From Selenomonadaceae bacterium (GTDB taxonomy: Bacteria > Bacillota > Negativicutes > Selenomonadales > Selenomonadaceae), in contig JAFZIV010000007.1 of the NCBI GenBank assembly GCA_017554235.1, forward strand, positions 1 to 64,000: a stretch of DNA of 64,000 nucleotides. Direction: 5' to 3'. The notes under the pieces were generated by a model. It did not search any database and was not told where the DNA came from. It worked only from the letters and a program-made list of their open reading frames with translations. The position numbers and the translations under genes are program-made. Positions within the stretch are counted from its first letter, which is position 1. Each line of letters opens with the position of its first letter. Shown in pieces: positions 1 through 64,000 of this stretch.

Positions 1-145
1 AAAAGTTGTTTATTGGGCAAACACATTACCGCGAAAAAGTCTTCATTATGCTACAGCTGAGGAATGTTTTTTATCGGAATTAAAATCTGCCTTAATTGCA
101 TAGCATTTTTCAAGGTGTTCAACTTATTCTTGCAATTCGCCGATT
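1..145 (+). mobile_element. 3' end of an IS30-family insertion sequence (truncated by window edge)
   Basis: The window opens inside a reading frame that encodes an IS30-like transposase tail. It is followed after about 10 bases by a stretch (about 112-139) ending in TTGCAATTCGCC, which resembles the terminal sequence seen downstream of IS30-type transposase genes. The left end is outside the window, so completeness and target-site duplication cannot be judged. The exact right boundary is uncertain; it must lie before the promoter of the next gene at 167. Confidence 0.5.
2..103 (+). CDS. IS30-family transposase, C-terminal fragment
   Basis: The last 33 codons of a gene that begins upstream of the window, ending in TAG at 101-103. 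The peptide contains NTLPRKSLHYATAEECF, matching the pattern N-x-x-PRK-x-L-x-Y-x-T-x-x-E-x-F near the C-terminus of IS30-type DDE transposases, just after the catalytic glutamate. Only the tail is visible, so whether the gene is intact is unknown. The identification rests on one short motif plus the downstream IS-end-like sequence. Confidence 0.55.
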   Translation, partial: KVVYWANTLPRKSLHYATAEECFLSELKSALIA

Positions 146-166
146 TTTTTATTGGGCGACATACCC

Positions 167-195
167 TAGACAAAAATTTTGGATATTGCTATAAT
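167..195 (+). promoter_or_regulatory. sigma-A type promoter for the 224 gene
   Basis: TAGACA (167-172), a 17-base spacer and a perfect TATAAT (190-195). The start codon follows about 28 bases downstream with a GGAG ribosome site. The promoter lies just outside the IS remnant, so the element probably does not drive the gene. Confidence 0.7.
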
Positions 196-223
196 TTTTT
201 AAAATAAATTTTTTTGGAGAATT

Positions 224-1396
224 ATGGACGAAAAAACTTGGCAAAAAAGAATAGAAAGACGCAGACGCAGACTTCGACAAGAACGAATAGCTTTGCTGGT
301 AGTCGTTGTAACTTTGGTTAGCGGCGTAATTTGGTACGTGACAAGCTACAAAAAAACTCCCAATTACGCAATGACTGAAGCGATGATTTCTTTGCATTCT
401 GACGATAAAACAAATTTTAAAAAGCACGTAGATTTTGATTCAGTCGCTTTGAAAGGTTACGATGACTTAACAGTTGACCTTTTCAAATATGATACGCAAC
501 TTTCGGAGCACGAAAGGTCTCTGTTTGAAAATTTTTATGTGCTGATTCGTACGCCAATGTGTCAAGGCGCGGTTAAAGTTATAAACATATGGCTTGATAC
601 GGGACAATGGACTTTGCCGGAAGAAATGTTGAAAGGGCGACAGTTGGGCATTGACTACGACCTTTTACTGGAGCGCAGTTTGATTAGGCACACTTCAATA
701 GTTGAAGTTGAGAAAGTCGAAAATTTAGGCGACAAGGCAACGGCTGACGTTAAAATTGTCGAAGATTATACGCAGACGCCTTTTACACTCAAAGTTACAC
801 TTGAAAATTTTGGTGGCGGAATAAATATCGGCGGCACTTCATTTGAACTTTTTGGTAACAAAATTGAAATTCCCGGCATAAGTTTTAAACTCGGTGAAAA
901 TGAATGGAAGGTTGTTCGCGTTGAAAATTATCGTGAATATCTTGACGTCGTATCACCCGCACTAAAACAGGAACTTTCAGATTATATTGACGCGACAAAT
1001 GAGATTGTCGAACGCTATAACAATATATTTAAGGAGCAACAGGCAACTTTCGTTTCTATGCAAAAAACTTCCGACGGAATTATAAGTGAGGAGCAGCGAA
1101 ATCAAATTGCGGATTATATTAATCAAACAATAATTCCGACGCTTAGTCAGCGGCAAGATGATTTGAATGAAATTCCCGTGTCGAAGGGTGCGCAATATTT
1201 AGCGAATCTCCGTAAAGAATCAACAGCTGTTACTATTCAAGCTTGGCAGTTTTATGCAAGTGGCTTGATTGATGACGATTCGGCGGAATTTGATACGGCT
1301 GAAAGTTTGCATAAACAGGAATTGGCTCTCGACCAACGCATTGAGGAATTAATTTACAATTCAGCTATCGCTAAAGAACGTCCGACATTGCCTTAA
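224..1396 (+). CDS. Membrane-anchored protein of unknown function (390 aa)
   Basis: I do not recognise the family. Residues 1-20 are very rich in Arg/Lys, followed by one strong membrane span (about 22-41, IALLVVVVTLVSGVIWYVTS). That predicts an N-in/C-out single-pass protein with a 340-residue extracytoplasmic part. The exported part has no obvious catalytic motif; residues about 250-310 are predicted helical with many Gln/Glu. The ATG at 224 has a GGAG site 6 bases upstream and its own promoter. The gene is monocistronic: it converges on the malic enzyme gene and both share the terminator at 1425-1469. The length and SD make it a confident gene, but the function is open. Confidence 0.85.
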   Translation: MDEKTWQKRIERRRRRLRQERIALLVVVVTLVSGVIWYVTSYKKTPNYAMTEAMISLHSDDKTNFKKHVDFDSVALKGYDDLTVDLFKYDTQLSEHERSLFENFYVLIRTPMCQGAVKVINIWLDTGQWTLPEEMLKGRQLGIDYDLLLERSLIRHTSIVEVEKVENLGDKATADVKIVEDYTQTPFTLKVTLENFGGGINIGGTSFELFGNKIEIPGISFKLGENEWKVVRVENYREYLDVVSPALKQELSDYIDATNEIVERYNNIFKEQQATFVSMQKTSDGIISEEQRNQIADYINQTIIPTLSQRQDDLNEIPVSKGAQYLANLRKESTAVTIQAWQFYASGLIDDDSAEFDTAESLHKQELALDQRIEELIYNSAIAKERPTLP

Positions 1397-1424
1397 AAAA
1401 AATTTTTTCAAAACAATTTTAAAC

Positions 1425-1469
1425 ATAAAAAAACCTGCATAAACTTAAATGTTCGTGCAGATTTTTTTA
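1425..1469. terminator. Bidirectional intrinsic terminator
   Basis: Hairpin with CTGCA (1435-1439) pairing with TGCAG (1456-1460) plus an inner AAC/GTT. It has an A-run before and a T7 run after, so it can end transcripts from both convergent genes. Confidence 0.75.
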
Positions 1470-1492
1470 TTACCGTAAAAAATTTTAAAATT

Positions 1493-2731
1493 TTATCTCG
1501 ATTTTTTTAAAAGGTCGCGTGTATGTTGAGCAACTTGTTCAGGCGTAATATTTTTGTTACGCGCAACACCTGTTTCAATCGCCGCTTTCGCAACAGCCGC
1601 CGCAACAGTCGGAGCAACTCTCGTATCAAAAGGCGTCGTGATAACATGAACTTCATCAAGTTCACTGTCGCTGACCAATGACGCAATAGCATATGACGCG
1701 GCAATTTTCATTTCTTCGTTAATGTCCGTCGCTCTTACGTCTAATGCGCCTCTGAAAATGCCGGGAAATGCCAAAAGATTATTAACTTGATTGGGGAAAT
1801 CACTGCGTCCCGTGCAAACTACACGCGCACCGGCATCACGCGCAATGTTCGGCATAATTTCAGGCACAGGATTAGCCATCGCCAAAATTATCGCGTCTTT
1901 GTTCATCGAAGCAACCATTTCAGCCGACAGCAGATTAGCCTTAGACACGCCGATAAATACATCTGCGCCCTTAATTACGTCGACAAGTTGTCCTGCCTCG
2001 TGATTAAAGTTCGTAACTTCAGCAATCTTATCTTTGTACGGGTTCATACCTTTTTCGCGACCGGAATAAATTGAACCCGTAGAATCGCATAACATAATAT
2101 TTTTCGCGCCCATCTTTTGAATCAGATAGGTTATCGCCATACCTGCCGCACCTGCGCCATTGACGACGATTTTAATTTCGCTGAATTTCTTGCCGACAAG
2201 TTTAAGCGCATTAATCAGTGCCGCACCTACTACTATAGCTGTGCCGTGTTGATCGTCATGAAAAACGGGAATGTCGACAGATTCTTTCAACGCCATTTCA
2301 ATATCAAAACATTCGGGAGCTTTAATGTCTTCAAGATTAATTCCGCCAAATGAAGGTGCCATCAACTGAATCGTTTTTACAATTTCGTCAACGTTGTTGG
2401 TGTCAAGGCAAATTGGAATCGCATCAACGCCTGCAAAACCTTTAAACAGAATAGACTTGCCTTCCATAACGGGCAGACCCGCGCCCGCGCCGATATTTCC
2501 GAGACCTAAAACAGCCGTGCCGTTCGTGACAACTGCAACTAAATTTCCGCGATTGGTATAATCATAAATTTTGTCAAAGTCTTTCGCAATTTCAATGCAA
2601 GGAGCAGCAACGCCCGGCGTATATGCTAAAGTTAAATCGTAGTTAGTTTTCAATGGAACTTTACTGACAACTTCTAACTTACCATGATGTTTCTTGTGAA
2701 GAGCCATAGCCTCTTCGTTTACGTTGGACAA
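1493..2731 (-). CDS. NAD(P)-dependent malic enzyme (oxaloacetate-decarboxylating)
   Basis: Converts malate to pyruvate and CO2 with reduction of NAD(P). At 412 aa it is the short bacterial form without a phosphotransacetylase domain. Visible signatures: N-terminal YTPGVAAPC with the catalytic Tyr region, the malic motif ([18 protein letters not shown]), the metal-binding FHDDQHGTA, and the Rossmann loop GAGAAG. The start is TTG at 2731 with AAAGGA upstream; an in-frame ATG lies 8 codons further in. A sigma-A promoter is at 2776-2804. In an anaerobic fermenter it would feed pyruvate from C4 acids. Cofactor preference cannot be read with confidence from the sequence. Confidence 0.95.
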
Positions 2732-2775
2732 CTAAATTCATCCTTTCAAAAATTTTAAACTTATCTTACACAAAG

Positions 2776-2804
2776 ATTTTAACATAACCTTTTTTTTATT
2801 TCAA
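2776..2804 (-). promoter_or_regulatory. Promoter for the malic enzyme gene
   Basis: Reading leftwards: TTGAAA (2804-2799), a 17-base spacer, TAAAAT (2781-2776). It sits in the 95-base gap after aroH, so the malic enzyme gene can be expressed apart from the upstream genes. Confidence 0.6.
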
Positions 2805-2826
2805 CTATAACTTTTTTACGATTAAA

Positions 2827-3192
2827 TCAGCTTGCAATATCGGGACGAAGTTTCTTTGCTTCGCCTAAATAAACGTGACAAACTTCATTTAAATTTTTAT
2901 CAATGTCCGCTAAAATCAAAACTCTTATGCACATCGGCAAACTTCCTTCAACATCAACTTCAACCGTGTCAAAAAGCGGCAGGTATTGAAAGGCGGGAAG
3001 TTGTCTTACGCCTGCGGTCGGAAATGCGGCAGTTAAATCTTTTGTAGAAGAAAAAATTATTGCGCCAATTTCTTCAAAACGAATTTGATTTGCGGAAAAT
3101 AAATTCGTTACGAGGGCTTGTGCCGCCGCCCAAATTTCCTTCTGCGTATTTTCTTCAACGGTTATTGCTCCGCGTAATCCTCTTAGTGCCAT
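2827..3192 (-). CDS. aroH: Chorismate mutase, AroH class
   Basis: Monofunctional chorismate mutase (chorismate to prephenate, towards Phe/Tyr). At 121 aa it has the usual AroH length, and the family landmarks are present: N-terminal RGLRGAITVEENT, FSSTKDLTAAFPTAGVRQ, EVDVEGSLPMCIRVL with the active-site Arg, and the C-terminal HVYLGEAKKLRPD. The ATG is preceded by AGGAGGAATTTTC. It lies 12 bases after the ABC-F gene on the same strand, so it is probably cotranscribed. No other aromatic-pathway genes are nearby. Confidence 0.93.
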   Translation of the reverse strand: MALRGLRGAITVEENTQKEIWAAAQALVTNLFSANQIRFEEIGAIIFSSTKDLTAAFPTAGVRQLPAFQYLPLFDTVEVDVEGSLPMCIRVLILADIDKNLNEVCHVYLGEAKKLRPDIAS

Positions 3193-3204
3193 TGAAAATT
3201 CCTC

Positions 3205-4281
3205 CTACAAGTTATATTTTTCTTTAATCTGTTGCTTAACGGTTTCGTTGGTTAAAAATTCTTCGTAAGTTGAAATTCTGTCAACCGTACCGTTCGGCGT
3301 AACGTCAATAATCCTGTTGGCAACAGCTTCGACAAGTACACGATCTTTAGCAGAAAAAATTATCGTCCCCGCAAAATTTTTCATAGCGCGTTCAAGTTCC
3401 TCAATGTGCGGCAAGTCAAGGCAAGTCGTAGGATTGTCCAACAATAAAAGTTCCGCGCCGCTTTTCTGCAATTCGTCAAGTTCAGCTCGCGCCGCAGTAC
3501 TCGAATAAACTTGCGGCATATACGCAACCTTTACGCCTTCGCCAAATTTTATTGTACCTTTGAAAGATGCTGCCGTATTCTCTTTGCGCCAAAACAAATT
3601 TAAAATTTTTAAGAATTTAGATTGCCCTAAAGTATTTCGTCCGACTAAGGCAACCTTTTGACCGCGTCGTATTGTGAAATTTAAGTTTTGAAAAATCGGT
3701 TCACCGTCACGAATTTTAAATAAATCTGCAACTTCCAACACTATCGGCGCAGTTAAATCTGTCGGCTCTGTCATAGGAAAATTTTCAGCAATTTCAAAAT
3801 TTATAGGCGCAACATTTTTTGCGCCCAACTTAATAATTTTTTGACAAGAATGTTTTAAAAAATATCTGTCGTTGCTGACTATTACGGCGGTTAAATTTTC
3901 ATGCGTCCTTAAAAAATTTATCAGCCAATCGACGCCGCTTGAGTCAAGATTTTTCGTAGGTTCATCAAGCGATAAAATTATTTCTGCCTCATTTAAGCCG
4001 CGCAGTGCACGTTTAAGTTTGTCAATCGTCGACATTTCCGCCATATGCAATTCCGAATAATCCGAATAGACGCTACCTGTTACTGTCAAAACTTCGCCGT
4101 TGACGCGTACTTCGCCTGTAGTTGCCGGTAACCTTCCAGAGATTATGTCGAGTAATGAAGATTTTCCCGAACCTTCACTGCCGACTATACCAATTTTTTC
4201 GCCGCTATTTACTTCAAAATTTAACGCGGAAAAAATTTCTTTTTGTCCGAGTTGCAATCCCAAATTTTTTATCTTAATCAA
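3205..4281 (-). CDS. ABC-F-like ATP-binding protein, degenerate in both ATPase sites
   Basis: Two tandem ABC nucleotide-binding domains with no membrane segment, the layout of ABC-F ribosome-associated proteins, but only 358 aa instead of about 500-640. Domain 1 (about 1-170) keeps Walker A GSEGSGKSS and Walker B LSLDEPT. It has no recognisable LSGGQ signature, and the H-loop His is Asn (VSNDRYFL). In domain 2 (about 180-340) Walker A reads GRNTLGQS, with the P-loop Lys replaced by Gln; Walker B ends LLLLDNPT, with the catalytic Glu replaced by Asn; and the H-loop reads SAKDR. The interdomain linker is very short. The start is TTG at 4281 behind GAGAGGT. It could be a regulatory or structural derivative that does not hydrolyse ATP at site 2. 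Confidence 0.85.
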   Translation of the reverse strand: MIKIKNLGLQLGQKEIFSALNFEVNSGEKIGIVGSEGSGKSSLLDIISGRLPATTGEVRVNGEVLTVTGSVYSDYSELHMAEMSTIDKLKRALRGLNEAEIILSLDEPTKNLDSSGVDWLINFLRTHENLTAVIVSNDRYFLKHSCQKIIKLGAKNVAPINFEIAENFPMTEPTDLTAPIVLEVADLFKIRDGEPIFQNLNFTIRRGQKVALVGRNTLGQSKFLKILNLFWRKENTAASFKGTIKFGEGVKVAYMPQVYSSTAARAELDELQKSGAELLLLDNPTTCLDLPHIEELERAMKNFAGTIIFSAKDRVLVEAVANRIIDVTPNGTVDRISTYEEFLTNETVKQQIKEKYNL

Positions 4282-4329
4282 TGTAAAGACCTCTCAAAAA
4301 ATTTTGCCTTAAAAATTCTTCCCGCACAT

Positions 4330-5433
4330 TTATTTTTCCTGCACGATGCGCATTAACAATTTTATTATCGAACTTGCAATCAGCGATATTAACACCGTCA
4401 AGATAAAAAATATTATCGTGTTAGGCGCAGTCATTAAGCGTCCCGACTCGGCAAGCCATTTGCTTAAATACGTTATAATCAGCGGATGAACTAAATAAAC
4501 CAAATATGAATTTGTTCCCAAGTAGCCGATAAATGCTTGAATTGGTCGCGCGAATTTGTAGCAATGAAACAGCATAAATAAAAATACTGATGCCGCTATC
4601 GTGTATAAAAATCCCGGCGGTGAAAGTTGATGCGCCGTGTTGACTGCCGAAAGTATGTCGTAATTTTTCACATATATCAGCCTATAAAAGTATCCCAAGA
4701 AAATTATCAGCGTCGTGAAAAATGTCAGGCAGATAAAACCTTTTCGCGCCTCTATCCAACGGAAAAATTCTTGAGAGTGTACGCCGAAAAATCCTCCCAA
4801 TAAAAATATGAAGACGTAATGCAAGACCAAATAATTTAGCCGCCACATTAAAAATAATTTCAACAGCGAATCTTGCGGCAATGCCTCCGTGTAACTTATT
4901 AATCCCGTGTTGTAGCTTGAAAAGTAGTTGAAGGCAATCTGCGCGATGAATATTGCCAAAAATTTTTCCGGCGTGATGTTCCGCAAAATTTTTATCCATA
5001 GCGGCATTAAAATGTAAAACCATATGAGTATAACGAGGAAGTAGAGCTGATATTTTGCCAGTCCGAAGAATAAAATTTCTGCCGCGTATTCTGGCGACGG
5101 TATACCCGAGCCGTAAAAATAATTGTCGTGGACTATGTAAAATGCCGACCAAACTAAATACGGTATCAGTACCGCTTTAAATCTTCGACGCAAAAATTTT
5201 CCGTAGTTAAACGGTTCATTTAAATCAATTTTATAGAAAAGTCCGAATGCCGAAATAAAAAAGAAAATCGGCACGCTGAATCGCGATACGATTTCCAAAA
5301 GTGCTACCAAATGCAAATTTGGCGTGGGGTTCGTCAAGTACTGTGCGCCTACGTGAATTGCTACGACTCCGAGCATTGAGACGCCGCGAATATACTTGAT
5401 TGAAGGTAAATAGGGCTTTTGAACTTTTTGCAT
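4330..5433 (-). CDS. Membrane acyltransferase, acyltransferase_3 family
   Basis: 367 aa with about ten hydrophobic segments throughout. The N-terminus has the family hallmark Y-I-R-G-x-x-M-x-x-V-x-x-H (YIRGVSMLGVVAIHVG), in which the Arg and His are the conserved catalytic-region residues. Members O-acylate cell-surface sugars, peptidoglycan or lipids at the membrane; the substrate cannot be inferred here. It sits between the SGNH/cytidylyltransferase fusion (26 bases upstream) and the ABC-F gene. No strong Shine-Dalgarno precedes the ATG, which hints at translational coupling. Confidence 0.88.
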   Translation of the reverse strand: MQKVQKPYLPSIKYIRGVSMLGVVAIHVGAQYLTNPTPNLHLVALLEIVSRFSVPIFFFISAFGLFYKIDLNEPFNYGKFLRRRFKAVLIPYLVWSAFYIVHDNYFYGSGIPSPEYAAEILFFGLAKYQLYFLVILIWFYILMPLWIKILRNITPEKFLAIFIAQIAFNYFSSYNTGLISYTEALPQDSLLKLFLMWRLNYLVLHYVFIFLLGGFFGVHSQEFFRWIEARKGFICLTFFTTLIIFLGYFYRLIYVKNYDILSAVNTAHQLSPPGFLYTIAASVFLFMLFHCYKFARPIQAFIGYLGTNSYLVYLVHPLIITYLSKWLAESGRLMTAPNTIIFFILTVLISLIASSIIKLLMRIVQEK

Positions 5434-5459
5434 ATTTAAATTTTACACTTTAAAAAATT

Positions 5460-7286
5460 TTACTTCGGAAAATATTTCTCACGCAGATAATCAAATGTCG
5501 TCACAGGCACAAGTTTTTTAAGCTTGTCTAAATCTCCCGCCTTCAACGCGGCGCGAACAGTCTTTGCGCTGATAACTTCGCCGTCAATTTCTCTGCGCGG
5601 AATTTCACAAAAATCAATATCGTAACGCGGCAAAATATTTCTCATATTTTCGTTATAAGTTTTCGTAACAGTATCTTCAGGTTCTTCACCGACGAAACGA
5701 ATATTCACACCCAACGACGGCGCAATCTCGCTTGCAAAAATTTCAACGTCTTGACTCGAATCAACTTGTACATCTTGAAGATTTTCTTTGTTAAAGTAAC
5801 CTTCAAAAGTTTTCTGCGAAATGACAAACTGTCCGCTTGGTAAAACTTCAACATTTGGAAATTTTTCTGTGCCGCGCTTGACCATTTCAAATCTGTCATC
5901 GAAAGAAAATTCGCTTTTATCCTCAGACACAACCATTATAAAAAGTTTATGAACTCTTGCCGCCGCATATTCGACAAGGTGTTCGTGTCCAAGAGTGAAC
6001 GGATTGGCATTCATAACTATGCAGCCGATTTTGAGACGTTTCTCACGAAGTTTTTGTTTATGTTCGTCCAATTCTTTGTTGTCGAAATTTCTTGCAACCT
6101 GCGCGGAATTTTCACGCGGTATACCGTAGCGGTGAGGCGGTAGGGGGGGGGTAGAATATTCAATTTTTGTGTTTTTGAAAAAATTGTTCTGAACTAAGAG
6201 TTGGAAAAATTTTTCAGCCAAAATTTTAAATCCAATTTCGTTGACGTGATTTTTAAAGGCAAAAATTTCTCTGTAGTCGTAACCGTCAAATGCTCTGCTA
6301 ATGTCGAAAAAAGGCAAAGTAGTTGTCCTTAAATTTCCAAACCAAGCAAAAAATATATCTCCTGATTGAGGTGATAAATGTTCGAGATTATAAAAAGTAT
6401 GTTGAATAAATCTTGGCCAAAAATATTGCGCTTCATTCTCTACTCTGTAGGGTAAATTATTATCATTCAGCATTTTCTGCAAATAACTCGCGATAGTTTT
6501 ATCAAAAGGCGCACCGGCTCCAAGATGATGCGACGCACCTACAAAGTAAATTCGATTTATAAATTTTTCAGGTTGATTTGCGGTACGTCGTCGACCATTT
6601 TCAATTCTGACAAGCGGGTTATCATCATCTTCAAGGTATGCTGATTTATCGGGATTAATTTTCATTTTCCAAGGTCTAAGTATTTCTCGAATTTCGCTAT
6701 TAGTATATCCAAATTTAGCAAATGGTGTTTCTATGTTGTCGATATTTTCCGAATCAAGCATTTCACGTAAATCTTTTATGTCGTAAAGTTGGTCGTTAAG
6801 TTCATTGCCGCCTTTATAATCCGACGGAGCGGGAAAGCTTGTAAGAATCAATTTTATGTCTTTATGTTGCTTAAGAAAATGGAGTAAGGGAATTTCAACA
6901 TAAGTCCGACTGATGAAATAATTTGTTAGCTGATCAAGATAAATTATTTTATCCATAGGTACATTAAGCCTTCCAATTGTCAAGAAAATAATTTTATCGA
7001 ATTGATTTAAGTTAAATTCTACCAGATTTTTTATTTCCAATTCGCCGAGAATGCCGGCAACAGAAAAATTTATTGGAGGTATACCTCTACCAATAAAAGC
7101 AAATTGTGCGTCCATCCGTAAATCGTATTTGAATTGCACATAAATTTCCCATATAAAATCTGCGCGGCGTTCATCAACGGCAACGAAGAGCGGCTTTTTT
7201 ATATTGTTGTCGATACAGAATTGCGGAAAAGTATATCCTGCCGTGAAACAATCGCGTAGCTGAACAATCAATATATCGTCGTTCAT
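5460..7286 (-). CDS. SGNH-like domain fused to a CitC-type cytidylyltransferase domain
   Basis: 608 aa in three parts. Residues 1 to about 240 are unrecognised. Residues about 245-370 resemble an SGNH/GDSL hydrolase: an oxyanion-type loop YFVGASHHLGAGAPFDKT at the start and NHVNEIGFKILAEKF near the end, the position of the catalytic Asp/His pair. Residues about 410-608 match the nucleotidyltransferase domain of citrate-lyase ligase: CIVMNANPFTLGHEHLV (the T-x-G-H-x-H nucleotide site) and VISAKTVRAAL (the ISxxxVR motif). No citrate lyase genes are nearby, so a role in CitC-type acetylation is doubtful; activation or transfer of a small group onto a surface polymer fits the adjacent acyltransferase better (inference). 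A C9 run sits in frame at the domain junction. Confidence 0.75.
   Translation of the reverse strand: MNDDILIVQLRDCFTAGYTFPQFCIDNNIKKPLFVAVDERRADFIWEIYVQFKYDLRMDAQFAFIGRGIPPINFSVAGILGELEIKNLVEFNLNQFDKIIFLTIGRLNVPMDKIIYLDQLTNYFISRTYVEIPLLHFLKQHKDIKLILTSFPAPSDYKGGNELNDQLYDIKDLREMLDSENIDNIETPFAKFGYTNSEIREILRPWKMKINPDKSAYLEDDDNPLVRIENGRRRTANQPEKFINRIYFVGASHHLGAGAPFDKTIASYLQKMLNDNNLPYRVENEAQYFWPRFIQHTFYNLEHLSPQSGDIFFAWFGNLRTTTLPFFDISRAFDGYDYREIFAFKNHVNEIGFKILAEKFFQLLVQNNFFKNTKIEYSTPPLPPHRYGIPRENSAQVARNFDNKELDEHKQKLREKRLKIGCIVMNANPFTLGHEHLVEYAAARVHKLFIMVVSEDKSEFSFDDRFEMVKRGTEKFPNVEVLPSGQFVISQKTFEGYFNKENLQDVQVDSSQDVEIFASEIAPSLGVNIRFVGEEPEDTVTKTYNENMRNILPRYDIDFCEIPRREIDGEVISAKTVRAALKAGDLDKLKKLVPVTTFDYLREKYFPK
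6143..6151. repeat. G9 homopolymer inside the SGNH/CitC-like gene
   Basis: Nine consecutive G on the plus strand, read as Pro codons (STPPLPPH) in the minus-strand gene. The tract falls between the SGNH and nucleotidyltransferase parts. A gain or loss of one base would stop translation before the second domain, so it is a candidate contingency locus. Confidence 0.8.
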
Positions 7287-7309
7287 AATTTTACCTCACG
7301 TCGTAAATT

Positions 7310-7342
7310 GGCGGCGTCCACTGCTGAAAAATAAACGCCGCC
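7310..7342 (-). other. 8-bp inverted repeat between the SIMPL and fusion genes
   Basis: GGCGGCGT (7310-7317) pairs perfectly with ACGCCGCC (7335-7342). There is no T-run after it in either direction, so it may be a weak terminator or a processing/stability hairpin rather than an intrinsic terminator. Confidence 0.45.
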
Positions 7343-7367
7343 TCAATACAAAAATTATTTCAAAATT

Positions 7368-8069
7368 TTATTTGCTGATTTCAAATTCAACTTGGACACT
7401 TGCCGAACAACTCAAAGTTCCCGACTCAATCGGAGTATCAACGCTTGAATCCATATTCATCATTGAAAATTTTTCCATACGCGGCGCACTAATCGACGTT
7501 GAATTTATTGACACACTGCGAACACCTATAACAGATTTTCCGAGTTCGGCGGCGACAATTTCGGCTTTCTTCATCGCATCACGGACGGCAAGTCTTAAGG
7601 CATCATTTTGAAATTTTTCTCTGTCACGTATGCCAAAATTCAAAGAATCAATTTGATTTGCACCGCTTGAAAGTGCAACATCAATAACTTTACCAACTTT
7701 GCTTAAATCGTTGACGGTAATCGTAACGGTGTTTGTGACTTCGTATCCGTCAGAAATTCTGCGGTTATTGCTGTCAGTGTGGTAAACTTGACGGAAATTG
7801 TAATTGCCGGTACGAATATTCTTGCGTTCAATTCCGAGCGCGGAAACAGAATTTATAATATTTGTTGCGATACGAGCGTTGTCAGTTTGAACCTGCGCGG
7901 CATCCTTATTTTGACTGACTATGCCGACAGAAATTGTTGCAATATCCGGCGGTGCTTCAACAACGCCTTCACCGCTAACCGAAATTGTCGGCACGTATTC
8001 TTCAGCAGACGCCGTAACATTTACCATAAACGTCAAGAAAAATATTACAAGACAAGCTATCTTAACCAT
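7368..8069 (-). CDS. SIMPL-domain (DUF541) exported protein
   Basis: 233 aa with a cleavable signal peptide (hydrophobic 4-20, then TASAEE). The mature part has the SIMPL/DUF541 layout: ISVSGEGVVEAPPDIATISVGI at the start, a central G-x-x-N(x)-F-R-Q-x-Y segment with DGYEVTNTVTITV, and a GANQIDSLNFGI segment. Family members (BP26/OMP28-like, YggE) are periplasmic or surface proteins linked to oxidative-stress tolerance or ring-shaped assemblies; the exact role is unsettled. The start ATG has AGGGTG upstream. It follows the NYN gene by 10 bases. Confidence 0.88.
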   Translation of the reverse strand: MVKIACLVIFFLTFMVNVTASAEEYVPTISVSGEGVVEAPPDIATISVGIVSQNKDAAQVQTDNARIATNIINSVSALGIERKNIRTGNYNFRQVYHTDSNNRRISDGYEVTNTVTITVNDLSKVGKVIDVALSSGANQIDSLNFGIRDREKFQNDALRLAVRDAMKKAEIVAAELGKSVIGVRSVSINSTSISAPRMEKFSMMNMDSSVDTPIESGTLSCSASVQVEFEISK

Positions 8070-8079
8070 AATTTACACC

Positions 8080-9771
8080 CTATTCTTGAATACAACGATA
8101 ACGAAAACTGCGCGGCTTGGTATGTGCCAATTCGTAAAGTTCTGGGAAGTCGCTGATAAATTCATTGAGCAAAGTATATCCAAAATCTTTTACGCCGAAT
8201 CCCAAATTTTTCTTCTTAAGGTCTTGTCCCGCGAAATTAAGTGGCACAAATCCGTTTTTATCGCCGTGAAGTCTGGCTGATTCTTGAAGTGAATCGTGAA
8301 TTTGTTGCATTTTCTTTTTAGGATTACGCATTCCCTTCTGTCCGCACTGTGAAAGCCGTAAATTAAGAGCTTTAGCGCGATCGGTAGCTGATTGAGAGTC
8401 GTCTACCACAACGGGAGCTTCAAGCGGTGGCGAAGTATCTTCTTTGAGTTCGACTGCACCTTTTTTTTTCGCAACCTTCGCAGGCTGTTCTATTTTTACT
8501 TCGACGGGTTTAGGCGAAGTCTCAACTAATGGAGACGGTTCAACTTTTTCAGGTTCAATCGGCACGACTTCAAAAACTTTCAACGGATTTAAATTTTGAG
8601 TTGTTTTTTCATTTTTAGCGACCGGCGGAGAAATTTCAACCGGCTTTTTGACTTCGATAGAAATTTCTTCATTAATAATCGGCGTTTCAACTTCGACAGA
8701 TTTTTTAACTTCTTTAGAAACTTCTTTATCAGCAACCGACGGCGAAACTTCAACGGATTTTTTAACTTCTTTATGAACTTCTTTATTAGCAATCGGCGGC
8801 GCAACTTCGACGGATTTTTTAACTTCCTTAGGAACTTCTTTATTAGCAACCGGCGGCGCAACTTCGACAGATTTTTTAACTTCCTTAGGAACTTCTTTAT
8901 TAGCAACCGGCGTCGCAACTTCAACAGATTTTTTAACTTCTTTGAGAACTTCTTTATCAGCAACCGACGGCGCAACTTCGACAGATTTTTTAACTTCTTT
9001 GGGAACTTCTTTATTAGCAACCGGCGGAGTAACTTCAACTTCTGATGAACTTTCGGCAATGTCCGTCATCAAATTTTTGCAAATAATTTTTTGCTTAATT
9101 TTAGTCGATGATTTTTGCATTGCGGAATTTTTATTTTCTTCGGCAGTAAGTCTGAAACCGATTGACCATTGAGGCTCGGAAATTTTACGCTCCAACTCTG
9201 CAATTTTTCTTTCCAACTCTGCAATTCTCAACGCCGATTCTGATTCTTTATCTTCCTGTAACGGCGCGGTTTGCGTTTCCACTTGGGCTGATTCATTTTC
9301 AGTTGCGGAACGAAATTTTTCTTCCTCATCCGCCTCCGCGTTAAGAGAATCTAACGAAATAAATTCACTGCAAGCATTTTTGAAAGATACAGAAGAATCT
9401 TTCCTGCCGATACCGATAACGTAAATTCCGTATTCACGCAGACGCACGGCAAGCGGCGTAAAATCACTGTCATTGGAAACAATCGCAAAAGTCGTAGCCT
9501 GTTGCTTATAAAGAACGTCCATAGCGTCAATAGTCAACGTCATATCAGTAGCGTTTTTGCCGGTTGAAAAATCAATTTGATGAACGGTACGCAAGCCATA
9601 ACGCAAAATACAATCGTCCCATTTACGAAGGGCGGGTTTTTCCCAGTTGCCATAAATGCGTCGAACGGTAACTTCACCGCGTTTTTCAAGATTATTCATT
9701 AAAAGCTTTCCAAAACGTGACGAAACATTATCAGCGTCAATGAAAAGCGCGATTTTATTTACTCCCTCCAT
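8080..9771 (-). CDS. NYN-domain putative RNase with repeat linker and C-terminal LOTUS domain
   Basis: 563 aa. Residues about 5-145 form a NYN/LabA-type PIN-like nuclease domain: ALFIDADNVS with the first acidic cluster, TDMTLTIDAMDVLY, and IVSNDSDFTPLA with the second. These Asp residues are the expected metal ligands. A coiled stretch follows (about 180-200), then a low-complexity linker with seven copies of a 19-residue unit (consensus KEVPKEVKKSVEVAPPVAN). Residues about 490-560 resemble an OST-HTH/LOTUS RNA-binding domain (GFVPLNFAGQDLKKKN, GFGVKDFGYTLLNEF). NYN plus LOTUS is a known bacterial pairing; the long charged repeat between them is the odd part. Probable role: RNA cleavage. No partner gene is visible. 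Confidence 0.85.
   Translation of the reverse strand: MEGVNKIALFIDADNVSSRFGKLLMNNLEKRGEVTVRRIYGNWEKPALRKWDDCILRYGLRTVHQIDFSTGKNATDMTLTIDAMDVLYKQQATTFAIVSNDSDFTPLAVRLREYGIYVIGIGRKDSSVSFKNACSEFISLDSLNAEADEEEKFRSATENESAQVETQTAPLQEDKESESALRIAELERKIAELERKISEPQWSIGFRLTAEENKNSAMQKSSTKIKQKIICKNLMTDIAESSSEVEVTPPVANKEVPKEVKKSVEVAPSVADKEVLKEVKKSVEVATPVANKEVPKEVKKSVEVAPPVANKEVPKEVKKSVEVAPPIANKEVHKEVKKSVEVSPSVADKEVSKEVKKSVEVETPIINEEISIEVKKPVEISPPVAKNEKTTQNLNPLKVFEVVPIEPEKVEPSPLVETSPKPVEVKIEQPAKVAKKKGAVELKEDTSPPLEAPVVVDDSQSATDRAKALNLRLSQCGQKGMRNPKKKMQQIHDSLQESARLHGDKNGFVPLNFAGQDLKKKNLGFGVKDFGYTLLNEFISDFPELYELAHTKPRSFRYRCIQE
8620..9035 (-). repeat. Seven 57-bp tandem repeats in the NYN-LOTUS gene
   Basis: Seven in-frame units of 19 codons. 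The outermost unit (near 8640) is the most diverged and the middle units are near-identical in DNA. Alternating Lys/Glu and Val/Pro suggests an extended or helical spacer. The repeats create long open frames on the opposite strand and in the +1 frame that should not be annotated as genes. Confidence 0.9.
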
Positions 9772-9783
9772 AGACTCACGCCC

Positions 9784-10059
9784 TTAGAAACAGTCAAGAG
9801 ATTTTATAGCACCGAACTTCATATATTCGCTCGCAAAAGTCGGATCGCCGTCCATTATAATCGTCTCAACTTCAACAATATTTTCCTGCGAAATTTGAAT
9901 ACGGTCAGCTAAATTTTCTTCTTTAATTCTCTTCCAAAGATTTTTTCTGGAAGCCTTTGTATCTTTGTAAACTGCATGATTATAAAAAATATTCATCGAC
10001 GATTCGTTTTTATTTTCGTCGCAGTTAAAAAAGACGAACACTTTATTGTTTTTCGCCAT
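9784..10059 (-). CDS. Small protein of unknown function (91 aa)
   Basis: No family recognised. The frame is open from a TTG at 10131, directly after the stop of the preceding gene, but the ATG at 10059 (MAKNNKVFVFFNCDENKNES) is the better start: it begins a natural beta-strand and has AGTGAG upstream. The protein is soluble, charged and has no signal peptide; its C-terminal half contains FASEYMKFGAIKSLDCF. It lies 12 bases before the NYN gene on the same strand, so it may be part of the same transcript. Confidence 0.65.
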   Translation of the reverse strand: MAKNNKVFVFFNCDENKNESSMNIFYNHAVYKDTKASRKNLWKRIKEENLADRIQISQENIVEVETIIMDGDPTFASEYMKFGAIKSLDCF

Positions 10060-10131
10060 TAAATCACTCACTTTCTTAAAAATTTTTGTCGAACTCCCGC
10101 GCAGTATAGCATTATTTTCATTGTATTGCAA

Positions 10132-10503
10132 TTAAGAAATTTTTTGCGCGGCGATAAGAGATTTAAGGCGTTCAATCTCTTTATCATGACGATTAAGGGC
10201 ATTTTGAATACGTTTTTTATCATCTTCATCAAAGTCGCCGTTATCGTAAGCATTTTGAATTTTTTTACGGCGGGCAGAAATTTCTGCAAGTTCAATTTCC
10301 AAAACTTTTTCGTCGTTGAAGACGTGACCGTAAATAGAAATAATTTCGTCGTGAAGTTCAGGATAAAAATTTTCTTCGCCGGTAATTTTGCCAATTTCCT
10401 GTACAACGTTTAAAAGAATTTCACAAGGATTTTTGGCAAGGCTAACGTCATCACGAATTTGTTGGCGGAGTGTTTGAAGTGTGCCGAAAAATTTTTCACT
10501 CAT
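10132..10503 (-). CDS. Helical hypothetical protein (123 aa)
   Basis: No family recognised. It is highly charged and predicted mostly alpha-helical, with a probable coiled coil in the second half (about 70-118, rich in Glu, Lys, Arg and Leu). There is no signal peptide or membrane span. The ATG at 10503 overlaps the 3' end of nrdG by 8 bases, implying translational coupling. It stands between nrdG and the 91-aa protein. Confidence 0.75.
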   Translation of the reverse strand: MSEKFFGTLQTLRQQIRDDVSLAKNPCEILLNVVQEIGKITGEENFYPELHDEIISIYGHVFNDEKVLEIELAEISARRKKIQNAYDNGDFDEDDKKRIQNALNRHDKEIERLKSLIAAQKIS

Positions 10504-10978
10504 TTTGATTCCTCAATTTATTTAAGTCGATAATGCGTTGATTGCTTGAGCCGCGAAAGTCCAACTCTAAATCTCTCAATGCCAATATAAATTCGCCATC
10601 AACTAACACGTCAACATATTTTAAAAGCTCCTGCGCGTCGGACGGAATTTCCTCAAACTTGTAGCCCGTATAACACCAAACATTAAGCCCAAGATTTTTC
10701 GTCGCGCGTGCAAGTTCTATAGCGGCAGGAATTTGAAGTAAAGGTTCGCCGCCGGTCAAAGTAATTCCGCTAAGCAGAGGATTTCTTTTAACGGCGTTAA
10801 TCAATTCTGCAGTGTCAACGATTTTTCCGCCGTCAAGCGGATGTGTCGCAGGATTTTGGCAACCTTCACAATTACGCAGACAACCTTGCATAAAAATTGC
10901 GTAACGTATGCCCTCGCCGTCCACAATCGATTCAGGCACAACGCCGGCTATACGAATGTCCAAAATTTTCACCTTCAT
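10496..10978 (-). CDS. nrdG: Anaerobic ribonucleotide reductase activating protein (radical SAM)
   Basis: 160 aa, the usual NrdG length. The radical-SAM cluster motif is CLRNCEGC (C-x3-C-x2-C), followed by the GGEPLL motif (TLTGGEPLLQ). NrdG makes the glycyl radical on the class III reductase NrdD. No nrdD is in the window, so the pair is split. The ATG at 10978 has no clear ribosome site because a structured repeat abuts it. A TTG five codons in (10963) has AAGGTG at ideal distance and could be the true start. A 7-carboxy-7-deazaguanine synthase (QueE-like) assignment is less likely given the C-x3-C-x2-C spacing and the N-terminal IVDGEGIRYAIFMQGC. Confidence 0.85.
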   Translation of the reverse strand: MKVKILDIRIAGVVPESIVDGEGIRYAIFMQGCLRNCEGCQNPATHPLDGGKIVDTAELINAVKRNPLLSGITLTGGEPLLQIPAAIELARATKNLGLNVWCYTGYKFEEIPSDAQELLKYVDVLVDGEFILALRDLELDFRGSSNQRIIDLNKLRNQNE

Positions 10979-10990
10979 TTGTAAAAAGAA

Positions 10991-11100
10991 GAGGCGCGCA
11001 AGGACGCGCGCCCCGTCCGCACTCTGAGCGTGATGCGAAGATTGCGGACTGTTTTCTCTTTGTTACTTTCTCTTTTGCGCCAAAAGAGAAAGTATATTCA
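10991..11100 (-). repeat. Intergenic structured repeat element, copy 1
   Basis: About 110 bases with three consecutive hairpins: GGCGCGC/GCGCGCC, GTCCGCA/TGCGGAC, and a long perfect palindrome ACTTTCTCTTTTG/CAAAAGAGAAAGT around a 3-base loop. A second copy in the same orientation lies at 31718-31827; differences in the first two stems are compensatory. It sits between ilvC and nrdG. It behaves like a REP/BIME-type dispersed element; no coding capacity is seen. Confidence 0.85.
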
Positions 11101-11143
11101 AAAACTAAAAAATATATAAACTTGAACTTTATAAAAATTCTTT

Positions 11144-11182
11144 AACAAAAAACGGTCTGCCGAAAATTTCTTCGACAAACCG
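11144..11182 (-). terminator. Intrinsic terminator of ilvC
   Basis: A 12-bp stem (11152-11163 with 11170-11181, two G-T pairs) with a short A/T loop, followed in the minus direction by TTTTTTG. It directly follows the ilvC stop. Confidence 0.85.
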
Positions 11183-11208
11183 CACGATTAGTCGTCTATT
11201 TATCTGAA

Positions 11209-12225
11209 TTAGTCTTTGGACAAATCTGCACCGTCTTTAAGCCAACTCATCATGCCGCGCAGTTTTTCACCGACTTTTTCAATCTGATGCTCTGCATGAA
11301 GTCTGCGTTGCGCAAGGAAGTTTGCACGACCTGCTGCACGATTTTCAACAAGCCACTTGTTAGCGAAAGTTCCGTCTTGAATTTCGGTAAGAGCCTTTTC
11401 CATAGCCTTTTTAACTTCAGGCGTGACAATTTTCGGTCCTGTCGTGTAATCGCCAAATTCTGCCGTATCGCTGATGGACTTGCGCATTTTCGCCATGCCG
11501 CCTTCGTACATCAAATCGACGATTAATTTCATTTCGTGGAAGCATTCAAAGTAAGCAATTTCAGGTTGATAACCAGCCGCGACTAAAACTTCAAATCCGT
11601 TTTGAATCAGATGAGTTACGCCGCCGCAAAGTACGCACTGTTCGCCAAATAAATCTGTTTCTGTTTCTTCTTTAAACGTCGTCTGAATAACGCCTGCGCG
11701 AGTACCGCCGATTCCGCGAGCATATGCCAACGCCAAATCAAAACATTTTCCCGTTGCATCTTGACCTACTGCGAAAACGTCAGGAACGCCGCCGCCTTCT
11801 ACAAAAGTTCTGCGGACGAGGTGTCCCGGACCTTTCGGCGCAACCATAAATACATCAATATTTGACGGCGGAATAATTTGGTTAAAATGAATGTTAAATC
11901 CGTGCGCAAATGCTAAAGCTGAACCGTCTTTAAGATTCGGTGCAATTTCATTTTTGTAAACGTCAGCTTGCTTTTCGTCGGGGATAAGAATCATAGTAAT
12001 ATCCGCAACTTTAACAGCTTCAGCAACCGTCAAAACTTTCAACCCGGCTTTTTCCGCAACGGGTTTAGATTTTGAGCCTGCATAAAGACCGACAACCACA
12101 TTAACGCCACTGTCTTTAAGGTTGAGGGCGTGCGCATGTCCTTGACTGCCATAACCGATAATTGCAACGGTCTTGCCGTTCATAATCTCCCAATTTACAT
12201 CTTGATCGTAATAAGTTTTTGCCAT
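11209..12225 (-). CDS. ilvC: Ketol-acid reductoisomerase
   Basis: Second step of branched-chain amino-acid synthesis (acetolactate to 2,3-dihydroxyisovalerate), NAD(P)H- and Mg-dependent. At 338 aa it is a class I enzyme. Seen: [19 protein letters not shown] (Rossmann loop), the cofactor-specificity loop [22 protein letters not shown], and the metal-binding [12 protein letters not shown] and [18 protein letters not shown]. The ATG follows GGAGGAATTTTTTTA. It has its own promoter and terminator, apart from other ilv genes, which are not in the window. No T-box or leader peptide is visible in the short leader. Confidence 0.97.
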
Positions 12226-12271
12226 TAAAAAAATTCCTCCAAAAATTTGTGTTAAAATTTTTTACCGCGTA

Positions 12272-12300
12272 ATGATAGCACTTTTAAAATTAACTTTCAA
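12272..12300 (-). promoter_or_regulatory. Promoter of ilvC
   Basis: Reading leftwards TTGAAA (12300-12295), a 17-base spacer, TATCAT (12277-12272). The start codon is about 46 bases downstream. Confidence 0.6.
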
Positions 12301-12317
12301 GGAATTTATTAACTGCA

Positions 12318-12353
12318 AATAAAAAAACAGCCGGAAATTTCTTTCCGACTGCC
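12318..12353 (-). terminator. Intrinsic terminator of the giant repeat-protein gene
   Basis: Ten-bp stem (CAGTCGGAAA with TTTCCGGCTG in the minus direction, one G-T pair), tetraloop-sized loop, then T7. It lies 50 bases after the stop and upstream of the ilvC promoter. Confidence 0.85.
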
Positions 12354-12405
12354 TGAAAAGTTTTTAAGCGTTATCTTTTACATTATCTGTTTATTTTTTC
12401 AAAGT

Positions 12406-15400
12406 CTATTTGTTGGTATTCTCGTCGTTGCCGTAGGTGAGAATATCCTCTTGTGGCGTAAGTTCCTTGATACCCTGCGTTGGCAAATCTCCAAGCGAGT
12501 AATTGTCAAAGGAATTGTTGACAAGTTCGCTGATACCGCTCGACCCGAAGAACACGTCATCGTCGCCGTAGATAAGGTCTGCAGATTCAGCAAGATCTTC
12601 GGCAAGGTCTGCACTAGCCGTCGTGAAGGATTTTTCAACAGACGCGCCTTTAGAATCAATGTAGGTAAATTTATCCTCAGTTCCTGTGTATTGAGTAGCC
12701 GCACCTTTAAGCGTAATCTTGCCTGTACCTACATTGATAATGATATTATTTGATTTATCCTTCTGAATTTCGCCTACCGTACCGGACGTAATCTTGATGT
12801 TGTCTGTACCCTTCGTGAAGCTGACAATCTCATCATTGCCGTCACCATTGGCGTAGATAACTACATCGGCTCCACCGCCAAGTGTAATCTTATCGTCGTT
12901 CTTGCCGCCGGTGATCGTGTTAGCTCCGCCGCTGACACTAATATCATCGTCGCCATCGCCGCCATAAATTATGTTATTACCGTACGTATTATTCGTAGCA
13001 TCGCCACCAACAACAATTTTATCCGCGCCCGCGTCGCCGTAAATTACGTTATTGCCAGTGCCTGTAACATTAATTGAGTCAACCCCTGCACCGCCGTAAA
13101 TCGTGTTGTCGCCATTGCCGCTGACAACAATTGTATCGCTGTCTGCGTCGCCGTAAACTAAGTTAGATCCGCCGCCTGCAATACTGATGTAATCGTGACC
13201 TGCGCCACCGTAAATCGTGTTGTCACCACCGCCGCTTACAATAATCGTATCGCTGTCTGCTTCGCCGAGTATTCTGTTTTTGCCCGTGCCTGCAACGTTA
13301 ATTGAGTCAACACCTGCGCCACCGCTAATCGTGAGGTTGCCGCCGGCATTTGCACCAACGTAAATTGTATCGCTGTCTGCGTCGCCGTTGATTCTTCCTG
13401 CAAACGTATTAGCTGTAGTAGGATTGTAAATGATTTTGTCATTACCTGCGCCGGCACTGATAAGAGTAATTGATCCTGTTGCGTTAATGACGTCATCTCC
13501 TGCGGCAGTGTTGAAGGTCATGTTTTTACCTTCAGCCTTAATTGTGTCTGCAGTTGCCGCACCGGTTACAGTCGCAGTTGCGACGTCACTTGCAAAGCTA
13601 AACGCATATTCGCTGTTGCCGTTGATATTGAACGACGTGTTGTTGCCGACATCAGCTTTAGCTAAGACAACTGCTGCTTTCACATTTTCGGTATCATTAT
13701 CATTTATCTGAATACTAATATCATTCTCTTTAATGTTGTCATCACCAAGAAGGATATTTTCTTTGTTGACAGTGACACTCGCGGCAACATGTTTACTCCC
13801 TGCCGTGTACGTAACTGCAGTATCGGTTTCAGTCAACGTATAGAATCCATTTTCGTTACTGTAAGTAGCCGTCTTAGAGGTATTGGTGTTCCAAGCAAGT
13901 GGGGTAGCTACCGCATTTACCTTCTTCTTGGTATCCGCATTAGTTGTGTCAAGTGCCAATTTGTATCCGTCTTTAATGGCAGCGGCATTAAGCGCAACTT
14001 TGGCAGCAGTTCCGAGTACACTCTTATCCAAAGTAATGACTTTTGCGTTATCACCAGTGCTGAGACTAATGCCGTCAATAGCACCGTTGGTAGCCGTAAG
14101 ACCGCTCTTAAGTCCCGTGACTGTTGCAAGAGTTTCCTTATTGGTGTCAGCCGTATAAGTAACCTTGAGAGGTTTATCACCGGTATCAAGTGTGTAGAAA
14201 CCTGCCGTGTATTTATTGTAATTGGCGTTAGTGCCGCTTACAGACCAGCTTGTTGTGTTTTCAACGGCTTTTGTGGGTACACCAGTATCAAGCGCAAGAT
14301 AGTATGCTTGTGTCGTACCTAATTCATTCTTACCTTGCGTCAACGTGATTGTCTTGGCAGTTCCGAGCATATCTTTCTTCAAAGTGACTTTCTTTGTGTC
14401 CGCATCGACGATAATACCGCCAGCCGTGATTCTATTCTGAATAACCTTCTCTTTAGCCTGTGCATCCGTAAGAGTGTTACCATCATTAGCTGCGGCTTCT
14501 TTTGCCGCTTTAATTTCTGCCGCCGTGACATTGACATTGAGACCGTTGATTGTGAACAAGGTCGGTTTATCAGCATTTACCGCTCTGTAGGTGTAAGACT
14601 TGACTTTAGTCGTGTCAGTAGTATTTGCCTTGTAGTAAGCATTTTGATTGTAAGCCGTGTAGAGAATCGACGAGCCGCTTAAGCTATATGCAGGAGTCGA
14701 CATATTGGCATTTGTTGCCGTAGTGCTGAGTGCAAGCGTAGTAGCTGAATAAGCACCCTTGCCGGTGAGAGAGACGGTAGTGTTGTTAAGGAGATCGTCA
14801 TTTGTAATAGTGACGGTTTTCTTATCATCTGCTATGGTAATACCTCTATTAATCTGATCTACAGTCAAGTCTTTTCTAAGACCGCTGATAACAATCGTAT
14901 CGGTTGCATTCGTGTCAGGCGTGTAAGTCCAGCTTTCATCGCTGATTTGAGAGAAGTAGCCGTTCTTGTAAGTCTTGTTAGTGGCAGTAGTGTTGCTTAC
15001 AGACCAAGTGCTTGTGTCGGTAGTAGCGGTTACTACGCCAGTACCTGTAACAAGTTTGAACTCCTGTTTATTTCCTTCGGAGTCTTTACCGTTGGTCAAT
15101 TTGACATTGGTCGTACCTACCATGTCGCCTGTCAAAGTTATATTACTACCGTCAAAGGCAGTAGTCATCTGGTCAGCCGTTGTGCCGCTCTTAAGACCGG
15201 TGACAGTTGCCAACGTCGACAGAGTCTTTTCTCTCGTGTAGGTAATTGCTTTTGAAGTTGAAGTATTCAGCGTATAGTAGCCGGTCTCATAAGTCTTGTA
15301 GGTTGCAGTCGTGCCGTTGACAGTCCAAGCGGTATTTTGATAAGCTTCCGTATCTACATCGTTGTCAATAGCCAGCGTGACCTTTCTGTAGTCGTCTGAA

Positions 15401-18400
15401 CCGTTTTGTATACCGCTAATAGAGACATTAGAAGTAGTAAGTACATCGCTCGACAATTTAACAACAGTGCCGTCCAAAGTAATGCCGTCAATCTTTTTGT
15501 CTTCAACCGTAAGACCACTCTTAAGACCGTTGAGCGTAATCAAGTTCTTGGAATTTTTAGGTGCGGTGTAGGTAATCTTAGCGGCTGCGGTGTCAGAAGT
15601 ATAGTAAGCTTCCTCGAAATATCTGTAGTAGGCAGTCGTACCGTTGATTACCCATTCTCTGGTTTCTTGTCCAGACTTCTGATTTACATCAGTATCAAGC
15701 GCGAGCTTGTATGTTGACTTTGTGCCGCCTTTCGTGCCGTTTGTCAACGTGACATTGGAAGTACCGAGTATGCCTGTCTTCAAGGTGATTGTGTCGTCAC
15801 TGATACTGATGTTTTCGGAAATTCTATCCTCCTGAATTTTCGTTTTTGCAGTCGCCGAATCGACATTCGTATTATAAGATTGATATTCTTTGATTTCGGC
15901 GGCAGTAACATTAAGATTGAGTCCCGTGATTGTAACGATAGCAGGTGCAGCAGAACTACTCTTTGCTGCGGCATAAGTCAAAGTCTTGCCATCTGTAGAA
16001 ATGTTGTAGCCAGCCGAAATATCATCTCTCAAGACTAACGAAGAGCCGCTGACTGCCCACGCTTCGTCGTCATTATTAGTAGCTTTAAGCGAATCATCGT
16101 CAAGCTGTAACTGATACTTCGAGTAATCTGTACCGCTGTTGGCTTTCAAGCCGCTAATCGTGACTCTGGAATTGGCAACCGGACTTTCGGGAAGTGCCGA
16201 TTCTGACAAGTAAACTTTCTTTGCATCGTCGTCAATCGTAATACCGCTAATTTCGCCGTATTTCGAGCCTACAAGACCGTTGGTAACCGTAAGACCGCTC
16301 TTAAGTCCCGACACTGTGATCAAAGTTTGCGGAGCAGTATCTTTCGTGCAGGTAACTTTGTTAGCGTTGGCGTTAAGTGTGTAGAAAGCTTTGTTATAAG
16401 TCTGATAATTTGCCGTCGAATTTGCCGTCGTACCGGTGACATTCCAACCTGTAACTGCTTCACCTTTATTTGTTGTAGCATCTGCTTGGGGAACATCGGC
16501 GTCGAGTGCAATCCGGAAGAGATATTTATCTTTGGCATTATTATCAGAAAGACCGACATTAGTATTAGCGAGAATTTCAGGCGGCAATGTAGTGATAATT
16601 GTATCCGACGTACCTGTCTCTACAACTGTGTTGTCGTTCAGATAAGCCTCCATCTTATACTTGAGAGCAATTTCTTCCGCTGTACCTTTTGTTGCGCCGT
16701 AATTTTGAATAGCATAAGCTTTCTCTTCGTCAGAAATTGTAAGCTTGTTGTTAAGACCGGTGATTGTCGCCAAAACAGTGCTTGTTGCCGCAGAGTAAAC
16801 CGCAGTCGTGCTAGTGGAGTCAGTGAATTTGTAACCCTCAGATTCGGGTATGCAGTAAGTGGCAGTATTACCGGAGACTACCCATGTTGCCTCGCCTTTT
16901 TCGGAAATATTGACGCCATTTTCCTTGCTGTCATCGAAAGCAACTTTATAAATCTTTTTATCGCTAGAGTTTTTGTCGGTGATTACGACTTTGGCACCAT
17001 TCTTAGCTTCAGGCAATGCATCCTTAGTAAGGGTTACAAGCATTACATCATTACCGTTTTCTGTGCCGATTTGTCTGACGGTCGCGTAAACGTTAGTACC
17101 GTCGCCGATAACGCCTTCGCCGTCTACAGTAGTAAAGGCTTTAAGCCCCGCCTTAAGACCGATGATCTGGAACAATTGATCCTTAGTTGTACTTACGGGT
17201 TTATGGTAAACTATGCTGTTATTCTTTTCAACATATTCGTAGTACTCGCCCGTACCTGTTTGATAGGTGACAGTAGAGCCGCTGACTGTCCAGTAATCAC
17301 TTACTTTTGCTTCTTGCATTACTTCAGTATCAAGTGCAAGCTTGTAAGCACTGTTGTTTACGGCGACGGTTCCTGTTCCGAGAGCATCTTTCTTCAAGGT
17401 AATAACATTGTCCGCACCAAGCGTCAAGCACGAAGAGAGTGTATTATTATTAACATTTGTGGAAAGACCACTGACAGTAACGATAGGTGCCGCTTCAGTT
17501 AATGCTGTTTTGTAAGTGACGGATTTATTGTCGGTCGCGAGTACGTAACCTGCACCACTCTTAGCACTCAAAATCGCTTTGCCGTTATTTACACTCCAAC
17601 TCTTACTATCATCATCAATTGCCGGAGCATTTAAACCATTGGCGAGTGCAAGTTTGTAGCCGCTACCGCTGAGTTTAACTGTTGCGTTATTGGATTTGGG
17701 AATTGCGCCTTCTGCCAAAGTAATGACGTTGTCTTCGCCCTCGTTTTCTGTAAGGGTAATACCGCTGGGAATTTCGCCATTAGTTGTAGTTACGGAACTA
17801 CTAAGACCGGTGATTGTTGCCAAAGTCTTTGTGGTCTTTTTATTGACTTTGGTAATTGCATTGCTAGTAACGGAGTAATATTCAGGTATGACTGTCTGAT
17901 AGTAAGCAGTTGTACCTTGAGTAGACCAAACCTTAGTTGTATTGGTACTATCCGTATTAACTTCGTCGTCAACGCCAAGTACATAGCCCGTTCCTTTGAT
18001 AGCAACTTTGGTGGTGCCGGCAAGTATGGTACTGTTCAAAACAACCGTATTAGTGGACTTATCTCCTTCGGTAGCGGTATTGATTATGACGTTATTTTTC
18101 AAATCATCTGCGGTGGTAGCAGTTTTAAGACCGGCGAGAGTTGCATAAGTTTTGGTTGTATTAGTGGCGTAACTGATAGACTTATTGTCTGACGCCAGAT
18201 TATAGCCTGCAGTCACGTCAGCCGTGTAAATTGCACTCGTTGCATTTGCGCCTTTAGTCCAAGACGGGTCGCCTGTTTTAGGTGTAGCTACTTCAGGAGC
18301 AAGCGCAAGCGTGTAAGTCGTATAATCGTAGCCCGTACCACTCTTGCCGCTGATAGTAACTTTCTGTCCATTCGACTTGGTGTCTACAAATACACTGTTG

Positions 18401-21400
18401 CTCAATATAACCTGTTTGCTATCGTTGTCGACCATAATACCATCAATCAAGCCATCTTTAACTGGGAGATTGGATTCGAGTGCAGAACCGGTGATAGTCA
18501 AGTAAGTCGCCTTAATATCCGGTTTGGTGTAAGTAATGCTATTCGTGTCTTTATCGTAAGTGTAGTATTCGGTATCTCCATTCTGGTAGGTTAAAACCGT
18601 GCCTACGGATGTCCAGAAAGTCTTATTGACTGCCTTCGTAGGTACTTCACCGTCAAGCGCAAGTTTGTAGTTTTGATTGCTGATAGTAACTTTGGAAGTA
18701 CCGAGCATGTCTTGCGTCAAGGTAATTGTGTTGCCGTTCGTGACTGAAGCTATATCATCACCAGTAGTACCTGCTTTAATGCCGCTGATTGTCAAGATAG
18801 TTGAGCCTGCGGCTTTTTCGGCAGAGTAAGTAATACTCTTGCTGTCTCCGGCAAGCGTATAACCTTCAGTGACAGAACCTTTCAGAGACGCTGTTGTACC
18901 GGTGACTGACCAACCATTACCTTCACCTGTAGTAGTTGCTGTGGGTTTTGCTACGCTGTCTCCAAGTGTAGCAAATTCATAGCTATAACCTGTTCCTGAC
19001 GTAATTTTAGCTGTTGAGTTGCTAAGAGCCGCGTTATTTTCAATCTTGACTGTGCCGCCGTTAATCTCGCCATTGTCTCCATAAGTATTGTCAATGGTAA
19101 TGTAAAGAGTGCTTTCATTCGTTTTACCGAGAGAAGCTCCATTATTCAATACATCAAGACCTTTATTAAGTCCCGTGACAGTAGCCAACGTCGCCACAAC
19201 ACTTTCGGCAGTGTAGTTAATTTTGCCGTCGGTTCCAATCGAGTAATAAGCAGTCCTGACTTTGGAGTATCTGGCAGTTGTGCCGTCGACGATCCATTTG
19301 TATTCGTACTTGTCGTTGGCTATGTTAACACCGTCGACGCCGGTATCTATATCAAGAACGTATTCTTTACTACCTTTACTGGTAATGCTTACTGGTGAAG
19401 TTCCAAGAGCGTCGGCACTCAATTTAACGGTATCTTTGCCGTCCGTTTTATCTTTATCGCCTTCTGAACCGTCCAAGTATATTGTAATACCGTTAAGTGT
19501 ATCTGAAGTTCCGTTGACGTAGCTAGTGCTGAGACCGCTAAGCGTGAAGAAAGTATCTGTTCCTGCTACAGAGTGGGTTATAGTAGAACTGTTACTAGCA
19601 AGCGTGTAACCTGCAGTGTGCGCTACTTGGAATTCTGCATTCTTTGAGGTAGTGCCGCCTGTGACATTGTACCAAGACGAAGTTTCACTGGGAGCAGTAA
19701 TGCTTGCATCGAGACCAAAGGTGTAAGTATCCGTCGTCGAAAGATTTGTGAATGTAACCTTAGCATTATTGACAGTGGGCAGTATAGACGCATCACTAAT
19801 TGTAATCAGGTGGCTAGCCTCATTGAAAGTAAAGCCTGTAACAAAACCGGTGGTGTCTGAGTAACCAATGGAAGCATTACCGATTGAAGTATTGCTTACT
19901 GTATAGGTTTGACCAGTAAGATTAAGACCGTTAATAGTTACCTGCTTAGTGCCTTGTGCTCCAGCGACGTAGCTTATATTTTTGCCGGTGTCTGAATAGA
20001 ATCCAGATGTATTACCTGCGTAGAAGATAGGAGTCTTATTACTTCCTTCGAGTTGCCATTCGTTAACAACAGCCGCTTCTGTAGCGATACCCGCACCGAG
20101 ATCAAGCTCGTAACCATAATTGCCAATAACACTTACGCTCTTGCCAGTAAGCACATTGCTGGACAGAACAATAGTATTAGTAGCACCAACACCCGTGTTA
20201 GTAGTGTATGTAATACCGTTACCGGCATTCCAAGCAGATGTATCAATACCGCTGATTGTCGCAAGCGTTAAAGTTTCGGTGTTGCCGGAATAAGTTATTG
20301 ATTTGAAGTCATCTGCCAGTGTATAGCCACTGTCAAGCATTGCAGTAAGATAACCTTTACCTGTTCCTGTTGACAAACTGTAGTCGCTTTGCTCGCGCAA
20401 ATCTACGCCATCGAGTTGAAGCTTGTAGCCTGAACCGATGAGCGAAACGTCACTGGCGGTCAACGCGGTTGCCCCTAAAGTTATAGTGTTGGAGTTATTA
20501 ACGGAACTGACTGTAAAGACGCCGGTTCCACTAGCAACGTTGGTATTAAGACCGGTGATTGTCGCAAGTTGCTTTTGTACTGCTTCCTTAGTAAAGCTAA
20601 TGGATAATCCTGAAGTATCAGTCGTGTAATATGCATCTCTGTATAAATTGTGGGTAACTGTTCCACTGGAGAATGTCCAAGCATCATGAGTGAGAGAAGT
20701 ACTTGTATTAATGCCGTCAGCAAGTGCAAGTTTGAAAGTATAACTGTCGTTAGAAATATTATCTGTAATTGAAATCGACTTACCTTGCAGTACGGTATCG
20801 CTAAATGTAAGAGTCATTATGCCGGAAGTGGCGTTATACTCTTTGGTTATTGCACCTTCAGCCGAAAGAAGTTCTGTATTACTGGTAAGACCCTGAATTG
20901 TCGCCAAAGTATTCGTGGTTGACGCGACATAGCTGATTCTCTTAGAGCTGTCGAAGAGTGAGAAACCGCTACTGACATCTGCAGTTAAGTAAGCATAGTT
21001 GCTGCCTGCCTTCCAGTAGAAGGTTTCACTTCCAAACTGCTCAGGACCATTTGCACCTTCGCCGATTGCGAGTTTGTAACCGGAACCCGTAAGTTGAACA
21101 GAACTGTTGGCAGTCAATACAGATCCCGCTATGGTGATTACGTTGGTACCTGTATTCATTTTAACATTGTCTTCGACGTTACCTAACCAATCGCTCTTAA
21201 GACCGGTAATTGTTAATACCGAAGGCTGCTCTTCTTGACCTTTGTAACTAACGCCGGTACCATTAGCATTCAGGTTATAGTATGCAGGTTTATAACCTCC
21301 ATAAATAGCAGTGGTATTGACATCATTCTTAGTGTCACTAGACCAAGTACCGACTACTTTGACGTCCGATTTAACTACATCATTGCTAAGAGCAAGTTTG

Positions 21401-24400
21401 AAGTTGTACTCATCATTTTCATCTTTATCGATAAGCGTGACGGTAGTTTCGCTAAGCATGTCAGGTGTCAAAGTAAATGTGTAAGTACCTTCTACCAAAG
21501 TTGCTGTAAGGGTGCTACCTGCTGCCTCTTTAAGACCGCTGATTGACGCCAAAACTTTTGTCGTTTCACTCGTGTAATCAATGAACGTTTTGGTATTCGC
21601 AAGCGTGTAGCCGCTTGTAACATCAGCCGTCCAGTTAAAGGTATTATCCGCATAACCTGCCTTACCAGATTTGCCAAGTACTTTAACAGGTGCAAACGTA
21701 TTAGTATCAAGAGTGTCGAATTTGTACGTTGTATTGCCGGCACTAGCACCTTTATCTAATGTAATATCCTTGCCGTCAAGCAACGTGGAACCCAATCTAA
21801 TTGTAGTGCTATTCTTGTCAGTAAACGTAATGCCTGCACTGTAATCGCCATTAGCATTAAGACCAGTAATAGTCGCATAGGTCAACGTACTTTCTGACGT
21901 ATAAGTGACTTTATTATTTGTAAACGTGTAACCGGCATGGACGTTGGCAACAAATGTAGCTGTACCTGCAGAGCCACCCCAAGCCTTCGGGTCTGTTATA
22001 GTGGCAGTTACATTCGTACCCGATTGAAGGATATAGTTTCCGCCATTCTTATTGGTAAGAGTGACGGTTTCACTATTCAACGCCTCTGCCTTTAAAGTAA
22101 TATAACTCTTATTATTTAATGTTGAAGTGTATACAGTGTCTGCTGTTAAGTTACTGGAAAGACCGGTAATCTTCGCCACTTCTGTGGCTTTTTCTTTTTG
22201 TGCATGGTATGTGATACTATCGTTACTGGTATTTTTACCTTTTATAAGTTCATACCATTGATCACTAAAAGTGTTAAAGGATGCTGTTCCCGTGCTATCA
22301 CCTGTAGTGAATACCCAATCCTTAAACGTATTCGTGCCGACTGAAGGAACGTCACTTCCTATTGAAAGTTTGTATCCGCCGACATTACTGCTGAAGTAAA
22401 CGTTCGTGTTGCTAAGTACAGATGAACCCAAAACAAGCGTCTTGCTGTCTTCGCCGCTGAAAGTAATACTACTTAAAGTACTTCCATTGTCACCTGTTTC
22501 AAGACCTGTCAGCACCGCATAAGTCGAGGTATACGCATTGCTGTAGGTCATTGTAGTATGGGCGTCATCAAGCGTAACACCACGATTAAAATGAGCAATC
22601 AACGTAGCAGTTTCCGGATTATTACCGTCAGTAGCCGCCTCCCACTCAGTTGACTGGAATTTTTGTTCAGGAATGCCGTCACCTTCAGCAAATGCAAAGG
22701 TAGCACCCTTATAAGCACTTTGAGGGTTAGAAGTAATGTTAAGTGTAGCACCGCCGTTATCGCCTCTTATGAGACTATTCGCATCATCACCGAACATTTC
22801 GGCGGTTAAGGTGACGACATTACCTTTGAGCGTAGTGCTGTTAAATAATTTCGTGAAAGTGTCTTTAAGAGCGTCGTTATAATTAATTCCCGTTATCGTG
22901 ATATTCGCGTTGCCGTAAGTCTCCGACTGGTAGTTAATCGTAGTTCCGTTAGTCGTATAGTAATATTCGGGAGTGACTTCGCGATAAGTAGCACTTTGAC
23001 CGTAAACCCAAACATTACTTCTATTGTCTACGGCATGTTTGAGGTCTGCGTCTGTGCCAACTGCAAGCGTGTACTTGTTACTGTCAACATTAACGGTATC
23101 AGTACCGAGAACGCCTTTACCCAACGTAAAGGTCGTGCCATTGACCGCAATGTCGGAAATCGCGCCGTTATTATCCGTAACACTGCTAAGAATACCCGTC
23201 AATGTCGTAAGCGTCTCTGTGCCGTTCAATGCCGAATAAACGATTGTTGCGGAATCTTGCTTCTTATAACCGGCATCAGTAATTTGTTGGTAATATGTGG
23301 CACTGCCTGCATTGGCATCCCATTTATTTCCGAAACCAATTACGGTATCAACATCTTTGCCAAGTGCAATCGACCAAACTTTACCGTCCGTATCATCTTC
23401 GTCGTTAAGCGTAATTTCGGCATTGTGAGCGTAAGTACCAAAGACACTATTTGACAAAGTAACAGTACTGCCGCTAATCGTAATACCGTTGATTGCAGTG
23501 TTACCTAAAACGTTGGTGGTCGTTGTAAGCTCAGCTTTAAGGTTGTCGATGCTGAAGATCGCACCTTTTTCTGTTTCGGAATTATAGGTAATTGTGCCGT
23601 TACCAATAGTGTAGAAAGCTGAGTTGGTAGCCAAGTAGACAGCTGTCTTAGACTCACCTTCGTTGCCGGTAACTTTCCAAGTGTAACCGTCCTTCGCTGA
23701 TGTAGCTATGCCGTCCGCCAACGCCAAATTCAACTGGTAATTATTGTCACCTGTGATTGTAATTGTATCTGTTCCAAGCAACGTCTCAGGCAAGATAACT
23801 TTGTAGCCTGTAACTTGACCGCGATTATAAATACCTTCAACGCGAATGCTGCTATAATCAGTACCCTTAAGACCGCTTATTGAGAATTCAGTGTCTGAAC
23901 CTGCCGCTCTGTAAACTAAGGAATGTCCTGTATTACTAAGCACATAACCTGCGTCATAAGCGTGCCTGTAAGTTGCAGAACCATTTTCATCCGTTGCCCA
24001 TCCATAACCAAGATAATCAGAAGTTTTATCAGCAGTAAGCGCATCAATATTGAAAGTATAGGCAGCATTTGTTGTAGAAACAACCGCATTAGTTTCAAGA
24101 GCACCGTCGGTCAACTTAATGACAGTGCCTGCAACTGTTACGGTACTACTATCATCACCTGAAAGATTGAGACCAGTTTTAAGACCGCTGATTGTGAAGA
24201 TTGTTTCAGGATTCGTTGCGGCGGTGTAGCTAATCGACGTATCGCCGTTATCAGTATAGAAAGCACTTGTATTAGATCGATAATCAAAGCCGCTCCAAGT
24301 CTTTACAACGGAAGGAGCAGTAGTTATGTTACTAGCGAGGTCGATATTGTAACCTGCTACGCCACTAAGCGTAATGTCGAAATTGATTGTACTGCTAGCA

Positions 24401-27400
24401 AGTACCGTCGAATCTAATACAATCGTATTGCTCTTATTACCTGTTCCGAATTCAATGCCGTTGATTTTATTCTCCGCTGTTTGATTTAATGCCGCTGCAT
24501 TCAAGCCGGCGATTGTGAGTAACGTTTTTTCAGTCGAACTATTGTAGGTAAACGTGCCGTTGTTGTAATCGTAACCGGGCGTGACGTTGACTTTATACAT
24601 AGCACTGTCAGCGTTGGTGACACTAGTCCAACTATACGCTGATCCTTGTTCAGGAGCAAGAGTTGTAACGACACTGTCTGATAAACTGTAACTGGTATTG
24701 TTGAAGTTGATAGAGAAAGTATCGCCATTGTTGGGATTTGTAGGCAGAGCCGCTCCATTAATGTTGACTTTGTAGCCGTCAATGCTGATAAGAGCAGTGC
24801 CGCTTTGTGTCGTGTCGACACTTGCATAGACGTCATTGAGTTTACTTGTAGCAGTGCCTGCAGTGAGACCACTGATAACACCGTCAATCGTCAAGAGCGG
24901 GTTTGTTGTACTTAATGAAGCTAAAGTATATTGACCGTTAGTCGGATCGTAGTTATAGCGAGCATCGGTAATTAATGAATATGTGGCAGTCGACGTTGAA
25001 GCATTATCCGCCGTATTGATTGCCCAAGAAGTTGACGTTTGAATTTCAGTCTGCAGACCGGTGAGATTACCTTTAGTGCCGTCAGGGTTTGTCAACGAAA
25101 CCACATTATTTACAGCGTCGGCAAAGATATTGGATTTTGTAACTGTATATTGGTGTGTGCCGTTGTCATAGGTTATGGCATTTTTAAGGGTTTCGGAAGT
25201 CTGACCGCTAGCAAGACCGGTGAGATTGGCAATAACTTTTGTCCACGAGTCGGCATGATTCTCTATGGTTGTATCGTTAACGAGTTCATAGCCTGCACTG
25301 TAGGCTTGATTATGGGTAGCTGCTTGACCACTTACACTCCAAGTAAAGTCTGTTGCAGATGTTTGAGCCGTAGAAGTTGTGATACCAGTGCCAAGTGCCA
25401 GCTTGTATTCTTTGTTGTCATCGGCAGATTTCGTCAAGTTGACGTTGGCACCGAGAATATTTGCCTTGCTTGTTGTGCTACCAAGGAAAGTGAAAATGTT
25501 ATGATCGTCATTTACATCAACGCCTTTAAAGAAATTATTATCTACCGTTTTACCGAGCGAAGTACCACTTGTTTCGATATTAGAATCGAGACCGCTGATA
25601 ACCGCAAGATTTTTTAACTCCGTAATGCCGGTATAGGTGATGGTATGGCTGTCGGAGAGTTCCCACTTTTCGTCTTTCCAATACTGGTAATTAGCAGTTG
25701 TGCCATTGACTGTCCAACCGTAAGTATCGGAAGCTATAGTATCAACTTTTCCATCACCTGAAGTAGTAATGACGAGTTGGCAACTGTAGTAATCCGGCTC
25801 ATTAACGCTCAACTTGACATCGGAATTTTTGAGTGCGTCTTGCTTGAGAGTGATTTTATTATTATCCGCATCAAAAACAATAGCGGCTTCAATATCATCG
25901 TTAATAGTGCCGTTTTCGTTCTTGTCAGCATACACTGTATCCAAGCCGTAAATGGTCGCCAGTGTTACGTCATTACGAGCCGCATAGTAATTAACAGATT
26001 TACCGTTATCAGTAACTGCATAACCGTCCGTCAAATCACCTTTGACATACGCTTCACCTTTTGGGATAACTGAAGCATAGTCCAAATTTGGCGTTCCTGT
26101 AGTTACAGCATTGAGACCGCTGATTTCGAACGTGTAATTGCTGTCACCAACAATATTAACAGCGGAATTTGTGGTGGTGTCAAACAACGCGGTATCGCTT
26201 AAAGTGATTTTTTTGTTATTTACACTAATGCCACTTATCTTACCGTCGGTTGCTGTTGTACCTGCTTTAAGACCACTGATAGTAACCAAATCAGTCGACG
26301 TTTCTTTAGTAAGAGTGTAGGTTGTGCCGTCGTCTTTGGTGTAGTATTCTCCATTAACACTTTGATAAGTAGCGGTAACAGTGCCGTCTGCTTCCGTTGT
26401 GGTTACCCATCTCTTGGAAATGAATGTCGAAGTTTTTATTCCGCTGATTACCAGCTTAAATTCATATGCATCGCTCGTATCTTCATCACTCAGACTAACC
26501 GTATCTCCGGTATTCGCTGCCGCCGAATCGAGCAAGGTATTGGCAACAACAGCTTTAACGGTGGTAACGTTATTATCAGTTGTTTCAGTTGTCGTAATTT
26601 CGCCGTCTTTGCCTTCACCTGTACCGAGTTGGAAACCTGCTTTAAGACCAGTGATTGTTGCCAAAGTGGTTGTTGTTGCAAGAGTGCGCTCAACGTTGGT
26701 TCCGTTCGTTGTATAATAAGTCGTATCGGATTTAATGTAATCAGCTTGCTGGTTGTTCGACTCATTTTCTTTCCACGCATAAGAAACGGTGCTTTCAGTA
26801 GCTACCTTGTCAGCAGTTGTAGTGTCAAGTTTAAGCGTGTACGAATTAGAGCCGGCATTAGAACCTTGTTCAAGCGTAATATAAAAGTCTTGACTGTAGT
26901 TTTCGTCGCCTTCTTTGTCGCTAAGAAATACATTTTTGTTTAAGGTAATGTTGTATTTATTTGTTGTGCCTTCAAAGAGAGTGACATCTGCGTTGTCGTT
27001 GTTCACTTTAGTGAGATCCAAGCCGGGACCACTAAGAATTGCCAATTCTTCAACTTTAAGTGCGTGATAATCGTATGTCGTGACGCCATTGGCAACATTG
27101 CCATTTTGAATGAAGTAAGCAACTGTTGTAGCCTTATAAGTAGCATTGGTTGAACCTTCAACTACCTCCCAAGCTTCATTCGCAGTTTCGGCTGATGCGG
27201 AAACTGCTTGACTGTCGATTTGAAGAGTGTTATTAAAGCCATTGGAAGTTGTAGTAAAAGTAACTTGACCGTCAGTGGTTCCTTCTCCACTAAGGAGACT
27301 CGACGCGACATTTATCGTATACCCGGTAACAGTAGAATTAGACGTATTTTCAGTGATGCCAATTATCTCGTCCTTACCGACAATCGTACCATCTGCATTA

Positions 27401-28533
27401 ATAGTAAGACCACTTTCCAGACCGGAGATTTCCGCCAAAGTGGTGGGAGACTCAGCATGATAAGTTAAAGTTTTTTTGTCATTACTTAATCCATAGTAAG
27501 CAGCTACGTAAGACTCATAACGGTATTTACCGGAAGTGCTGGTATCTTCAACCCATCTCTTTTGAGCGGCAGGTGCAGAAGTGGGAGTAATTTCGTTGCC
27601 TGCACTATCTTTGATAGCCAACGTGTAATCGTACTCCGTAATTGTGTCTCTTACACTAAAAGCCTTATCGCTAGTTGTATCAGTAATAAGACTTGCCGAC
27701 AATGTAACCTTATGAGTGGTAGTATCGACTGTAATATAAGTGTCACTCAAAAAGTCTCTATTGCTCACGCCTTCAAGCTTAAATTCAGCCTTAGATGCAT
27801 TATGCGTGCAGGTGATAGTGTTTCCGCTGAGAGTGTAATACGCATACGGGGTTTTAATGTACTCCACATTTGCCGATTCGCCTGTTCCGGTAATTGCTCC
27901 CCAAGCATATTCGGCAGTCTCTGTTGTATGAACAAAATTCGTTGTGTCATTTGTATCATCGTTAAGTTTCCATGACACATTGCTTGTATACGCCGTCAAC
28001 TCGACTGTACTTGCGTTGGTTGTCGAAAGTGCGCTTTTTCCGACGGTAACTACACCGTTTTCATCAACAACAACATTAAAATTTCCGTTAGTAGTGCAGA
28101 GACCAGTAATTTTCGCCAAAGTCGCTGTCTCACCGGAAGCATAAAAAGTCGCTACATTGTCGTTGAGTACGTATCCGCCGTCATCGTCAACAATACCGGT
28201 TACTGTCACTTCAGTAGCTGCAGATGAAGGATCAATATCGTAAGAGCTTGCCTGTACTTCCGTACCTTCGCCAAGAACGAGTGCGTATTTCGCAGTTTTA
28301 TTGACTTCAATCGATGCGACATCCGTCGAGCCAGCGTTCACTGTTACCGTTGTAGTTCCGTTACTAGTGCTGGTGGTAATCAGCGTGTCTGTAAAATTTG
28401 CGATACTCGCATCGAGATTATCACTATCAATCGAAGTCGAATCCGCACTTAAAGTGATAGTGATTAAATCGGTATTCCCATCCTTGTAAATCAGCTTTTT
28501 CCCATCCGTGATTTCATAAACCCAATTTGCCAT
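12406..28533 (-). CDS. Giant RTX-type repeat protein (5,375 aa), probable surface or secreted adhesin
   Basis: One uninterrupted frame of 16.1 kb. The ATG at 28533 has AAAGGAGTGG upstream and there is no signal peptide. After a unique N-terminus (MANWVYEITDGKKLIYKDGN), nearly the whole protein is about 40 tandem copies of a 95-130 residue beta-rich unit. Each unit runs: ATITGL-x-x-G, an ITL-x-x-x-x-LGT segment, YKLAL-x-x-x-V, then W-x-V-x-G-x-TA-x-Y and YYT-x-x-x-x-x-ITYT. Composition is Thr/Asn/Asp/Gly-rich with almost no Cys. Residues about 4,980-5,240 are RTX-like calcium repeats (GGAGVDSINV, GGAGHDYISI, GGDGDDDISV), followed by a non-repetitive tail. RTX repeats without a signal peptide point to type I secretion (family knowledge), but no T1SS genes are in the window. 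I do not recognise the repeat unit. Confidence 0.9.
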   Translation of the reverse strand: MANWVYEITDGKKLIYKDGNTDLITITLSADSTSIDSDNLDASIANFTDTLITTSTSNGTTTVTVNAGSTDVASIEVNKTAKYALVLGEGTEVQASSYDIDPSSAATEVTVTGIVDDDGGYVLNDNVATFYASGETATLAKITGLCTTNGNFNVVVDENGVVTVGKSALSTTNASTVELTAYTSNVSWKLNDDTNDTTNFVHTTETAEYAWGAITGTGESANVEYIKTPYAYYTLSGNTITCTHNASKAEFKLEGVSNRDFLSDTYITVDTTTHKVTLSASLITDTTSDKAFSVRDTITEYDYTLAIKDSAGNEITPTSAPAAQKRWVEDTSTSGKYRYESYVAAYYGLSNDKKTLTYHAESPTTLAEISGLESGLTINADGTIVGKDEIIGITENTSNSTVTGYTINVASSLLSGEGTTDGQVTFTTTSNGFNNTLQIDSQAVSASAETANEAWEVVEGSTNATYKATTVAYFIQNGNVANGVTTYDYHALKVEELAILSGPGLDLTKVNNDNADVTLFEGTTNKYNITLNKNVFLSDKEGDENYSQDFYITLEQGSNAGSNSYTLKLDTTTADKVATESTVSYAWKENESNNQQADYIKSDTTYYTTNGTNVERTLATTTTLATITGLKAGFQLGTGEGKDGEITTTETTDNNVTTVKAVVANTLLDSAAANTGDTVSLSDEDTSDAYEFKLVISGIKTSTFISKRWVTTTEADGTVTATYQSVNGEYYTKDDGTTYTLTKETSTDLVTISGLKAGTTATDGKISGISVNNKKITLSDTALFDTTTNSAVNIVGDSNYTFEISGLNAVTTGTPNLDYASVIPKGEAYVKGDLTDGYAVTDNGKSVNYYAARNDVTLATIYGLDTVYADKNENGTINDDIEAAIVFDADNNKITLKQDALKNSDVKLSVNEPDYYSCQLVITTSGDGKVDTIASDTYGWTVNGTTANYQYWKDEKWELSDSHTITYTGITELKNLAVISGLDSNIETSGTSLGKTVDNNFFKGVDVNDDHNIFTFLGSTTSKANILGANVNLTKSADDNKEYKLALGTGITTSTAQTSATDFTWSVSGQAATHNQAYSAGYELVNDTTIENHADSWTKVIANLTGLASGQTSETLKNAITYDNGTHQYTVTKSNIFADAVNNVVSLTNPDGTKGNLTGLQTEIQTSTSWAINTADNASTSTATYSLITDARYNYDPTNGQYTLASLSTTNPLLTIDGVISGLTAGTATSKLNDVYASVDTTQSGTALISIDGYKVNINGAALPTNPNNGDTFSINFNNTSYSLSDSVVTTLAPEQGSAYSWTSVTNADSAMYKVNVTPGYDYNNGTFTYNSSTEKTLLTIAGLNAAALNQTAENKINGIEFGTGNKSNTIVLDSTVLASSTINFDITLSGVAGYNIDLASNITTAPSVVKTWSGFDYRSNTSAFYTDNGDTSISYTAATNPETIFTISGLKTGLNLSGDDSSTVTVAGTVIKLTDGALETNAVVSTTNAAYTFNIDALTADKTSDYLGYGWATDENGSATYRHAYDAGYVLSNTGHSLVYRAAGSDTEFSISGLKGTDYSSIRVEGIYNRGQVTGYKVILPETLLGTDTITITGDNNYQLNLALADGIATSAKDGYTWKVTGNEGESKTAVYLATNSAFYTIGNGTITYNSETEKGAIFSIDNLKAELTTTTNVLGNTAINGITISGSTVTLSNSVFGTYAHNAEITLNDEDDTDGKVWSIALGKDVDTVIGFGNKWDANAGSATYYQQITDAGYKKQDSATIVYSALNGTETLTTLTGILSSVTDNNGAISDIAVNGTTFTLGKGVLGTDTVNVDSNKYTLAVGTDADLKHAVDNRSNVWVYGQSATYREVTPEYYYTTNGTTINYQSETYGNANITITGINYNDALKDTFTKLFNSTTLKGNVVTLTAEMFGDDANSLIRGDNGGATLNITSNPQSAYKGATFAFAEGDGIPEQKFQSTEWEAATDGNNPETATLIAHFNRGVTLDDAHTTMTYSNAYTSTYAVLTGLETGDNGSTLSSITFSGEDSKTLVLGSSVLSNTNVYFSSNVGGYKLSIGSDVPSVGTNTFKDWVFTTGDSTGTASFNTFSDQWYELIKGKNTSNDSITYHAQKEKATEVAKITGLSSNLTADTVYTSTLNNKSYITLKAEALNSETVTLTNKNGGNYILQSGTNVTATITDPKAWGGSAGTATFVANVHAGYTFTNNKVTYTSESTLTYATITGLNANGDYSAGITFTDKNSTTIRLGSTLLDGKDITLDKGASAGNTTYKFDTLDTNTFAPVKVLGKSGKAGYADNTFNWTADVTSGYTLANTKTFIDYTSETTKVLASISGLKEAAGSTLTATLVEGTYTFTLTPDMLSETTVTLIDKDENDEYNFKLALSNDVVKSDVKVVGTWSSDTKNDVNTTAIYGGYKPAYYNLNANGTGVSYKGQEEQPSVLTITGLKSDWLGNVEDNVKMNTGTNVITIAGSVLTANSSVQLTGSGYKLAIGEGANGPEQFGSETFYWKAGSNYAYLTADVSSGFSLFDSSKRISYVASTTNTLATIQGLTSNTELLSAEGAITKEYNATSGIMTLTFSDTVLQGKSISITDNISNDSYTFKLALADGINTSTSLTHDAWTFSSGTVTHNLYRDAYYTTDTSGLSISFTKEAVQKQLATITGLNTNVASGTGVFTVSSVNNSNTITLGATALTASDVSLIGSGYKLQLDGVDLREQSDYSLSTGTGKGYLTAMLDSGYTLADDFKSITYSGNTETLTLATISGIDTSAWNAGNGITYTTNTGVGATNTIVLSSNVLTGKSVSVIGNYGYELDLGAGIATEAAVVNEWQLEGSNKTPIFYAGNTSGFYSDTGKNISYVAGAQGTKQVTINGLNLTGQTYTVSNTSIGNASIGYSDTTGFVTGFTFNEASHLITISDASILPTVNNAKVTFTNLSTTDTYTFGLDASITAPSETSSWYNVTGGTTSKNAEFQVAHTAGYTLASNSSTITHSVAGTDTFFTLSGLSTSYVNGTSDTLNGITIYLDGSEGDKDKTDGKDTVKLSADALGTSPVSITSKGSKEYVLDIDTGVDGVNIANDKYEYKWIVDGTTARYSKVRTAYYSIGTDGKINYTAESVVATLATVTGLNKGLDVLNNGASLGKTNESTLYITIDNTYGDNGEINGGTVKIENNAALSNSTAKITSGTGYSYEFATLGDSVAKPTATTTGEGNGWSVTGTTASLKGSVTEGYTLAGDSKSITYSAEKAAGSTILTISGIKAGTTGDDIASVTNGNTITLTQDMLGTSKVTISNQNYKLALDGEVPTKAVNKTFWTSVGTVLTYQNGDTEYYTYDKDTNSITYTKPDIKATYLTITGSALESNLPVKDGLIDGIMVDNDSKQVILSNSVFVDTKSNGQKVTISGKSGTGYDYTTYTLALAPEVATPKTGDPSWTKGANATSAIYTADVTAGYNLASDNKSISYATNTTKTYATLAGLKTATTADDLKNNVIINTATEGDKSTNTVVLNSTILAGTTKVAIKGTGYVLGVDDEVNTDSTNTTKVWSTQGTTAYYQTVIPEYYSVTSNAITKVNKKTTKTLATITGLSSSVTTTNGEIPSGITLTENEGEDNVITLAEGAIPKSNNATVKLSGSGYKLALANGLNAPAIDDDSKSWSVNNGKAILSAKSGAGYVLATDNKSVTYKTALTEAAPIVTVSGLSTNVNNNTLSSCLTLGADNVITLKKDALGTGTVAVNNSAYKLALDTEVMQEAKVSDYWTVSGSTVTYQTGTGEYYEYVEKNNSIVYHKPVSTTKDQLFQIIGLKAGLKAFTTVDGEGVIGDGTNVYATVRQIGTENGNDVMLVTLTKDALPEAKNGAKVVITDKNSSDKKIYKVAFDDSKENGVNISEKGEATWVVSGNTATYCIPESEGYKFTDSTSTTAVYSAATSTVLATITGLNNKLTISDEEKAYAIQNYGATKGTAEEIALKYKMEAYLNDNTVVETGTSDTIITTLPPEILANTNVGLSDNNAKDKYLFRIALDADVPQADATTNKGEAVTGWNVTGTTANSTANYQTYNKAFYTLNANANKVTCTKDTAPQTLITVSGLKSGLTVTNGLVGSKYGEISGITIDDDAKKVYLSESALPESPVANSRVTISGLKANSGTDYSKYQLQLDDDSLKATNNDDEAWAVSGSSLVLRDDISAGYNISTDGKTLTYAAAKSSSAAPAIVTITGLNLNVTAAEIKEYQSYNTNVDSATAKTKIQEDRISENISISDDTITLKTGILGTSNVTLTNGTKGGTKSTYKLALDTDVNQKSGQETREWVINGTTAYYRYFEEAYYTSDTAAAKITYTAPKNSKNLITLNGLKSGLTVEDKKIDGITLDGTVVKLSSDVLTTSNVSISGIQNGSDDYRKVTLAIDNDVDTEAYQNTAWTVNGTTATYKTYETGYYTLNTSTSKAITYTREKTLSTLATVTGLKSGTTADQMTTAFDGSNITLTGDMVGTTNVKLTNGKDSEGNKQEFKLVTGTGVVTATTDTSTWSVSNTTATNKTYKNGYFSQISDESWTYTPDTNATDTIVISGLRKDLTVDQINRGITIADDKKTVTITNDDLLNNTTVSLTGKGAYSATTLALSTTATNANMSTPAYSLSGSSILYTAYNQNAYYKANTTDTTKVKSYTYRAVNADKPTLFTINGLNVNVTAAEIKAAKEAAANDGNTLTDAQAKEKVIQNRITAGGIIVDADTKKVTLKKDMLGTAKTITLTQGKNELGTTQAYYLALDTGVPTKAVENTTSWSVSGTNANYNKYTAGFYTLDTGDKPLKVTYTADTNKETLATVTGLKSGLTATNGAIDGISLSTGDNAKVITLDKSVLGTAAKVALNAAAIKDGYKLALDTTNADTKKKVNAVATPLAWNTNTSKTATYSNENGFYTLTETDTAVTYTAGSKHVAASVTVNKENILLGDDNIKENDISIQINDNDTENVKAAVVLAKADVGNNTSFNINGNSEYAFSFASDVATATVTGAATADTIKAEGKNMTFNTAAGDDVINATGSITLISAGAGNDKIIYNPTTANTFAGRINGDADSDTIYVGANAGGNLTISGGAGVDSINVAGTGKNRILGEADSDTIIVSGGGDNTIYGGAGHDYISIAGGGSNLVYGDADSDTIVVSGNGDNTIYGGAGVDSINVTGTGNNVIYGDAGADKIVVGGDATNNTYGNNIIYGGDGDDDISVSGGANTITGGKNDDKITLGGGADVVIYANGDGNDEIVSFTKGTDNIKITSGTVGEIQKDKSNNIIINVGTGKITLKGAATQYTGTEDKFTYIDSKGASVEKSFTTASADLAEDLAESADLIYGDDDVFFGSSGISELVNNSFDNYSLGDLPTQGIKELTPQEDILTYGNDENTNK
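12850..13540 (-). repeat. RTX-like glycine/aspartate nonapeptide repeats
   Basis: Encodes a run of motifs of the type GGAGxDxIxVxGxGxNxIxG, including GGAGVDSINV twice and GDADSDTIVV. This is the calcium-binding beta-roll pattern of RTX proteins; many units have Ser or Asp in place of the second canonical Gly-Asn, so they are divergent. Boundaries are approximate. Confidence 0.85.
13560..28480 (-). repeat. About 40 tandem copies of a ~115-residue beta-rich domain
   Basis: Copies were counted by the conserved Trp in W-x-V-x-G and the TITGL/TISGL start; I find about 42. They are diverged from each other in both sequence and length, so the array is old rather than a fresh amplification. Many units carry a paired aromatic YY before the final strand. 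Antisense open frames of up to 391 codons arise from the repeats and are not genes. Confidence 0.85.
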
Positions 28534-28624
28534 TGCAATCCACTCCTTTAAAAAATCTTACATCCTGTTATTCCATACGATATAATTGATAATTTGTTAA
28601 CTTAACTACATAAAAAATTTTTTT

Positions 28625-28669
28625 GCAAAAAAATCGAAAGAAACCTAAAACCTCTTATTTAACTTTCGA
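28625..28669 (-). terminator. Intrinsic terminator upstream of the giant gene
   Basis: In the minus direction TCGAAAG (28669-28663) pairs with CTTTCGA (28640-28634), followed by T7. It would end a transcript begun at the promoter at 29029-29057 and insulate the giant gene, whose own promoter in 28534-28624 I cannot place with confidence. Confidence 0.6.
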
Positions 28670-28769
28670 CAAAAAAGGTAAATAACTTTAGCGTTTCAGA
28701 AAAATTTTTTTGACTTTCATTAAAAATTCAGGAGGTGCAAAATTTTTACACAACCCTTAAACAAACCAA

Positions 28770-29039
28770 CTACTTTTTCGATAGTAAGATAACTTTTCTT
28801 TTAGTGCCTGTTTCGCGCATATTCACACCTAAAACCCAAATCATAGTAACTTCTGTGCCGTTAATCCCGCAGGAGACGACTAAACTTTTTTTAATCTTCA
28901 CCGTCCCTTCATTTGATTTTTTACCCGCCTCTACCTTGACGTTCAATTTTGTTGAACTGTTTCGAGGGTGCAAAATATAGAAACCTAAATCACATTTTTT
29001 TATCGCGAAAGGCTGACTCTTTGATTCAATTCTAAACAT
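28770..29039 (-). CDS. Doubtful small ORF (up to 89 aa) in a short transcription unit
   Basis: An open frame with plausible composition (ends TKRKVILLSKK), but no recognisable family. The first ATG (29039) has no ribosome site and lies upstream of the expected transcription start of the strong promoter at 29029-29057. No later in-frame start has a good Shine-Dalgarno. It may start at an unusual codon, or the promoter-to-terminator unit (about 29022 to 28630) may be a non-coding RNA. Confidence 0.25.
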   Translation of the reverse strand: MFRIESKSQPFAIKKCDLGFYILHPRNSSTKLNVKVEAGKKSNEGTVKIKKSLVVSCGINGTEVTMIWVLGVNMRETGTKRKVILLSKK

Positions 29040-29057
29040 TTGAAATTAATATGTCAA
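29029..29057 (-). promoter_or_regulatory. Strong sigma-A promoter
   Basis: Reading leftwards: perfect TTGACA (29057-29052), a 17-base spacer and TAGAAT (29034-29029). It reads towards the giant gene, but a terminator at 28625-28669 intervenes about 390 bases downstream. Confidence 0.65.
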
Positions 29058-29120
29058 GTGCATTTATGTATAAAACTTGAAGGGGACGGCGTGTTCTGAA
29101 TAAAACTTTGTCGGCAAATT

Positions 29121-29153
29121 TTTTCCCAAAAAAATAACAGTCCGAAGACTGCC
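29121..29153 (-). terminator. Intrinsic terminator of the rplU-prp-rpmA operon
   Basis: CAGTC/GACTG stem (29138-29151) closed by a TTCG tetraloop, followed in the minus direction by TTATTTTTTT, 25 bases after the rpmA stop. Confidence 0.85.
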
Positions 29154-29177
29154 GAATAAAATTTTTTCTTTCACATA

Positions 29178-29480
29178 TTACGCATTAGCGACGGCGTGAA
29201 CGCTGATTTTTCTGCGATAACGTCCAAGTCTTTCAAAAGCAACTTTACCATCAATTTTCGCAAACAGACTATCATCATTACCGCGCCCAACATTAGCACC
29301 CGCGTGAAAATGCGTACCGCGTTGACGTACCAAAATACTTCCCGCCGTAACGAGAGTACCTTCCTGCTCCTTTACGCCCAAACGTTTCGACTCGCTATCA
29401 CGACCGTTGCGCGTAGAGCTGACGCCTTTTTTATGAGCAAATAACTGTAAATCAAATTCAAACAAGTTTTTCACCTCCAA
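29178..29480 (-). CDS. rpmA: Ribosomal protein L27, precursor with Prp-cleaved N-terminus
   Basis: 100 aa. Mature L27 is recognisable from [44 protein letters not shown] and the C-terminal RKISVHAV. The first 14 residues ([14 protein letters not shown]) form the Firmicutes-type extension cut between Phe and Ala by the protease Prp, whose gene lies 39 bases upstream. Cleavage exposes the N-terminus that reaches the peptidyl transferase centre. The ATG has AATTGGAGGTG upstream. Confidence 0.97.
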
Positions 29481-29519
29481 TTAAGGTAATCGACGGCATA
29501 TTGTGACTAAGAGGAGAAC

Positions 29520-29849
29520 TTACGCTGGAAATTTTTTTTTAATTATCAGCTTAACGGCTTGCGGTGCAAGTTTTTCAATTTCGCGAATACCAATCAACAT
29601 AGTTTGAAAGACCGCCTCCGTAAGTTCGTCGGGCGGATCGTCCAAGATTAAAGAAAGTTTACCGCTGGCAAAATCGCATTGAAAATCGCGTTTCAAGTGT
29701 TCATCGATGCACATAAACGCCGCTTGAGCAACGGTAGACACTCCCGCGCAGTAAATATCGTAGCCGCGCGGTGCCGTGTTGCTGTGTCCGTCAATTGAAA
29801 ATCCGAAAATTTTTCCATCCGTCTGCGTATAAATCTCCGCAACAATCAT
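29520..29849 (-). CDS. prp: Ribosomal-processing cysteine protease Prp
   Basis: 109 aa. The conserved GHSNTAPRGYDIYCAGVST holds the catalytic His and Cys of the Prp family (formerly YsxB). It cleaves the L27 precursor encoded next door. It sits between rplU and rpmA as in most Firmicutes, with 3 bases after rplU. The start is ATG at 29849. Confidence 0.95.
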   Translation of the reverse strand: MIVAEIYTQTDGKIFGFSIDGHSNTAPRGYDIYCAGVSTVAQAAFMCIDEHLKRDFQCDFASGKLSLILDDPPDELTEAVFQTMLIGIREIEKLAPQAVKLIIKKKFPA

Positions 29850-29852
29850 TAA

Positions 29853-30164
29853 TTAACCCTCAATTTTTTCAATCTTAACTTTCGTAAACGGCTGACGATG
29901 TCCCATACGACGACGATAATTTGTCTTATGTTTGTACTTGAAGATACGAATTTTAGGACCTTTACCATTTTTCACGACAGACGCCGTAACTTTCGCGCCT
30001 TCAACTTTCGGCTGACCGATTTTAACATTTTCACCGTCAACAATAGCAAAAACTTCCTCGAAAGTTACAGTTGCGCCTTCTTCGACTTCAAGCTTTTCAA
30101 CAATAATTTCGTCGCCTTCAGAAACTTTGTACTGCTTGCCGCCGGTTTTTATAATCGCATACAT
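29853..30164 (-). CDS. rplU: Ribosomal protein L21
   Basis: 103 aa of standard L21: N-terminal [20 protein letters not shown], the VEEGATVTF segment, and the C-terminal basic [22 protein letters not shown] that binds 23S rRNA. It is the first gene of the rplU-prp-rpmA operon. The start ATG has GGAGGTGTTTTTAGTTAA upstream. Confidence 0.97.
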
Positions 30165-30245
30165 TTAACTAAAAACACCTCCACTGGATGAACTCGCCGA
30201 TTCAAGGCAGGAATCTCCTTTTTAAGCCTTAATCGCGCGGCAGTA
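30165..30245 (-). ncRNA. Candidate L21 leader (cis-regulatory 5' UTR)
   Basis: About 80 bases between the promoter and rplU. An autoregulatory L21 leader is known upstream of rplU in Firmicutes; the position and length fit, and the stretch can form short stems including AGGAG (30214-30210) region structure near CCTTGAATCGG. I cannot test it against the covariance model, so the call rests on context. Confidence 0.35.
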
Positions 30246-30251
30246 AAGCGT

Positions 30252-30280
30252 AGGTTACCATAGAAAAATTTTTTTGTCAA
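30252..30280 (-). promoter_or_regulatory. Promoter of the rplU-prp-rpmA operon
   Basis: Reading leftwards: perfect TTGACA (30280-30275), a 17-base spacer, TAACCT (30257-30252). Predicted start near 30245, giving a leader of about 80 bases. Confidence 0.65.
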
Positions 30281-30309
30281 TCTTTATAAAAAATGTGCCA
30301 AAATCGCTC

Positions 30310-30338
30310 TTGTCAAAAAAATTCATTTATGATAATAT
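30310..30338 (+). promoter_or_regulatory. Promoter of the putative antitoxin RNA
   Basis: TTGTCA (30310-30315), a 17-base spacer, TAATAT (30333-30338), reading right towards the hairpin at 30393-30446. A GATAAT two bases earlier is an alternative -10. Confidence 0.5.
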
Positions 30339-30363
30339 TTTAAACGTGATATAAGAAACTAAT

Positions 30364-30390
30364 AAACGTGAACAAAGTCTACGATACCAC
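30364..30390 (+). repeat. Direct repeat, copy A (in antitoxin RNA)
   Basis: Matches copy B at 30556-30584 at 25 of 27 positions, with a 2-base gap after ACGTGAACAAA. The two copies flank the shared hairpin and the ORF. Confidence 0.85.
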
Positions 30391-30392
30391 AA

Positions 30393-30446
30393 GCGCAACA
30401 AAAAATCCCCAAGTAATCTCGGGTAAAGATGCTTGGGGATTTGCGC
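30393..30446. terminator. Shared hairpin terminator of the putative toxin-antitoxin locus
   Basis: Perfect 11-bp stem AAATCCCCAAG (30403-30413) with CTTGGGGATTT (30432-30442), extended by GCGCA/TGCGC around a 5-base bulge. In the minus direction it is followed by TTTTTTGTT, a good terminator for the ORF mRNA. In the plus direction the T-run is short, so termination there may be weaker. Confidence 0.7.
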
Positions 30447-30468
30447 TACTCGGAACGCACAGCGGGGG

Positions 30469-30576
30469 TTACCGCTCGTCATCTTTCTTGTAGAGGATCG
30501 CGTCAATCAACTTATTAATCAAGTTGGAGACTACGTTCGCGCCGACTATCAGTAAAAACGTGAACAAATCGTCCAC
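30469..30576 (-). CDS. 35-residue hydrophobic peptide, candidate Fst-like type I toxin
   Basis: GTG start at 30576 behind GGAAGGGGGTGG; TAA at 30469-30471. The peptide begins MDDLFTFLLIVGANVVSNLI, has one predicted membrane helix (about 4-28) and a charged tail ending YKKDDER. Size, M-x-DL start, single helix and DD-x-R tail resemble Fst-family toxins, but the Pro of the Fst helix is absent. The mRNA 5' end can form a GTTACC/GGTAAC stem just before the ribosome site, and ACCCCC after the stop can pair with the GGGGGT of the ribosome site. Both would hold back translation, as in other type I toxin mRNAs. Assignment as a toxin is inference from layout. Confidence 0.6.
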   Translation of the reverse strand: MDDLFTFLLIVGANVVSNLINKLIDAILYKKDDER

Positions 30577-30584
30577 AATACCAC
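30556..30584 (-). repeat. Direct repeat, copy B (over the toxin start codon)
   Basis: Covers part of the ribosome site, the GTG start (30574-30576) and the next six codons of the small ORF. Partner of copy A at 30364-30390. Confidence 0.85.
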
Positions 30585-30625
30585 CCCCTTCCTGTTACCA
30601 AGATGGGTTTAGCGGTAACGTGGAC

Positions 30626-30653
30626 ATTTTATATTATTTAAAAAAATTTGCAA
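30626..30653 (-). promoter_or_regulatory. Promoter of the putative toxin mRNA
   Basis: Reading leftwards TTGCAA (30653-30648), a 16-base spacer, TAAAAT (30631-30626). Predicted start near 30618, placing the GTTACC/GGTAAC stem at the very 5' end. Confidence 0.5.
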
Positions 30654-30683
30654 GTCGAAATTTAACTCTATAATTGAGCGAAT

Positions 30684-30722
30684 AAAAAAATCCCTGCGAT
30701 AATTCGTAGGGAAAAATTTTTT
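30684..30722. terminator. Bidirectional terminator of the cysK operon
   Basis: Nine-bp stem TCCCTGCGA/TCGTAGGGA (30691-30712) with a TAAT loop, flanked by A7 on the left and a T8 run on the right. Confidence 0.85.
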
Positions 30723-30739
30723 TTGAAAAGCTTTTTATT

Positions 30740-31669
30740 TTAGCTGAATAATTCGGTTGATAAATATCTGTCTCCGGTGTCAGGCAAAAGTACGACGAAA
30801 GTTTTTCCTGCGTAATCTGCGCGGGTAGCAAGTTGATAAGCCGCCGCCAATGCCGCACCAGATGAAATTCCTATCAATACACCTTCTGCGCGGGAAAATT
30901 CTCTGCCGAATTTAAAAGCGTCGTCATTTTTAACGGCAACAACTTCATCATAAATTTTCGTGTCTAAAGTGTCAGGAACAAATCCTGCGCCTATGCCTTG
31001 AATTTTATGTGCGCCCGCCGTTCCTTTCGACAAAACAGGAGAAGTTGCAGGCTCAACCGCAATGACTTTAACGTTAGGATTTTGTTTCTTCAAAAATTTT
31101 CCAACGCCGCTCAAAGTGCCACCTGTGCCAACGCCAGCAATGAATACGTCAACTTTTCCGTCAGTGTCTTCCCAAATTTCAGATCCCGTCGTTTCAAAAT
31201 GAATTTTCGGATTTTCTAAATTTGTGAACTGCGAAGGTATAAAAGAGTTCGGAATTTCCTTAGCAAGTTCTTCAGCCTTAGCAATCGCGCCCTTCATACC
31301 CTTTGCGCCTTCAGTCAAAACAATTTCCGCGCCGTATGCTTTCAATAAATTTCTGCGTTCAACGCTCATTGTTTCCGGCATCGTCAAAATTGCGCGATAA
31401 CCTTTCGCCGCCGCAACGCTTGCCAATCCAATTCCCGTGTTTCCGCTAGTCGGTTCAATGATAACCGAATCAGATTTAAGCAAACCGTCACGTTCTGCCT
31501 TTTCAATCATCGCCTTAGCAATACGGTCTTTAACACTACCTGCAGGATTGAAATATTCCAACTTGACAAGAATTTTTGCGTTTATGTCAAGCTTCTTTGA
31601 AAAATTTTTCGCCTCAAGAATCGGCGTATGTCCAATCAATTCAGTGACACTTTCATAAATTTTACCCAT
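30740..31669 (-). CDS. cysK: Cysteine synthase (O-acetylserine sulfhydrylase)
   Basis: 309 aa PLP enzyme making cysteine from O-acetylserine and sulfide. Seen: the PLP lysine in NPAGSVKDRIA, the substrate loop EPTSGNTGIGLA, the phosphate-binding GVGTGGTLSGVG, and GISSGAALAA near the C-terminus. The ATG at 31669 (MGKIYE) is chosen over one six codons upstream because AAGGAG lies 7-12 bases before it. Last gene of the sulfur operon; separated from metY by a structured repeat element at 31718-31827. Confidence 0.96.
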   Translation of the reverse strand: MGKIYESVTELIGHTPILEAKNFSKKLDINAKILVKLEYFNPAGSVKDRIAKAMIEKAERDGLLKSDSVIIEPTSGNTGIGLASVAAAKGYRAILTMPETMSVERRNLLKAYGAEIVLTEGAKGMKGAIAKAEELAKEIPNSFIPSQFTNLENPKIHFETTGSEIWEDTDGKVDVFIAGVGTGGTLSGVGKFLKKQNPNVKVIAVEPATSPVLSKGTAGAHKIQGIGAGFVPDTLDTKIYDEVVAVKNDDAFKFGREFSRAEGVLIGISSGAALAAAYQLATRADYAGKTFVVLLPDTGDRYLSTELFS

Positions 31670-31717
31670 AAAAATTTCTCCTTTCACTAAAGAGCATTGG
31701 TAAAACCAGCATTAGTG

Positions 31718-31827
31718 GAGGCGCACAAGGACGTGCGCCCAGCCCGTACCCTGAGCGTGATGCGAAGGCTACGGGCTGTTTTCTCTTTGTTACTTTCTCT
31801 TTTGCGCCAAAAGAGAAAGTATATTCA
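31718..31827 (-). repeat. Intergenic structured repeat element, copy 2
   Basis: Second copy of the element at 10991-11100, same orientation. The stems here are GGCGCAC/GTGCGCC and GCCCGTA/TACGGGC: relative to copy 1 both arms change together, keeping pairing. The third palindrome and the loop core TGAGCGTGATGCGAAG are identical in both. It lies between metY and cysK within an operon, so it may modulate readthrough or mRNA stability. Confidence 0.85.
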
Positions 31828-31871
31828 ATAAAAAAACTTTTACCAACTTGAAATTTACCAACAACACCTAA

Positions 31872-33161
31872 TTAAACGTTTTTAAATCCCGTTTCCAAAT
31901 CGTCAATAATATCGTCAATGTGTTCAGTGCCGATTGAAAGACGAATCGTCGATTGAGTAATTCCCGACGCGGCAAGCTCTTCATCATTCATCTGCGAATG
32001 AGTTGTTGACGCAGGATGAATCACTAAAGATTTTACGTCCGCAACATTGGCAAGCAGTGAGAAAATTTTTAAGCTGTCAATAAATTTTTTAGCCGCCGCC
32101 GCGCCGCCTTTAATCTCAAATGTGAAAATCGAAATTCCGCCGTTAGGAAAATACTTTTTATAAAGTTCGTGGTCGGGATGACTTTCAACGGCAGGATGAT
32201 TAACTTTCGTGACTTTAGGATTTTTGCTAAGATATTCCACAACTTTTAAAGCGTTCTCAACATGACGCTCGACGCGCAGTGATAAAGTTTCCGTTCCCTG
32301 CAAAAGTAAAAATGCATTGAAAGGAGAAATTGCCGCTCCCATATCTCTTAACAAAATTGCGCGAATATAAGTTGTAAATGCCGCCGCTCCTAAAGCTTCA
32401 TAAAATTTTACGCCATGATAACTGGGATTCGGTGCAACAAGCCAAGAAAATTTTCCTGACTTTTTCCAATCAAATTTGCCGCTTTCAACAATAATTCCGC
32501 CAAGTGTCGTCCCATGTCCGCCAATAAATTTTGTCGCTGAATGTACAACTATATCCGCGCCATATTCAAAAGGTCTAATCTGATACGGTGTCGCAAAAGT
32601 GTTGTCGATAACCAGCGGAATTTTATGTTTGTGGGCAATGTCCGCAACGGCTTGAATGTCAATCAAATTCGCGTTGGGATTTCCTACTGACTCAATCAAA
32701 ATTAATTGCGTGTTAGGTTTAATCGCTTTTTCAAAAACTTCAACGCCTTTTGTCGGGTCTACGAAAGTCGTATCAATTCCGTAAAGCGGCAGTGTATGTT
32801 CCAAAAAGTTATAAGTGCCGCCGTAAATTGTAGTTGCCGCTACGACGTGATCACTTTTTTGCGCGAGAGCTTGAATTGCGTAGGTTATCGCCGCCGCTCC
32901 GCTTGCAACCGCCAATGCTGAAGTTCCGCCTTCCAATGCCGCAATACGTTTTTCTAAAACTTCCTGCGTAGGATTAGTCAAACGCCCATAAATATTTCCC
33001 GCGTCGCGAAGTGCAAAACGATCTGCCGCATGGTCGAAATTGTGAAAAACATACGACGTAGTTTGATAAATCGGAACTGCGCGAGCATCAGTCACCGGGT
33101 CGGGAATTTCCTGCCCAACGTGCAACTGCAACGTTTCAAATTTGTAATTTTTCTTACTCAT
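31872..33161 (-). CDS. metY: O-acetylhomoserine sulfhydrylase (PLP-dependent)
   Basis: 429 aa, Cys/Met-metabolism PLP family. It starts with the OAH-sulfhydrylase type KFETLQLHVGQEIPDPVTDARAVPIYQTTSY; the PLP lysine is in HSATKFIGGHGTTLGG. The C-terminus keeps SLVIHPASTTHSQ and RLSIGTEHIDDII. Makes homocysteine (with sulfide) from O-acetylhomoserine. It is 1 base from the ECF gene and belongs to the sulfur/Fe-S operon. Confidence 0.95.
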   Translation of the reverse strand: MSKKNYKFETLQLHVGQEIPDPVTDARAVPIYQTTSYVFHNFDHAADRFALRDAGNIYGRLTNPTQEVLEKRIAALEGGTSALAVASGAAAITYAIQALAQKSDHVVAATTIYGGTYNFLEHTLPLYGIDTTFVDPTKGVEVFEKAIKPNTQLILIESVGNPNANLIDIQAVADIAHKHKIPLVIDNTFATPYQIRPFEYGADIVVHSATKFIGGHGTTLGGIIVESGKFDWKKSGKFSWLVAPNPSYHGVKFYEALGAAAFTTYIRAILLRDMGAAISPFNAFLLLQGTETLSLRVERHVENALKVVEYLSKNPKVTKVNHPAVESHPDHELYKKYFPNGGISIFTFEIKGGAAAAKKFIDSLKIFSLLANVADVKSLVIHPASTTHSQMNDEELAASGITQSTIRLSIGTEHIDDIIDDLETGFKNV

Positions 33162-33162
33162 T

Positions 33163-33645
33163 TTAATTTCTCCTTATAAAATTTTTATTTTTTATCGCAG
33201 AAATTATTATCACTGCCACAAAAATATTTACCACTAATTTTAATAAAAGTCCCGGCGTTGAGGTTAATCCTGCAGTTAAACTGTCATACAAAATTGCTCC
33301 TGCAAATGTATATCCTGCTGTCATAAACAAACTTGCCGCGATTAAACCTAAAAGAATATTTTTATCTTTCAGTCTTAAAAAAATTTCTGCCATTCCTGCT
33401 TTTATAAAAATTGTCGGCAAAATCCAAATTGGAAATCCGCTTAATAAATCGGCAAATGCTGAACCAATTACGCCGCTTAAAATTCCCGTTTTTCGTCCGC
33501 AGACAAAAATTATTAAAAAAATTGCCGCGTCGCCCAAATGTGCATAACCCAAAGGGATTGGAATTTTGGGAATAAATGTTGCAATGAAAACAAATGCCGA
33601 CATTATTGCAGTCAAACTTAATTCTCTTGCAGTCAAAATAATCAC
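33163..33645 (-). CDS. ECF transporter S component
   Basis: 160 aa with about six membrane helices and the typical S-component N-terminus (ELSLTAIMSAFVFIATFIPKIPIPLGYAHLGD). Such proteins bind a vitamin or micronutrient and work with a shared energising module (EcfA/A'/T), which is not in the window. The substrate is not evident. Its place between nifU and metY suggests a sulfur- or cofactor-related ligand (inference). Directly abuts nifU. Confidence 0.85.
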   Translation of the reverse strand: MIILTARELSLTAIMSAFVFIATFIPKIPIPLGYAHLGDAAIFLIIFVCGRKTGILSGVIGSAFADLLSGFPIWILPTIFIKAGMAEIFLRLKDKNILLGLIAASLFMTAGYTFAGAILYDSLTAGLTSTPGLLLKLVVNIFVAVIIISAIKNKNFIRRN

Positions 33646-34035
33646 CTAAAAATTAAATTCGCGATTATTTTTTTCGCAATAATCTTTAACTGCCGCTTGA
33701 ATTGCCTCTTCTGCTAAAACTGAACAATGCAATTTATGCGCGGGTAATCCGTCTAATGCTTCGGTGACAGCTTTATTTGTCAACTTTAAAACTTCATTAA
33801 GCGGTTTACCTTTTATCAATTCAGTTGCCATTGAACTTGACGCTATCGCCGAGCCGCAACCGAAAGTTTCAAATTTTACATCTGTCACAACGTCATTGTC
33901 GATTTTCAAATACATTTTCATTATATCGCCGCATTTTGCGTTACCGACTTCGCCAATTCCGTCCGCATTTTCGATACAGCCGACATTGCGCGGGTGGCGG
34001 AAATGATCCATAACTTTTTCGCTATAAAGTGCCAT
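33646..34035 (-). CDS. nifU: Fe-S cluster assembly scaffold, NifU/IscU type
   Basis: 129 aa. The three cluster-ligand cysteines are in NAKCGD, FGCGSAIASSS and LHCSVLAEEAI, with Asp after the first Cys as usual in IscU-type scaffolds. Accepts sulfur from the cysteine desulfurase encoded 12 bases upstream. The ATG at 34035 (MALYSEKVMDHF) is preferred; a GTG four codons earlier overlaps the ribosome site AGGTG. Confidence 0.93.
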   Translation of the reverse strand: MALYSEKVMDHFRHPRNVGCIENADGIGEVGNAKCGDIMKMYLKIDNDVVTDVKFETFGCGSAIASSSMATELIKGKPLNEVLKLTNKAVTEALDGLPAHKLHCSVLAEEAIQAAVKDYCEKNNREFNF

Positions 34036-34047
34036 AAAATTTTTCAC

Positions 34048-35235
34048 CTACTTTAAAACAAATTCTTTTTTACCTGAAATTTTATCTTTCCAGAGCGGCG
34101 ACATTCCGCGCAGATATTCTACAACTTCAGCAACAGATTTTATGATATAGTCAACGTCACTTTCTGAAATATTTTCGTCGAGTGAAAGTCTCAAACTTCC
34201 GTGAGCAATTTCATGCGGTCTGCCAATCGCCAAAAGTACGTGACTTGGATCTAATGAACCTGAAGTACAAGCTGAACCCGACGACGCGCAAATTCCTTTA
34301 TCGTCGAGTAAAAGTAATAAGCTTTCGCCTTCAATTCCTTCAAAACAAAAATTTACGTTATTAGGCAAGCGTCGATTTTCATCACCGTTTAAAATACTTC
34401 GCGGAATTTTTTTCAACCCTTCAATTAATTTTCCGCGCAGATTTAAAAGTTTGCGGCTGTTAGTCTCCAAATTTTTACACGAATCATTTAACGCCGTAGC
34501 CATTGCACAAATTGCCGGAACATTTTCAGTACCTGCACGCTTGCCTTTTTCCTGTGCGCCACCTTCAATTAAACTTTCAAGCTTGATACCTTTCCTTACG
34601 TAAAGTGCGCCGACTCCTTTAGCTCCATGAAATTTATGCGCGGACATTGACAACATATCAATATTCTGCGCGTCAACGTCAATGGGTAAATGTCCCGCCG
34701 CTTGCACTGCGTCTGTATGAAAAATAATTTTACGCTCGCGACAAATTTTTCCAATCTCTTCAATCGGTTGAATAGTGCCAATTTCATTATTTGCAAACAT
34801 AATCGTTACAAGGCAAGTTTCATCGCGAATTGCATTTTTAATTTGTTCGGGCAAAATAATTCCATTTTCGTGAACGTCAAGCAATTCAATTTCAAAACCT
34901 TCATGCTCCAACTTTTTCAGCGTATATAAAACTGCGTGATGTTCAAACGCCGTAGAAATAATATGTTTCTTGCCTTTACGAGCACCGATTTTTGCCGCAG
35001 AAATAATTGCTTGATTATCTGATTCACTCCCGCCCGACGTAAAATAAATTTCATCAGCCGTCGCATTTATACACTTTGCAATAATTTGACGCGACTCGGC
35101 TAAAACTTCCGCCGCCTTTTGTCCAAATTCGTAAAGGCTTGAAGGATTTCCCCACGTGTTTTTAATGCAATTTATCATAGCGTCAAGTGCAACGGAACTC
35201 ATCATTGTTGTTGCCGCATTGTCAGCATAAATCAT
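34048..35235 (-). CDS. nifS: Cysteine desulfurase, NifS/IscS type
   Basis: 395 aa PLP enzyme that takes sulfur from cysteine for Fe-S clusters. Seen: YADNAATT at the start, the PLP lysine in MSAHKFHGAKGVGALYVRKG, and the catalytic Cys in SSGSACTSGSLDPSHVL with the long flexible loop of group I desulfurases. Cotranscribed with nifU. Together with cysK and metY, the operon couples cysteine supply to Fe-S assembly. Confidence 0.95.
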   Translation of the reverse strand: MIYADNAATTMMSSVALDAMINCIKNTWGNPSSLYEFGQKAAEVLAESRQIIAKCINATADEIYFTSGGSESDNQAIISAAKIGARKGKKHIISTAFEHHAVLYTLKKLEHEGFEIELLDVHENGIILPEQIKNAIRDETCLVTIMFANNEIGTIQPIEEIGKICRERKIIFHTDAVQAAGHLPIDVDAQNIDMLSMSAHKFHGAKGVGALYVRKGIKLESLIEGGAQEKGKRAGTENVPAICAMATALNDSCKNLETNSRKLLNLRGKLIEGLKKIPRSILNGDENRRLPNNVNFCFEGIEGESLLLLLDDKGICASSGSACTSGSLDPSHVLLAIGRPHEIAHGSLRLSLDENISESDVDYIIKSVAEVVEYLRGMSPLWKDKISGKKEFVLK

Positions 35236-35256
35236 TTTATCACCACCATTTACAAA

Positions 35257-35595
35257 TTAAATTCCTTCGCCGTCAAGACCTGTGAAACGTTGACGGACAA
35301 GGCGTTCAATTTGGGTAACGCGCCCTTTCTGAATTTTTATCGAAAGTTGACCGTAGTCAAGCGTTGAAAATTCTTGACGAATATTTTTTTCAAGCGCAGT
35401 AAAATTTTTATTTTCACGCGGCAAATTTTCTTCCTGCCAATCAGCAACGCGCCGCCTTTGTCGAATTTCAACTTGCATTAAATATCCGTCCTGCGCGATA
35501 AAAATAATTTCGCCGTTAAGAATTTCTTTCAACTCATCAGTAATAAATTTTATAACTTCATCTGGAATTATACCGCTTAAATTTTTTTTAGCCAT
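35257..35595 (-). CDS. YezD/DUF2292-like protein with two repeats
   Basis: 112 aa. Residues about 13-50 (FITDELKEILNGEIIFIAQDGYLMQVEI) and about 75-104 (FSTLDYGQLSIKIQKGRVTQIE) each resemble the short DUF2292/YezD domain, whose core is a beta-hairpin of the type YGSIxIxIxDGxVxQIE. Single-domain YezD proteins are about 55 aa, so this is an internal duplication. YezD-like genes often sit in sulfur or cysteine clusters, which fits its place as the first gene of this operon. Biochemical function unknown. The ATG has AAGGGGGCAAT upstream. Confidence 0.7.
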   Translation of the reverse strand: MAKKNLSGIIPDEVIKFITDELKEILNGEIIFIAQDGYLMQVEIRQRRRVADWQEENLPRENKNFTALEKNIRQEFSTLDYGQLSIKIQKGRVTQIERLVRQRFTGLDGEGI

Positions 35596-35612
35596 ATTGC
35601 CCCCTTAAAAGC

Positions 35613-35651
35613 AAAAAACCTGCAAAGTTCAACTTTCGCTAAACTCACAGG
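35613..35651 (-). terminator. Leader terminator hairpin (possible attenuator) ahead of the sulfur/Fe-S operon
   Basis: CCTG (35651-35648) pairs with CAGG (35622-35619) and the stem continues inward with GT wobbles and AGTT/AACT, followed in the minus direction by TTTTTTG. It lies between the promoter (start near 35714) and the first start codon (35595), so readthrough must be controlled or leaky. About 60 bases of leader upstream could form an alternative structure. Confidence 0.6.
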
Positions 35652-35720
35652 CTTCCGCTTATCGAATCACCTAAAAAAGTTTTTATTCAAATTCATTCAT
35701 CAAAATTTAATATGTCATTA

Positions 35721-35749
35721 ATTTTACCTTATAAAAAATTTTTTGTCAA
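35721..35749 (-). promoter_or_regulatory. Promoter of the YezD-nifS-nifU-ECF-metY-cysK operon
   Basis: Reading leftwards: perfect TTGACA (35749-35744), a 17-base spacer, TAAAAT (35726-35721). Leader of about 120 bases. Confidence 0.75.
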
Positions 35750-35762
35750 ATATCTGCGCGGC

Positions 35763-35790
35763 TTGAAAAATTTTTGCGTTGTGATATATT
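35763..35790 (+). promoter_or_regulatory. Promoter of the ACT-domain gene
   Basis: TTGAAA (35763-35768), a 16-base spacer, TATATT (35785-35790), divergent from the sulfur-operon promoter 14 bases away. Confidence 0.5.
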
Positions 35791-35809
35791 AATTGATGAG
35801 GTGATTAAT

Positions 35810-36079
35810 TTGAAATTAATAGTTACTGTAGTCGGCAAAGATAGAGTTGGGATTATCGCATCGGTTACGAAAATTCTTGCTGATAATGAAGTAAACATTT
35901 TGAGCATTAACCAAAATATTTTAAACGGTTTTTTTAATATGATTCTGTTTGCCGAAGCTGATGAAAATAAAATTCGACTTGTGGACTTGCAAGACGCTCT
36001 GAAAGTTCAGGGCGAGCAAATTGGCGTTGAAATTAAAACTCAACATCAAGATATTTTCGACGTTATGCATAAAATTTAG
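35810..36079 (+). CDS. ACT-domain protein, UPF0237 family
   Basis: 89 aa, a single ACT domain with the family start KLIVTVVGKDRVGIIASVTKILAD and the central ILSINQNIL. The length matches UPF0237 proteins (about 90 aa). TTG at 35810 is the start: GAGGTG lies 8-13 bases upstream, and the open frame further back includes the promoter. These small ACT proteins are thought to sense amino acids or act as regulators; the ligand is unknown. Confidence 0.88.
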   Translation: MKLIVTVVGKDRVGIIASVTKILADNEVNILSINQNILNGFFNMILFAEADENKIRLVDLQDALKVQGEQIGVEIKTQHQDIFDVMHKI

Positions 36080-36141
36080 CAAACAAAAGCAACTCCGAAC
36101 AAACACGACTAAATTTGATACAAATCAATAATGATTGCCCG

Positions 36142-36170
36142 TTGTCAATCTGAAAGTTTAATGATAAAAT
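36142..36170 (+). promoter_or_regulatory. Promoter of the HPr-like gene
   Basis: TTGTCA (36142-36147), a 17-base spacer, TAAAAT (36165-36170), 75 bases before the start codon. Confidence 0.65.
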
Positions 36171-36244
36171 TTCGGCGTCAACGGAAAAGTAAACTAATCG
36201 CAGCCAAGTCGCAGTACAAAATTTAAGATAGGAGTTGTTCACAA

Positions 36245-36601
36245 ATGAAATTTGCATATAAGGTTATTAAAACCAAAAACAAAAAAGTTGAAAAAGTTGA
36301 AACGCCGGTAATTAATCCGACGATTGGAACTTCAACGGGTACGGTGTCTTTCATACTCGTTGCTAAAAATACGCTTGGATTCCGCGAGTGCGCGGCTATA
36401 ATAAATATTGCTAAAGAAACTAATTGTAAAATAAAAATAGCGTCCGGCAAAAAATCCGGCACGTCAGAAAGTATTTTGTCACTAGTCGAACTTGCCATTA
36501 CGGCTGATAAAAGTTTAGTCTTGACGATTAAGGGAAAGCGTAACGACGAAGCTTTCCGCGAAATCTCAAAAATTATAGGCGGTGACGTTGCTAACAGCTA
36601 A
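36245..36601 (+). CDS. Crh-like HPr-fold protein lacking the phosphocarrier histidine
   Basis: 118 aa: about 32 basic/Pro-rich residues, then an HPr-like domain (about 33-112). Aligned to HPr, G-[IL]-H-A-R-P-A becomes GFRECAA, so active-site His15 is Arg (R47) and the Arg17/Pro18 pair is lost; it cannot act as a PTS phosphocarrier. The regulatory serine region is kept (S-E-S-I-L-S-L-V; S76 aligns with Ser46). That combination matches the logic of Bacillus Crh, a catabolite-repression partner of CcpA phosphorylated by HPrK, although an N-terminal extension is not usual there. The ATG has TAGGAG upstream. The neighbouring mtlD is convergent. Confidence 0.7.
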   Translation: MKFAYKVIKTKNKKVEKVETPVINPTIGTSTGTVSFILVAKNTLGFRECAAIINIAKETNCKIKIASGKKSGTSESILSLVELAITADKSLVLTIKGKRNDEAFREISKIIGGDVANS

Positions 36602-36649
36602 TCATTAATAAATAAAAACATAAGAAAATCTTTTAGACCCCTCCCTACT

Positions 36650-36682
36650 AAAAAAGCCACGATTAATGTCGCGGCTTTTTTT
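36650..36682. terminator. Terminator between the HPr-like gene and mtlD
   Basis: AAGCCACGA/TCGCGGCTT stem with one mismatch and loop TTAATG, followed by T7; an A-run on the left lets it serve convergent mtlD as well. Confidence 0.85.
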
Positions 36683-36729
36683 CGTTACGAAAATTTTTAG
36701 ACGGCTACATTCAACGTCCGCTGGAAGGT

Positions 36730-37863
36730 TTAATCGATATTTTCGCGAATAAGTTTGAAAAGCTTTGAATCAGCGGCAAGTCCCGTGTATTCAGTAATTG
36801 CGGCGTCGATACCATTTGACTTGATGAAGTTTTGAATTTCAACGGCTTCCGCGTCGCCTTCAAAATCATATGAAAATACTGCGGCGGCAACTTTCGCCAA
36901 ATTCAAAGGCTCTTTACCTCGTTCAATCAGTTGGCTTGCAGGGGAAATTAATCTTTCCTGCGGTGAAAGTTTACGTTTTGGCTCGCGTGCAACCCGTGTA
37001 ACTTCGTCTGACAAATAAGGATTGGCAAAACGTTTTTCTACCGATTCAACGTAGGCTTGATGTTTTGTCGCGTCGAAATTATATTTATCAATCAAAAGCG
37101 CAGAAGTTTCAGATAATACTCCCCGCGCAGTTTTCAAAATTTCTTCGTCTTTCATCGCCGTTGGAATATCCGCAATTCCGCGCTTGTAAGTCAAGTAAGC
37201 AATCGACGCGTAACAAGTGTTGACAGTGAAAAGTTTGCGTTCCATATAAGCGTTGAGATTATTAACCGGAGTCATTCCCTTAATCGCGGGAAGTTCGCCG
37301 ACAATGCCCTTTTTATCAACGATCCATTCCGCAAAATCTTCAACCTTTACCAAAAGTTTTTCGTCATTCTTCTGCGCGGGTACAATTCTGTCAATGGAAG
37401 AGTCAGGGAAACCAATCAGCTTGTCCACTTCCGGCTTAATGTCGTCGGCAAGATTTTCATATACAAAATTTTTTAGCGCAGTCGAACCGCCAATCATATT
37501 TTCGCAAGCAATGATATTCAGCGGCGTTTTATTCGTGGCAATCCGTTTTGTTAAACCTTTAGCGATATTCGGAGCGATAAGTTTTAAAACATTCGGACCG
37601 GTCGCCGTCGTAACAATATCAGCTTCAACAATCGCGTCAATCAATGCGTCAAGATTTTCATTGCTGTTAATCGCGCTGATATTATCGACTTGAATTTTTT
37701 CTTCGTGACCGAAAATCTGAACATTGTATTTGCCGAGTGCGTTAATGTCGTCAACCAACTGCGCGGCAACGTCCACAAAAGTTACGTGATAACCCGCCTT
37801 TGATAACAGTAAGCCGATAAATCCGCGCCCGATATTTCCCGCTCCAAAATGTACAGCTTTCAT
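36730..37863 (-). CDS. mtlD: Mannitol-1-phosphate 5-dehydrogenase
   Basis: 377 aa. N-terminal NAD site MKAVHFGAGNIGRGFIGLLL and the catalytic-region Lys in NLNAYMERKLFTVNTCYA, typical of the long-chain mannitol dehydrogenase family. Converts mannitol-1-phosphate to fructose-6-phosphate. ATG at 37863 is chosen (GGGGGAAATTTTT upstream) over one seven codons earlier. No mannitol PTS genes (mtlA/F/R) are in the window. Confidence 0.94.
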   Translation of the reverse strand: MKAVHFGAGNIGRGFIGLLLSKAGYHVTFVDVAAQLVDDINALGKYNVQIFGHEEKIQVDNISAINSNENLDALIDAIVEADIVTTATGPNVLKLIAPNIAKGLTKRIATNKTPLNIIACENMIGGSTALKNFVYENLADDIKPEVDKLIGFPDSSIDRIVPAQKNDEKLLVKVEDFAEWIVDKKGIVGELPAIKGMTPVNNLNAYMERKLFTVNTCYASIAYLTYKRGIADIPTAMKDEEILKTARGVLSETSALLIDKYNFDATKHQAYVESVEKRFANPYLSDEVTRVAREPKRKLSPQERLISPASQLIERGKEPLNLAKVAAAVFSYDFEGDAEAVEIQNFIKSNGIDAAITEYTGLAADSKLFKLIRENID

Positions 37864-37897
37864 AAAAATTTCCCCCAATCTCAAAGGAAGTGTTTAT

Positions 37898-38104
37898 TTG
37901 AGTAACAAAAACAATGACGCCGAAAAGGCGATTATTCAACTTGGAAAAATTTTTAAAATCTTCGCGGTTGTCGCCATTGTGCTGGTAATAGCCCTTTGCA
38001 TTTATTTGGCGTCAAATGCTGACTCTACAGAATCTAAAGTTTACAGTTTCAATTATAACGTTAAAGAAATTATAAGCATTAAGTCAACAGAATTGTTCGC
38101 ATAG
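37898..38104 (+). CDS. Small single-pass membrane protein (68 aa)
   Basis: No family recognised. TTG start at 37898 with AAGGAAG upstream. A charged N-terminus, one membrane span (about 21-39, IFAVVAIVLVIALCIYLAS), then a polar 28-residue tail. It is divergent from mtlD with only 34 bases between the starts, and 61 bases before the M48 protease gene, which has its own promoter. Confidence 0.6.
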   Translation: MSNKNNDAEKAIIQLGKIFKIFAVVAIVLVIALCIYLASNADSTESKVYSFNYNVKEIISIKSTELFA

Positions 38105-38110
38105 GTCGCC

Positions 38111-38139
38111 TTGAAAAAATTTTTATCGTCGATTATAAT
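38111..38139 (+). promoter_or_regulatory. Promoter of the M48 protease gene
   Basis: TTGAAA (38111-38116), a 17-base spacer, perfect TATAAT (38134-38139). Confidence 0.75.
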
Positions 38140-38165
38140 TTCCCAAAAATTTAAGGATTGATATT

Positions 38166-39920
38166 GTGATAAAAATTTTCACGAAAATATTAGCGGCAAT
38201 AATCTTAACAGTTACGTTGTTGACACCGTTAAAAGTTCAAGCAGTTGACGCTTGGGCAATAGCGGCACAAGGTTTAGGTGTTTACGCGGCATATCGCTCG
38301 ACGTTGAGTTCAATTTTAGCAATGGGCAATGACGTAACCGCGCAGATGACGGTTAAACGTCAGGACGAAAAAGCAAACGGTGTTGACCAAAATCCTCATG
38401 ACGTTGAAGTTGTCGATAACATTATGAATCGTCTCGTAAACAGCGGAGAATACGAATTGCGCGTAAATTCTCTTCCGTTTATCTGGAATGTCAACGATAG
38501 CGATAAATTTAACGCCGCCTGCTATCCCATGAATTATATCACCGTCAATAAAGGTCTCCTGCGTACCCTCAACGGTGATGAAAATGCTATTGCCGCCGTA
38601 CTGGCTCACGAAATGATTCACGGCATTGAACAGCATTCAGCTAAAAATTATGCGCAAGCTATAGCGCAATCTCTTGCCGCAACTATGATAGCCGCAAACA
38701 TTGACAGCCGCAATGTCGATTGGTCTAAACTTTCAAGCATGGTAAATTATTCTATCGCAAAAAGTATTAATCTCCCCGCCGAAAATGAAGCTGATGTCGG
38801 CGGCTTTTATATTATGACAAGTGCAGGATTTAATCCCGGCGGCGGCGCGGCTGCTATGGCGCGTATGGATTATTATATGCGGTACGAGACAAACGATTTT
38901 TTAGAATACGACCCGCACGATAAACCCAACGAACAAACTATGAGCGACCATCCCGATACTGAAGTTCGTGAGGAAAATCTTTCAAAACTTTTGACGGCGT
39001 ACAGTATGAACCACGTTACCGTTGAAAAAGTTGACCGCAAATATAAAGTTTTCATTGACGGCAAGGAAATTTACACGGCGGCTATTGCCGGCGAAACTTA
39101 CAAGTCTGCGGAAAAGGCTTATTATTTTGCTGGCGGACTTGCAAAGGCTTTTCACGATTACACCAAAGCTGATGATTGGAACTTTAGGGAAGGCAAGGCG
39201 GGCGACGTTGAATTTTTGACGGACGATAAAGTTTTCAATGAACTGCGCGAAATTTCTTTTTCACAAAATCTCGGTGCTAAAATTCGTGACGCCGTAATTA
39301 CCGCTTATCAAAATGAACCTGCCGATGTCAGACAAAAATATCTTGACGAAGAAAATAAGCGTAAAGAATATTGGGAGAAAATCAAAGCTGAAACACTTTC
39401 CGCGAATAAAAATTTGGCGAAAAAGTTGCGTATCAATGCTGATGCTTATAACGATTACGGCAAAGGCGAATTGGCATTGATTGAGATTGAACGCGCCCTT
39501 AATGCCGAAAAGCAAGATGATGTTGCGGAATGTCTTGCTATACGCGGAAGAGCTAAAGCTATCGTCGGAGATTATGACGGCGCACTTGAGGACGTTAATT
39601 CAGCTGTTGAAAAAGATCCGTCGAATCTTTTTAACTTTTTAAATCGCGCTGACGTTCGACATATGCGCGGCGAAACGGACGAGGCTTTAGCTGACATTGA
39701 AAAGGCGTTGGCGATTGATCCCAAAAAGGTTGTGTCCTACCAACTGCAGGGAAATATTTATGACGAACTCGGCGAAAAGGATAAGGCAGAGGAAAGTTTC
39801 CGCCGTTGCTACGAACTTAGCAAGAAAAATCCTCGTTCCATTCCGGCTGAATATCTTGAAAGGATTGATCCTGCCGCCGCCGAAAAAATCCGTAAGGCTA
39901 ATGAAAAATCAGACTCTTAA
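38166..39920 (+). CDS. Exported M48 metalloprotease with C-terminal TPRs
   Basis: 584 aa. Signal peptide (about 1-25, ending VQAVDA). The zinc-protease motif HEMIH lies in VLAHEMIHGIEQHSAKN, and the third ligand Glu in PAENEADVGGFYIM. The C-terminal about 180 residues hold at least three TPR units (AECLAIRGRAKAIVGDYDGA; NFLNRADVRHMRGETDEA; VSYQLQGNIYDELGEKDKA). M48 plus TPR is the layout of the periplasmic chaperone/protease BepA, which acts on outer-membrane proteins; here the size is larger and a 130-residue linker separates the parts. Start GTG at 38166 with AAGGATT upstream. Confidence 0.88.
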   Translation: MIKIFTKILAAIILTVTLLTPLKVQAVDAWAIAAQGLGVYAAYRSTLSSILAMGNDVTAQMTVKRQDEKANGVDQNPHDVEVVDNIMNRLVNSGEYELRVNSLPFIWNVNDSDKFNAACYPMNYITVNKGLLRTLNGDENAIAAVLAHEMIHGIEQHSAKNYAQAIAQSLAATMIAANIDSRNVDWSKLSSMVNYSIAKSINLPAENEADVGGFYIMTSAGFNPGGGAAAMARMDYYMRYETNDFLEYDPHDKPNEQTMSDHPDTEVREENLSKLLTAYSMNHVTVEKVDRKYKVFIDGKEIYTAAIAGETYKSAEKAYYFAGGLAKAFHDYTKADDWNFREGKAGDVEFLTDDKVFNELREISFSQNLGAKIRDAVITAYQNEPADVRQKYLDEENKRKEYWEKIKAETLSANKNLAKKLRINADAYNDYGKGELALIEIERALNAEKQDDVAECLAIRGRAKAIVGDYDGALEDVNSAVEKDPSNLFNFLNRADVRHMRGETDEALADIEKALAIDPKKVVSYQLQGNIYDELGEKDKAEESFRRCYELSKKNPRSIPAEYLERIDPAAAEKIRKANEKSDS

Positions 39921-39948
39921 AAAATTCTAAAAAAATTTTTTTTACCGC

Positions 39949-39977
39949 TTGATTTTTCCAAAACAGTAATGTACAAT
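39949..39977 (+). promoter_or_regulatory. Second, sigma-A type promoter candidate for flagellin
   Basis: TTGATT (39949-39954), a 17-base spacer, TACAAT (39972-39977), about 145 bases before the flagellin start and upstream of the sigma-28 type promoter. Confidence 0.4.
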
Positions 39978-40040
39978 TCTTTCAACAGAATTAACATTTA
40001 ATCGTAGTTTTTTTTAGGAAAAAAATTTTTTCTAAGTCGT

Positions 40041-40067
40041 TAAGTTTTTTAATCGTTTCGACGATAA
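40041..40067 (+). promoter_or_regulatory. Sigma-28 (SigD/FliA) type promoter of flagellin
   Basis: TAAG (40041-40044), exactly 15 bases, GACGATAA (40060-40067). The consensus is TAAA-N15-GCCGATAA, so each box has one mismatch with ideal spacing. It is 55 bases before the start codon. Confidence 0.75.
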
Positions 40068-40121
40068 TGTTTTCAAAGGAAAAAAGGAAAGTTTTTTAAC
40101 TATCTCAGGGAGGGAATTAAA

Positions 40122-40982
40122 ATGTCACTGAACATTAACAAAAATTTTGGAGCGATTTCTAATAACGCATTGGCGTCGCTGAACAAGCACCAGTCTGTAA
40201 TGGGCAAGGCGATTACTCGCGTCTCCACCGGAATGCGCGTAAACAGTGCTGTCGATGATGCGTCAGCTTATATGGCAAGCAAAAAGATTCAAGCCGATTC
40301 CACTGGATATACCGCACTTTCCAATGGTATTCAAACAGCTAGTGCCAAGCTCAATGCCGCTGATTCGTCAGCTTCTTCTGTGCTTGATATTCTTAACGCG
40401 ATGAAAGCGAAGGCTATTGAGTATCAAGCCGCTTCTGGTGATGGTGATGCTCAAGGTATCATTAATACAGAGTTTCAAAATCTTACCAAAGTACTCAATT
40501 CGGCTTTGAGTGTCAAGTATAATGGCGAAGATCTTATGTCATCAACCAGTGTTAATGCGTATACTTCAATTTATAGCGGTACATACACCAGTGCTAGCTC
40601 TATTAAGAACGGTAAGATATCAACTTCATGGGATATTGCTTCTGCGACTAATGCTGCATTAACCGCCACTGAGATAGGTGCTGACGGAAAAATTCAGAAT
40701 GGTGCGAGTGATACCATAGTAGACAAATTGACTGAAGCAATAACAAATGTAGTAGCAGAACAAGGAAAGATTGGAGCAGCACTGGAAGCTATGGATTATT
40801 CCGCAAGTTTCTTGGCGAATGCGGCTAATGCGCAAGAGACTGCCTTTACCAGCATTACTGAAGCTGATATGGCGAAAGAAATGACAACATACGTCAAGAA
40901 TAACGTCTTAGCTCAAGCGTCTCAAGCAATGATAGCGCAGGCGAATCAGAGTATGGCGCAAGTGTTGAACCTGTTGCAATGA
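40122..40982 (+). CDS. Flagellin (short form)
   Basis: 286 aa. The N-terminal D0/D1 helices are divergent but clear (MSLNINKNFGAISNNALASL; TRVSTGMRVNSAVDDASAYM, the conserved R-x-N-x-A-x-DDA-x-x pattern). The C-terminal D0 helix ends QASQAMIAQANQSMAQVLNL. The variable D2/D3 part (about 150-215) is small, which explains the length. Strong ribosome site AGGGAGGG. The flagellin stands alone between a protease and the ATP synthase operon; no other motility genes are nearby. The sigma-28 type promoter implies a full flagellar regulon elsewhere. Confidence 0.92.
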   Translation: MSLNINKNFGAISNNALASLNKHQSVMGKAITRVSTGMRVNSAVDDASAYMASKKIQADSTGYTALSNGIQTASAKLNAADSSASSVLDILNAMKAKAIEYQAASGDGDAQGIINTEFQNLTKVLNSALSVKYNGEDLMSSTSVNAYTSIYSGTYTSASSIKNGKISTSWDIASATNAALTATEIGADGKIQNGASDTIVDKLTEAITNVVAEQGKIGAALEAMDYSASFLANAANAQETAFTSITEADMAKEMTTYVKNNVLAQASQAMIAQANQSMAQVLNLLQ

Positions 40983-41071
40983 AGAGTAGATAACGCGGTT
41001 TTATCTGCGGTAGAATTTAATCAATAGAAACAAAATAATAAAGATTAGAAAATAAATTTCGTAAATAGATT

Positions 41072-41110
41072 GAAGAGTCGTTACGGCGTATCGTGACGGC
41101 TCTTTTAAAA
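41072..41110 (+). terminator. Terminator of the flagellin gene
   Basis: Thirteen-bp stem (AAGAGTCGTTACG with CGTGACGGCTCTT, three G-T pairs) with loop GCGTAT, followed by TTTAAAATTTT. Confidence 0.75.
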
Positions 41111-41123
41111 TTTTATAAAGCAT

Positions 41124-41143
41124 CGGAAATTTTTCTTGCTAAA
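41124..41143. repeat. Local repeat, partial copy 1
   Basis: The 20 bases GGAAATTTTTCTTGCTAAAA recur at 41286-41305, joining this site to the duplicated promoter segments at 41260 and 41447. Confidence 0.75.
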
Positions 41144-41173
41144 ATAAATGTTATGTGCTAGACTAAAAAAAAC

Positions 41174-41252
41174 CTAAGAAAAAATAGAAACTGTTAGCAT
41201 AATTGGTTACCTCCCTTCAGTAAAAGTCTGAAACCTGAGAGGCGACAGCCAT
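41174..41252 (-). other. Possible remnant of a small regulated ORF with leader peptide
   Basis: In the 524-base gene-free gap. An 11-codon frame (MAVASQVSDFY, 41252-41217) ends just before a strong ribosome site (AAGGGAGGT) and an ATG at 41200, but that ORF stops after 8 codons (MLTVSIFS, to 41174). CCTC in the leader can pair with GAGG of the ribosome site, with an inner TTCAG/CTGAA stem. The arrangement recalls leaders I associate with small holin-like toxin genes in Firmicutes (from memory, unverified). Here the downstream ORF is lost or truncated. Confidence 0.35.
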
Positions 41253-41256
41253 ATTA

Positions 41257-41284
41257 ATTATAGCATAAAAATTTTTTATTTGAA
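41257..41284 (-). promoter_or_regulatory. Promoter, copy A of a duplicated segment
   Basis: Reading leftwards TTCAAA (41284-41279), a 16-base spacer, perfect TATAAT (41262-41257). The expected start falls at about 41250, on the ATG of the 11-codon frame. Confidence 0.5.
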
Positions 41285-41295
41285 GGGAAATTTTT
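41260..41295. repeat. Local repeat, copy A
   Basis: About 36 bases (ATAGCATAAAAATTTTTT to GAAGGGAAATTTTT) nearly identical to 41447-41484. Each copy carries a leftward promoter. Confidence 0.85.
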
Positions 41296-41361
41296 CTTGC
41301 TAAAAGTAGTTGTGTTGTGTTAAAATTTTTATATAAACGAAAATACAATATTCATACAAAT

Positions 41362-41437
41362 TAAAAAGTCAAAGACCCCAAGCGAAGGTAGGATGTCGCT
41401 CGGGGTCTTCGCGCTATAGCATGTTTGAGTAGGATTT
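41362..41437 (-). ncRNA. Candidate small RNA (~75 nt)
   Basis: Leftward promoter (TTCAAA, 17 bases, TATGAT; 41472-41444), a 30-base 5' part, then a hairpin GACCCC/GGGGTC plus AGCGA/TCGCT (41375-41408) followed by TTTGACTTTTT. No ORF. The function is unknown. In the plus direction the same hairpin lies in the leader of the ATP synthase operon. Confidence 0.35.
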
Positions 41438-41443
41438 CTATTA

Positions 41444-41472
41444 TCATAGCATAAAAATTTTTTTATTTGAAG
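41444..41472 (-). promoter_or_regulatory. Promoter, copy B of the duplicated segment
   Basis: TTCAAA (41472-41467), a 17-base spacer, TATGAT (41449-41444), reading left into the candidate small RNA. Confidence 0.45.
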
Positions 41473-41484
41473 GGAAATTTTTTA
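41447..41484. repeat. Local repeat, copy B
   Basis: Second copy of the 41260-41295 segment with one extra T, just upstream of atpI. Confidence 0.85.
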
Positions 41485-41506
41485 TAGCGTCGAAAAGTAG
41501 CTAGGT

Positions 41507-41872
41507 ATGAAACAGGTTATTATTACCTTCGGGCGAAGTTACAAAATTTTTTTGGCAGTCGCCGCGATTATGGCATTTAATCTAATTTTAGCAGGGAAAA
41601 TATTTTTATGCGGCTCAATCTTGATTGGTGCGCTGTTGAATTTTTTTTATTTCATATCAGCGGCGGCAAGATTGGAAGCGGCAGAAAAAATGTCCCAAGC
41701 ACAAGCTAAACGAGTAATGCTAATCGGGCTTGTGTTGCGATTGTTGATGGTGTTAGTAGTTTTGGCGGTTGCCGTCCACATATCGACGGAACTTTTTATA
41801 ATGTCGTCGGTATGTTTCGTAACATTTTACGTAATTTCGCTGGGAGTTTTGGCTTATCACGAGAGGAGGTGA
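41507..41872 (+). CDS. atpI: ATP synthase subunit I-like membrane protein
   Basis: 121 aa with four hydrophobic helices and basic loops, directly before atpB, the place and fold of ATP synthase protein I/AtpI. It helps c-ring assembly or magnesium/calcium uptake in some bacteria. The assignment is mainly by position and topology since sequence conservation is low. The start ATG has only a weak ribosome site (TAGGT). A plausible upstream promoter is TTGTGT/TATAAA at 41310-41337. Confidence 0.75.
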   Translation: MKQVIITFGRSYKIFLAVAAIMAFNLILAGKIFLCGSILIGALLNFFYFISAAARLEAAEKMSQAQAKRVMLIGLVLRLLMVLVVLAVAVHISTELFIMSSVCFVTFYVISLGVLAYHERR

Positions 41873-41877
41873 ATTGT

Positions 41878-42543
41878 ATGGAGCATATTGGTGTCCGTGA
41901 GACTGTGCGATTTATGGGATTGACCTTCAACTGGGAGACGCTTTGCATGACGTGGCTGGCAATGGCGATTGTCATAATTATTTCCTGCCTTGCCGTGAGA
42001 AATCTTAAGCTTGTCCCTAAGGGTTGGCAAAATTTTATCGAAATGGTTGTAATTTGGTTGCACGAACAGCTTAACGCGATGATGGGCGAAAAACGCGGCA
42101 AATTGTTTGCGCCGTTTATCGTGTCGCTTTTTTTATTTTTGCTGACGAGTAATCTTTTAGGCTTAATCCCGTTCCTCGAATCACCGACGAATGATTTAAA
42201 CACGACTTTAGGTCTTGCGCTGTTGGTCGTTGCAATGGTGCATTTTTTCGGTCTCTACTTCAAAGGCACTCATTACATTGCGCACTTTTTCCAGCCGGTC
42301 GCGCCGTTCGTCGTCATCAACCTTATTGAGGAAATCGCTAAACCGATAACGCTGGCTTTTCGTCTATTCGGTAACATTCTCGCGGGCGAAATTCTGATTA
42401 TCGTTTTATTGCACCTTATGACGTACTTGGTAATACCGAGTGTTATCTGGCTCAAGTTCAGTATTTTTATCAGCTGTGTTCACGCGGTAATTTTCACAAT
42501 GCTTAGTATGGCATATCTTAGCAACGCAGTTAAGGAAGAGTAG
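41878..42543 (+). CDS. atpB: ATP synthase F0 subunit a
   Basis: 221 aa, about five or six membrane helices. The stator Arg helix is recognisable in ITLAFRLFGNILAGEILI, and FVVINLIEEIAKPITL precedes it. Forms the proton half-channels against the c-ring. ATG at 41878 follows GAGGAGGTGAATTGT, 5 bases after atpI. The next gene starts 2 bases after its stop. Confidence 0.95.
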   Translation: MEHIGVRETVRFMGLTFNWETLCMTWLAMAIVIIISCLAVRNLKLVPKGWQNFIEMVVIWLHEQLNAMMGEKRGKLFAPFIVSLFLFLLTSNLLGLIPFLESPTNDLNTTLGLALLVVAMVHFFGLYFKGTHYIAHFFQPVAPFVVINLIEEIAKPITLAFRLFGNILAGEILIIVLLHLMTYLVIPSVIWLKFSIFISCVHAVIFTMLSMAYLSNAVKEE

Positions 42544-42545
42544 TT

Positions 42546-43004
42546 ATGGGGAAGAAAATTTTTGCAGTTGCACTGTTGTTAAGCATGACAATCTGCGCGT
42601 CGGCTTTCGCGGCGATAAGTCGTAACCCTGCCGATGATCCTAACCTTGTATGTTTTTATCGCCATCAAGGATTGGACAGTTATTTATATCAAAATTCTCT
42701 TCGCGTCAAAGAAGATGATGAATTGAAGGTTATTTCTTTCAATTTCATTGTTTACGACAGCATTCAGCCGAGAAATACTCATTGGGATCGCGTGGAGAAT
42801 ATGCAATTTGGTTATGACGAATCTGCGCGGAAAGTTTATTTATTTGACCAAATGGGAAATGCCATGTTCCTCGATCCTAACGGCACAATCGCGGAAGGTA
42901 GCGGCTATGCATGGGGCGCGGAAGTTGTCTATTACTTAGCAACGGGCAACAAATTTTACGGCACTTTCGACGAGTCATTTTATGATTCGTTGCCGTTAGG
43001 TTAA
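42546..43004 (+). CDS. Small secreted protein of unknown function, inside the atp operon
   Basis: 152 aa with a clear signal peptide (ALLLSMTICASAFAA). The mature part is acidic, Tyr-rich and beta-type, with no recognised domain. Its C-terminus (VVYYLATGNKFYGTFDESFY) matches the next gene's (MAYYLAYGKKFYGTFDEDFY), so the two are diverged duplicates. The start overlaps the atpB ribosome zone (2-base gap), strongly suggesting cotranslation. Its export does not fit a structural ATPase subunit of the cytoplasmic or membrane part. Confidence 0.85.
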   Translation: MGKKIFAVALLLSMTICASAFAAISRNPADDPNLVCFYRHQGLDSYLYQNSLRVKEDDELKVISFNFIVYDSIQPRNTHWDRVENMQFGYDESARKVYLFDQMGNAMFLDPNGTIAEGSGYAWGAEVVYYLATGNKFYGTFDESFYDSLPLG

Positions 43005-43008
43005 GATT

Positions 43009-43500
43009 ATGTTTAAAAAAATTTTTTCATTAGCGATTTTGTTAAGCGCGATAATTTTTTCAACGGCGGCGGCAGCTCCGAATTACCGTGCTCCCTGTCC
43101 GACATACCTTGACGCGGAGAAAAATTATATTTTGTTCGCGGATTTAAAAATACACGGCGCAGGGCTTTACGTCGACAGGAAGTCCGTAAAAGTTATTCAA
43201 GAAGACGAAGGCGGTTGCTTAATCTCAATAGATGAAGTGCAAGTGCCGGACGCTAACTTGGGAAAGACTGAAATTACCAACCGTTTCAATCACATTTATT
43301 CATATGTCTATGATAAAAATTTGGTAATGCGTTTCATTGCCGAAGAGGATAAATGGGTTAGGGTCAATCCTGACATTACAAATCCTGAAGACGACCATTT
43401 TACATACGACGCAAGAATTGCTGAAATGGCGTATTACTTGGCGTATGGAAAAAAATTCTACGGAACTTTTGACGAAGATTTTTATAACATTTTGAAGTAA
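43009..43500 (+). CDS. Small secreted protein of unknown function, paralog of the preceding gene
   Basis: 163 aa, signal peptide (SLAILLSAIIFSTAAAA). The mature part begins PNYRAPCPTYLD and has two Cys (30 and 66 region), possibly a disulfide. It shares the YYLA-x-G-x-KFYGTFDE-x-FY ending with the gene at 42546. Four bases separate them. No family recognised. Confidence 0.85.
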   Translation: MFKKIFSLAILLSAIIFSTAAAAPNYRAPCPTYLDAEKNYILFADLKIHGAGLYVDRKSVKVIQEDEGGCLISIDEVQVPDANLGKTEITNRFNHIYSYVYDKNLVMRFIAEEDKWVRVNPDITNPEDDHFTYDARIAEMAYYLAYGKKFYGTFDEDFYNILK

Positions 43501-43510
43501 GGCGGTTATT

Positions 43511-43690
43511 ATGAAAAATTCCGCGCCTAATGAAGATGAAGAAAATCAAATTTCAACTGAACAACTTGAAGACGCGCAGAGAAATTCTCAAAACGATAAC
43601 GCCAATATTGATGACGGTAGCGGCGGTGAAATTTTAAGCGACGTTTTAGAATTTGCGGTTGATTTGGTAGGAAGTCTTTTTGAAGATTAA
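43511..43690 (+). CDS. 59-residue acidic protein inside the atp operon
   Basis: ATG at 43511, TAA at 43688-43690. Strongly acidic (about 16 Asp/Glu), Asn/Gln-rich first half, then an amphipathic C-terminal helix (EILSDVLEFAVDLVGSLFED). No signal peptide or membrane span. The ribosome site is weak (GGCGG). Lies 10 bases after the secreted-protein pair and 30 before atpE. No similarity recognised. Confidence 0.6.
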   Translation: MKNSAPNEDEENQISTEQLEDAQRNSQNDNANIDDGSGGEILSDVLEFAVDLVGSLFED

Positions 43691-43720
43691 ATTTTTTATA
43701 ATTTTAGGAGGTAAAATTTA

Positions 43721-43972
43721 ATGGAAAATGCAATTATGGTAGCGGCGGCACTTATCGGCGCAGGCATCACAATGGGATTGGCGGCAATCGGCGCAGGTAT
43801 CGGCGACGGTCTCGTAACCAGCAAATTTATTGACGGCATTACCCGTCAGCCCGAAGCGAAAAACACGCTTTTCACGAACACGCTTATTTCCGTCGGCTTA
43901 ATTGAAGCTATGGCGATTATCGCGGCGGTTGTTGCGTTGATTATGCTTTATGCTAACCCGCTTATCGGTTAA
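43721..43972 (+). CDS. atpE: ATP synthase F0 subunit c
   Basis: 83 aa, two membrane helices. Gly-rich first helix (LAAIGAGIGDG), the RQPEAK loop that contacts F1, and the ion-carrying Glu62 in SVGLIEAMAIIAA. The sodium signature (Gln in helix 1 and Glu-Ser in helix 2) is not present, so proton coupling is favoured. Strong ribosome site AGGAGGTAAAATTTA. Confidence 0.96.
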   Translation: MENAIMVAAALIGAGITMGLAAIGAGIGDGLVTSKFIDGITRQPEAKNTLFTNTLISVGLIEAMAIIAAVVALIMLYANPLIG

Positions 43973-44015
43973 TTTGTTGCAAAGTAAGTTCAAGCCTTGA
44001 AAGAGGTGAATTTTT

Positions 44016-44516
44016 TTGATTGATATAAACGCAACGATGATCGCGCAGGTTGTCAACTTTTTGGTACTCGTGGTAATTCTTCGCGCATTGGCTTATGAAC
44101 CCGTTGCGAAAATGTTAAAGCAGCGTTCGGATAAAATTCAAGATTCGCTCGATAAAGCCGCCGCCGACAGGAAAGCCGCTGAACAAACTTTGGAACAGTA
44201 TAAAAGCCAACTTGCCGACGCGAATAAAAAAGCGCAAGAAATTGTTGACCGCGCAGAATTGACTGCCCGTCAAGAACGTGAAGCACTTGTCGCCGAGACG
44301 AAACGCGAAATTGAACGTATGAAGGCTACCGCGCAGGCTGAAATTCAAAATGAACGTAATCGCGCCTTTGAAGAAATGAAGGCTGAAATTGTTACGTTGA
44401 GCTTGCAGGCGGCAGAAAAAATTGTTGCCAAAAATCTTTCTTCCAAAGAAAATGATAAACTTGTCAACGATTTTATTTCCGGCTTAAATTCTGATATGTT
44501 CAACGAAGCGAAGTAG
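44016..44516 (+). CDS. atpF: ATP synthase F0 subunit b
   Basis: 166 aa: N-terminal membrane helix (IDINATMIAQVVNFLVLVVI), then a long charged coiled coil ending in the delta-binding region. Peripheral stalk. Start TTG at 44016 behind AGAGGTG. Confidence 0.95.
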   Translation: MIDINATMIAQVVNFLVLVVILRALAYEPVAKMLKQRSDKIQDSLDKAAADRKAAEQTLEQYKSQLADANKKAQEIVDRAELTARQEREALVAETKREIERMKATAQAEIQNERNRAFEEMKAEIVTLSLQAAEKIVAKNLSSKENDKLVNDFISGLNSDMFNEAK

Positions 44517-44528
44517 GGGGCGAGCTTT

Positions 44529-45071
44529 ATGTTAAATATTCAGCTTGCCACGAAGTACGCCCGCGCGATTTTTGAATTGGCGCAGGAAGAAAATAAACTT
44601 GACGAATACGACAGAGATTTAGCCTTAGTCCGCGCAGATGTTTTTACTGTACCTGAAGCGGTTGCCTTTTTTAAAAATCCTCTCGTGCCGCATAAGGCGA
44701 AGAAAGATTTGTTGACGAAGGCATTTAAAGGCGAAGTCTCCGATAATGTAATGAATTTCTTGCTGTTATTGACTGATAAAAGTCGAATTGGAATTTTCAA
44801 TGAGATTTACGAAATTTTTAGCGGCTTGAAGAATGAAGCGCAGGGAATTTTAATCGCTGATGTAACAACGGCTTTTCCGCTGAATAAAGAGCAGGAAAAG
44901 AAATTGGGAATGAAACTTGCCGAAGTTACGCGTAAGAAAATTAAAATTCGCAGGCACGAAGATAAATCAATTTTGGGCGGCGTAATTGTCAGAGTCGGCG
45001 ATAAACGCATTGACGGATCGGCGGCCGGCAGATTACAAGCATTGAAAGGTTCATTGTCTACTAAAGGTTGA
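44529..45071 (+). CDS. atpH: ATP synthase F1 subunit delta
   Basis: 180 aa, standard OSCP/delta family: N-terminal six-helix domain (YARAIFELAQEENKLDEY) and C-terminal GGVIVRVGDKRIDGSAAGRL. Joins the peripheral stalk to F1. The ATG is 12 bases after atpF. Confidence 0.95.
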   Translation: MLNIQLATKYARAIFELAQEENKLDEYDRDLALVRADVFTVPEAVAFFKNPLVPHKAKKDLLTKAFKGEVSDNVMNFLLLLTDKSRIGIFNEIYEIFSGLKNEAQGILIADVTTAFPLNKEQEKKLGMKLAEVTRKKIKIRRHEDKSILGGVIVRVGDKRIDGSAAGRLQALKGSLSTKG

Positions 45072-45086
45072 TGGGAGGGAAATTTG

Positions 45087-45476
45087 ATGCTGAAAAAAAT
45101 TTTTCTTGCCGCGTTTTTAATGGCAATGCTTGTCTTTACGCAAAATGTTTCTGCAGAGGAAGTCGAGGTTTACAACAACGAGAACAGTAGAACTACTTAT
45201 TGTGTTGATACATCCAGCATTAGAAACACAGGACACGACAGTAGCTCATTTACTGTAAGGGTTGTAACCTACGAAAAAACTTATTCGCCGCAAGAGGATT
45301 TTTATTACTTCGTTAAAGAGGGCGGAGAGATTTTGTACACGCTCGGCGAAGGCGGAAGTATGAATAAAGTAAGCAGAGGCGATGAACCCGCTTATTCCAT
45401 TTATAAGTATTGCTCCCAATATCTCAAAGATCATCATCACCCTATAAACGATGACGATTATTTTACCGGTGGCTGA
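45087..45476 (+). CDS. Small secreted protein between atpH and atpA
   Basis: 129 aa from ATG 45087 (TTG three bases earlier is the alternative), ribosome site GGAGGG. Signal peptide ends NVSAEE. The mature part is Tyr/Ser/Asp-rich with two Cys and a His cluster near the end (KDHHHPINDDDYF). No family recognised. The pattern TTYCVDTSSIRNTG resembles short exported proteins in which surface residues precede a beta-sandwich, but nothing specific. Third secreted product encoded inside the operon. Confidence 0.8.
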   Translation: MLKKIFLAAFLMAMLVFTQNVSAEEVEVYNNENSRTTYCVDTSSIRNTGHDSSSFTVRVVTYEKTYSPQEDFYYFVKEGGEILYTLGEGGSMNKVSRGDEPAYSIYKYCSQYLKDHHHPINDDDYFTGG

Positions 45477-45525
45477 TTGAGGAAAATTTTATGAGAAAGT
45501 TAAATTGTGAGGTGAAGCCAAAAAT

Positions 45526-47049
45526 ATGAAAATAAATCCTGACGAAATTACTGCCATAATTAAAGACCAGATAAAAAACTACAACGTTGACTTGAATGTT
45601 GACGAAGTAGGAACGGTTATCGAAGTCGGCGACGGTATAGCGCACATTCATGGGCTTGAAAAAGCTATGGCGGGCGAGCTGTTAGACTTTGGCAACGACA
45701 TTTTTGGATTGGTCTTGAACCTTGAGCAGGACAACGTCGGCGCGGTTATTCTTGGTCGCGACGAAGAAATTAAGGAAGGCACGACGGTTAAACGTACTGC
45801 GCGAATCATGCAAGTTCCCGTCGGCGAAAATATGATTGGGCGCGTTGTTGACGCACTCGGCAGACCTATTGACGGCAAAGGACCGATTCAAACTACAAAG
45901 ACTCGTCCCGTTGAGTATAAGGCTCCCGGTATTGCTGACAGAAAATCTGTTCATGAGCCGTTGCAGACTGGTTTAAAGGCTATCGACGCACTTGTACCTA
46001 TTGGACGTGGACAACGTGAATTGATTATCGGCGACAGAGGTATTGGTAAATCTGCAATCGCGATTGATACGATTATCAATCAGAAGGGGCAGAATTGTAT
46101 TTGCGTTTACGTTGCCATTGGTCAAAAGGCGTCAACCGTTGCGCGTGTCGTGAAAACCCTTGAAGATCATGGCGCAATGGAATATTCAATCGTAGTTGCG
46201 GCGACGGCAGCTGATTCTGCACCGTTGCAATATTTAGCTCCGTATTCGGGCGTTGCAATGGCGGAATATTTTATGTATGAAAAGCATGGACACTGCCTTT
46301 GCATTTACGACGACTTGACGAAACATGCGGCAGCTTATCGTGCAATGTCACTTCTGTTACGCCGTCCGCCCGGTCGTGAAGCATATCCCGGCGACGTTTT
46401 CTATTTACATTCAAGACTTTTGGAACGTGCATCAAAACTTAGTGATGAACTCGGCGCAGGTTCAATTACTGCACTGCCGATTATTGAGACGCAAGCCGGT
46501 GACGTTTCCGCGTACATTCCTACTAATGTTATTTCTATAACTGACGGGCAAATTATGTTGGAAACGGATTCTTTCTACTCCGGCATACGTCCCGCTATCA
46601 GCGTCGGTCTTTCAGTTTCACGTGTCGGCGGTTCCGCGCAGATTAAGGCGATGAAACAAGTTGCAGGTACAATGCGTCTTGACTTGGCGCAGTATCGTGA
46701 ACTTGCCGCCTTTGCGCAATTTGGTTCAGACCTTGACAAAGCGACTAAGGCGCAGTTGGATCGCGGTGCGCGTATGGTTGAGACGTTAAAGCAATCGCAG
46801 TACGCGCCTTTATCCGTTGAAGATCAAGTCTTAACGATTTTCACAGCGGTTAGAGGATTTTTGACTGACATTCCCGTTGATAAGGTTGTACAATTCCACG
46901 CCGATTTTATTAAGTTTATGCACAATCGCCACCCTGAAGTTGGTAAAAAAATTGCCGCGCAGAAAAAACTTGATGATAAACTTGAGGCGGAAATTTCAGC
47001 GGCTATCAAAGAGTTCAAAGATACAATCAGCTACAAGACGGAAAGTTAG
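45526..47049 (+). CDS. atpA: ATP synthase F1 subunit alpha
   Basis: 507 aa, normal length. Non-catalytic nucleotide subunit of F1. The P-loop reads GDRGIGKSA instead of the near-universal GDRQTGKTA. The rest is standard, with [14 protein letters not shown] carrying the Arg that reaches the catalytic site. ATG at 45526, preceded by GTGAGGTGAAG. Confidence 0.97.
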
Positions 47050-47061
47050 GCGGTGGCGTAA

Positions 47062-48198
47062 ATGGCAAATTTACAAAACATTCGCCGTCGTATTAAAAGC
47101 GTTAAAAATATCCAAAAAATTACAAGTGCAATGGATATGATAGCGCGTTCCCGTTTCAATGCGGCGCGTGATTCGCTTATTTCCTACCTGCCCTTTGTCG
47201 ATAAAACGCAAGAAATTATCCGCAGAGTTATGACGCAGATGAAGGGAATGGAAGATGAAAGCCCGTTTCTTATGACGCGTCAACAAATGATTGAACTTCA
47301 AGAGCAGGACGATAAAAAATTTTTATTCCTCGTCATTGCGTCTGATAAAGGATTGGCAGGCGCATATTCAAGCAACGTCTTCAAAGAGGCGCATGATACG
47401 ATTGAGTATGACGGCACGATTTACGATCCTAATAAGCCGATTAAGGAAGAAAATTTTCACATTAAAAATTTTGACGCCGTTAAAAACGTTAAAGTTGCAA
47501 GAAGTACCACGAAGGGTCAAAGTAAACAATTCGGTTCGGCTGACAGATACACTTCAGCCGCAGGAGGAGCGCGTCCTCGTGCAGGCGGTGGTGGCGGCGG
47601 TAGCGGCGCAAGTCATTTAGAAGTTGCTCACGAATATCATGACGCCGATTATGTTGACGATATAGAATTGATAACCGTTGGGCGCAAGGCGACAAGTCAT
47701 TTCAAGCAACGCGGCTATAATATCATCAAGCACTATCACGGTATAAGCGAGCGTCCCAGTTATCACTACGCGAAAGAAATTGCGGACTTGATTATCGATC
47801 GCTTTATGAGCGGTGAAATTTTAGATGTCACGATGATTTACACGCAATTTAAATCTGCTATCAGCTGTGAACCTGATGACGTAACTTTACTTCCTATTGT
47901 GACTGACGATTACACTTACGCTGAAAATCTTGACTTGCGCGAAAGTTACATTTATGAGCCGGACGTTGTATCTGTTCTGAATAATTTCCTGCCGCGCAGA
48001 TTGGCTACAAGAATTTACGGCGCAATGTTGCATTCGGCGGCGTCTGAATTAAGTTCACGTATGAACGCTATGAGTAATGCGACAGACAACGCGCAGGAAC
48101 TTATCGGCAAACTCAATCTGTACTATAACAAAGTGCGTCAAGCAGGTATTACCAGCGAGATTAACGAAATTGTCGGCGGCGCGGAAGCGTTGAAGTAA
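47062..48198 (+). CDS. atpG: ATP synthase F1 subunit gamma with a large insertion
   Basis: 378 aa against the usual about 285-295. The N-terminal helix (NIRRRIKSVKNIQKITSAMD) and C-terminal helix (NATDNAQELIGKLNLYYNKV) of the rotor shaft are normal. After the first strand of the globular part (ASDKGLAGAYSSNVF) an extra about 84 residues (115-198) appear before the conserved ELITVGRKA. The insert includes a predicted strand/helix portion, a basic stretch, a Gly run (seven Gly around 175-182) and an acidic/His part. Position differs from the redox insert of chloroplast gamma. Confidence 0.93.
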   Translation: MANLQNIRRRIKSVKNIQKITSAMDMIARSRFNAARDSLISYLPFVDKTQEIIRRVMTQMKGMEDESPFLMTRQQMIELQEQDDKKFLFLVIASDKGLAGAYSSNVFKEAHDTIEYDGTIYDPNKPIKEENFHIKNFDAVKNVKVARSTTKGQSKQFGSADRYTSAAGGARPRAGGGGGGSGASHLEVAHEYHDADYVDDIELITVGRKATSHFKQRGYNIIKHYHGISERPSYHYAKEIADLIIDRFMSGEILDVTMIYTQFKSAISCEPDDVTLLPIVTDDYTYAENLDLRESYIYEPDVVSVLNNFLPRRLATRIYGAMLHSAASELSSRMNAMSNATDNAQELIGKLNLYYNKVRQAGITSEINEIVGGAEALK

Positions 48199-48213
48199 TT
48201 GCAGGTTACGGCA

Positions 48214-48873
48214 ATGTTTAGAAAATCTTTTGACGTAATGGCGGCGATATTCTTAACATTATCTGTTGCAGGTTGTACTGCTTATTCTGACATTAGCGCG
48301 GATAAATCTGTTTTGCCTTACGTAGAAATGTTTGCAACGGGAAGGTCGGCACATATTGCTGACGCGGGAATTTCCAAGCAGACTGAACAAGAAATTTACG
48401 ACGATATTCATCAAAAACTTATGGAGCGATTCAGCAGTTATCCTTTGAATAAACAGACGCTTGAAAAAGTTGTCGATGACTATTTGAAATATCTGCAGGA
48501 AGTCACGAAGGTTACAACGACGTTGAAAAAAGATGATTCAAAAGAACCGATTGTCGAAGTTAAAGCTACAGTAATTGATGAAAGCGGCTTTGATGATTTA
48601 AGTCAATATGAAAATCTTGACGGATTTTCGGAACTTCTTGCAAGAGTTCAAACGGCAAAAGATAGCGGCGTTACGTTGGAACAGTTGAAGGCGGACGAAG
48701 AATTTCAGAAATTCGCGGCAAATTGTATCGACAAAATGTTGAGGTCAATGCCCGTGAATGAGCGTACATTGGAAGTAATTTGTACACGACTTCAAGGCGA
48801 AGATGCAAAAATGTATTGGGGACCTGCGGATATTGAAACGCTTGTAAAATTTTCGCAGGGACAAAAAATTTAG
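48214..48873 (+). CDS. Lipoprotein, paralog 1 of 7, between atpG and atpD
   Basis: 219 aa from ATG 48214 (TTG 48199 abuts atpG and lacks a ribosome site). Lipobox LSVAGC. The mature part has the family layout: DKSVLPYVEMFA, a helical segment, TTLKKDDSKEPIVEVKA in the centre, and a C-terminal VICTRLQGEDAKMYWGPAD. This is the most diverged copy of the array. I do not recognise a named domain; the family would be exported and anchored by lipid. Confidence 0.85.
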   Translation: MFRKSFDVMAAIFLTLSVAGCTAYSDISADKSVLPYVEMFATGRSAHIADAGISKQTEQEIYDDIHQKLMERFSSYPLNKQTLEKVVDDYLKYLQEVTKVTTTLKKDDSKEPIVEVKATVIDESGFDDLSQYENLDGFSELLARVQTAKDSGVTLEQLKADEEFQKFAANCIDKMLRSMPVNERTLEVICTRLQGEDAKMYWGPADIETLVKFSQGQKI

Positions 48874-48903
48874 TGAATCAAAAAATTTGAGAGGGTTAAA
48901 GCT

Positions 48904-49593
48904 ATGTTTAAAAAATCTTTTATAGCGATGTTGGCAGTATTCTTGGTACTGTTTGCGGCAGGTTGCGGCAATAAGGGTAACAATGCCAATACAAATAAAC
49001 CGGCTGCCGATAAACCGGAATACAGTGCAGATAAAGCAATTTTGGGCTACGCTGAACTTTACGCGTTCGGTTTTACTGAACACCTTAAAGAAACCGGCTT
49101 GACGCAAGCTGATCAAGATAAGTACAGCGAAAAAGTACTTAAGCCATTAGTTGAAGCTTTTGCGGAATTTCCTTTGAGTAATGACAACGCTGCAACAATG
49201 CTCGGAGAATATGTCAGCTTAGCGGAAGCGGCTATGCGTATAAAAACCGAAATCGTAAAAGACGATCCTGAAAATCCCGTCGTAAAACTTAGCGCACGCA
49301 ACATTAATCAACAAGCCGCATCGGAAATGGTTTCCAGCAACGAGAGTTTAATCGCCTTAGGGCAAATGATAGGTACTTGGCAGGCTCAAGGTTATTCAGT
49401 GGACGATATGAAAGCTAATGCAGATTTCCAAAAAGCAGCTATGGAATATTTGATCAATTTTATTAAAGAGATTCCGATAAATAAAGAATCCAGCATTGAA
49501 ATTACTTGTCAGAAAAGAAAAGGCGAAGACGGCAAATTATATTGGGAGCCTAAAAGCACCACAGAGCTTGAAGAGTTTGTAAAAATTCAATAA
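48904..49593 (+). CDS. Lipoprotein, paralog 2 of 7
   Basis: 229 aa. Signal plus lipobox LFAAGC, then an Asn/Lys-rich spacer. Family blocks: DKAILGYAELYAFGFTEHLK, KDDPENPVVKLSA and ITCQKRKGEDGKLYWEP. Ribosome site GAGAGGG. About 30 bases after the previous paralog. Confidence 0.88.
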   Translation: MFKKSFIAMLAVFLVLFAAGCGNKGNNANTNKPAADKPEYSADKAILGYAELYAFGFTEHLKETGLTQADQDKYSEKVLKPLVEAFAEFPLSNDNAATMLGEYVSLAEAAMRIKTEIVKDDPENPVVKLSARNINQQAASEMVSSNESLIALGQMIGTWQAQGYSVDDMKANADFQKAAMEYLINFIKEIPINKESSIEITCQKRKGEDGKLYWEPKSTTELEEFVKIQ

Positions 49594-49614
49594 GGTTTGA
49601 AGGGTTGAAGAATT

Positions 49615-50295
49615 ATGTTTAAAAAGTCTTTTATGGCTATGATGGCACTGTTTTTAGTGCTTTTCACAGCAGGTTGCGGCGGCGGTAAAGATGATTCAAA
49701 ATCTGCTGCCGATAAACCGGAATACAGCGCGGATAAAGCTGTTTTGGGCTATGCCGAAATGTATGCCTTCGGGGCTACTGATCACTTGAAGGAAACCGGA
49801 TTGACTGAATCAGACGTGAAAGCAGTCAAAGAAAAAATTATTGGTGATTTGATACAAAGTTTTTCACAATTTCCTTTGAGTGATGACAACGTTGTGGAAA
49901 TGATCGGCGTTTACGCCGGAAAACTTTTTACAGAAATGGACATTAAAGCTACTTTGAAAAAAGATGATCCCGAAAATCCCGTCGTAACACTTTCTGTGTG
50001 TACTCTCAATAATGAAGGTGCGACGAAAGAAGCAACTACTAACGAAGATATTATTGCACTTGGTACTGCACTTGGACAATTGCAGGCGGAAGGCATTACT
50101 GTAGATCAACTTAAAGAAAATGCAGATTTTCAAAAAGCAGTTATGGAATGTATAAGCAATTTCATTGACAAACTTCCGTTTAATGCTGAAACCAGTATGG
50201 ATGTTCCCTGCGTAAAATTAAAAGGTTCAGACGGCAAACTTTACTGGGCACCGAAAGATCCCGCTGCTGTTGCTCAATTTGTACAGCCTCAATAA
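49615..50295 (+). CDS. Lipoprotein, paralog 3 of 7
   Basis: 226 aa, lipobox LFTAGC followed by GGG. The first 25 codons are almost identical in DNA to the next paralog (50330), with only about one difference over 75 bases, whereas the rest diverges; this points to recent gene conversion. Blocks: DKAVLGYAEMYAFGATDHLK, LKKDDPENPVVTLSV, VPCVKLKGSDGKLYWAPKD. Confidence 0.88.
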   Translation: MFKKSFMAMMALFLVLFTAGCGGGKDDSKSAADKPEYSADKAVLGYAEMYAFGATDHLKETGLTESDVKAVKEKIIGDLIQSFSQFPLSDDNVVEMIGVYAGKLFTEMDIKATLKKDDPENPVVTLSVCTLNNEGATKEATTNEDIIALGTALGQLQAEGITVDQLKENADFQKAVMECISNFIDKLPFNAETSMDVPCVKLKGSDGKLYWAPKDPAAVAQFVQPQ

Positions 50296-50329
50296 TTTTG
50301 GAATATTAAAAACTGGAGAGGATTAGAAT

Positions 50330-51016
50330 ATGTTTAAAAAATCTTTTATGGCTATGATGGCACTGTTTTTAGTGCTTTTCACAGCAGGTTGCGGCGGCGG
50401 TAAAGAGACTCCTAAAGCGGCTGATGATAAGCCCGCAGTTTCCGCCGATAAATCCGTTTTGGCTTACACTGAAATGTATGCGAAAAATGACACAAGTGCT
50501 ATCGTCGCAAGCGGATTGATGACAGCTGACAGCGCAAAGTTCATCTCTGATTTGATTACTGACAACATTCGTGCGCAGTTTAAAGAATATCCGTTAGATG
50601 ACGCCAATGTCGAAAAAATAACCAAAAAATATTTTGAATACGTGAATAAAATTACAAAAATTTCTACCAAGTTGAAAAAAGACGATCCTGAACACCCCGT
50701 AGTAGAAGTTACGGCAACAACGATTAATGGTAAAGTACCTGCAGAAGAATTAGCTAAGAATGAAGGAATGGCTGAAGCTATGGCAATAGTTCAAGAAGCT
50801 GTAGCACAAGGTCTTAACAATGACCAGATGAAAGGAGATAAAAATTTCCAAGATCGTATAGTTGTAGCCATTGAAAAATTTGTTACAACAATGCCGACTA
50901 TAGAACATAGCATGGACATAACTTGCAAAATTGATAAAGGTGAAGACGGCAAAAATCACTGGGTACCGGACGAGAATGATTTGACAGTACTTGCACAATT
51001 TGCACAGGGTCAATAA
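50330..51016 (+). CDS. Lipoprotein, paralog 4 of 7
   Basis: 228 aa, lipobox LFTAGC. Shares its signal region with paralog 3. Blocks: DKSVLAYTEMYAKNDTSAI, LKKDDPEHPVVEVTA, ITCKIDKGEDGKNHWVPDE. The usual YWAP is replaced by HWVP. Ribosome site GGAGAGG. A 143-base gap follows with no ORF. Confidence 0.88.
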   Translation: MFKKSFMAMMALFLVLFTAGCGGGKETPKAADDKPAVSADKSVLAYTEMYAKNDTSAIVASGLMTADSAKFISDLITDNIRAQFKEYPLDDANVEKITKKYFEYVNKITKISTKLKKDDPEHPVVEVTATTINGKVPAEELAKNEGMAEAMAIVQEAVAQGLNNDQMKGDKNFQDRIVVAIEKFVTTMPTIEHSMDITCKIDKGEDGKNHWVPDENDLTVLAQFAQGQ

Positions 51017-51159
51017 AAGTTTAAGGGATAAGTGGTCAGTGAAAAAAATTCTTCCCTAATCCCTAAAATTATTTTTAAGTTGGTCTTAATATTTTTGATT
51101 AATCTGCGTATAAAGGAGTGAAAGAAAAAAAAACAAAAAGAAAGGTAAGGTGAACGGTT

Positions 51160-51843
51160 ATGTTCAAAGGTATTAAAAAGTTTTTCGCGGTGGTAGCATT
51201 ATCATCAACGATGTTATTTTCAGGGTTAAGTCAATGTGGTGCAGCGGAGGTAATTGCAGTGGGTAATCCAAGTTACAGTGCAGATCAATCAATTCTGGCT
51301 TATGCTGAAATGTACGCCTTCAACTCTGATAAACACTTAAAAGAGGCAGGATTAACTGTAAAAGATTTATCCGGCAATCAGATTATTTTAGATGAAGTTA
51401 AAGATTTTTCAAAGATGCCCTTTTCTGACGCCAGTCTTTCTAAAGTGAAAGCAAGTTTAGAAAATAAATTTGAACAACTGATGAACATTAAAGTAACGTT
51501 GAAAAAAGATGATCCGGAACACCCCGTAGTTACACTTACTGCAAACGTTATGGATAAAAAATCTGTTGATGAGCAGTTAGAAAAACAAGATGGTTTAGAA
51601 GCTATCATTTTGATGACGGTTGGCGCAGAGCTTGGAGAGGAAAAAACTCCTGAACAAGTAAAAGCTGATTCTGAAATTCAACAAGCTTTCTTGGAAGCAA
51701 GTAATAGTGCGATTAATGCTTTGACTGCAGGGTCAAGCAAGAGCATAGATATTACTTGCAAGAAAGTTACAGGCGCAGACGGAAAAACCTATTGGGCACC
51801 CGAAGACCCTGCCGCTGTTATGAATTTTCTTCAGGGTAAATAA
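51160..51843 (+). CDS. Exported protein, paralog 5 of 7
   Basis: 227 aa. Signal peptide is present, but the lipobox is poor (LSQC, Gln before Cys), so it may be cut after CGA-A and released rather than lipidated. Blocks: DQSILAYAEMYAFNSDKHLK, LKKDDPEHPVVTLTA, ITCKKVTGADGKTYWAPED. The second half is close in DNA to paralog 6. Confidence 0.86.
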   Translation: MFKGIKKFFAVVALSSTMLFSGLSQCGAAEVIAVGNPSYSADQSILAYAEMYAFNSDKHLKEAGLTVKDLSGNQIILDEVKDFSKMPFSDASLSKVKASLENKFEQLMNIKVTLKKDDPEHPVVTLTANVMDKKSVDEQLEKQDGLEAIILMTVGAELGEEKTPEQVKADSEIQQAFLEASNSAINALTAGSSKSIDITCKKVTGADGKTYWAPEDPAAVMNFLQGK

Positions 51844-51881
51844 TAATTTAAGACGATAACAGTAATGGCGAGGCGAAAAGT

Positions 51882-52562
51882 ATGTTGAAGAGATATTTTG
51901 TAGCGATTGTAGCAGTATTTTTGGTACTTTTCGCTACAGGCTGCGGAGGCGGCGGACAAAAAGCTGATGCCGATAATCCGCAAGCAAGTGCAGATAAAGC
52001 CGTATTGGCTTACGCTGAACTGTATGGATTCGACAAGTCAACACATTTGCAGGATGCAGGTTTAACGCAAAAGGATGCAGATTCATTTAACAATCAGATT
52101 ATCCTTGATGAAGTTAATGATTATTTCGCAAAGTTGCCTTTTTCAGATGACAGTCTTGCCAAATTGAAAGTCAGCTTTGAAAATAAGTTTGAACAGTTAC
52201 TGGACATTAAGGCAACGTTGAAAAAAGATGATCCAGAACATCCCGTTGTGACACTTACTGCAAACGTTATGGACGAAAAATCAGTTGATGAGCAGTTAGA
52301 AAAACAAGACGGTTTGAAAGCGATAATTTTGATTGTCGCCGGTGAAGAGCTTGGAGAGGAAAAAACTCCCGAACAATTAAAAGCTGATAGCGAAATTCAA
52401 CAGGCTTTCTTGGAAACAAGTAACAATGTAATTAATGCTTTGACTGCAGGAACTCCTAAGAGCATAGACATTACTTGCAAAAAGGTAAAGGGCGCGGACG
52501 GTAAAACCTACTGGGCTCCTGAAGACCCTGCCGCTGTTATGAATTTTATTCAAGGTAAATAA
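51882..52562 (+). CDS. Lipoprotein, paralog 6 of 7
   Basis: 226 aa, lipobox LFATGC followed by GGGG. From about residue 70 to the end it is near-identical to paralog 5 (DEQLEKQDGLKAIIL; KSIDITCKKVKGADGKTYW), marking a recent duplication or conversion. N-terminal thirds differ. Confidence 0.88.
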   Translation: MLKRYFVAIVAVFLVLFATGCGGGGQKADADNPQASADKAVLAYAELYGFDKSTHLQDAGLTQKDADSFNNQIILDEVNDYFAKLPFSDDSLAKLKVSFENKFEQLLDIKATLKKDDPEHPVVTLTANVMDEKSVDEQLEKQDGLKAIILIVAGEELGEEKTPEQLKADSEIQQAFLETSNNVINALTAGTPKSIDITCKKVKGADGKTYWAPEDPAAVMNFIQGK

Positions 52563-52615
52563 TTGTGTCGAACAATAAAAAACTTACTAAAGGACTTGCG
52601 AATACCTAAGGCTTT

Positions 52616-52641
52616 TCCTCCACCACTTAAAATGGTGGGGG
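52616..52641. repeat. Strong hairpin resembling an IS200/IS605 end
   Basis: Ten-bp stem TCCTCCACCA/TGGTGGGGGA (one T-G pair) with loop CTTAAAA, between paralogs 6 and 7. There is no T-run. Such isolated GC-rich hairpins occur at ends of IS200/IS605 elements and their small derivatives; no transposase is present here. Confidence 0.5.
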
Positions 52642-52687
52642 AATATTGCCGTGTTTTGAGTAAAAAATTTTTTGGAGGTTGAAAAGA

Positions 52688-53383
52688 ATGTTTAAAAAAT
52701 GTTTTGCAGCTATTATGACGTTGGCGTTGTTACTTTTTACAACAAGCGTAACCGGTGAATGCTACGGAACGCGTGGAGCGAATGAACCCCTTTATAACGC
52801 AGACAAAGCAGTTTTGGCTTATGCGGAAGCTTACGCTTACGGTTCAACAGTTTACGCAAATGAGGCTGGATTGGCACAAAGTGATATTTATGAAGTGCGT
52901 AATGTACTCGTCAGGAATTTCAAAGACAATTTCAAAGACTTTTGCTTGAGCGATGCGACTCTTAACAAAATCACTGATGTTTACTTTAACAAGCTTAGAA
53001 ATTCGATGGACATTTCAACAAAATTGAAGGTCGGCGACGCAGATCATCCCGTTATCACACTTAAAGCTAAAATTCTTGATGACGCAAGTTTTGAATATCA
53101 AGCAGTTAATGATAAAAATTTGCAGGCTCTCGTATTCGCTAATGCCGGATTAAAAGAGAAAGGTAAAACATGTGCGGATTTGAAAGTTGATCCTACATAT
53201 CAAGCGGCAGCCGTAGAAGCTATTACCAATTTCATCAATGGATTGGATTTCGGTTCAACGAAGATTATGGACGTTACTTGTGAAAAAGTTATGGGCGCAG
53301 ATGGCAAAGTTTACTGGGCACCTCAAGATCCCGCCTCTGTTTTGAGATTTATCCAAGCTGATTATCCGATGACTGGCAGATAA
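52688..53383 (+). CDS. Exported protein, paralog 7 of 7
   Basis: 231 aa from ATG 52688 (GGAGGTTGAAAAGA upstream). Signal peptide without a good lipobox (VTGEC, Glu before Cys), so possibly not lipidated. Family blocks remain: DKAVLAYAEAYAYGSTVYAN, LKVGDADHPVITLKA (KKDDP lost) and VTCEKVMGADGKVYWAPQD. Next to last feature before the terminator-like hairpin and atpD. Confidence 0.86.
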   Translation: MFKKCFAAIMTLALLLFTTSVTGECYGTRGANEPLYNADKAVLAYAEAYAYGSTVYANEAGLAQSDIYEVRNVLVRNFKDNFKDFCLSDATLNKITDVYFNKLRNSMDISTKLKVGDADHPVITLKAKILDDASFEYQAVNDKNLQALVFANAGLKEKGKTCADLKVDPTYQAAAVEAITNFINGLDFGSTKIMDVTCEKVMGADGKVYWAPQDPASVLRFIQADYPMTGR

Positions 53384-53418
53384 TTTTAAGTTGCTAATTG
53401 TTAGTTTATAAAAAATTG

Positions 53419-53462
53419 ACCTAAAAGTTTATGGTTTAGTGCTTTAAGCTTTTAGGTTTTTG
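53419..53462 (+). terminator. Terminator-like hairpin between the lipoprotein array and atpD
   Basis: ACCTAAAAG (53419-53427) pairs perfectly with CTTTTAGGT (53449-53457), followed by TTTTTGG. It lies 26 bases before the atpD start. If active, it would reduce atpD-atpC expression from the main operon promoter. Confidence 0.6.
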
Positions 53463-53481
53463 GTACACTTAAAGGAGTTGA

Positions 53482-54897
<1,416 letters not shown>

Positions 54898-54900
54898 TCT

Positions 54901-55323
54901 ATGGCGACGATTAAGCTGGAACTTGTAACTCCTGAAGGCGGCAAAGTTTTTGGTCACGATATTGATATGCTAATTGTCCGTTCAACTGCGGGTGAATTGG
55001 GAATTTTGCCGAAACACGCAAGACTTTTAACGGAGCTTATTCCGCACGCTATGCGCGTAAAATTTGACGGCGCAGAACATTTAGTAGCAATTAGCGGCGG
55101 CTTTATGGAAGTCACGCCTGATAAAATTACTATCTTAGCTGATTCCGCAGAATTGCCCGACAAGATTGACGTGGAGCGTGCTAAAGCGGCTTACAAACGC
55201 GCAGAAGACAGAATAACCGCCTACAAAAGCTCCCCGAAGGATTCGGAGATTGATATTAGACGAGCAGAGGCGGCACTTGCCCGCGCTAAGGCAAGATTGT
55301 TGGTTAAAAACATTTCGTTTTGA
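54901..55323 (+). CDS. atpC: ATP synthase F1 subunit epsilon
   Basis: 140 aa. N-terminal beta-sandwich (ELVTPEGGKVFGHDIDMLIV; GELGILPKHARLLTELIP) and C-terminal two-helix inhibitory arm rich in Ala/Arg. ATG 3 bases after the atpD stop. Last gene of the operon. Confidence 0.96.
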   Translation: MATIKLELVTPEGGKVFGHDIDMLIVRSTAGELGILPKHARLLTELIPHAMRVKFDGAEHLVAISGGFMEVTPDKITILADSAELPDKIDVERAKAAYKRAEDRITAYKSSPKDSEIDIRRAEAALARAKARLLVKNISF

Positions 55324-55338
55324 TTAAATAAAAATTTT

Positions 55339-55372
55339 GTCCGTCAGGCAAAATGTTTGGCGGACTTTTTTA
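55339..55372 (+). terminator. Terminator of the ATP synthase operon
   Basis: GTCCG...CGGAC stem extended by CAAA/TTTG with a small bulge, then TTTTTTATTT. Confidence 0.85.
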
Positions 55373-55438
55373 TTTGAAGGAAAAAATTTTATCAAAGTTT
55401 GTACGTTATGATTGATTTTTAGAATTTATATAAAAAAT

Positions 55439-55468
55439 TTGACAATAGGGGGGGGTAGTATGTATAAT
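55439..55468 (+). promoter_or_regulatory. Promoter with a G8 tract in its spacer, likely phase-variable
   Basis: Perfect TTGACA (55439-55444) and perfect TATAAT (55463-55468) are separated by 18 bases, eight of which (55448-55455) are a G homopolymer. Loss of one G would give the optimal 17-base spacer. An alternative reading is that the G-run acts as the ribosome site of a 26-codon frame starting at 55460. Confidence 0.7.
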
Positions 55469-55569
55469 AGTTATGGTGCTATCTTGAAACCAAGTCATAA
55501 TTCAAACATATGTTTAGACTACATTCATTTTTGTTTGTAGTAATTTTTTTGGAAGAAGGGTATTTTTTT

Positions 55570-55734
55570 GTGGAATTTTTACTGATTAAATTTTTTATGA
55601 ATATTATTTTGGCTATATTTGTTATATATTGTTTTATAAAATTATTTTCCTATTTAAATTATCGTAAGAATGATTACAAATCTGAAAAAGAACTTCGCGA
55701 TACATTACGAAAAAAATTTAAAAACTACAAATAA
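55570..55734 (+). CDS. Small membrane protein (54 aa)
   Basis: GTG at 55570 with AAGAAGGG 9 bases upstream is the preferred start; an ATG 20 codons earlier (55510) in the same frame has no ribosome site. One long hydrophobic helix (about 2-28, FLLIKFFMNIILAIFVIYCF), then a basic tail (RKNDYKSEKELRDTLRKKFK). No family recognised. Expressed, if at all, from the promoter with the G8 spacer about 100 bases upstream. Confidence 0.55.
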   Translation: MEFLLIKFFMNIILAIFVIYCFIKLFSYLNYRKNDYKSEKELRDTLRKKFKNYK

Positions 55735-55743
55735 TTAAAAAAA

Positions 55744-55778
55744 ACTCTCGATAGATTTTTATATTGGGAGTTTTTTTA
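55744..55778 (+). terminator. Terminator after the small membrane protein
   Basis: ACTCTC/GGGAGT (one T-G pair) with a 16-base loop, then T7. Confidence 0.65.
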
Positions 55779-55811
55779 TTGGAAAAATTTTATTTTAAAT
55801 TTTAACAAGAA

Positions 55812-55848
55812 AATCTCTTCGTAAATTCGGAGGGATTTTTTAGTTTAA
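55812..55848 (+). terminator. Second terminator hairpin in series
   Basis: AATCTCTTCG/CGGAGGGATT stem (10 bp, two G-T pairs), loop TAAATT, then TTTT. Confidence 0.65.
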
Positions 55849-55867
55849 TCTGCGCGGCTAAAAAATT

Positions 55868-55900
55868 AACCGTCCCCAAAAATCTTGAAGACGGTTTTTT
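55868..55900 (+). terminator. Third terminator hairpin in series
   Basis: AACCGTC/GACGGTT stem (7 bp) with a 15-base loop, then TTTT. It is not attached to any visible plus-strand gene; A-rich left flank also lets it serve the minus-strand pyrophosphatase gene. Confidence 0.6.
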
Positions 55901-55947
55901 AGTGCCTTGAATCAGGGAATTACTCTTCCCTAATCCATAGTCCCTAA

Positions 55948-57603
55948 TCATTGCGGTTTAATTCTTTTTACAGCTTCGGAAAGCGGCGGGATAATTTGTT
56001 TCTTGCGACTCATAACACCCGGTAAATAAACGTGCGTACCGCTTGCATCTTTCTTGAAAGCCTCACCAATCAGTGTGCGCGGAGAACCTGCATAAAGCAA
56101 ATAAGTTGCCTCTTCAAGAATATCAGTAACCATGAGCAGGTGCATATCAAAGCCTTCACGGTCGCAATTATCTTTCATCTCCGCGATAAGTTTATCTTCA
56201 ATGTCCAAAACTTCTTTGGGATCCATAACGGAAATTTGGCTTACGATAATTCTGTAATCGCCAATCTTAAATTCTTTCATATCGTTTTTGGCAATTTCAG
56301 TAGGAGATTTTCCGCCGATACCTGCACCTGCGCGGAGCATTGCAAGTCCGTATTCTTTAAGGTCAACGCCCGCAATCTCGGCAAGTTTTTCGGCAGTCTT
56401 TTTATCTTTCGGCGTGCAAGTCGGAGACTTAAACAAAACTGTATCAGAAAGAATTGCTGAAAGAAGAAGTCCTGCGATTGACGGAGGAATTTCAACATCA
56501 TTTTCCCAATGCATATTTGCTACGATAGTACAAGTGCAACCGACGGGTTCTTGATGAATGTAAATCGGATCGGAAGTTTGAACGCCGCCTAATCTGTGGT
56601 GGTCGATAATCTCAACAATTTTTGCGTCCTCAATGCCTTCAATCGCCTGTCCGCGTTCGTTGTGGTCGACAAGGATAACTTTTTCATGCTCGGGCATCAT
56701 AATTTCATCTGCACTTACAATTCCTACAAGCTTGCCGTTTTCTACAACAGGATAACTGCGGAATCTGTATTCGTCCATAATGCCCTTAATGTCGCTAAGT
56801 AAATCCATAGGACGGAAACATACCGGCTCGGAGTGCATAATACGGCGGACGGGAACGCACTGATTTAAAAGACGCCCGACAATGTAAGTGTCATACGGTG
56901 ATACCAAAACAAAAGTCTTAAGCTGTTCAGCGCGCTCAATAATTTCAGGCGCGATTCTACAACCGCCCGTAACAATTAAACAGGAAATTCCCGTATCCAA
57001 AATTTTGTTCAAAGTATTAACACTACGGTCGCCGACAAGTACAATATCTTTCGGCTGTAACATTGCAACCGTTGTTTCGACACTGCCTGCGGAAATGGCA
57101 ACTGAACCTTCGATAAATTCATTTTCATCGCCTGCAACCAAAACTTTTGATTCGGTCGCTTGAATAATGTCGCGATAACGAACGCCCATTTCAGCAAGAT
57201 TTTGCAAGCCCAATTCCAAGAAGTAACGCTTAGCTAAGTCGCTTACAGAAACGATACCTACCAATTCGCCTTTGCTGTCTGTGACGGGGACGGATTGAAC
57301 TTCATTTCTGCGCATAACTTCGCCGAGATGTTTCAAAGTGTCGTGCTGTTTGATGACGGTCTTGCATTCAAGCGCAACGTCTTTAACACGCGGATACAAG
57401 TCAGTCAACAAAAGCGGTTGATCGACTTTGAAATATTCCAGCGCGTATTTTGTTTCATTGTTAATTTTACCGCAACGCGCCGCAACTGCATTAACGCCCA
57501 TTGCCTGTTTCAAGTGCGCGTAGCTTATCGCCGAACAAATTGAGTCCGTGTCAGGATTTCTGTGACCGACAACATAAATCGGTTTTGTGCCGCTACCCTT
57601 CAT
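55948..57603 (-). CDS. ppaC: Manganese-dependent inorganic pyrophosphatase with regulatory CBS/DRTGG domains
   Basis: 551 aa, family II pyrophosphatase (hydrolyses PPi in the cytoplasm). N-terminal DHH part begins VVGHRNPDTDSICSAISYAH. A regulatory insert of about 240 residues follows: CBS (HLGEVMRRNEVQSVPVTDS), a DRTGG-type domain, and a second CBS. The DHH motif is IIDHHRLGG, and the DHHA2 domain closes the protein. CBS-PPases of this layout are adenine-nucleotide-regulated in clostridia (family knowledge). Strong ribosome site GAGGGAGG. Confidence 0.95.
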   Translation of the reverse strand: MKGSGTKPIYVVGHRNPDTDSICSAISYAHLKQAMGVNAVAARCGKINNETKYALEYFKVDQPLLLTDLYPRVKDVALECKTVIKQHDTLKHLGEVMRRNEVQSVPVTDSKGELVGIVSVSDLAKRYFLELGLQNLAEMGVRYRDIIQATESKVLVAGDENEFIEGSVAISAGSVETTVAMLQPKDIVLVGDRSVNTLNKILDTGISCLIVTGGCRIAPEIIERAEQLKTFVLVSPYDTYIVGRLLNQCVPVRRIMHSEPVCFRPMDLLSDIKGIMDEYRFRSYPVVENGKLVGIVSADEIMMPEHEKVILVDHNERGQAIEGIEDAKIVEIIDHHRLGGVQTSDPIYIHQEPVGCTCTIVANMHWENDVEIPPSIAGLLLSAILSDTVLFKSPTCTPKDKKTAEKLAEIAGVDLKEYGLAMLRAGAGIGGKSPTEIAKNDMKEFKIGDYRIIVSQISVMDPKEVLDIEDKLIAEMKDNCDREGFDMHLLMVTDILEEATYLLYAGSPRTLIGEAFKKDASGTHVYLPGVMSRKKQIIPPLSEAVKRIKPQ

Positions 57604-57665
57604 TAAAGTGCCTCCCTCTTGATAAAAAAAATTTTACGTCCAAAGACGAATTTTATAATTAGGTT

Positions 57666-58814
57666 TTAATCCTCATAACCAAGTTTCTTAGCTTTGTTAA
57701 AATCAGCTTTAGCTTTAGCGTTTTTGCCGATAGCTTCGTAACATTCGCCGCGCTTGTAATACGTTATGCCGTCATCAGGAGAAAGTTCTATTGACGTAGT
57801 GAAATCTTCAATCGCTTCTTCGTATTGCTCCTGTTCCGCATAAGCTTGACCGCGATAGTAATATGCAAGTTCGTAATTTTCGTCCATGTCAATAGCTGAA
57901 TCAAAATCTTCAATAGCATCTTCGTATTGTTCAAGATAAAAATAAGCTTTGCCGCGATTTAAATACGCACGCGCGTTCTCATTATCAATGTCTATTGAAC
58001 TGTCAAGGTCTTCAATCGCCTGTTCGTAATCCTCAAGTTCAAGGTAAGCAGAACCGCGATCAAGATAATAAAAAGCGTCTTCGTCGTCAAGTTCAATAGC
58101 CTTGTCGAAATTTTTAATCGCCCGCTTGTATTCTTCAAGCTCGTTATAAGAATAGCCGCGATAATAATAATAATCTGCTTCGTCCGGCTCAAGCTTGATA
58201 GCTTTGTTAAAATCTTTAATAGCCTGCTCGTGTTCGTCGTTTTCAGCATAAGCTCTTCCGCGATAAAAATAAGCGTCGGCATATTCATCATCAATTTCAA
58301 TCGCTTGTGTAGCGTCTTCTATGGCGTCGTCGTAATTTTCATCGTCCAAGTCTTGTTCAGCACGATTGACGTAAAATTCTGCGTCATCTTCGGAAAGTTC
58401 TTCTTCGTCATCGTCGTCGTAAGTATTTTCATCTTCGTTAAGATTTTCTCTAATTTCGTCAAGTGCCTGTTGACATTCTTCAAGAGCGTCACGATAATCA
58501 CGGTCTTTAGGTTTAAGCTTAACGGCTTTTTCAAGGTCTTTAATTGCGTCATCGTAATTTTGCAATTCAAAGTAAGCTTTCCCGCGACAAAAATGGGCAA
58601 CTGCGTCCGTCGAATCCATTTCTATAGCTTTTGAAGCGTCCGAAATAGCCGCGTCATAGTTCTCCATGTTCAGATTTTTTTCGGCACGGTCAGAATACAT
58701 TTTTGATCCTACATTAGAAACAATGCTGGACGCAAGATTGACGACATCATCAGCTTTTACGTTAGCTTTTATCTTTGCAGCTATTCCCGAAGCAATATCA
58801 GAAATACTACTCAT
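57666..58814 (-). CDS. Acidic TPR-repeat protein
   Basis: 382 aa. After an N-terminal helical region (about 1-40) there are about nine TPR units of 34 residues; typical blocks are AYFYRGRAYAENDEHEQAIKD and DAFYYLDRGSAYLELEDY. A very acidic spacer (about 118-138, mostly Asp/Glu) splits the first two units from the rest. No signal peptide, so a cytoplasmic scaffold is likely. Partners cannot be inferred. Divergent from the envelope cluster at 58935. Confidence 0.9.
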   Translation of the reverse strand: MSSISDIASGIAAKIKANVKADDVVNLASSIVSNVGSKMYSDRAEKNLNMENYDAAISDASKAIEMDSTDAVAHFCRGKAYFELQNYDDAIKDLEKAVKLKPKDRDYRDALEECQQALDEIRENLNEDENTYDDDDEEELSEDDAEFYVNRAEQDLDDENYDDAIEDATQAIEIDDEYADAYFYRGRAYAENDEHEQAIKDFNKAIKLEPDEADYYYYRGYSYNELEEYKRAIKNFDKAIELDDEDAFYYLDRGSAYLELEDYEQAIEDLDSSIDIDNENARAYLNRGKAYFYLEQYEDAIEDFDSAIDMDENYELAYYYRGQAYAEQEQYEEAIEDFTTSIELSPDDGITYYKRGECYEAIGKNAKAKADFNKAKKLGYED

Positions 58815-58934
58815 TTAAAATCACAACCCCTTTAGCAAAAAAATTTTTTTTACGATAAAATTTTTAACAACTAATTTCGGAATATTATAACTAAAAATTT
58901 TTATAATGTCCAATATTTTTAAGGAGTGGTGAAC

Positions 58935-59681
58935 GTGATTAGAAAAATTTTTCTGTTAAGCTTGACGCTGATTTTATTTTGTCAAGCGGCATTGGCTAAG
59001 GATAAGCCTGCCGAAATTCCTTTAGAAGATCGCGTAAAAATTTTAGTCGAAGTGTCCGATATTACAAATTTTGTAGAATTGGAAACTGATTCGCGTCTGC
59101 AATCAATGTTGATTCAGAATCTTGCCGCGCAGAATATTTTCAACGTAATGAATACGGACGAAAATGTTTTCAGCTTAGTAACTTTAGGCGACAAAAAATC
59201 TATGGCGGACGTTGGAGAATTGCTGATTTTCACGCCGACTGCTGATGAAAATTTTGACATTGACGCTTATAAAAATTTTGGTGCAAGTTATGTTGTACGT
59301 TGCAAGATTTTAGGAATTGGCGTCGAAGAAATTACGGAGAACTACGGAAGAAACGGTAGCATCGGAATTGGAATTGATATAGGGCGACATCGTCACAGCG
59401 GTTTTGGAATTGGGATTGGCACGGGAATTGATTTAGGCGGCAGTCGTAAGCGGAAAGTTTACTGCGTTGCTGTACAAGTTCAATTTATCAACGCGGAGAC
59501 GGGTAAAACTTTATGGCGTCAAAATGTTGTGGGGCAAGTTAATTTGAAGTCGAATCCCAGCAAAGGTTATGATGATGCTAATGACGAAGCGTATTTGAAG
59601 GCGTTGCAGGACGTGACTAAGAATATTTCTAAGCACGTGACAGATTATGCGCAGAAATTTTTAGTGAGCAAAAGTCAATGA
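58935..59681 (+). CDS. Exported Gly-rich protein, possibly CsgG/LpoB-like
   Basis: 248 aa from GTG 58935 (AAGGAG 9 bases upstream; two earlier GTG codons overlap that site). Signal peptide ends QAALAKD. The mature part runs: an N-terminal segment with ILVEVSDITN, a Y-x-x-FGASYVVRCKILGIG segment, a Gly/Ile-rich stretch with His/Arg (about 135-165), and VQFINAETGKTLW towards the end. The order 'FGAxYVVxGxI ... NAETGKxLW' resembles periplasmic CsgG/LpoB-type proteins, but I hold this loosely. It overlaps the next gene by 4 bases. Confidence 0.8.
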   Translation: MIRKIFLLSLTLILFCQAALAKDKPAEIPLEDRVKILVEVSDITNFVELETDSRLQSMLIQNLAAQNIFNVMNTDENVFSLVTLGDKKSMADVGELLIFTPTADENFDIDAYKNFGASYVVRCKILGIGVEEITENYGRNGSIGIGIDIGRHRHSGFGIGIGTGIDLGGSRKRKVYCVAVQVQFINAETGKTLWRQNVVGQVNLKSNPSKGYDDANDEAYLKALQDVTKNISKHVTDYAQKFLVSKSQ

Positions 59682-60463
59682 AAAGATTTTTGATTGTAAC
59701 GATTTTAATTTGGTTACAATGTGCCGTAAGTTTTGCCGCGCAGGTTGACGAGGAACTTTCAGACGATGAAAAAGCACAACAGGGTATAAAAATTGTATCC
59801 GAGCGATTGCAGAAAGATTTTCCATTTTCCGTCGAGGCACGAATATTTTTTCCGAATATGGACGCGCATATAAAATCGCACGAAATTAAAATTGATGACG
59901 ACGCGCTAAGTTTGAAAAGTTTTGGAATGGACAGTAACGTTGCACCGGAATATATTTTGCGGTATAAAAATTTTTCGGTCGATTATATCAGATTGAAAGG
60001 CGACGGCGGAAATTCTGTGGACGATTTAACTTTCGGCGGGCAAACTTATAACGGCGTGGTTAATTCGGAAAGTGATTTGCACTATATCAAGCTTAACGTT
60101 GACAGAGAAATTATTTCATTGATGGGAACAAAGGCGGCGTGGAATTACGGCATAACGGGCGTAAAATGGCGCGGAAGTTTTGAGGACGGCACGGAAAATT
60201 ATTTTTTTCCTATACCGACGATTGGAATTGCGCTTGAAATGAAAATTCAGCCAAAAGTTAAAGTCTATACAAATATTTCAGGCGTGGTTATGGGCGGGCA
60301 TGGTCACCTTTGCGATTTTGAAGGCGGCTTTGCGTATATTGCTGATGAAAATTTTTTATGGAAAGTTGGTTATCGGCACATTGACGCAAAAGTTAATTGG
60401 CGCAGTGTTCACGGTGATTTTAAGTTGAACGGATTTTATACGGGTCTCCGCGCAGATTTTTAG
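59678..60463 (+). CDS. Probable outer-membrane beta-barrel protein
   Basis: 261 aa. Signal peptide ends AVSFAA. After about 40 residues the sequence alternates polar and hydrophobic residues in strands, with aromatic ends, and terminates in GLRADF, a C-terminal Phe as in barrel proteins. Overlaps the 58935 gene (ATGA) and is followed 13 bases later by tonB. Fits an outer membrane in a diderm Firmicute. No specific family recognised. Confidence 0.7.
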   Translation: MKRFLIVTILIWLQCAVSFAAQVDEELSDDEKAQQGIKIVSERLQKDFPFSVEARIFFPNMDAHIKSHEIKIDDDALSLKSFGMDSNVAPEYILRYKNFSVDYIRLKGDGGNSVDDLTFGGQTYNGVVNSESDLHYIKLNVDREIISLMGTKAAWNYGITGVKWRGSFEDGTENYFFPIPTIGIALEMKIQPKVKVYTNISGVVMGGHGHLCDFEGGFAYIADENFLWKVGYRHIDAKVNWRSVHGDFKLNGFYTGLRADF

Positions 60464-60476
60464 GTAAGTGATAACA

Positions 60477-61160
60477 ATGAAGTATTCGCCAAATTGGTTG
60501 GCAACAATTTTAGCGGCAATCGCCATACATTTTTTAGCGGCAGTAACTTTAGAATTTGTGTTGCCGAAAAGTTTTACAGCGCAAATTCCTCCTGACGTTA
60601 CGGAAATATCTTGGGTTGACGTTGATTTAGTTGACGATTTTACGGTAATTGATGAAGAATTTATACCGATTGAAACGCCTGCAGAAATTGATACGTCATC
60701 TGAATTTGACATAATAGAATTGCCGCCTTTAGTCGAGCCGCCAAAATTTGAAATGCCTGAAATTCCTAAACTGAATGAGCCTGAACCTCCACCGCCTGTA
60801 ACTAAACCTAAAGAAGAATCGCCGCCTAAAGTTGAGCCTGAAAAAAAAGAGGAGCCTGCCGAAGAGTCATCGGAAAAACAAGAATTAGGTAGCGACGCCA
60901 TAACAATTTCAGAAGTTTATCCTACGAAAAGTTTTGGCTTTAAAGGTTACGTTTCAATTTCAGTGACAATCGGCAAGGACGGCAAAGTTAAAAGTGCCGA
61001 AGTGCTTATGCCGTCGGGAATTAAAGACGTTGATGAAAGTTCTTTAGACGCCGCTAAAAAGTGGACGTTCAAGCCCGCCCTTGACACAAATAATAAACCT
61101 ATGGAGCGCGTCAAAGTTATAACGTTTGACTATAACAAAATTTCAGACAATGAAAGTTAA
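60477..61160 (+). CDS. tonB: TonB-family energy transducer
   Basis: 227 aa from ATG 60477 (AGGTAAG upstream; GTG 60468 is part of the ribosome zone). One N-terminal membrane helix, a long Pro/Glu/Lys-rich periplasm-spanning segment (about 85-140), and a C-terminal TonB domain (YVSISVTIGKDGKVKSAEVL; AAKKWTFKPALDTNNKPM). Passes energy from the inner membrane to outer-membrane receptors. No exbB/exbD or receptor is adjacent, apart from the barrel protein upstream. Confidence 0.88.
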   Translation: MKYSPNWLATILAAIAIHFLAAVTLEFVLPKSFTAQIPPDVTEISWVDVDLVDDFTVIDEEFIPIETPAEIDTSSEFDIIELPPLVEPPKFEMPEIPKLNEPEPPPPVTKPKEESPPKVEPEKKEEPAEESSEKQELGSDAITISEVYPTKSFGFKGYVSISVTIGKDGKVKSAEVLMPSGIKDVDESSLDAAKKWTFKPALDTNNKPMERVKVITFDYNKISDNES

Positions 61161-61163
61161 TCG

Positions 61164-61192
61164 TTGAAGGACTAGAATTTTTTTGTTATAAT
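61164..61192 (+). promoter_or_regulatory. Promoter of the 3D-domain protein gene
   Basis: TTGAAG (61164-61169), a 17-base spacer, perfect TATAAT (61187-61192), right after the tonB stop. Confidence 0.7.
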
Positions 61193-61223
61193 TGACTAAA
61201 AAATTTGAAGGCGAGGTTTCGGC

Positions 61224-62084
61224 GTGAATAGTGGACGGCTTAAAAATATTTTTAGGAAATCTCTTCGTAAAAAAATCTGCGCGTGGACATTAATTTTTTC
61301 TACAATGACATTTGGAATTGGTTCAGCGTCAGTTAAATTGGGCGACAGTAACGATGAGGTTCGTGAAGTTCAAACTTGCCTTACTGCGCAGGGACTTTTC
61401 AACGACGAAATTAACGGCTACTGCGGACAGTCAACCGTAAGTGCGATTAAAGAATTTCAAGAGGCAATCGGATTAATCGTCGACGGAATTTGCGGCGGAT
61501 CTACTTTTGAACTTTTGCGGGCGGCGGCTTATGACGAAATAGATATTACAACTTTGATGACGAACGGAATATCAAATTACCTTAAGCCTGGAGATAGAGG
61601 TTCACGCGTTGAGGAACTTCAAAATTTGTTGATTGAACAGGGTTATATGGACGGTCCGGCAAATGGAATTTATGATTCAAAAACTTCAGCGGCGGTAAAA
61701 AATTTTCAAGTTTATAACGAATTGACGATTGACGGTCTTTGCGGAAGTCATACCTTACGCGTTTTGAAAAGTTCAAAATCCAGTGAAAATGCCGAAGACT
61801 ACGGACGCGTTATGCATGTTGAGGCGACGGCATACAGCCCGCAAGATCCGGGACTTGGGAAGTATACTGCGCGGGGAAATCTTGTAACTTATGGGATAAT
61901 TTCAGTTGACCCGAATGTAATTCCGCTCGGCACTCGTGTTTACATTCCCGGTTACGGTGAAGCCGTTGCAGATGATACGGGTGGAGCGATTGTCGGCAAC
62001 CGCATTGACATTGCCTTCGACACTCATGAAGAGGCGATGCGTTTTGGGCGGAAATCGATAGAAATTTACATTATTGACGATTAG
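61224..62084 (+). CDS. Exported cell-wall protein: two peptidoglycan-binding domains plus 3D domain
   Basis: 286 aa. N-terminal signal or anchor (about 14-35). Two PG_binding_1 repeats (about 36-95, KLGDSNDEVREVQTCLTAQG; about 116-175, KPGDRGSRVEELQNLLIEQG). The C-terminal 3D domain (about 195-285) has three Asp: SVDPNVIPLGTRVYIPGYG, AVADDTGGAIVGNRIDIAF. This layout is that of YocH/MltA-like wall hydrolases; the 3D domain corresponds to the catalytic core of lytic transglycosylase MltA. GTG start at 61224. Confidence 0.92.
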   Translation: MNSGRLKNIFRKSLRKKICAWTLIFSTMTFGIGSASVKLGDSNDEVREVQTCLTAQGLFNDEINGYCGQSTVSAIKEFQEAIGLIVDGICGGSTFELLRAAAYDEIDITTLMTNGISNYLKPGDRGSRVEELQNLLIEQGYMDGPANGIYDSKTSAAVKNFQVYNELTIDGLCGSHTLRVLKSSKSSENAEDYGRVMHVEATAYSPQDPGLGKYTARGNLVTYGIISVDPNVIPLGTRVYIPGYGEAVADDTGGAIVGNRIDIAFDTHEEAMRFGRKSIEIYIIDD

Positions 62085-62157
62085 TGAATAGTAGATAGTT
62101 GATAGTGAATAGTGAACCGTACTATTGACTATTTACTAACCACTATTCACTAAAGAG
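62085..62157. repeat. Imperfect tandem/inverted repeats of AGTGAATAG
   Basis: About five copies of the type TAGTGAATAG or its complement CTATTCACTA in 73 bases between two genes. The left half and right half are inverted, so a weak long hairpin is possible. Such simple repeats are common between genes and no function is evident. Confidence 0.7.
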
Positions 62158-62166
62158 GTGATACCT

Positions 62167-62430
62167 ATGATAACTGTTCGCGGCGCGGTTATAATCGAAC
62201 AGGGCGTAACTTTCGCTATTATCGCCGTAAAACAATCGGTTACGAATTACACGGCGCGAATCGTTCAAGTTAGGCAGGAGCTATCGTATTTCTTTCCGAA
62301 TATGCCGATAATTTTAATGTCACTAGACCAAAACGGATTGCCGCATTATTACGGACGAAAGGATATTGTAGAATTTTTGAAAACAATTCGGCTGGATCAA
62401 ATTCCTTGGAAAGAATATCATATTTATTAA
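62167..62430 (+). CDS. Small conserved-looking hypothetical protein (87 aa)
   Basis: ATG at 62167 with AAGAGGTGAT upstream (a GTG three codons earlier is inside the ribosome zone). The first half alternates beta-strands (VRGAVIIEQGVTFAIIAVKQ); the second half has FPNMPIILMSLDQNGLPHYYGRKDI. No signal peptide. The pattern 'IILMSLDQNGLPHYYGR' suggests a small alpha/beta protein, but I do not recognise a family. Lies 26 bases before rsmB, probably one transcript. Confidence 0.75.
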   Translation: MITVRGAVIIEQGVTFAIIAVKQSVTNYTARIVQVRQELSYFFPNMPIILMSLDQNGLPHYYGRKDIVEFLKTIRLDQIPWKEYHIY

Positions 62431-62456
62431 GGTTTAAGGGATAAGGAAGTAGAATT

Positions 62457-63743
62457 TTGGATAAAGCAAGATTATCGGCAGTCAAAGTTGTTCACGCCGT
62501 CGACTCGGAGGGTGCATATTCAAACGTTGCCCTCGCGCAAATTCTTAGACAAGAAAAGTTGAGTGACATTGACAGACGATTTTGTACTGAATTGGTTTAC
62601 GGCACAATCAAGGCTGGCGCGTCAATCGATTGGAAGTTGGAAAAATATTTGACACGACCGCTTGATAAAGTTGACGCGAAAATTTTAGCCGTCCTGCGTG
62701 TTGCCGTATACCAAATATTTTTTTTGGATAGAGTGCCAAATTCTGCGGCAGTTAATGAAGCAGTTGAACTTACGAAAAAGTTTGTAAGTATTGGCGCGTC
62801 AAAATTCGTCAACGGTGTTTTACGTTCAATGGTACGCGAGCCGCAAAAATCTGACTTTCCGACTGATGACAGCGCAGAATCAATCGCGTTAAGAATGTTT
62901 CACCCGACTTGGCTTGTAAAGTTATTTATCGAAGAATTTGGCATTGACGCGGCTAAAAAAATCTGCGCGGTCAACAATACAGATTCGCCGTTGTGCTTAC
63001 GGGTAAACTTTTTGAAATCGACGCGTGAAGAAATTTTATCTGAACTTGAAAAAATTTCCGCGCAGGTTGAACCTTCAAAATTTGCGGCTGAAGGAATCAT
63101 CTGTAAAAGTCATGGCGCATTGGATAAATTCCAGCCGTTAAAATTTGGATTATGTCAAGTACAAGATGAAAGTTCAATGACGGTTGCACCTTTTCTTGAA
63201 CCTAAAGCGGGCGAATTTGTAATTGATTGTTGCGCGGCACCGGGCGGAAAAACTACGCACATTGCCGAACTTATGAAGAATCGCGGGCGAATTATCGCGG
63301 CTGATATTTATGACGTTAAGATTGAGCATATTCGACAAAACGCTAAACGTCTCGGCATAAAAATTATTGAACCGATTCTGCTTGACGCACGGGAAATTGG
63401 CGAAAGATATTTTGAACAAGCAGATAAAGTTTTAGTTGACGCGCCTTGTTCAGGACTTGGCGTGATTCGTCGTAAGGCGGATATTCGTTGGAAAAAAAAT
63501 CCTGCCGAACTTGACGAATTGCCGAAGTTGCAGACGGAAATTTTAAATTCAGCGTCGAAGGCAGTTAAGCGCGGCGGTACTTTGGTTTACAGCACTTGCA
63601 CGATTATTCGGCGTGAAAATGAAGATGTTGCAGAAAAATTTTTGGCGGATAATCCCAACTTTAAACTGATTGACACGAAAAAATTTTTGCCGCACATTGA
63701 TGTAACAGACGGACTTTTCGCCGCAAAATTTATTAGGGAGTAA
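62457..63743 (+). CDS. rsmB: 16S rRNA (cytosine-967 C5)-methyltransferase
   Basis: 428 aa, RsmB/Sun. N-terminal NusB-like RNA-binding domain (about 1-140) and a C-terminal SAM methyltransferase. Motifs: CCAAPGGKTTHIAEL (SAM site), VDAPCSGLGVIRRKADIRWKK (motif IV catalytic Cys), VYSTCTI (motif VI catalytic Cys). TTG start at 62457. Followed 4 bases later by rlmN, an order common in Firmicutes. Confidence 0.96.
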   Translation: MDKARLSAVKVVHAVDSEGAYSNVALAQILRQEKLSDIDRRFCTELVYGTIKAGASIDWKLEKYLTRPLDKVDAKILAVLRVAVYQIFFLDRVPNSAAVNEAVELTKKFVSIGASKFVNGVLRSMVREPQKSDFPTDDSAESIALRMFHPTWLVKLFIEEFGIDAAKKICAVNNTDSPLCLRVNFLKSTREEILSELEKISAQVEPSKFAAEGIICKSHGALDKFQPLKFGLCQVQDESSMTVAPFLEPKAGEFVIDCCAAPGGKTTHIAELMKNRGRIIAADIYDVKIEHIRQNAKRLGIKIIEPILLDAREIGERYFEQADKVLVDAPCSGLGVIRRKADIRWKKNPAELDELPKLQTEILNSASKAVKRGGTLVYSTCTIIRRENEDVAEKFLADNPNFKLIDTKKFLPHIDVTDGLFAAKFIRE

Positions 63744-63747
63744 AAAT

Positions 63748-64000
63748 TTGAAAAAGAAAAATTTATTTGGATTGACGCTTGAGGAACTTGAAACGGAATT
63801 GTCACCTTTGCCGAAATTCCGCGCTAAACAAATTGCGGCGTGGATTTATCAGCGCGGAGTGACTTCCTTCGACGAAATGAACGATCTTTCAAAAAATCTG
63901 CGCGGAGAATTGGCTGAAAAATATTTCGTGCAACTGCCGCAACTTGTCAAACAACTTGATTCAACGGATAACTTAACGACAAAATTTTTATTGAAGTTCG
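63748..64000 (+). CDS. rlmN: 23S rRNA (adenine-2503 C2)-methyltransferase RlmN, N-terminal part
   Basis: TTG start at 63748 behind GGGAG; runs off the window. The first 84 residues match RlmN: LFGLTLEELETELSPLPKFR, AKQIAAWIYQRGVTSFDEM, NLRGELAEKYF. The radical-SAM Cys motif lies beyond the edge. A dual-function RlmN also modifies tRNA A37. Cfr is unlikely from the N-terminus and context. Confidence 0.93.
   Translation, partial: MKKKNLFGLTLEELETELSPLPKFRAKQIAAWIYQRGVTSFDEMNDLSKNLRGELAEKYFVQLPQLVKQLDSTDNLTTKFLLKF

What the first reader, a model, noticed from the sequence alone, without database searches (positions are those of the whole stretch)
55439..55468. G8 tract inside the spacer of a near-perfect promoter: likely phase-variable switch
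TTGACA and TATAAT are both perfect and are 18 bases apart, with eight consecutive G between them. Slippage by one base would set the spacer to 17 or 19. Known: homopolymer runs in promoter spacers switch expression of surface proteins in Neisseria (porA, opc). Downstream is a 54-aa membrane protein of unknown function.
Basis: partly seen in the sequence, partly recalled or inferred. Interest (0 to 1): 0.7.

Follow-up and report, generated by a model that had tools for sequence, protein, structure and literature searches.

The report
Poly-G promoter switch in rumen Quinella
A run of eight G's sits exactly between the two control boxes of a perfect bacterial promoter, and the same arrangement recurs dozens of times across this genus of uncultured rumen bacteria (Quinella), so it is very probably one of a genus-wide set of random on/off gene switches of a kind known mainly from pathogens such as Neisseria and Treponema.

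Summary
The genome belongs to Quinella (Selenomonadaceae, rumen). The arrangement recurs: TTGACA-N0-13-G7-N0-8-TATAAT occurs 48 times in 25 of 66 Quinella genomes, 0 times for the reversed pattern, 5 times with C7 in place of G7, and 5 times in the 315 other genomes of the class. At least 19 of 46 downstream genes encode RTX-repeat proteins; 0 of 22 do behind repeat-free perfect promoters of this genome. Related promoters within one genome differ in tract length (7-12 G, spacer 14-20); one pair is identical over 30 nt upstream and 121 nt downstream except in the tract (G10 against G12). This genome also carries 16 other runs of 8-10 G, several inside genes in frame-on or frame-off state. Unexpected: bases flanking long G runs follow a genome-specific signature (16 of 17 followed by TA here, 8% for short G runs), which ordinary slippage does not predict.

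The parts
55339..55365 (+). Terminator of the ATP synthase operon (after atpC); isolates the unit from upstream transcription
   Evidence: 12-pair hairpin followed by T6
55439..55444 (+). -35 hexamer TTGACA (6/6)
55448..55455 (+). G8 homopolymer tract in the promoter spacer (proposed slippage switch)
   Evidence: same 3' flank TA as 16 of the 17 G>=8 runs of the genome
55463..55468 (+). -10 hexamer TATAAT (6/6); spacer 18
55475..55475 (+). Predicted transcription start, about 7 nt after the -10 box (inferred, not mapped)
   Evidence: inference from promoter geometry
55570..55734 (+). Orphan ORF, 54 aa, one predicted transmembrane helix and a basic C-terminus; GTG start with a GAAGAAGGG Shine-Dalgarno-like stretch upstream
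   Evidence: no relatives
55738..55777 (+). Intrinsic terminator closing the unit of about 300 nt
   Evidence: -17 kcal/mol, z -5.3

Best explanation
The G8 tract is a slipped-strand-mispairing contingency tract inside a sigma-70-type promoter of a self-contained transcription unit of about 300 nt. Replication slippage adds or removes G's, which changes the -35/-10 spacing (7 G gives 17, 8 G gives 18, 9 G gives 19) and so sets the promoter strong, permissive or weak for the small membrane protein. It is one of a genus-wide set of poly-G promoter switches in Quinella, many of which drive RTX-type repeat proteins, and it works beside in-gene G tracts that switch genes by frameshift. Shown here: the architecture, its recurrence, its specificity for G on this strand and for this genus, the variation of tract length between near-identical promoters, and the frame-on and frame-off states of other tracts. 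Inferred: slippage at this locus, the direction of the effect (loss of one G brings the spacer to 17, the modal spacing of this genome's other perfect promoters) and a role at the cell surface.
For: Exact architecture. 48 occurrences in 25 of 66 genus genomes against 0 for the reversed pattern; 5 with C7 (G against C p 7e-10); 5 occurrences in 4 of the other 315 class genomes (p 2e-17 on genomes). With at most one mismatch per hexamer, 14 of 117 tracts sampled from seven genomes lie in promoters, against 1 reversed control. Modal spacer of perfect promoters in this genome is 17. One genome (G072) has eight promoters sharing the context upstream of TTGACAATT but with 7-12 G and spacers 14-20; two of them are identical over 30 nt upstream and 121 nt downstream and differ only in the tract region. 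RTX-like products behind 19 of 46 tract promoters against 0 of 22 repeat-free promoters (p 1e-4); Pfam HemolysinCabind in 14 of 42. In-gene tracts of this genome lie in FkbM (in frame, 9 G), DltD-like (in frame, 9 G), MCP (out of frame, 10 G), DUF1919 (out of frame, 8 G) and GNAT (out of frame, 9 G) genes. Precedent: poly-G between -35 and -10 with best transcription at a spacing of 17 in T. pallidum tp0126 and N. meningitidis porA (PMC7864442).
Against: No second genome of this species was available, so the tract at this locus has been seen at one length only. Eight G is short for rapid slippage. The downstream gene is an orphan of 54 aa without relatives, so a surface role is unproven. Transcription start and sigma factor use are not mapped, and a weaker TATATA-like -10 lies just upstream. 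A change from 18 to 17 or 19 may have only a moderate effect. Promoter tracts that abut the -10 box cluster at a spacer of 19 (16 of 24), which a simple 17-is-on rule explains only if most are off. The assembly is metagenomic, and consensus hides length heterogeneity.
Confidence: 0.75

Rival explanations
1. It is a working promoter whose G8 run is effectively fixed: the tract tunes promoter strength or shape (G-rich, A-form-like DNA in the spacer) but does not switch.
For: Promoter tracts abutting the -10 box cluster sharply at a spacer of 19 although the G count varies, as if total spacing were under purifying selection; 8 G is at the lower limit for fast slippage.
Against: This site belongs to the other class (tract not abutting the -10 box), whose spacers spread from 13 to 26; near-identical promoters in G072 differ by 1-5 G.
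Confidence: 0.13
2. The tract is a remnant of, or belongs to, a small ORF (G8 as Shine-Dalgarno for ATG 55459, or an in-frame GGGS stretch of a 42-codon frame), and the promoter boxes are coincidental.
For: Most other long G runs of this genome lie in or at the 5' end of genes; a frame of 42 codons crosses the tract.
Against: Chance expectation for a perfect promoter around a tract is about 0.001, and the same arrangement recurs 48 times in the genus. If the promoter is used, ATG 55459 lies upstream of the transcript start.
Confidence: 0.06
3. The product is a small RNA or a type I toxin-like peptide rather than a membrane effector protein; the switch acts on that.
For: Unit of about 300 nt closed by a strong terminator, hydrophobic peptide, AT-rich orphan (21% GC). 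The same genome has other terminator-bounded short units behind T-tract and (TA)n promoters.
Against: No convincing antisense promoter in the unit (best 9/12); no Rfam match above threshold; ORF longer than chance.
Confidence: 0.06

Closest known systems
Treponema pallidum tp0126 (OmpW homologue) and tprL poly-G promoters
   Same: Poly-G on the coding strand in the promoter; for tp0126 between the -35 and -10 boxes, with best transcription at a spacing of 17 (PMC7864442)
   Different: Spirochaete pathogen; length effect shown by reporter and fragment analysis; outer-membrane protein downstream. Here a Negativicutes rumen commensal, perfect consensus boxes, orphan 54-aa protein, no experiment
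Neisseria meningitidis porA promoter
   Same: Poly-G between -10 and -35; spacing controls transcription (PMC7864442)
   Different: Longer tract (for example 12 G in the phasotype table of PMC4235727), porin downstream, no homology
Neisseria gonorrhoeae fetA (poly-C spacer)
   Same: Homopolymer in the spacer alters -10/-35 facing and distance (PMC5320596)
   Different: C on the coding strand; in Quinella promoter spacers G outnumbers C 48 to 5
Haemophilus influenzae fimbrial hifA/hifB (TA)n promoter (from own knowledge; van Ham et al. is cited in PMC4235727)
   Same: Simple repeat between -35 and -10; this genome has two (TA)n-spacer promoters with spacers 15 and 17
   Different: Dinucleotide repeat, divergent fimbrial operons

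Membership tests
Promoter-spacer homopolymer phase variation (porA / tp0126 type) | Homopolymer tract lies between recognisable -35 and -10 boxes | tested here: met
Promoter-spacer homopolymer phase variation (porA / tp0126 type) | Spacing at the observed length is within one or two bases of the optimum, so that +/-1 changes matter | tested here: met
   Spacer 18; modal spacer of this genome's perfect promoters is 17
Promoter-spacer homopolymer phase variation (porA / tp0126 type) | Tract length varies between strains or cells at this locus | not testable with these tools
   One genome per species and no reads; the locus has no relative in 40 compared genomes. Length variation was seen between near-identical promoters of another species
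Promoter-spacer homopolymer phase variation (porA / tp0126 type) | Tract length changes transcription | not testable with these tools
   Needs reporter fusions or RNA data
Promoter-spacer homopolymer phase variation (porA / tp0126 type) | Controlled gene is a surface or secreted determinant | tested here: inconclusive
   Here a 54-aa predicted membrane protein of unknown role; across the genus at least 19 of 46 are RTX-repeat proteins
Translational (in-frame) G-tract phase variation | Tract lies in a coding sequence, and length changes the reading frame | tested here: not met
   No long frame on either side of this tract; met for several other tracts of the same genome
Type I toxin-antitoxin module | Small hydrophobic toxin with an overlapping or adjacent antisense RNA | tested here: inconclusive
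   Hydrophobic peptide present; no Rfam match above threshold, only a 9/12 antisense promoter candidate

The most novel reading that the evidence does not exclude
Long G tracts in Quinella are not products of passive slippage alone but are made, maintained or targeted by a sequence-directed process whose recognition motif differs between species. Runs of 8 or more G carry genome-specific flanks that short G runs in the same DNA do not: own genome TA after 94% against 8% (p 2e-16); G023 T before 20 of 20 against 26% (p 6e-10); G061 TT after 58% against 8%; G017 AT after 45% against 11%. In the own genome the promoter tract and the in-gene tracts share the signature, so it does not follow from promoter or codon function. 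A dedicated tract-binding or tract-extending factor would be a new kind of programmed contingency-locus generator.
Probability: 0.15. Interest if true: 0.9.

Novelty: new member of a known kind. Interest (0 to 1): 0.6.

Why it matters
Promoter-spacer poly-G switching is known mainly from host-restricted pathogens. Here it appears as a recurring regulatory arrangement in an abundant, uncultured rumen commensal (Quinella) that has been found enriched in some low-methane sheep (PMC9585023), and it is tied to families of RTX-repeat proteins. It predicts large cell-to-cell heterogeneity in rumen populations that can be tested at once on existing metagenome reads. The genome-specific flanks of the tracts, which ordinary slippage does not predict, open a testable question about how contingency tracts arise. 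No paper retrieved here describes phase variation in Quinella or Selenomonadaceae, but the library is incomplete.

Tried and rejected
DNA relatives of the unit in 40 related genomes: only short AT-rich or terminator matches. Homologues of the 54-aa protein in genome contigs, in the genus (nothing convincing) and in Pfam: none. Synteny: atpC is not followed by this unit or by ppaC in the relatives examined; the closest relative by atpC (92%) has a methyltransferase gene there that itself contains a 9-G tract followed by TA. Rfam: nothing above threshold. Prophage origin: flanking pattern absent from viral contigs. Poly-C as an equivalent switch: only 5 cases. G8 as Shine-Dalgarno of a 26-aa ORF: judged incompatible with use of the promoter. 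A plain chance promoter: rejected by the counts.

Full report
WHAT IS THERE. The sequence at 55439-55468 is TTGACA-ATA-GGGGGGGG-TAGTATG-TATAAT, exactly as reported, spacer 18. It is the only perfect sigma-70 pair with spacer 16-19 in the window (0.06 expected in shuffles). It follows the ATP synthase terminator (55339-55365) and leads a compact, AT-rich unit (21% GC): about 100 nt of leader, a 54-codon ORF starting GTG at 55570 behind a GAAGAAGGG stretch, and a strong terminator at 55738-55777. The peptide has one hydrophobic N-terminal segment and a basic tail; an ORF this long has about a 2.6% chance in shuffles. It has no recognisable relatives. The gene beyond is ppaC-like on the opposite strand.

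WHICH ORGANISM. Quinella is uncultured. The main genome paper on it contains none of the words homopolymer, slippage, hemolysin, calcium-binding or adhesin, and no mention of phase variation (PMC9585023).

IS THE TRACT SPECIAL? Genome-wide there are 17 runs of 8-10 G, two of them in this window, while no run of 6 or 7 G occurs in the window. Several others lie in genes, with the two halves of the gene in frame or out of frame at the present G count: FkbM methyltransferase (9 G, in frame), DltD-like (9 G, in frame), methyl-accepting chemotaxis protein (10 G, out), DUF1919 (8 G, out), GNAT (9 G, out). Two further tracts lie at the 5' ends of RTX-repeat genes, and one in a WbqC-family gene. Surface and envelope genes of this kind are the usual targets of phase variation (general knowledge).

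RECURRENCE OF THE PROMOTER FORM. While reading the region behind atpC in relatives, two independent promoters with G tracts turned up. The general pattern TTGACA-N0-13-G7-N0-8-TATAAT has 48 matches in 25 of 66 Quinella genomes and none for the reversed pattern. In the 315 other genomes of the class it has 5 matches in 4 genomes, with 1 for the reversed control. The poly-C version has 5 matches in the genus. Allowing one mismatch per hexamer in tracts sampled from seven genomes gives 14 of 117 against 1 of 117 for the reversed control, often with the last G forming GATAAT. The arrangement is therefore real, G-specific and concentrated in this genus.

EVIDENCE FOR CHANGING LENGTH. In genome G072 eight promoters share the context upstream of TTGACAATT and the 3' edge TTTATAAT, but carry 7, 7, 8, 9, 9, 9, 10 and 12 G, with spacers of 14-20. 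Two copies are identical over 30 nt upstream and 121 nt downstream and differ only in the tract region (ATTTA-G10 against ATTC-G12). This shows that tracts are the fast-changing part of otherwise conserved promoters. It does not show reversible switching in a population, and it is not this locus.

TWO GEOMETRIES. Promoters whose tract abuts the -10 box have spacers sharply at 19 (16 of 24), with G counts compensated by the rest of the spacer. Those whose tract is nearer the -35 box, including the window's, spread over 13-26 with the mode at 17. Perfect promoters of the own genome have a modal spacer of 17. Two readings of the 19 class remain open: most assembled copies are in a weak or off state two bases from the optimum, or G-rich DNA (A-form-like, shorter rise) moves the optimum upward. 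The second is inference only; reporters would decide.

WHAT IS CONTROLLED. At least 19 of 46 first genes behind tract promoters have multiple RTX-type nonapeptide-like repeats, against 0 of 22 behind repeat-free perfect promoters of the own genome (p 1e-4); Pfam gives HemolysinCabind for 14 of 42. Others include AAA ATPases (3), radical SAM proteins (2), a glycosyltransferase and lipoprotein-like proteins. HemolysinCabind names a calcium-binding repeat, not a toxin activity. The window's unit is atypical in controlling a tiny orphan membrane protein.

MECHANISM, WITH STATUS. (1) Consensus promoter: shown by sequence, start site inferred. (2) Slippage changes the G count: inferred for this locus, supported by paralogous promoters elsewhere in the genus. 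(3) Spacing sets promoter strength: established for porA and tp0126 (PMC7864442), inferred here; predicted order 7 G > 8 G > 9 G. (4) Product at the membrane: inferred from hydropathy. Overall confidence that this is a working phase-variable promoter: 0.75.

COMPARISON. It works like T. pallidum tp0126 and N. meningitidis porA. Architectural criteria for that class are met; length variation at the locus and an expression effect could not be tested. It is filed as a new member of a known kind, in a bacterial class where no retrieved paper reports it.

AN UNEXPLAINED FEATURE. The flanks of long G runs carry a genome-specific signature. In the own genome 16 of 17 runs are followed by TA, against 8% of runs of 3-5 G in the same DNA (p 2e-16); in G023 all 20 sampled are preceded by T (26% for short runs, p 6e-10) and mostly followed by NGTA; G061, G062 and G017 have others. 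By counts, G082 has TA after 48 of 50, G004 21 of 24, G003 2 of 90. In the own genome the promoter tract has the same signature as the in-gene tracts. Passive slippage acting on arbitrary G runs does not predict this. A few sampled tracts are paralogous, which reduces the effective numbers slightly but not the conclusion.

LIMITS. One genome per species, assembled from metagenomes; no reads, no RNA; the literature library is incomplete; several tract-promoter contigs end near the promoter.

Noticed in passing
Own-genome loci L337/L338 (C60:523-682), L320 (C22:2691), L326 (C41:8392): Poly-T tracts of 10-14 T run into the -10 box of perfect promoters; on C60 two tandem short units, each with its own terminator, have T12 and T14 (spacers 15 and 17).
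   Followed up: partly
Own-genome loci L325 (C38:5417) and L335 (C55:383): Two promoters with (TA)n spacers of 15 and 17 bases and near-identical downstream sequence ending in a hairpin, recalling the Haemophilus hif TA-repeat switch.
   Followed up: partly
Whole genus; own tracts, others: Genome-specific bases flanking runs of 8 or more G (TA here; T before the run in G023; TT in G061), unlike short G runs in the same DNA.
   Followed up: partly
window 6143-6151: The window's other long run (9 G on +, C9 in the coding strand of the 608-aa ORF 7286-5460) is in frame at its present length: a candidate translational contingency tract.
   Followed up: partly
L224, about 390 nt after atpC (closest relative by atpC), and L076, about 290 nt after atpC: The methyltransferase gene that follows atpC in several relatives has a G tract at different positions in two species, each with the flanks typical of its own group.
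   Followed up: partly
L177, L186, L190, L192, L209, L220, just after TATAAT: A recurrent TGACATAAT- or TGTCATAAA-like motif lies a few bases downstream of the -10 box of many tract promoters: possible operator or start-site element.
   Followed up: no
window 50330-53383: Four tandem paralogous secreted or lipoprotein-like proteins of about 230 aa just upstream of the ATP synthase beta gene.
   Followed up: no
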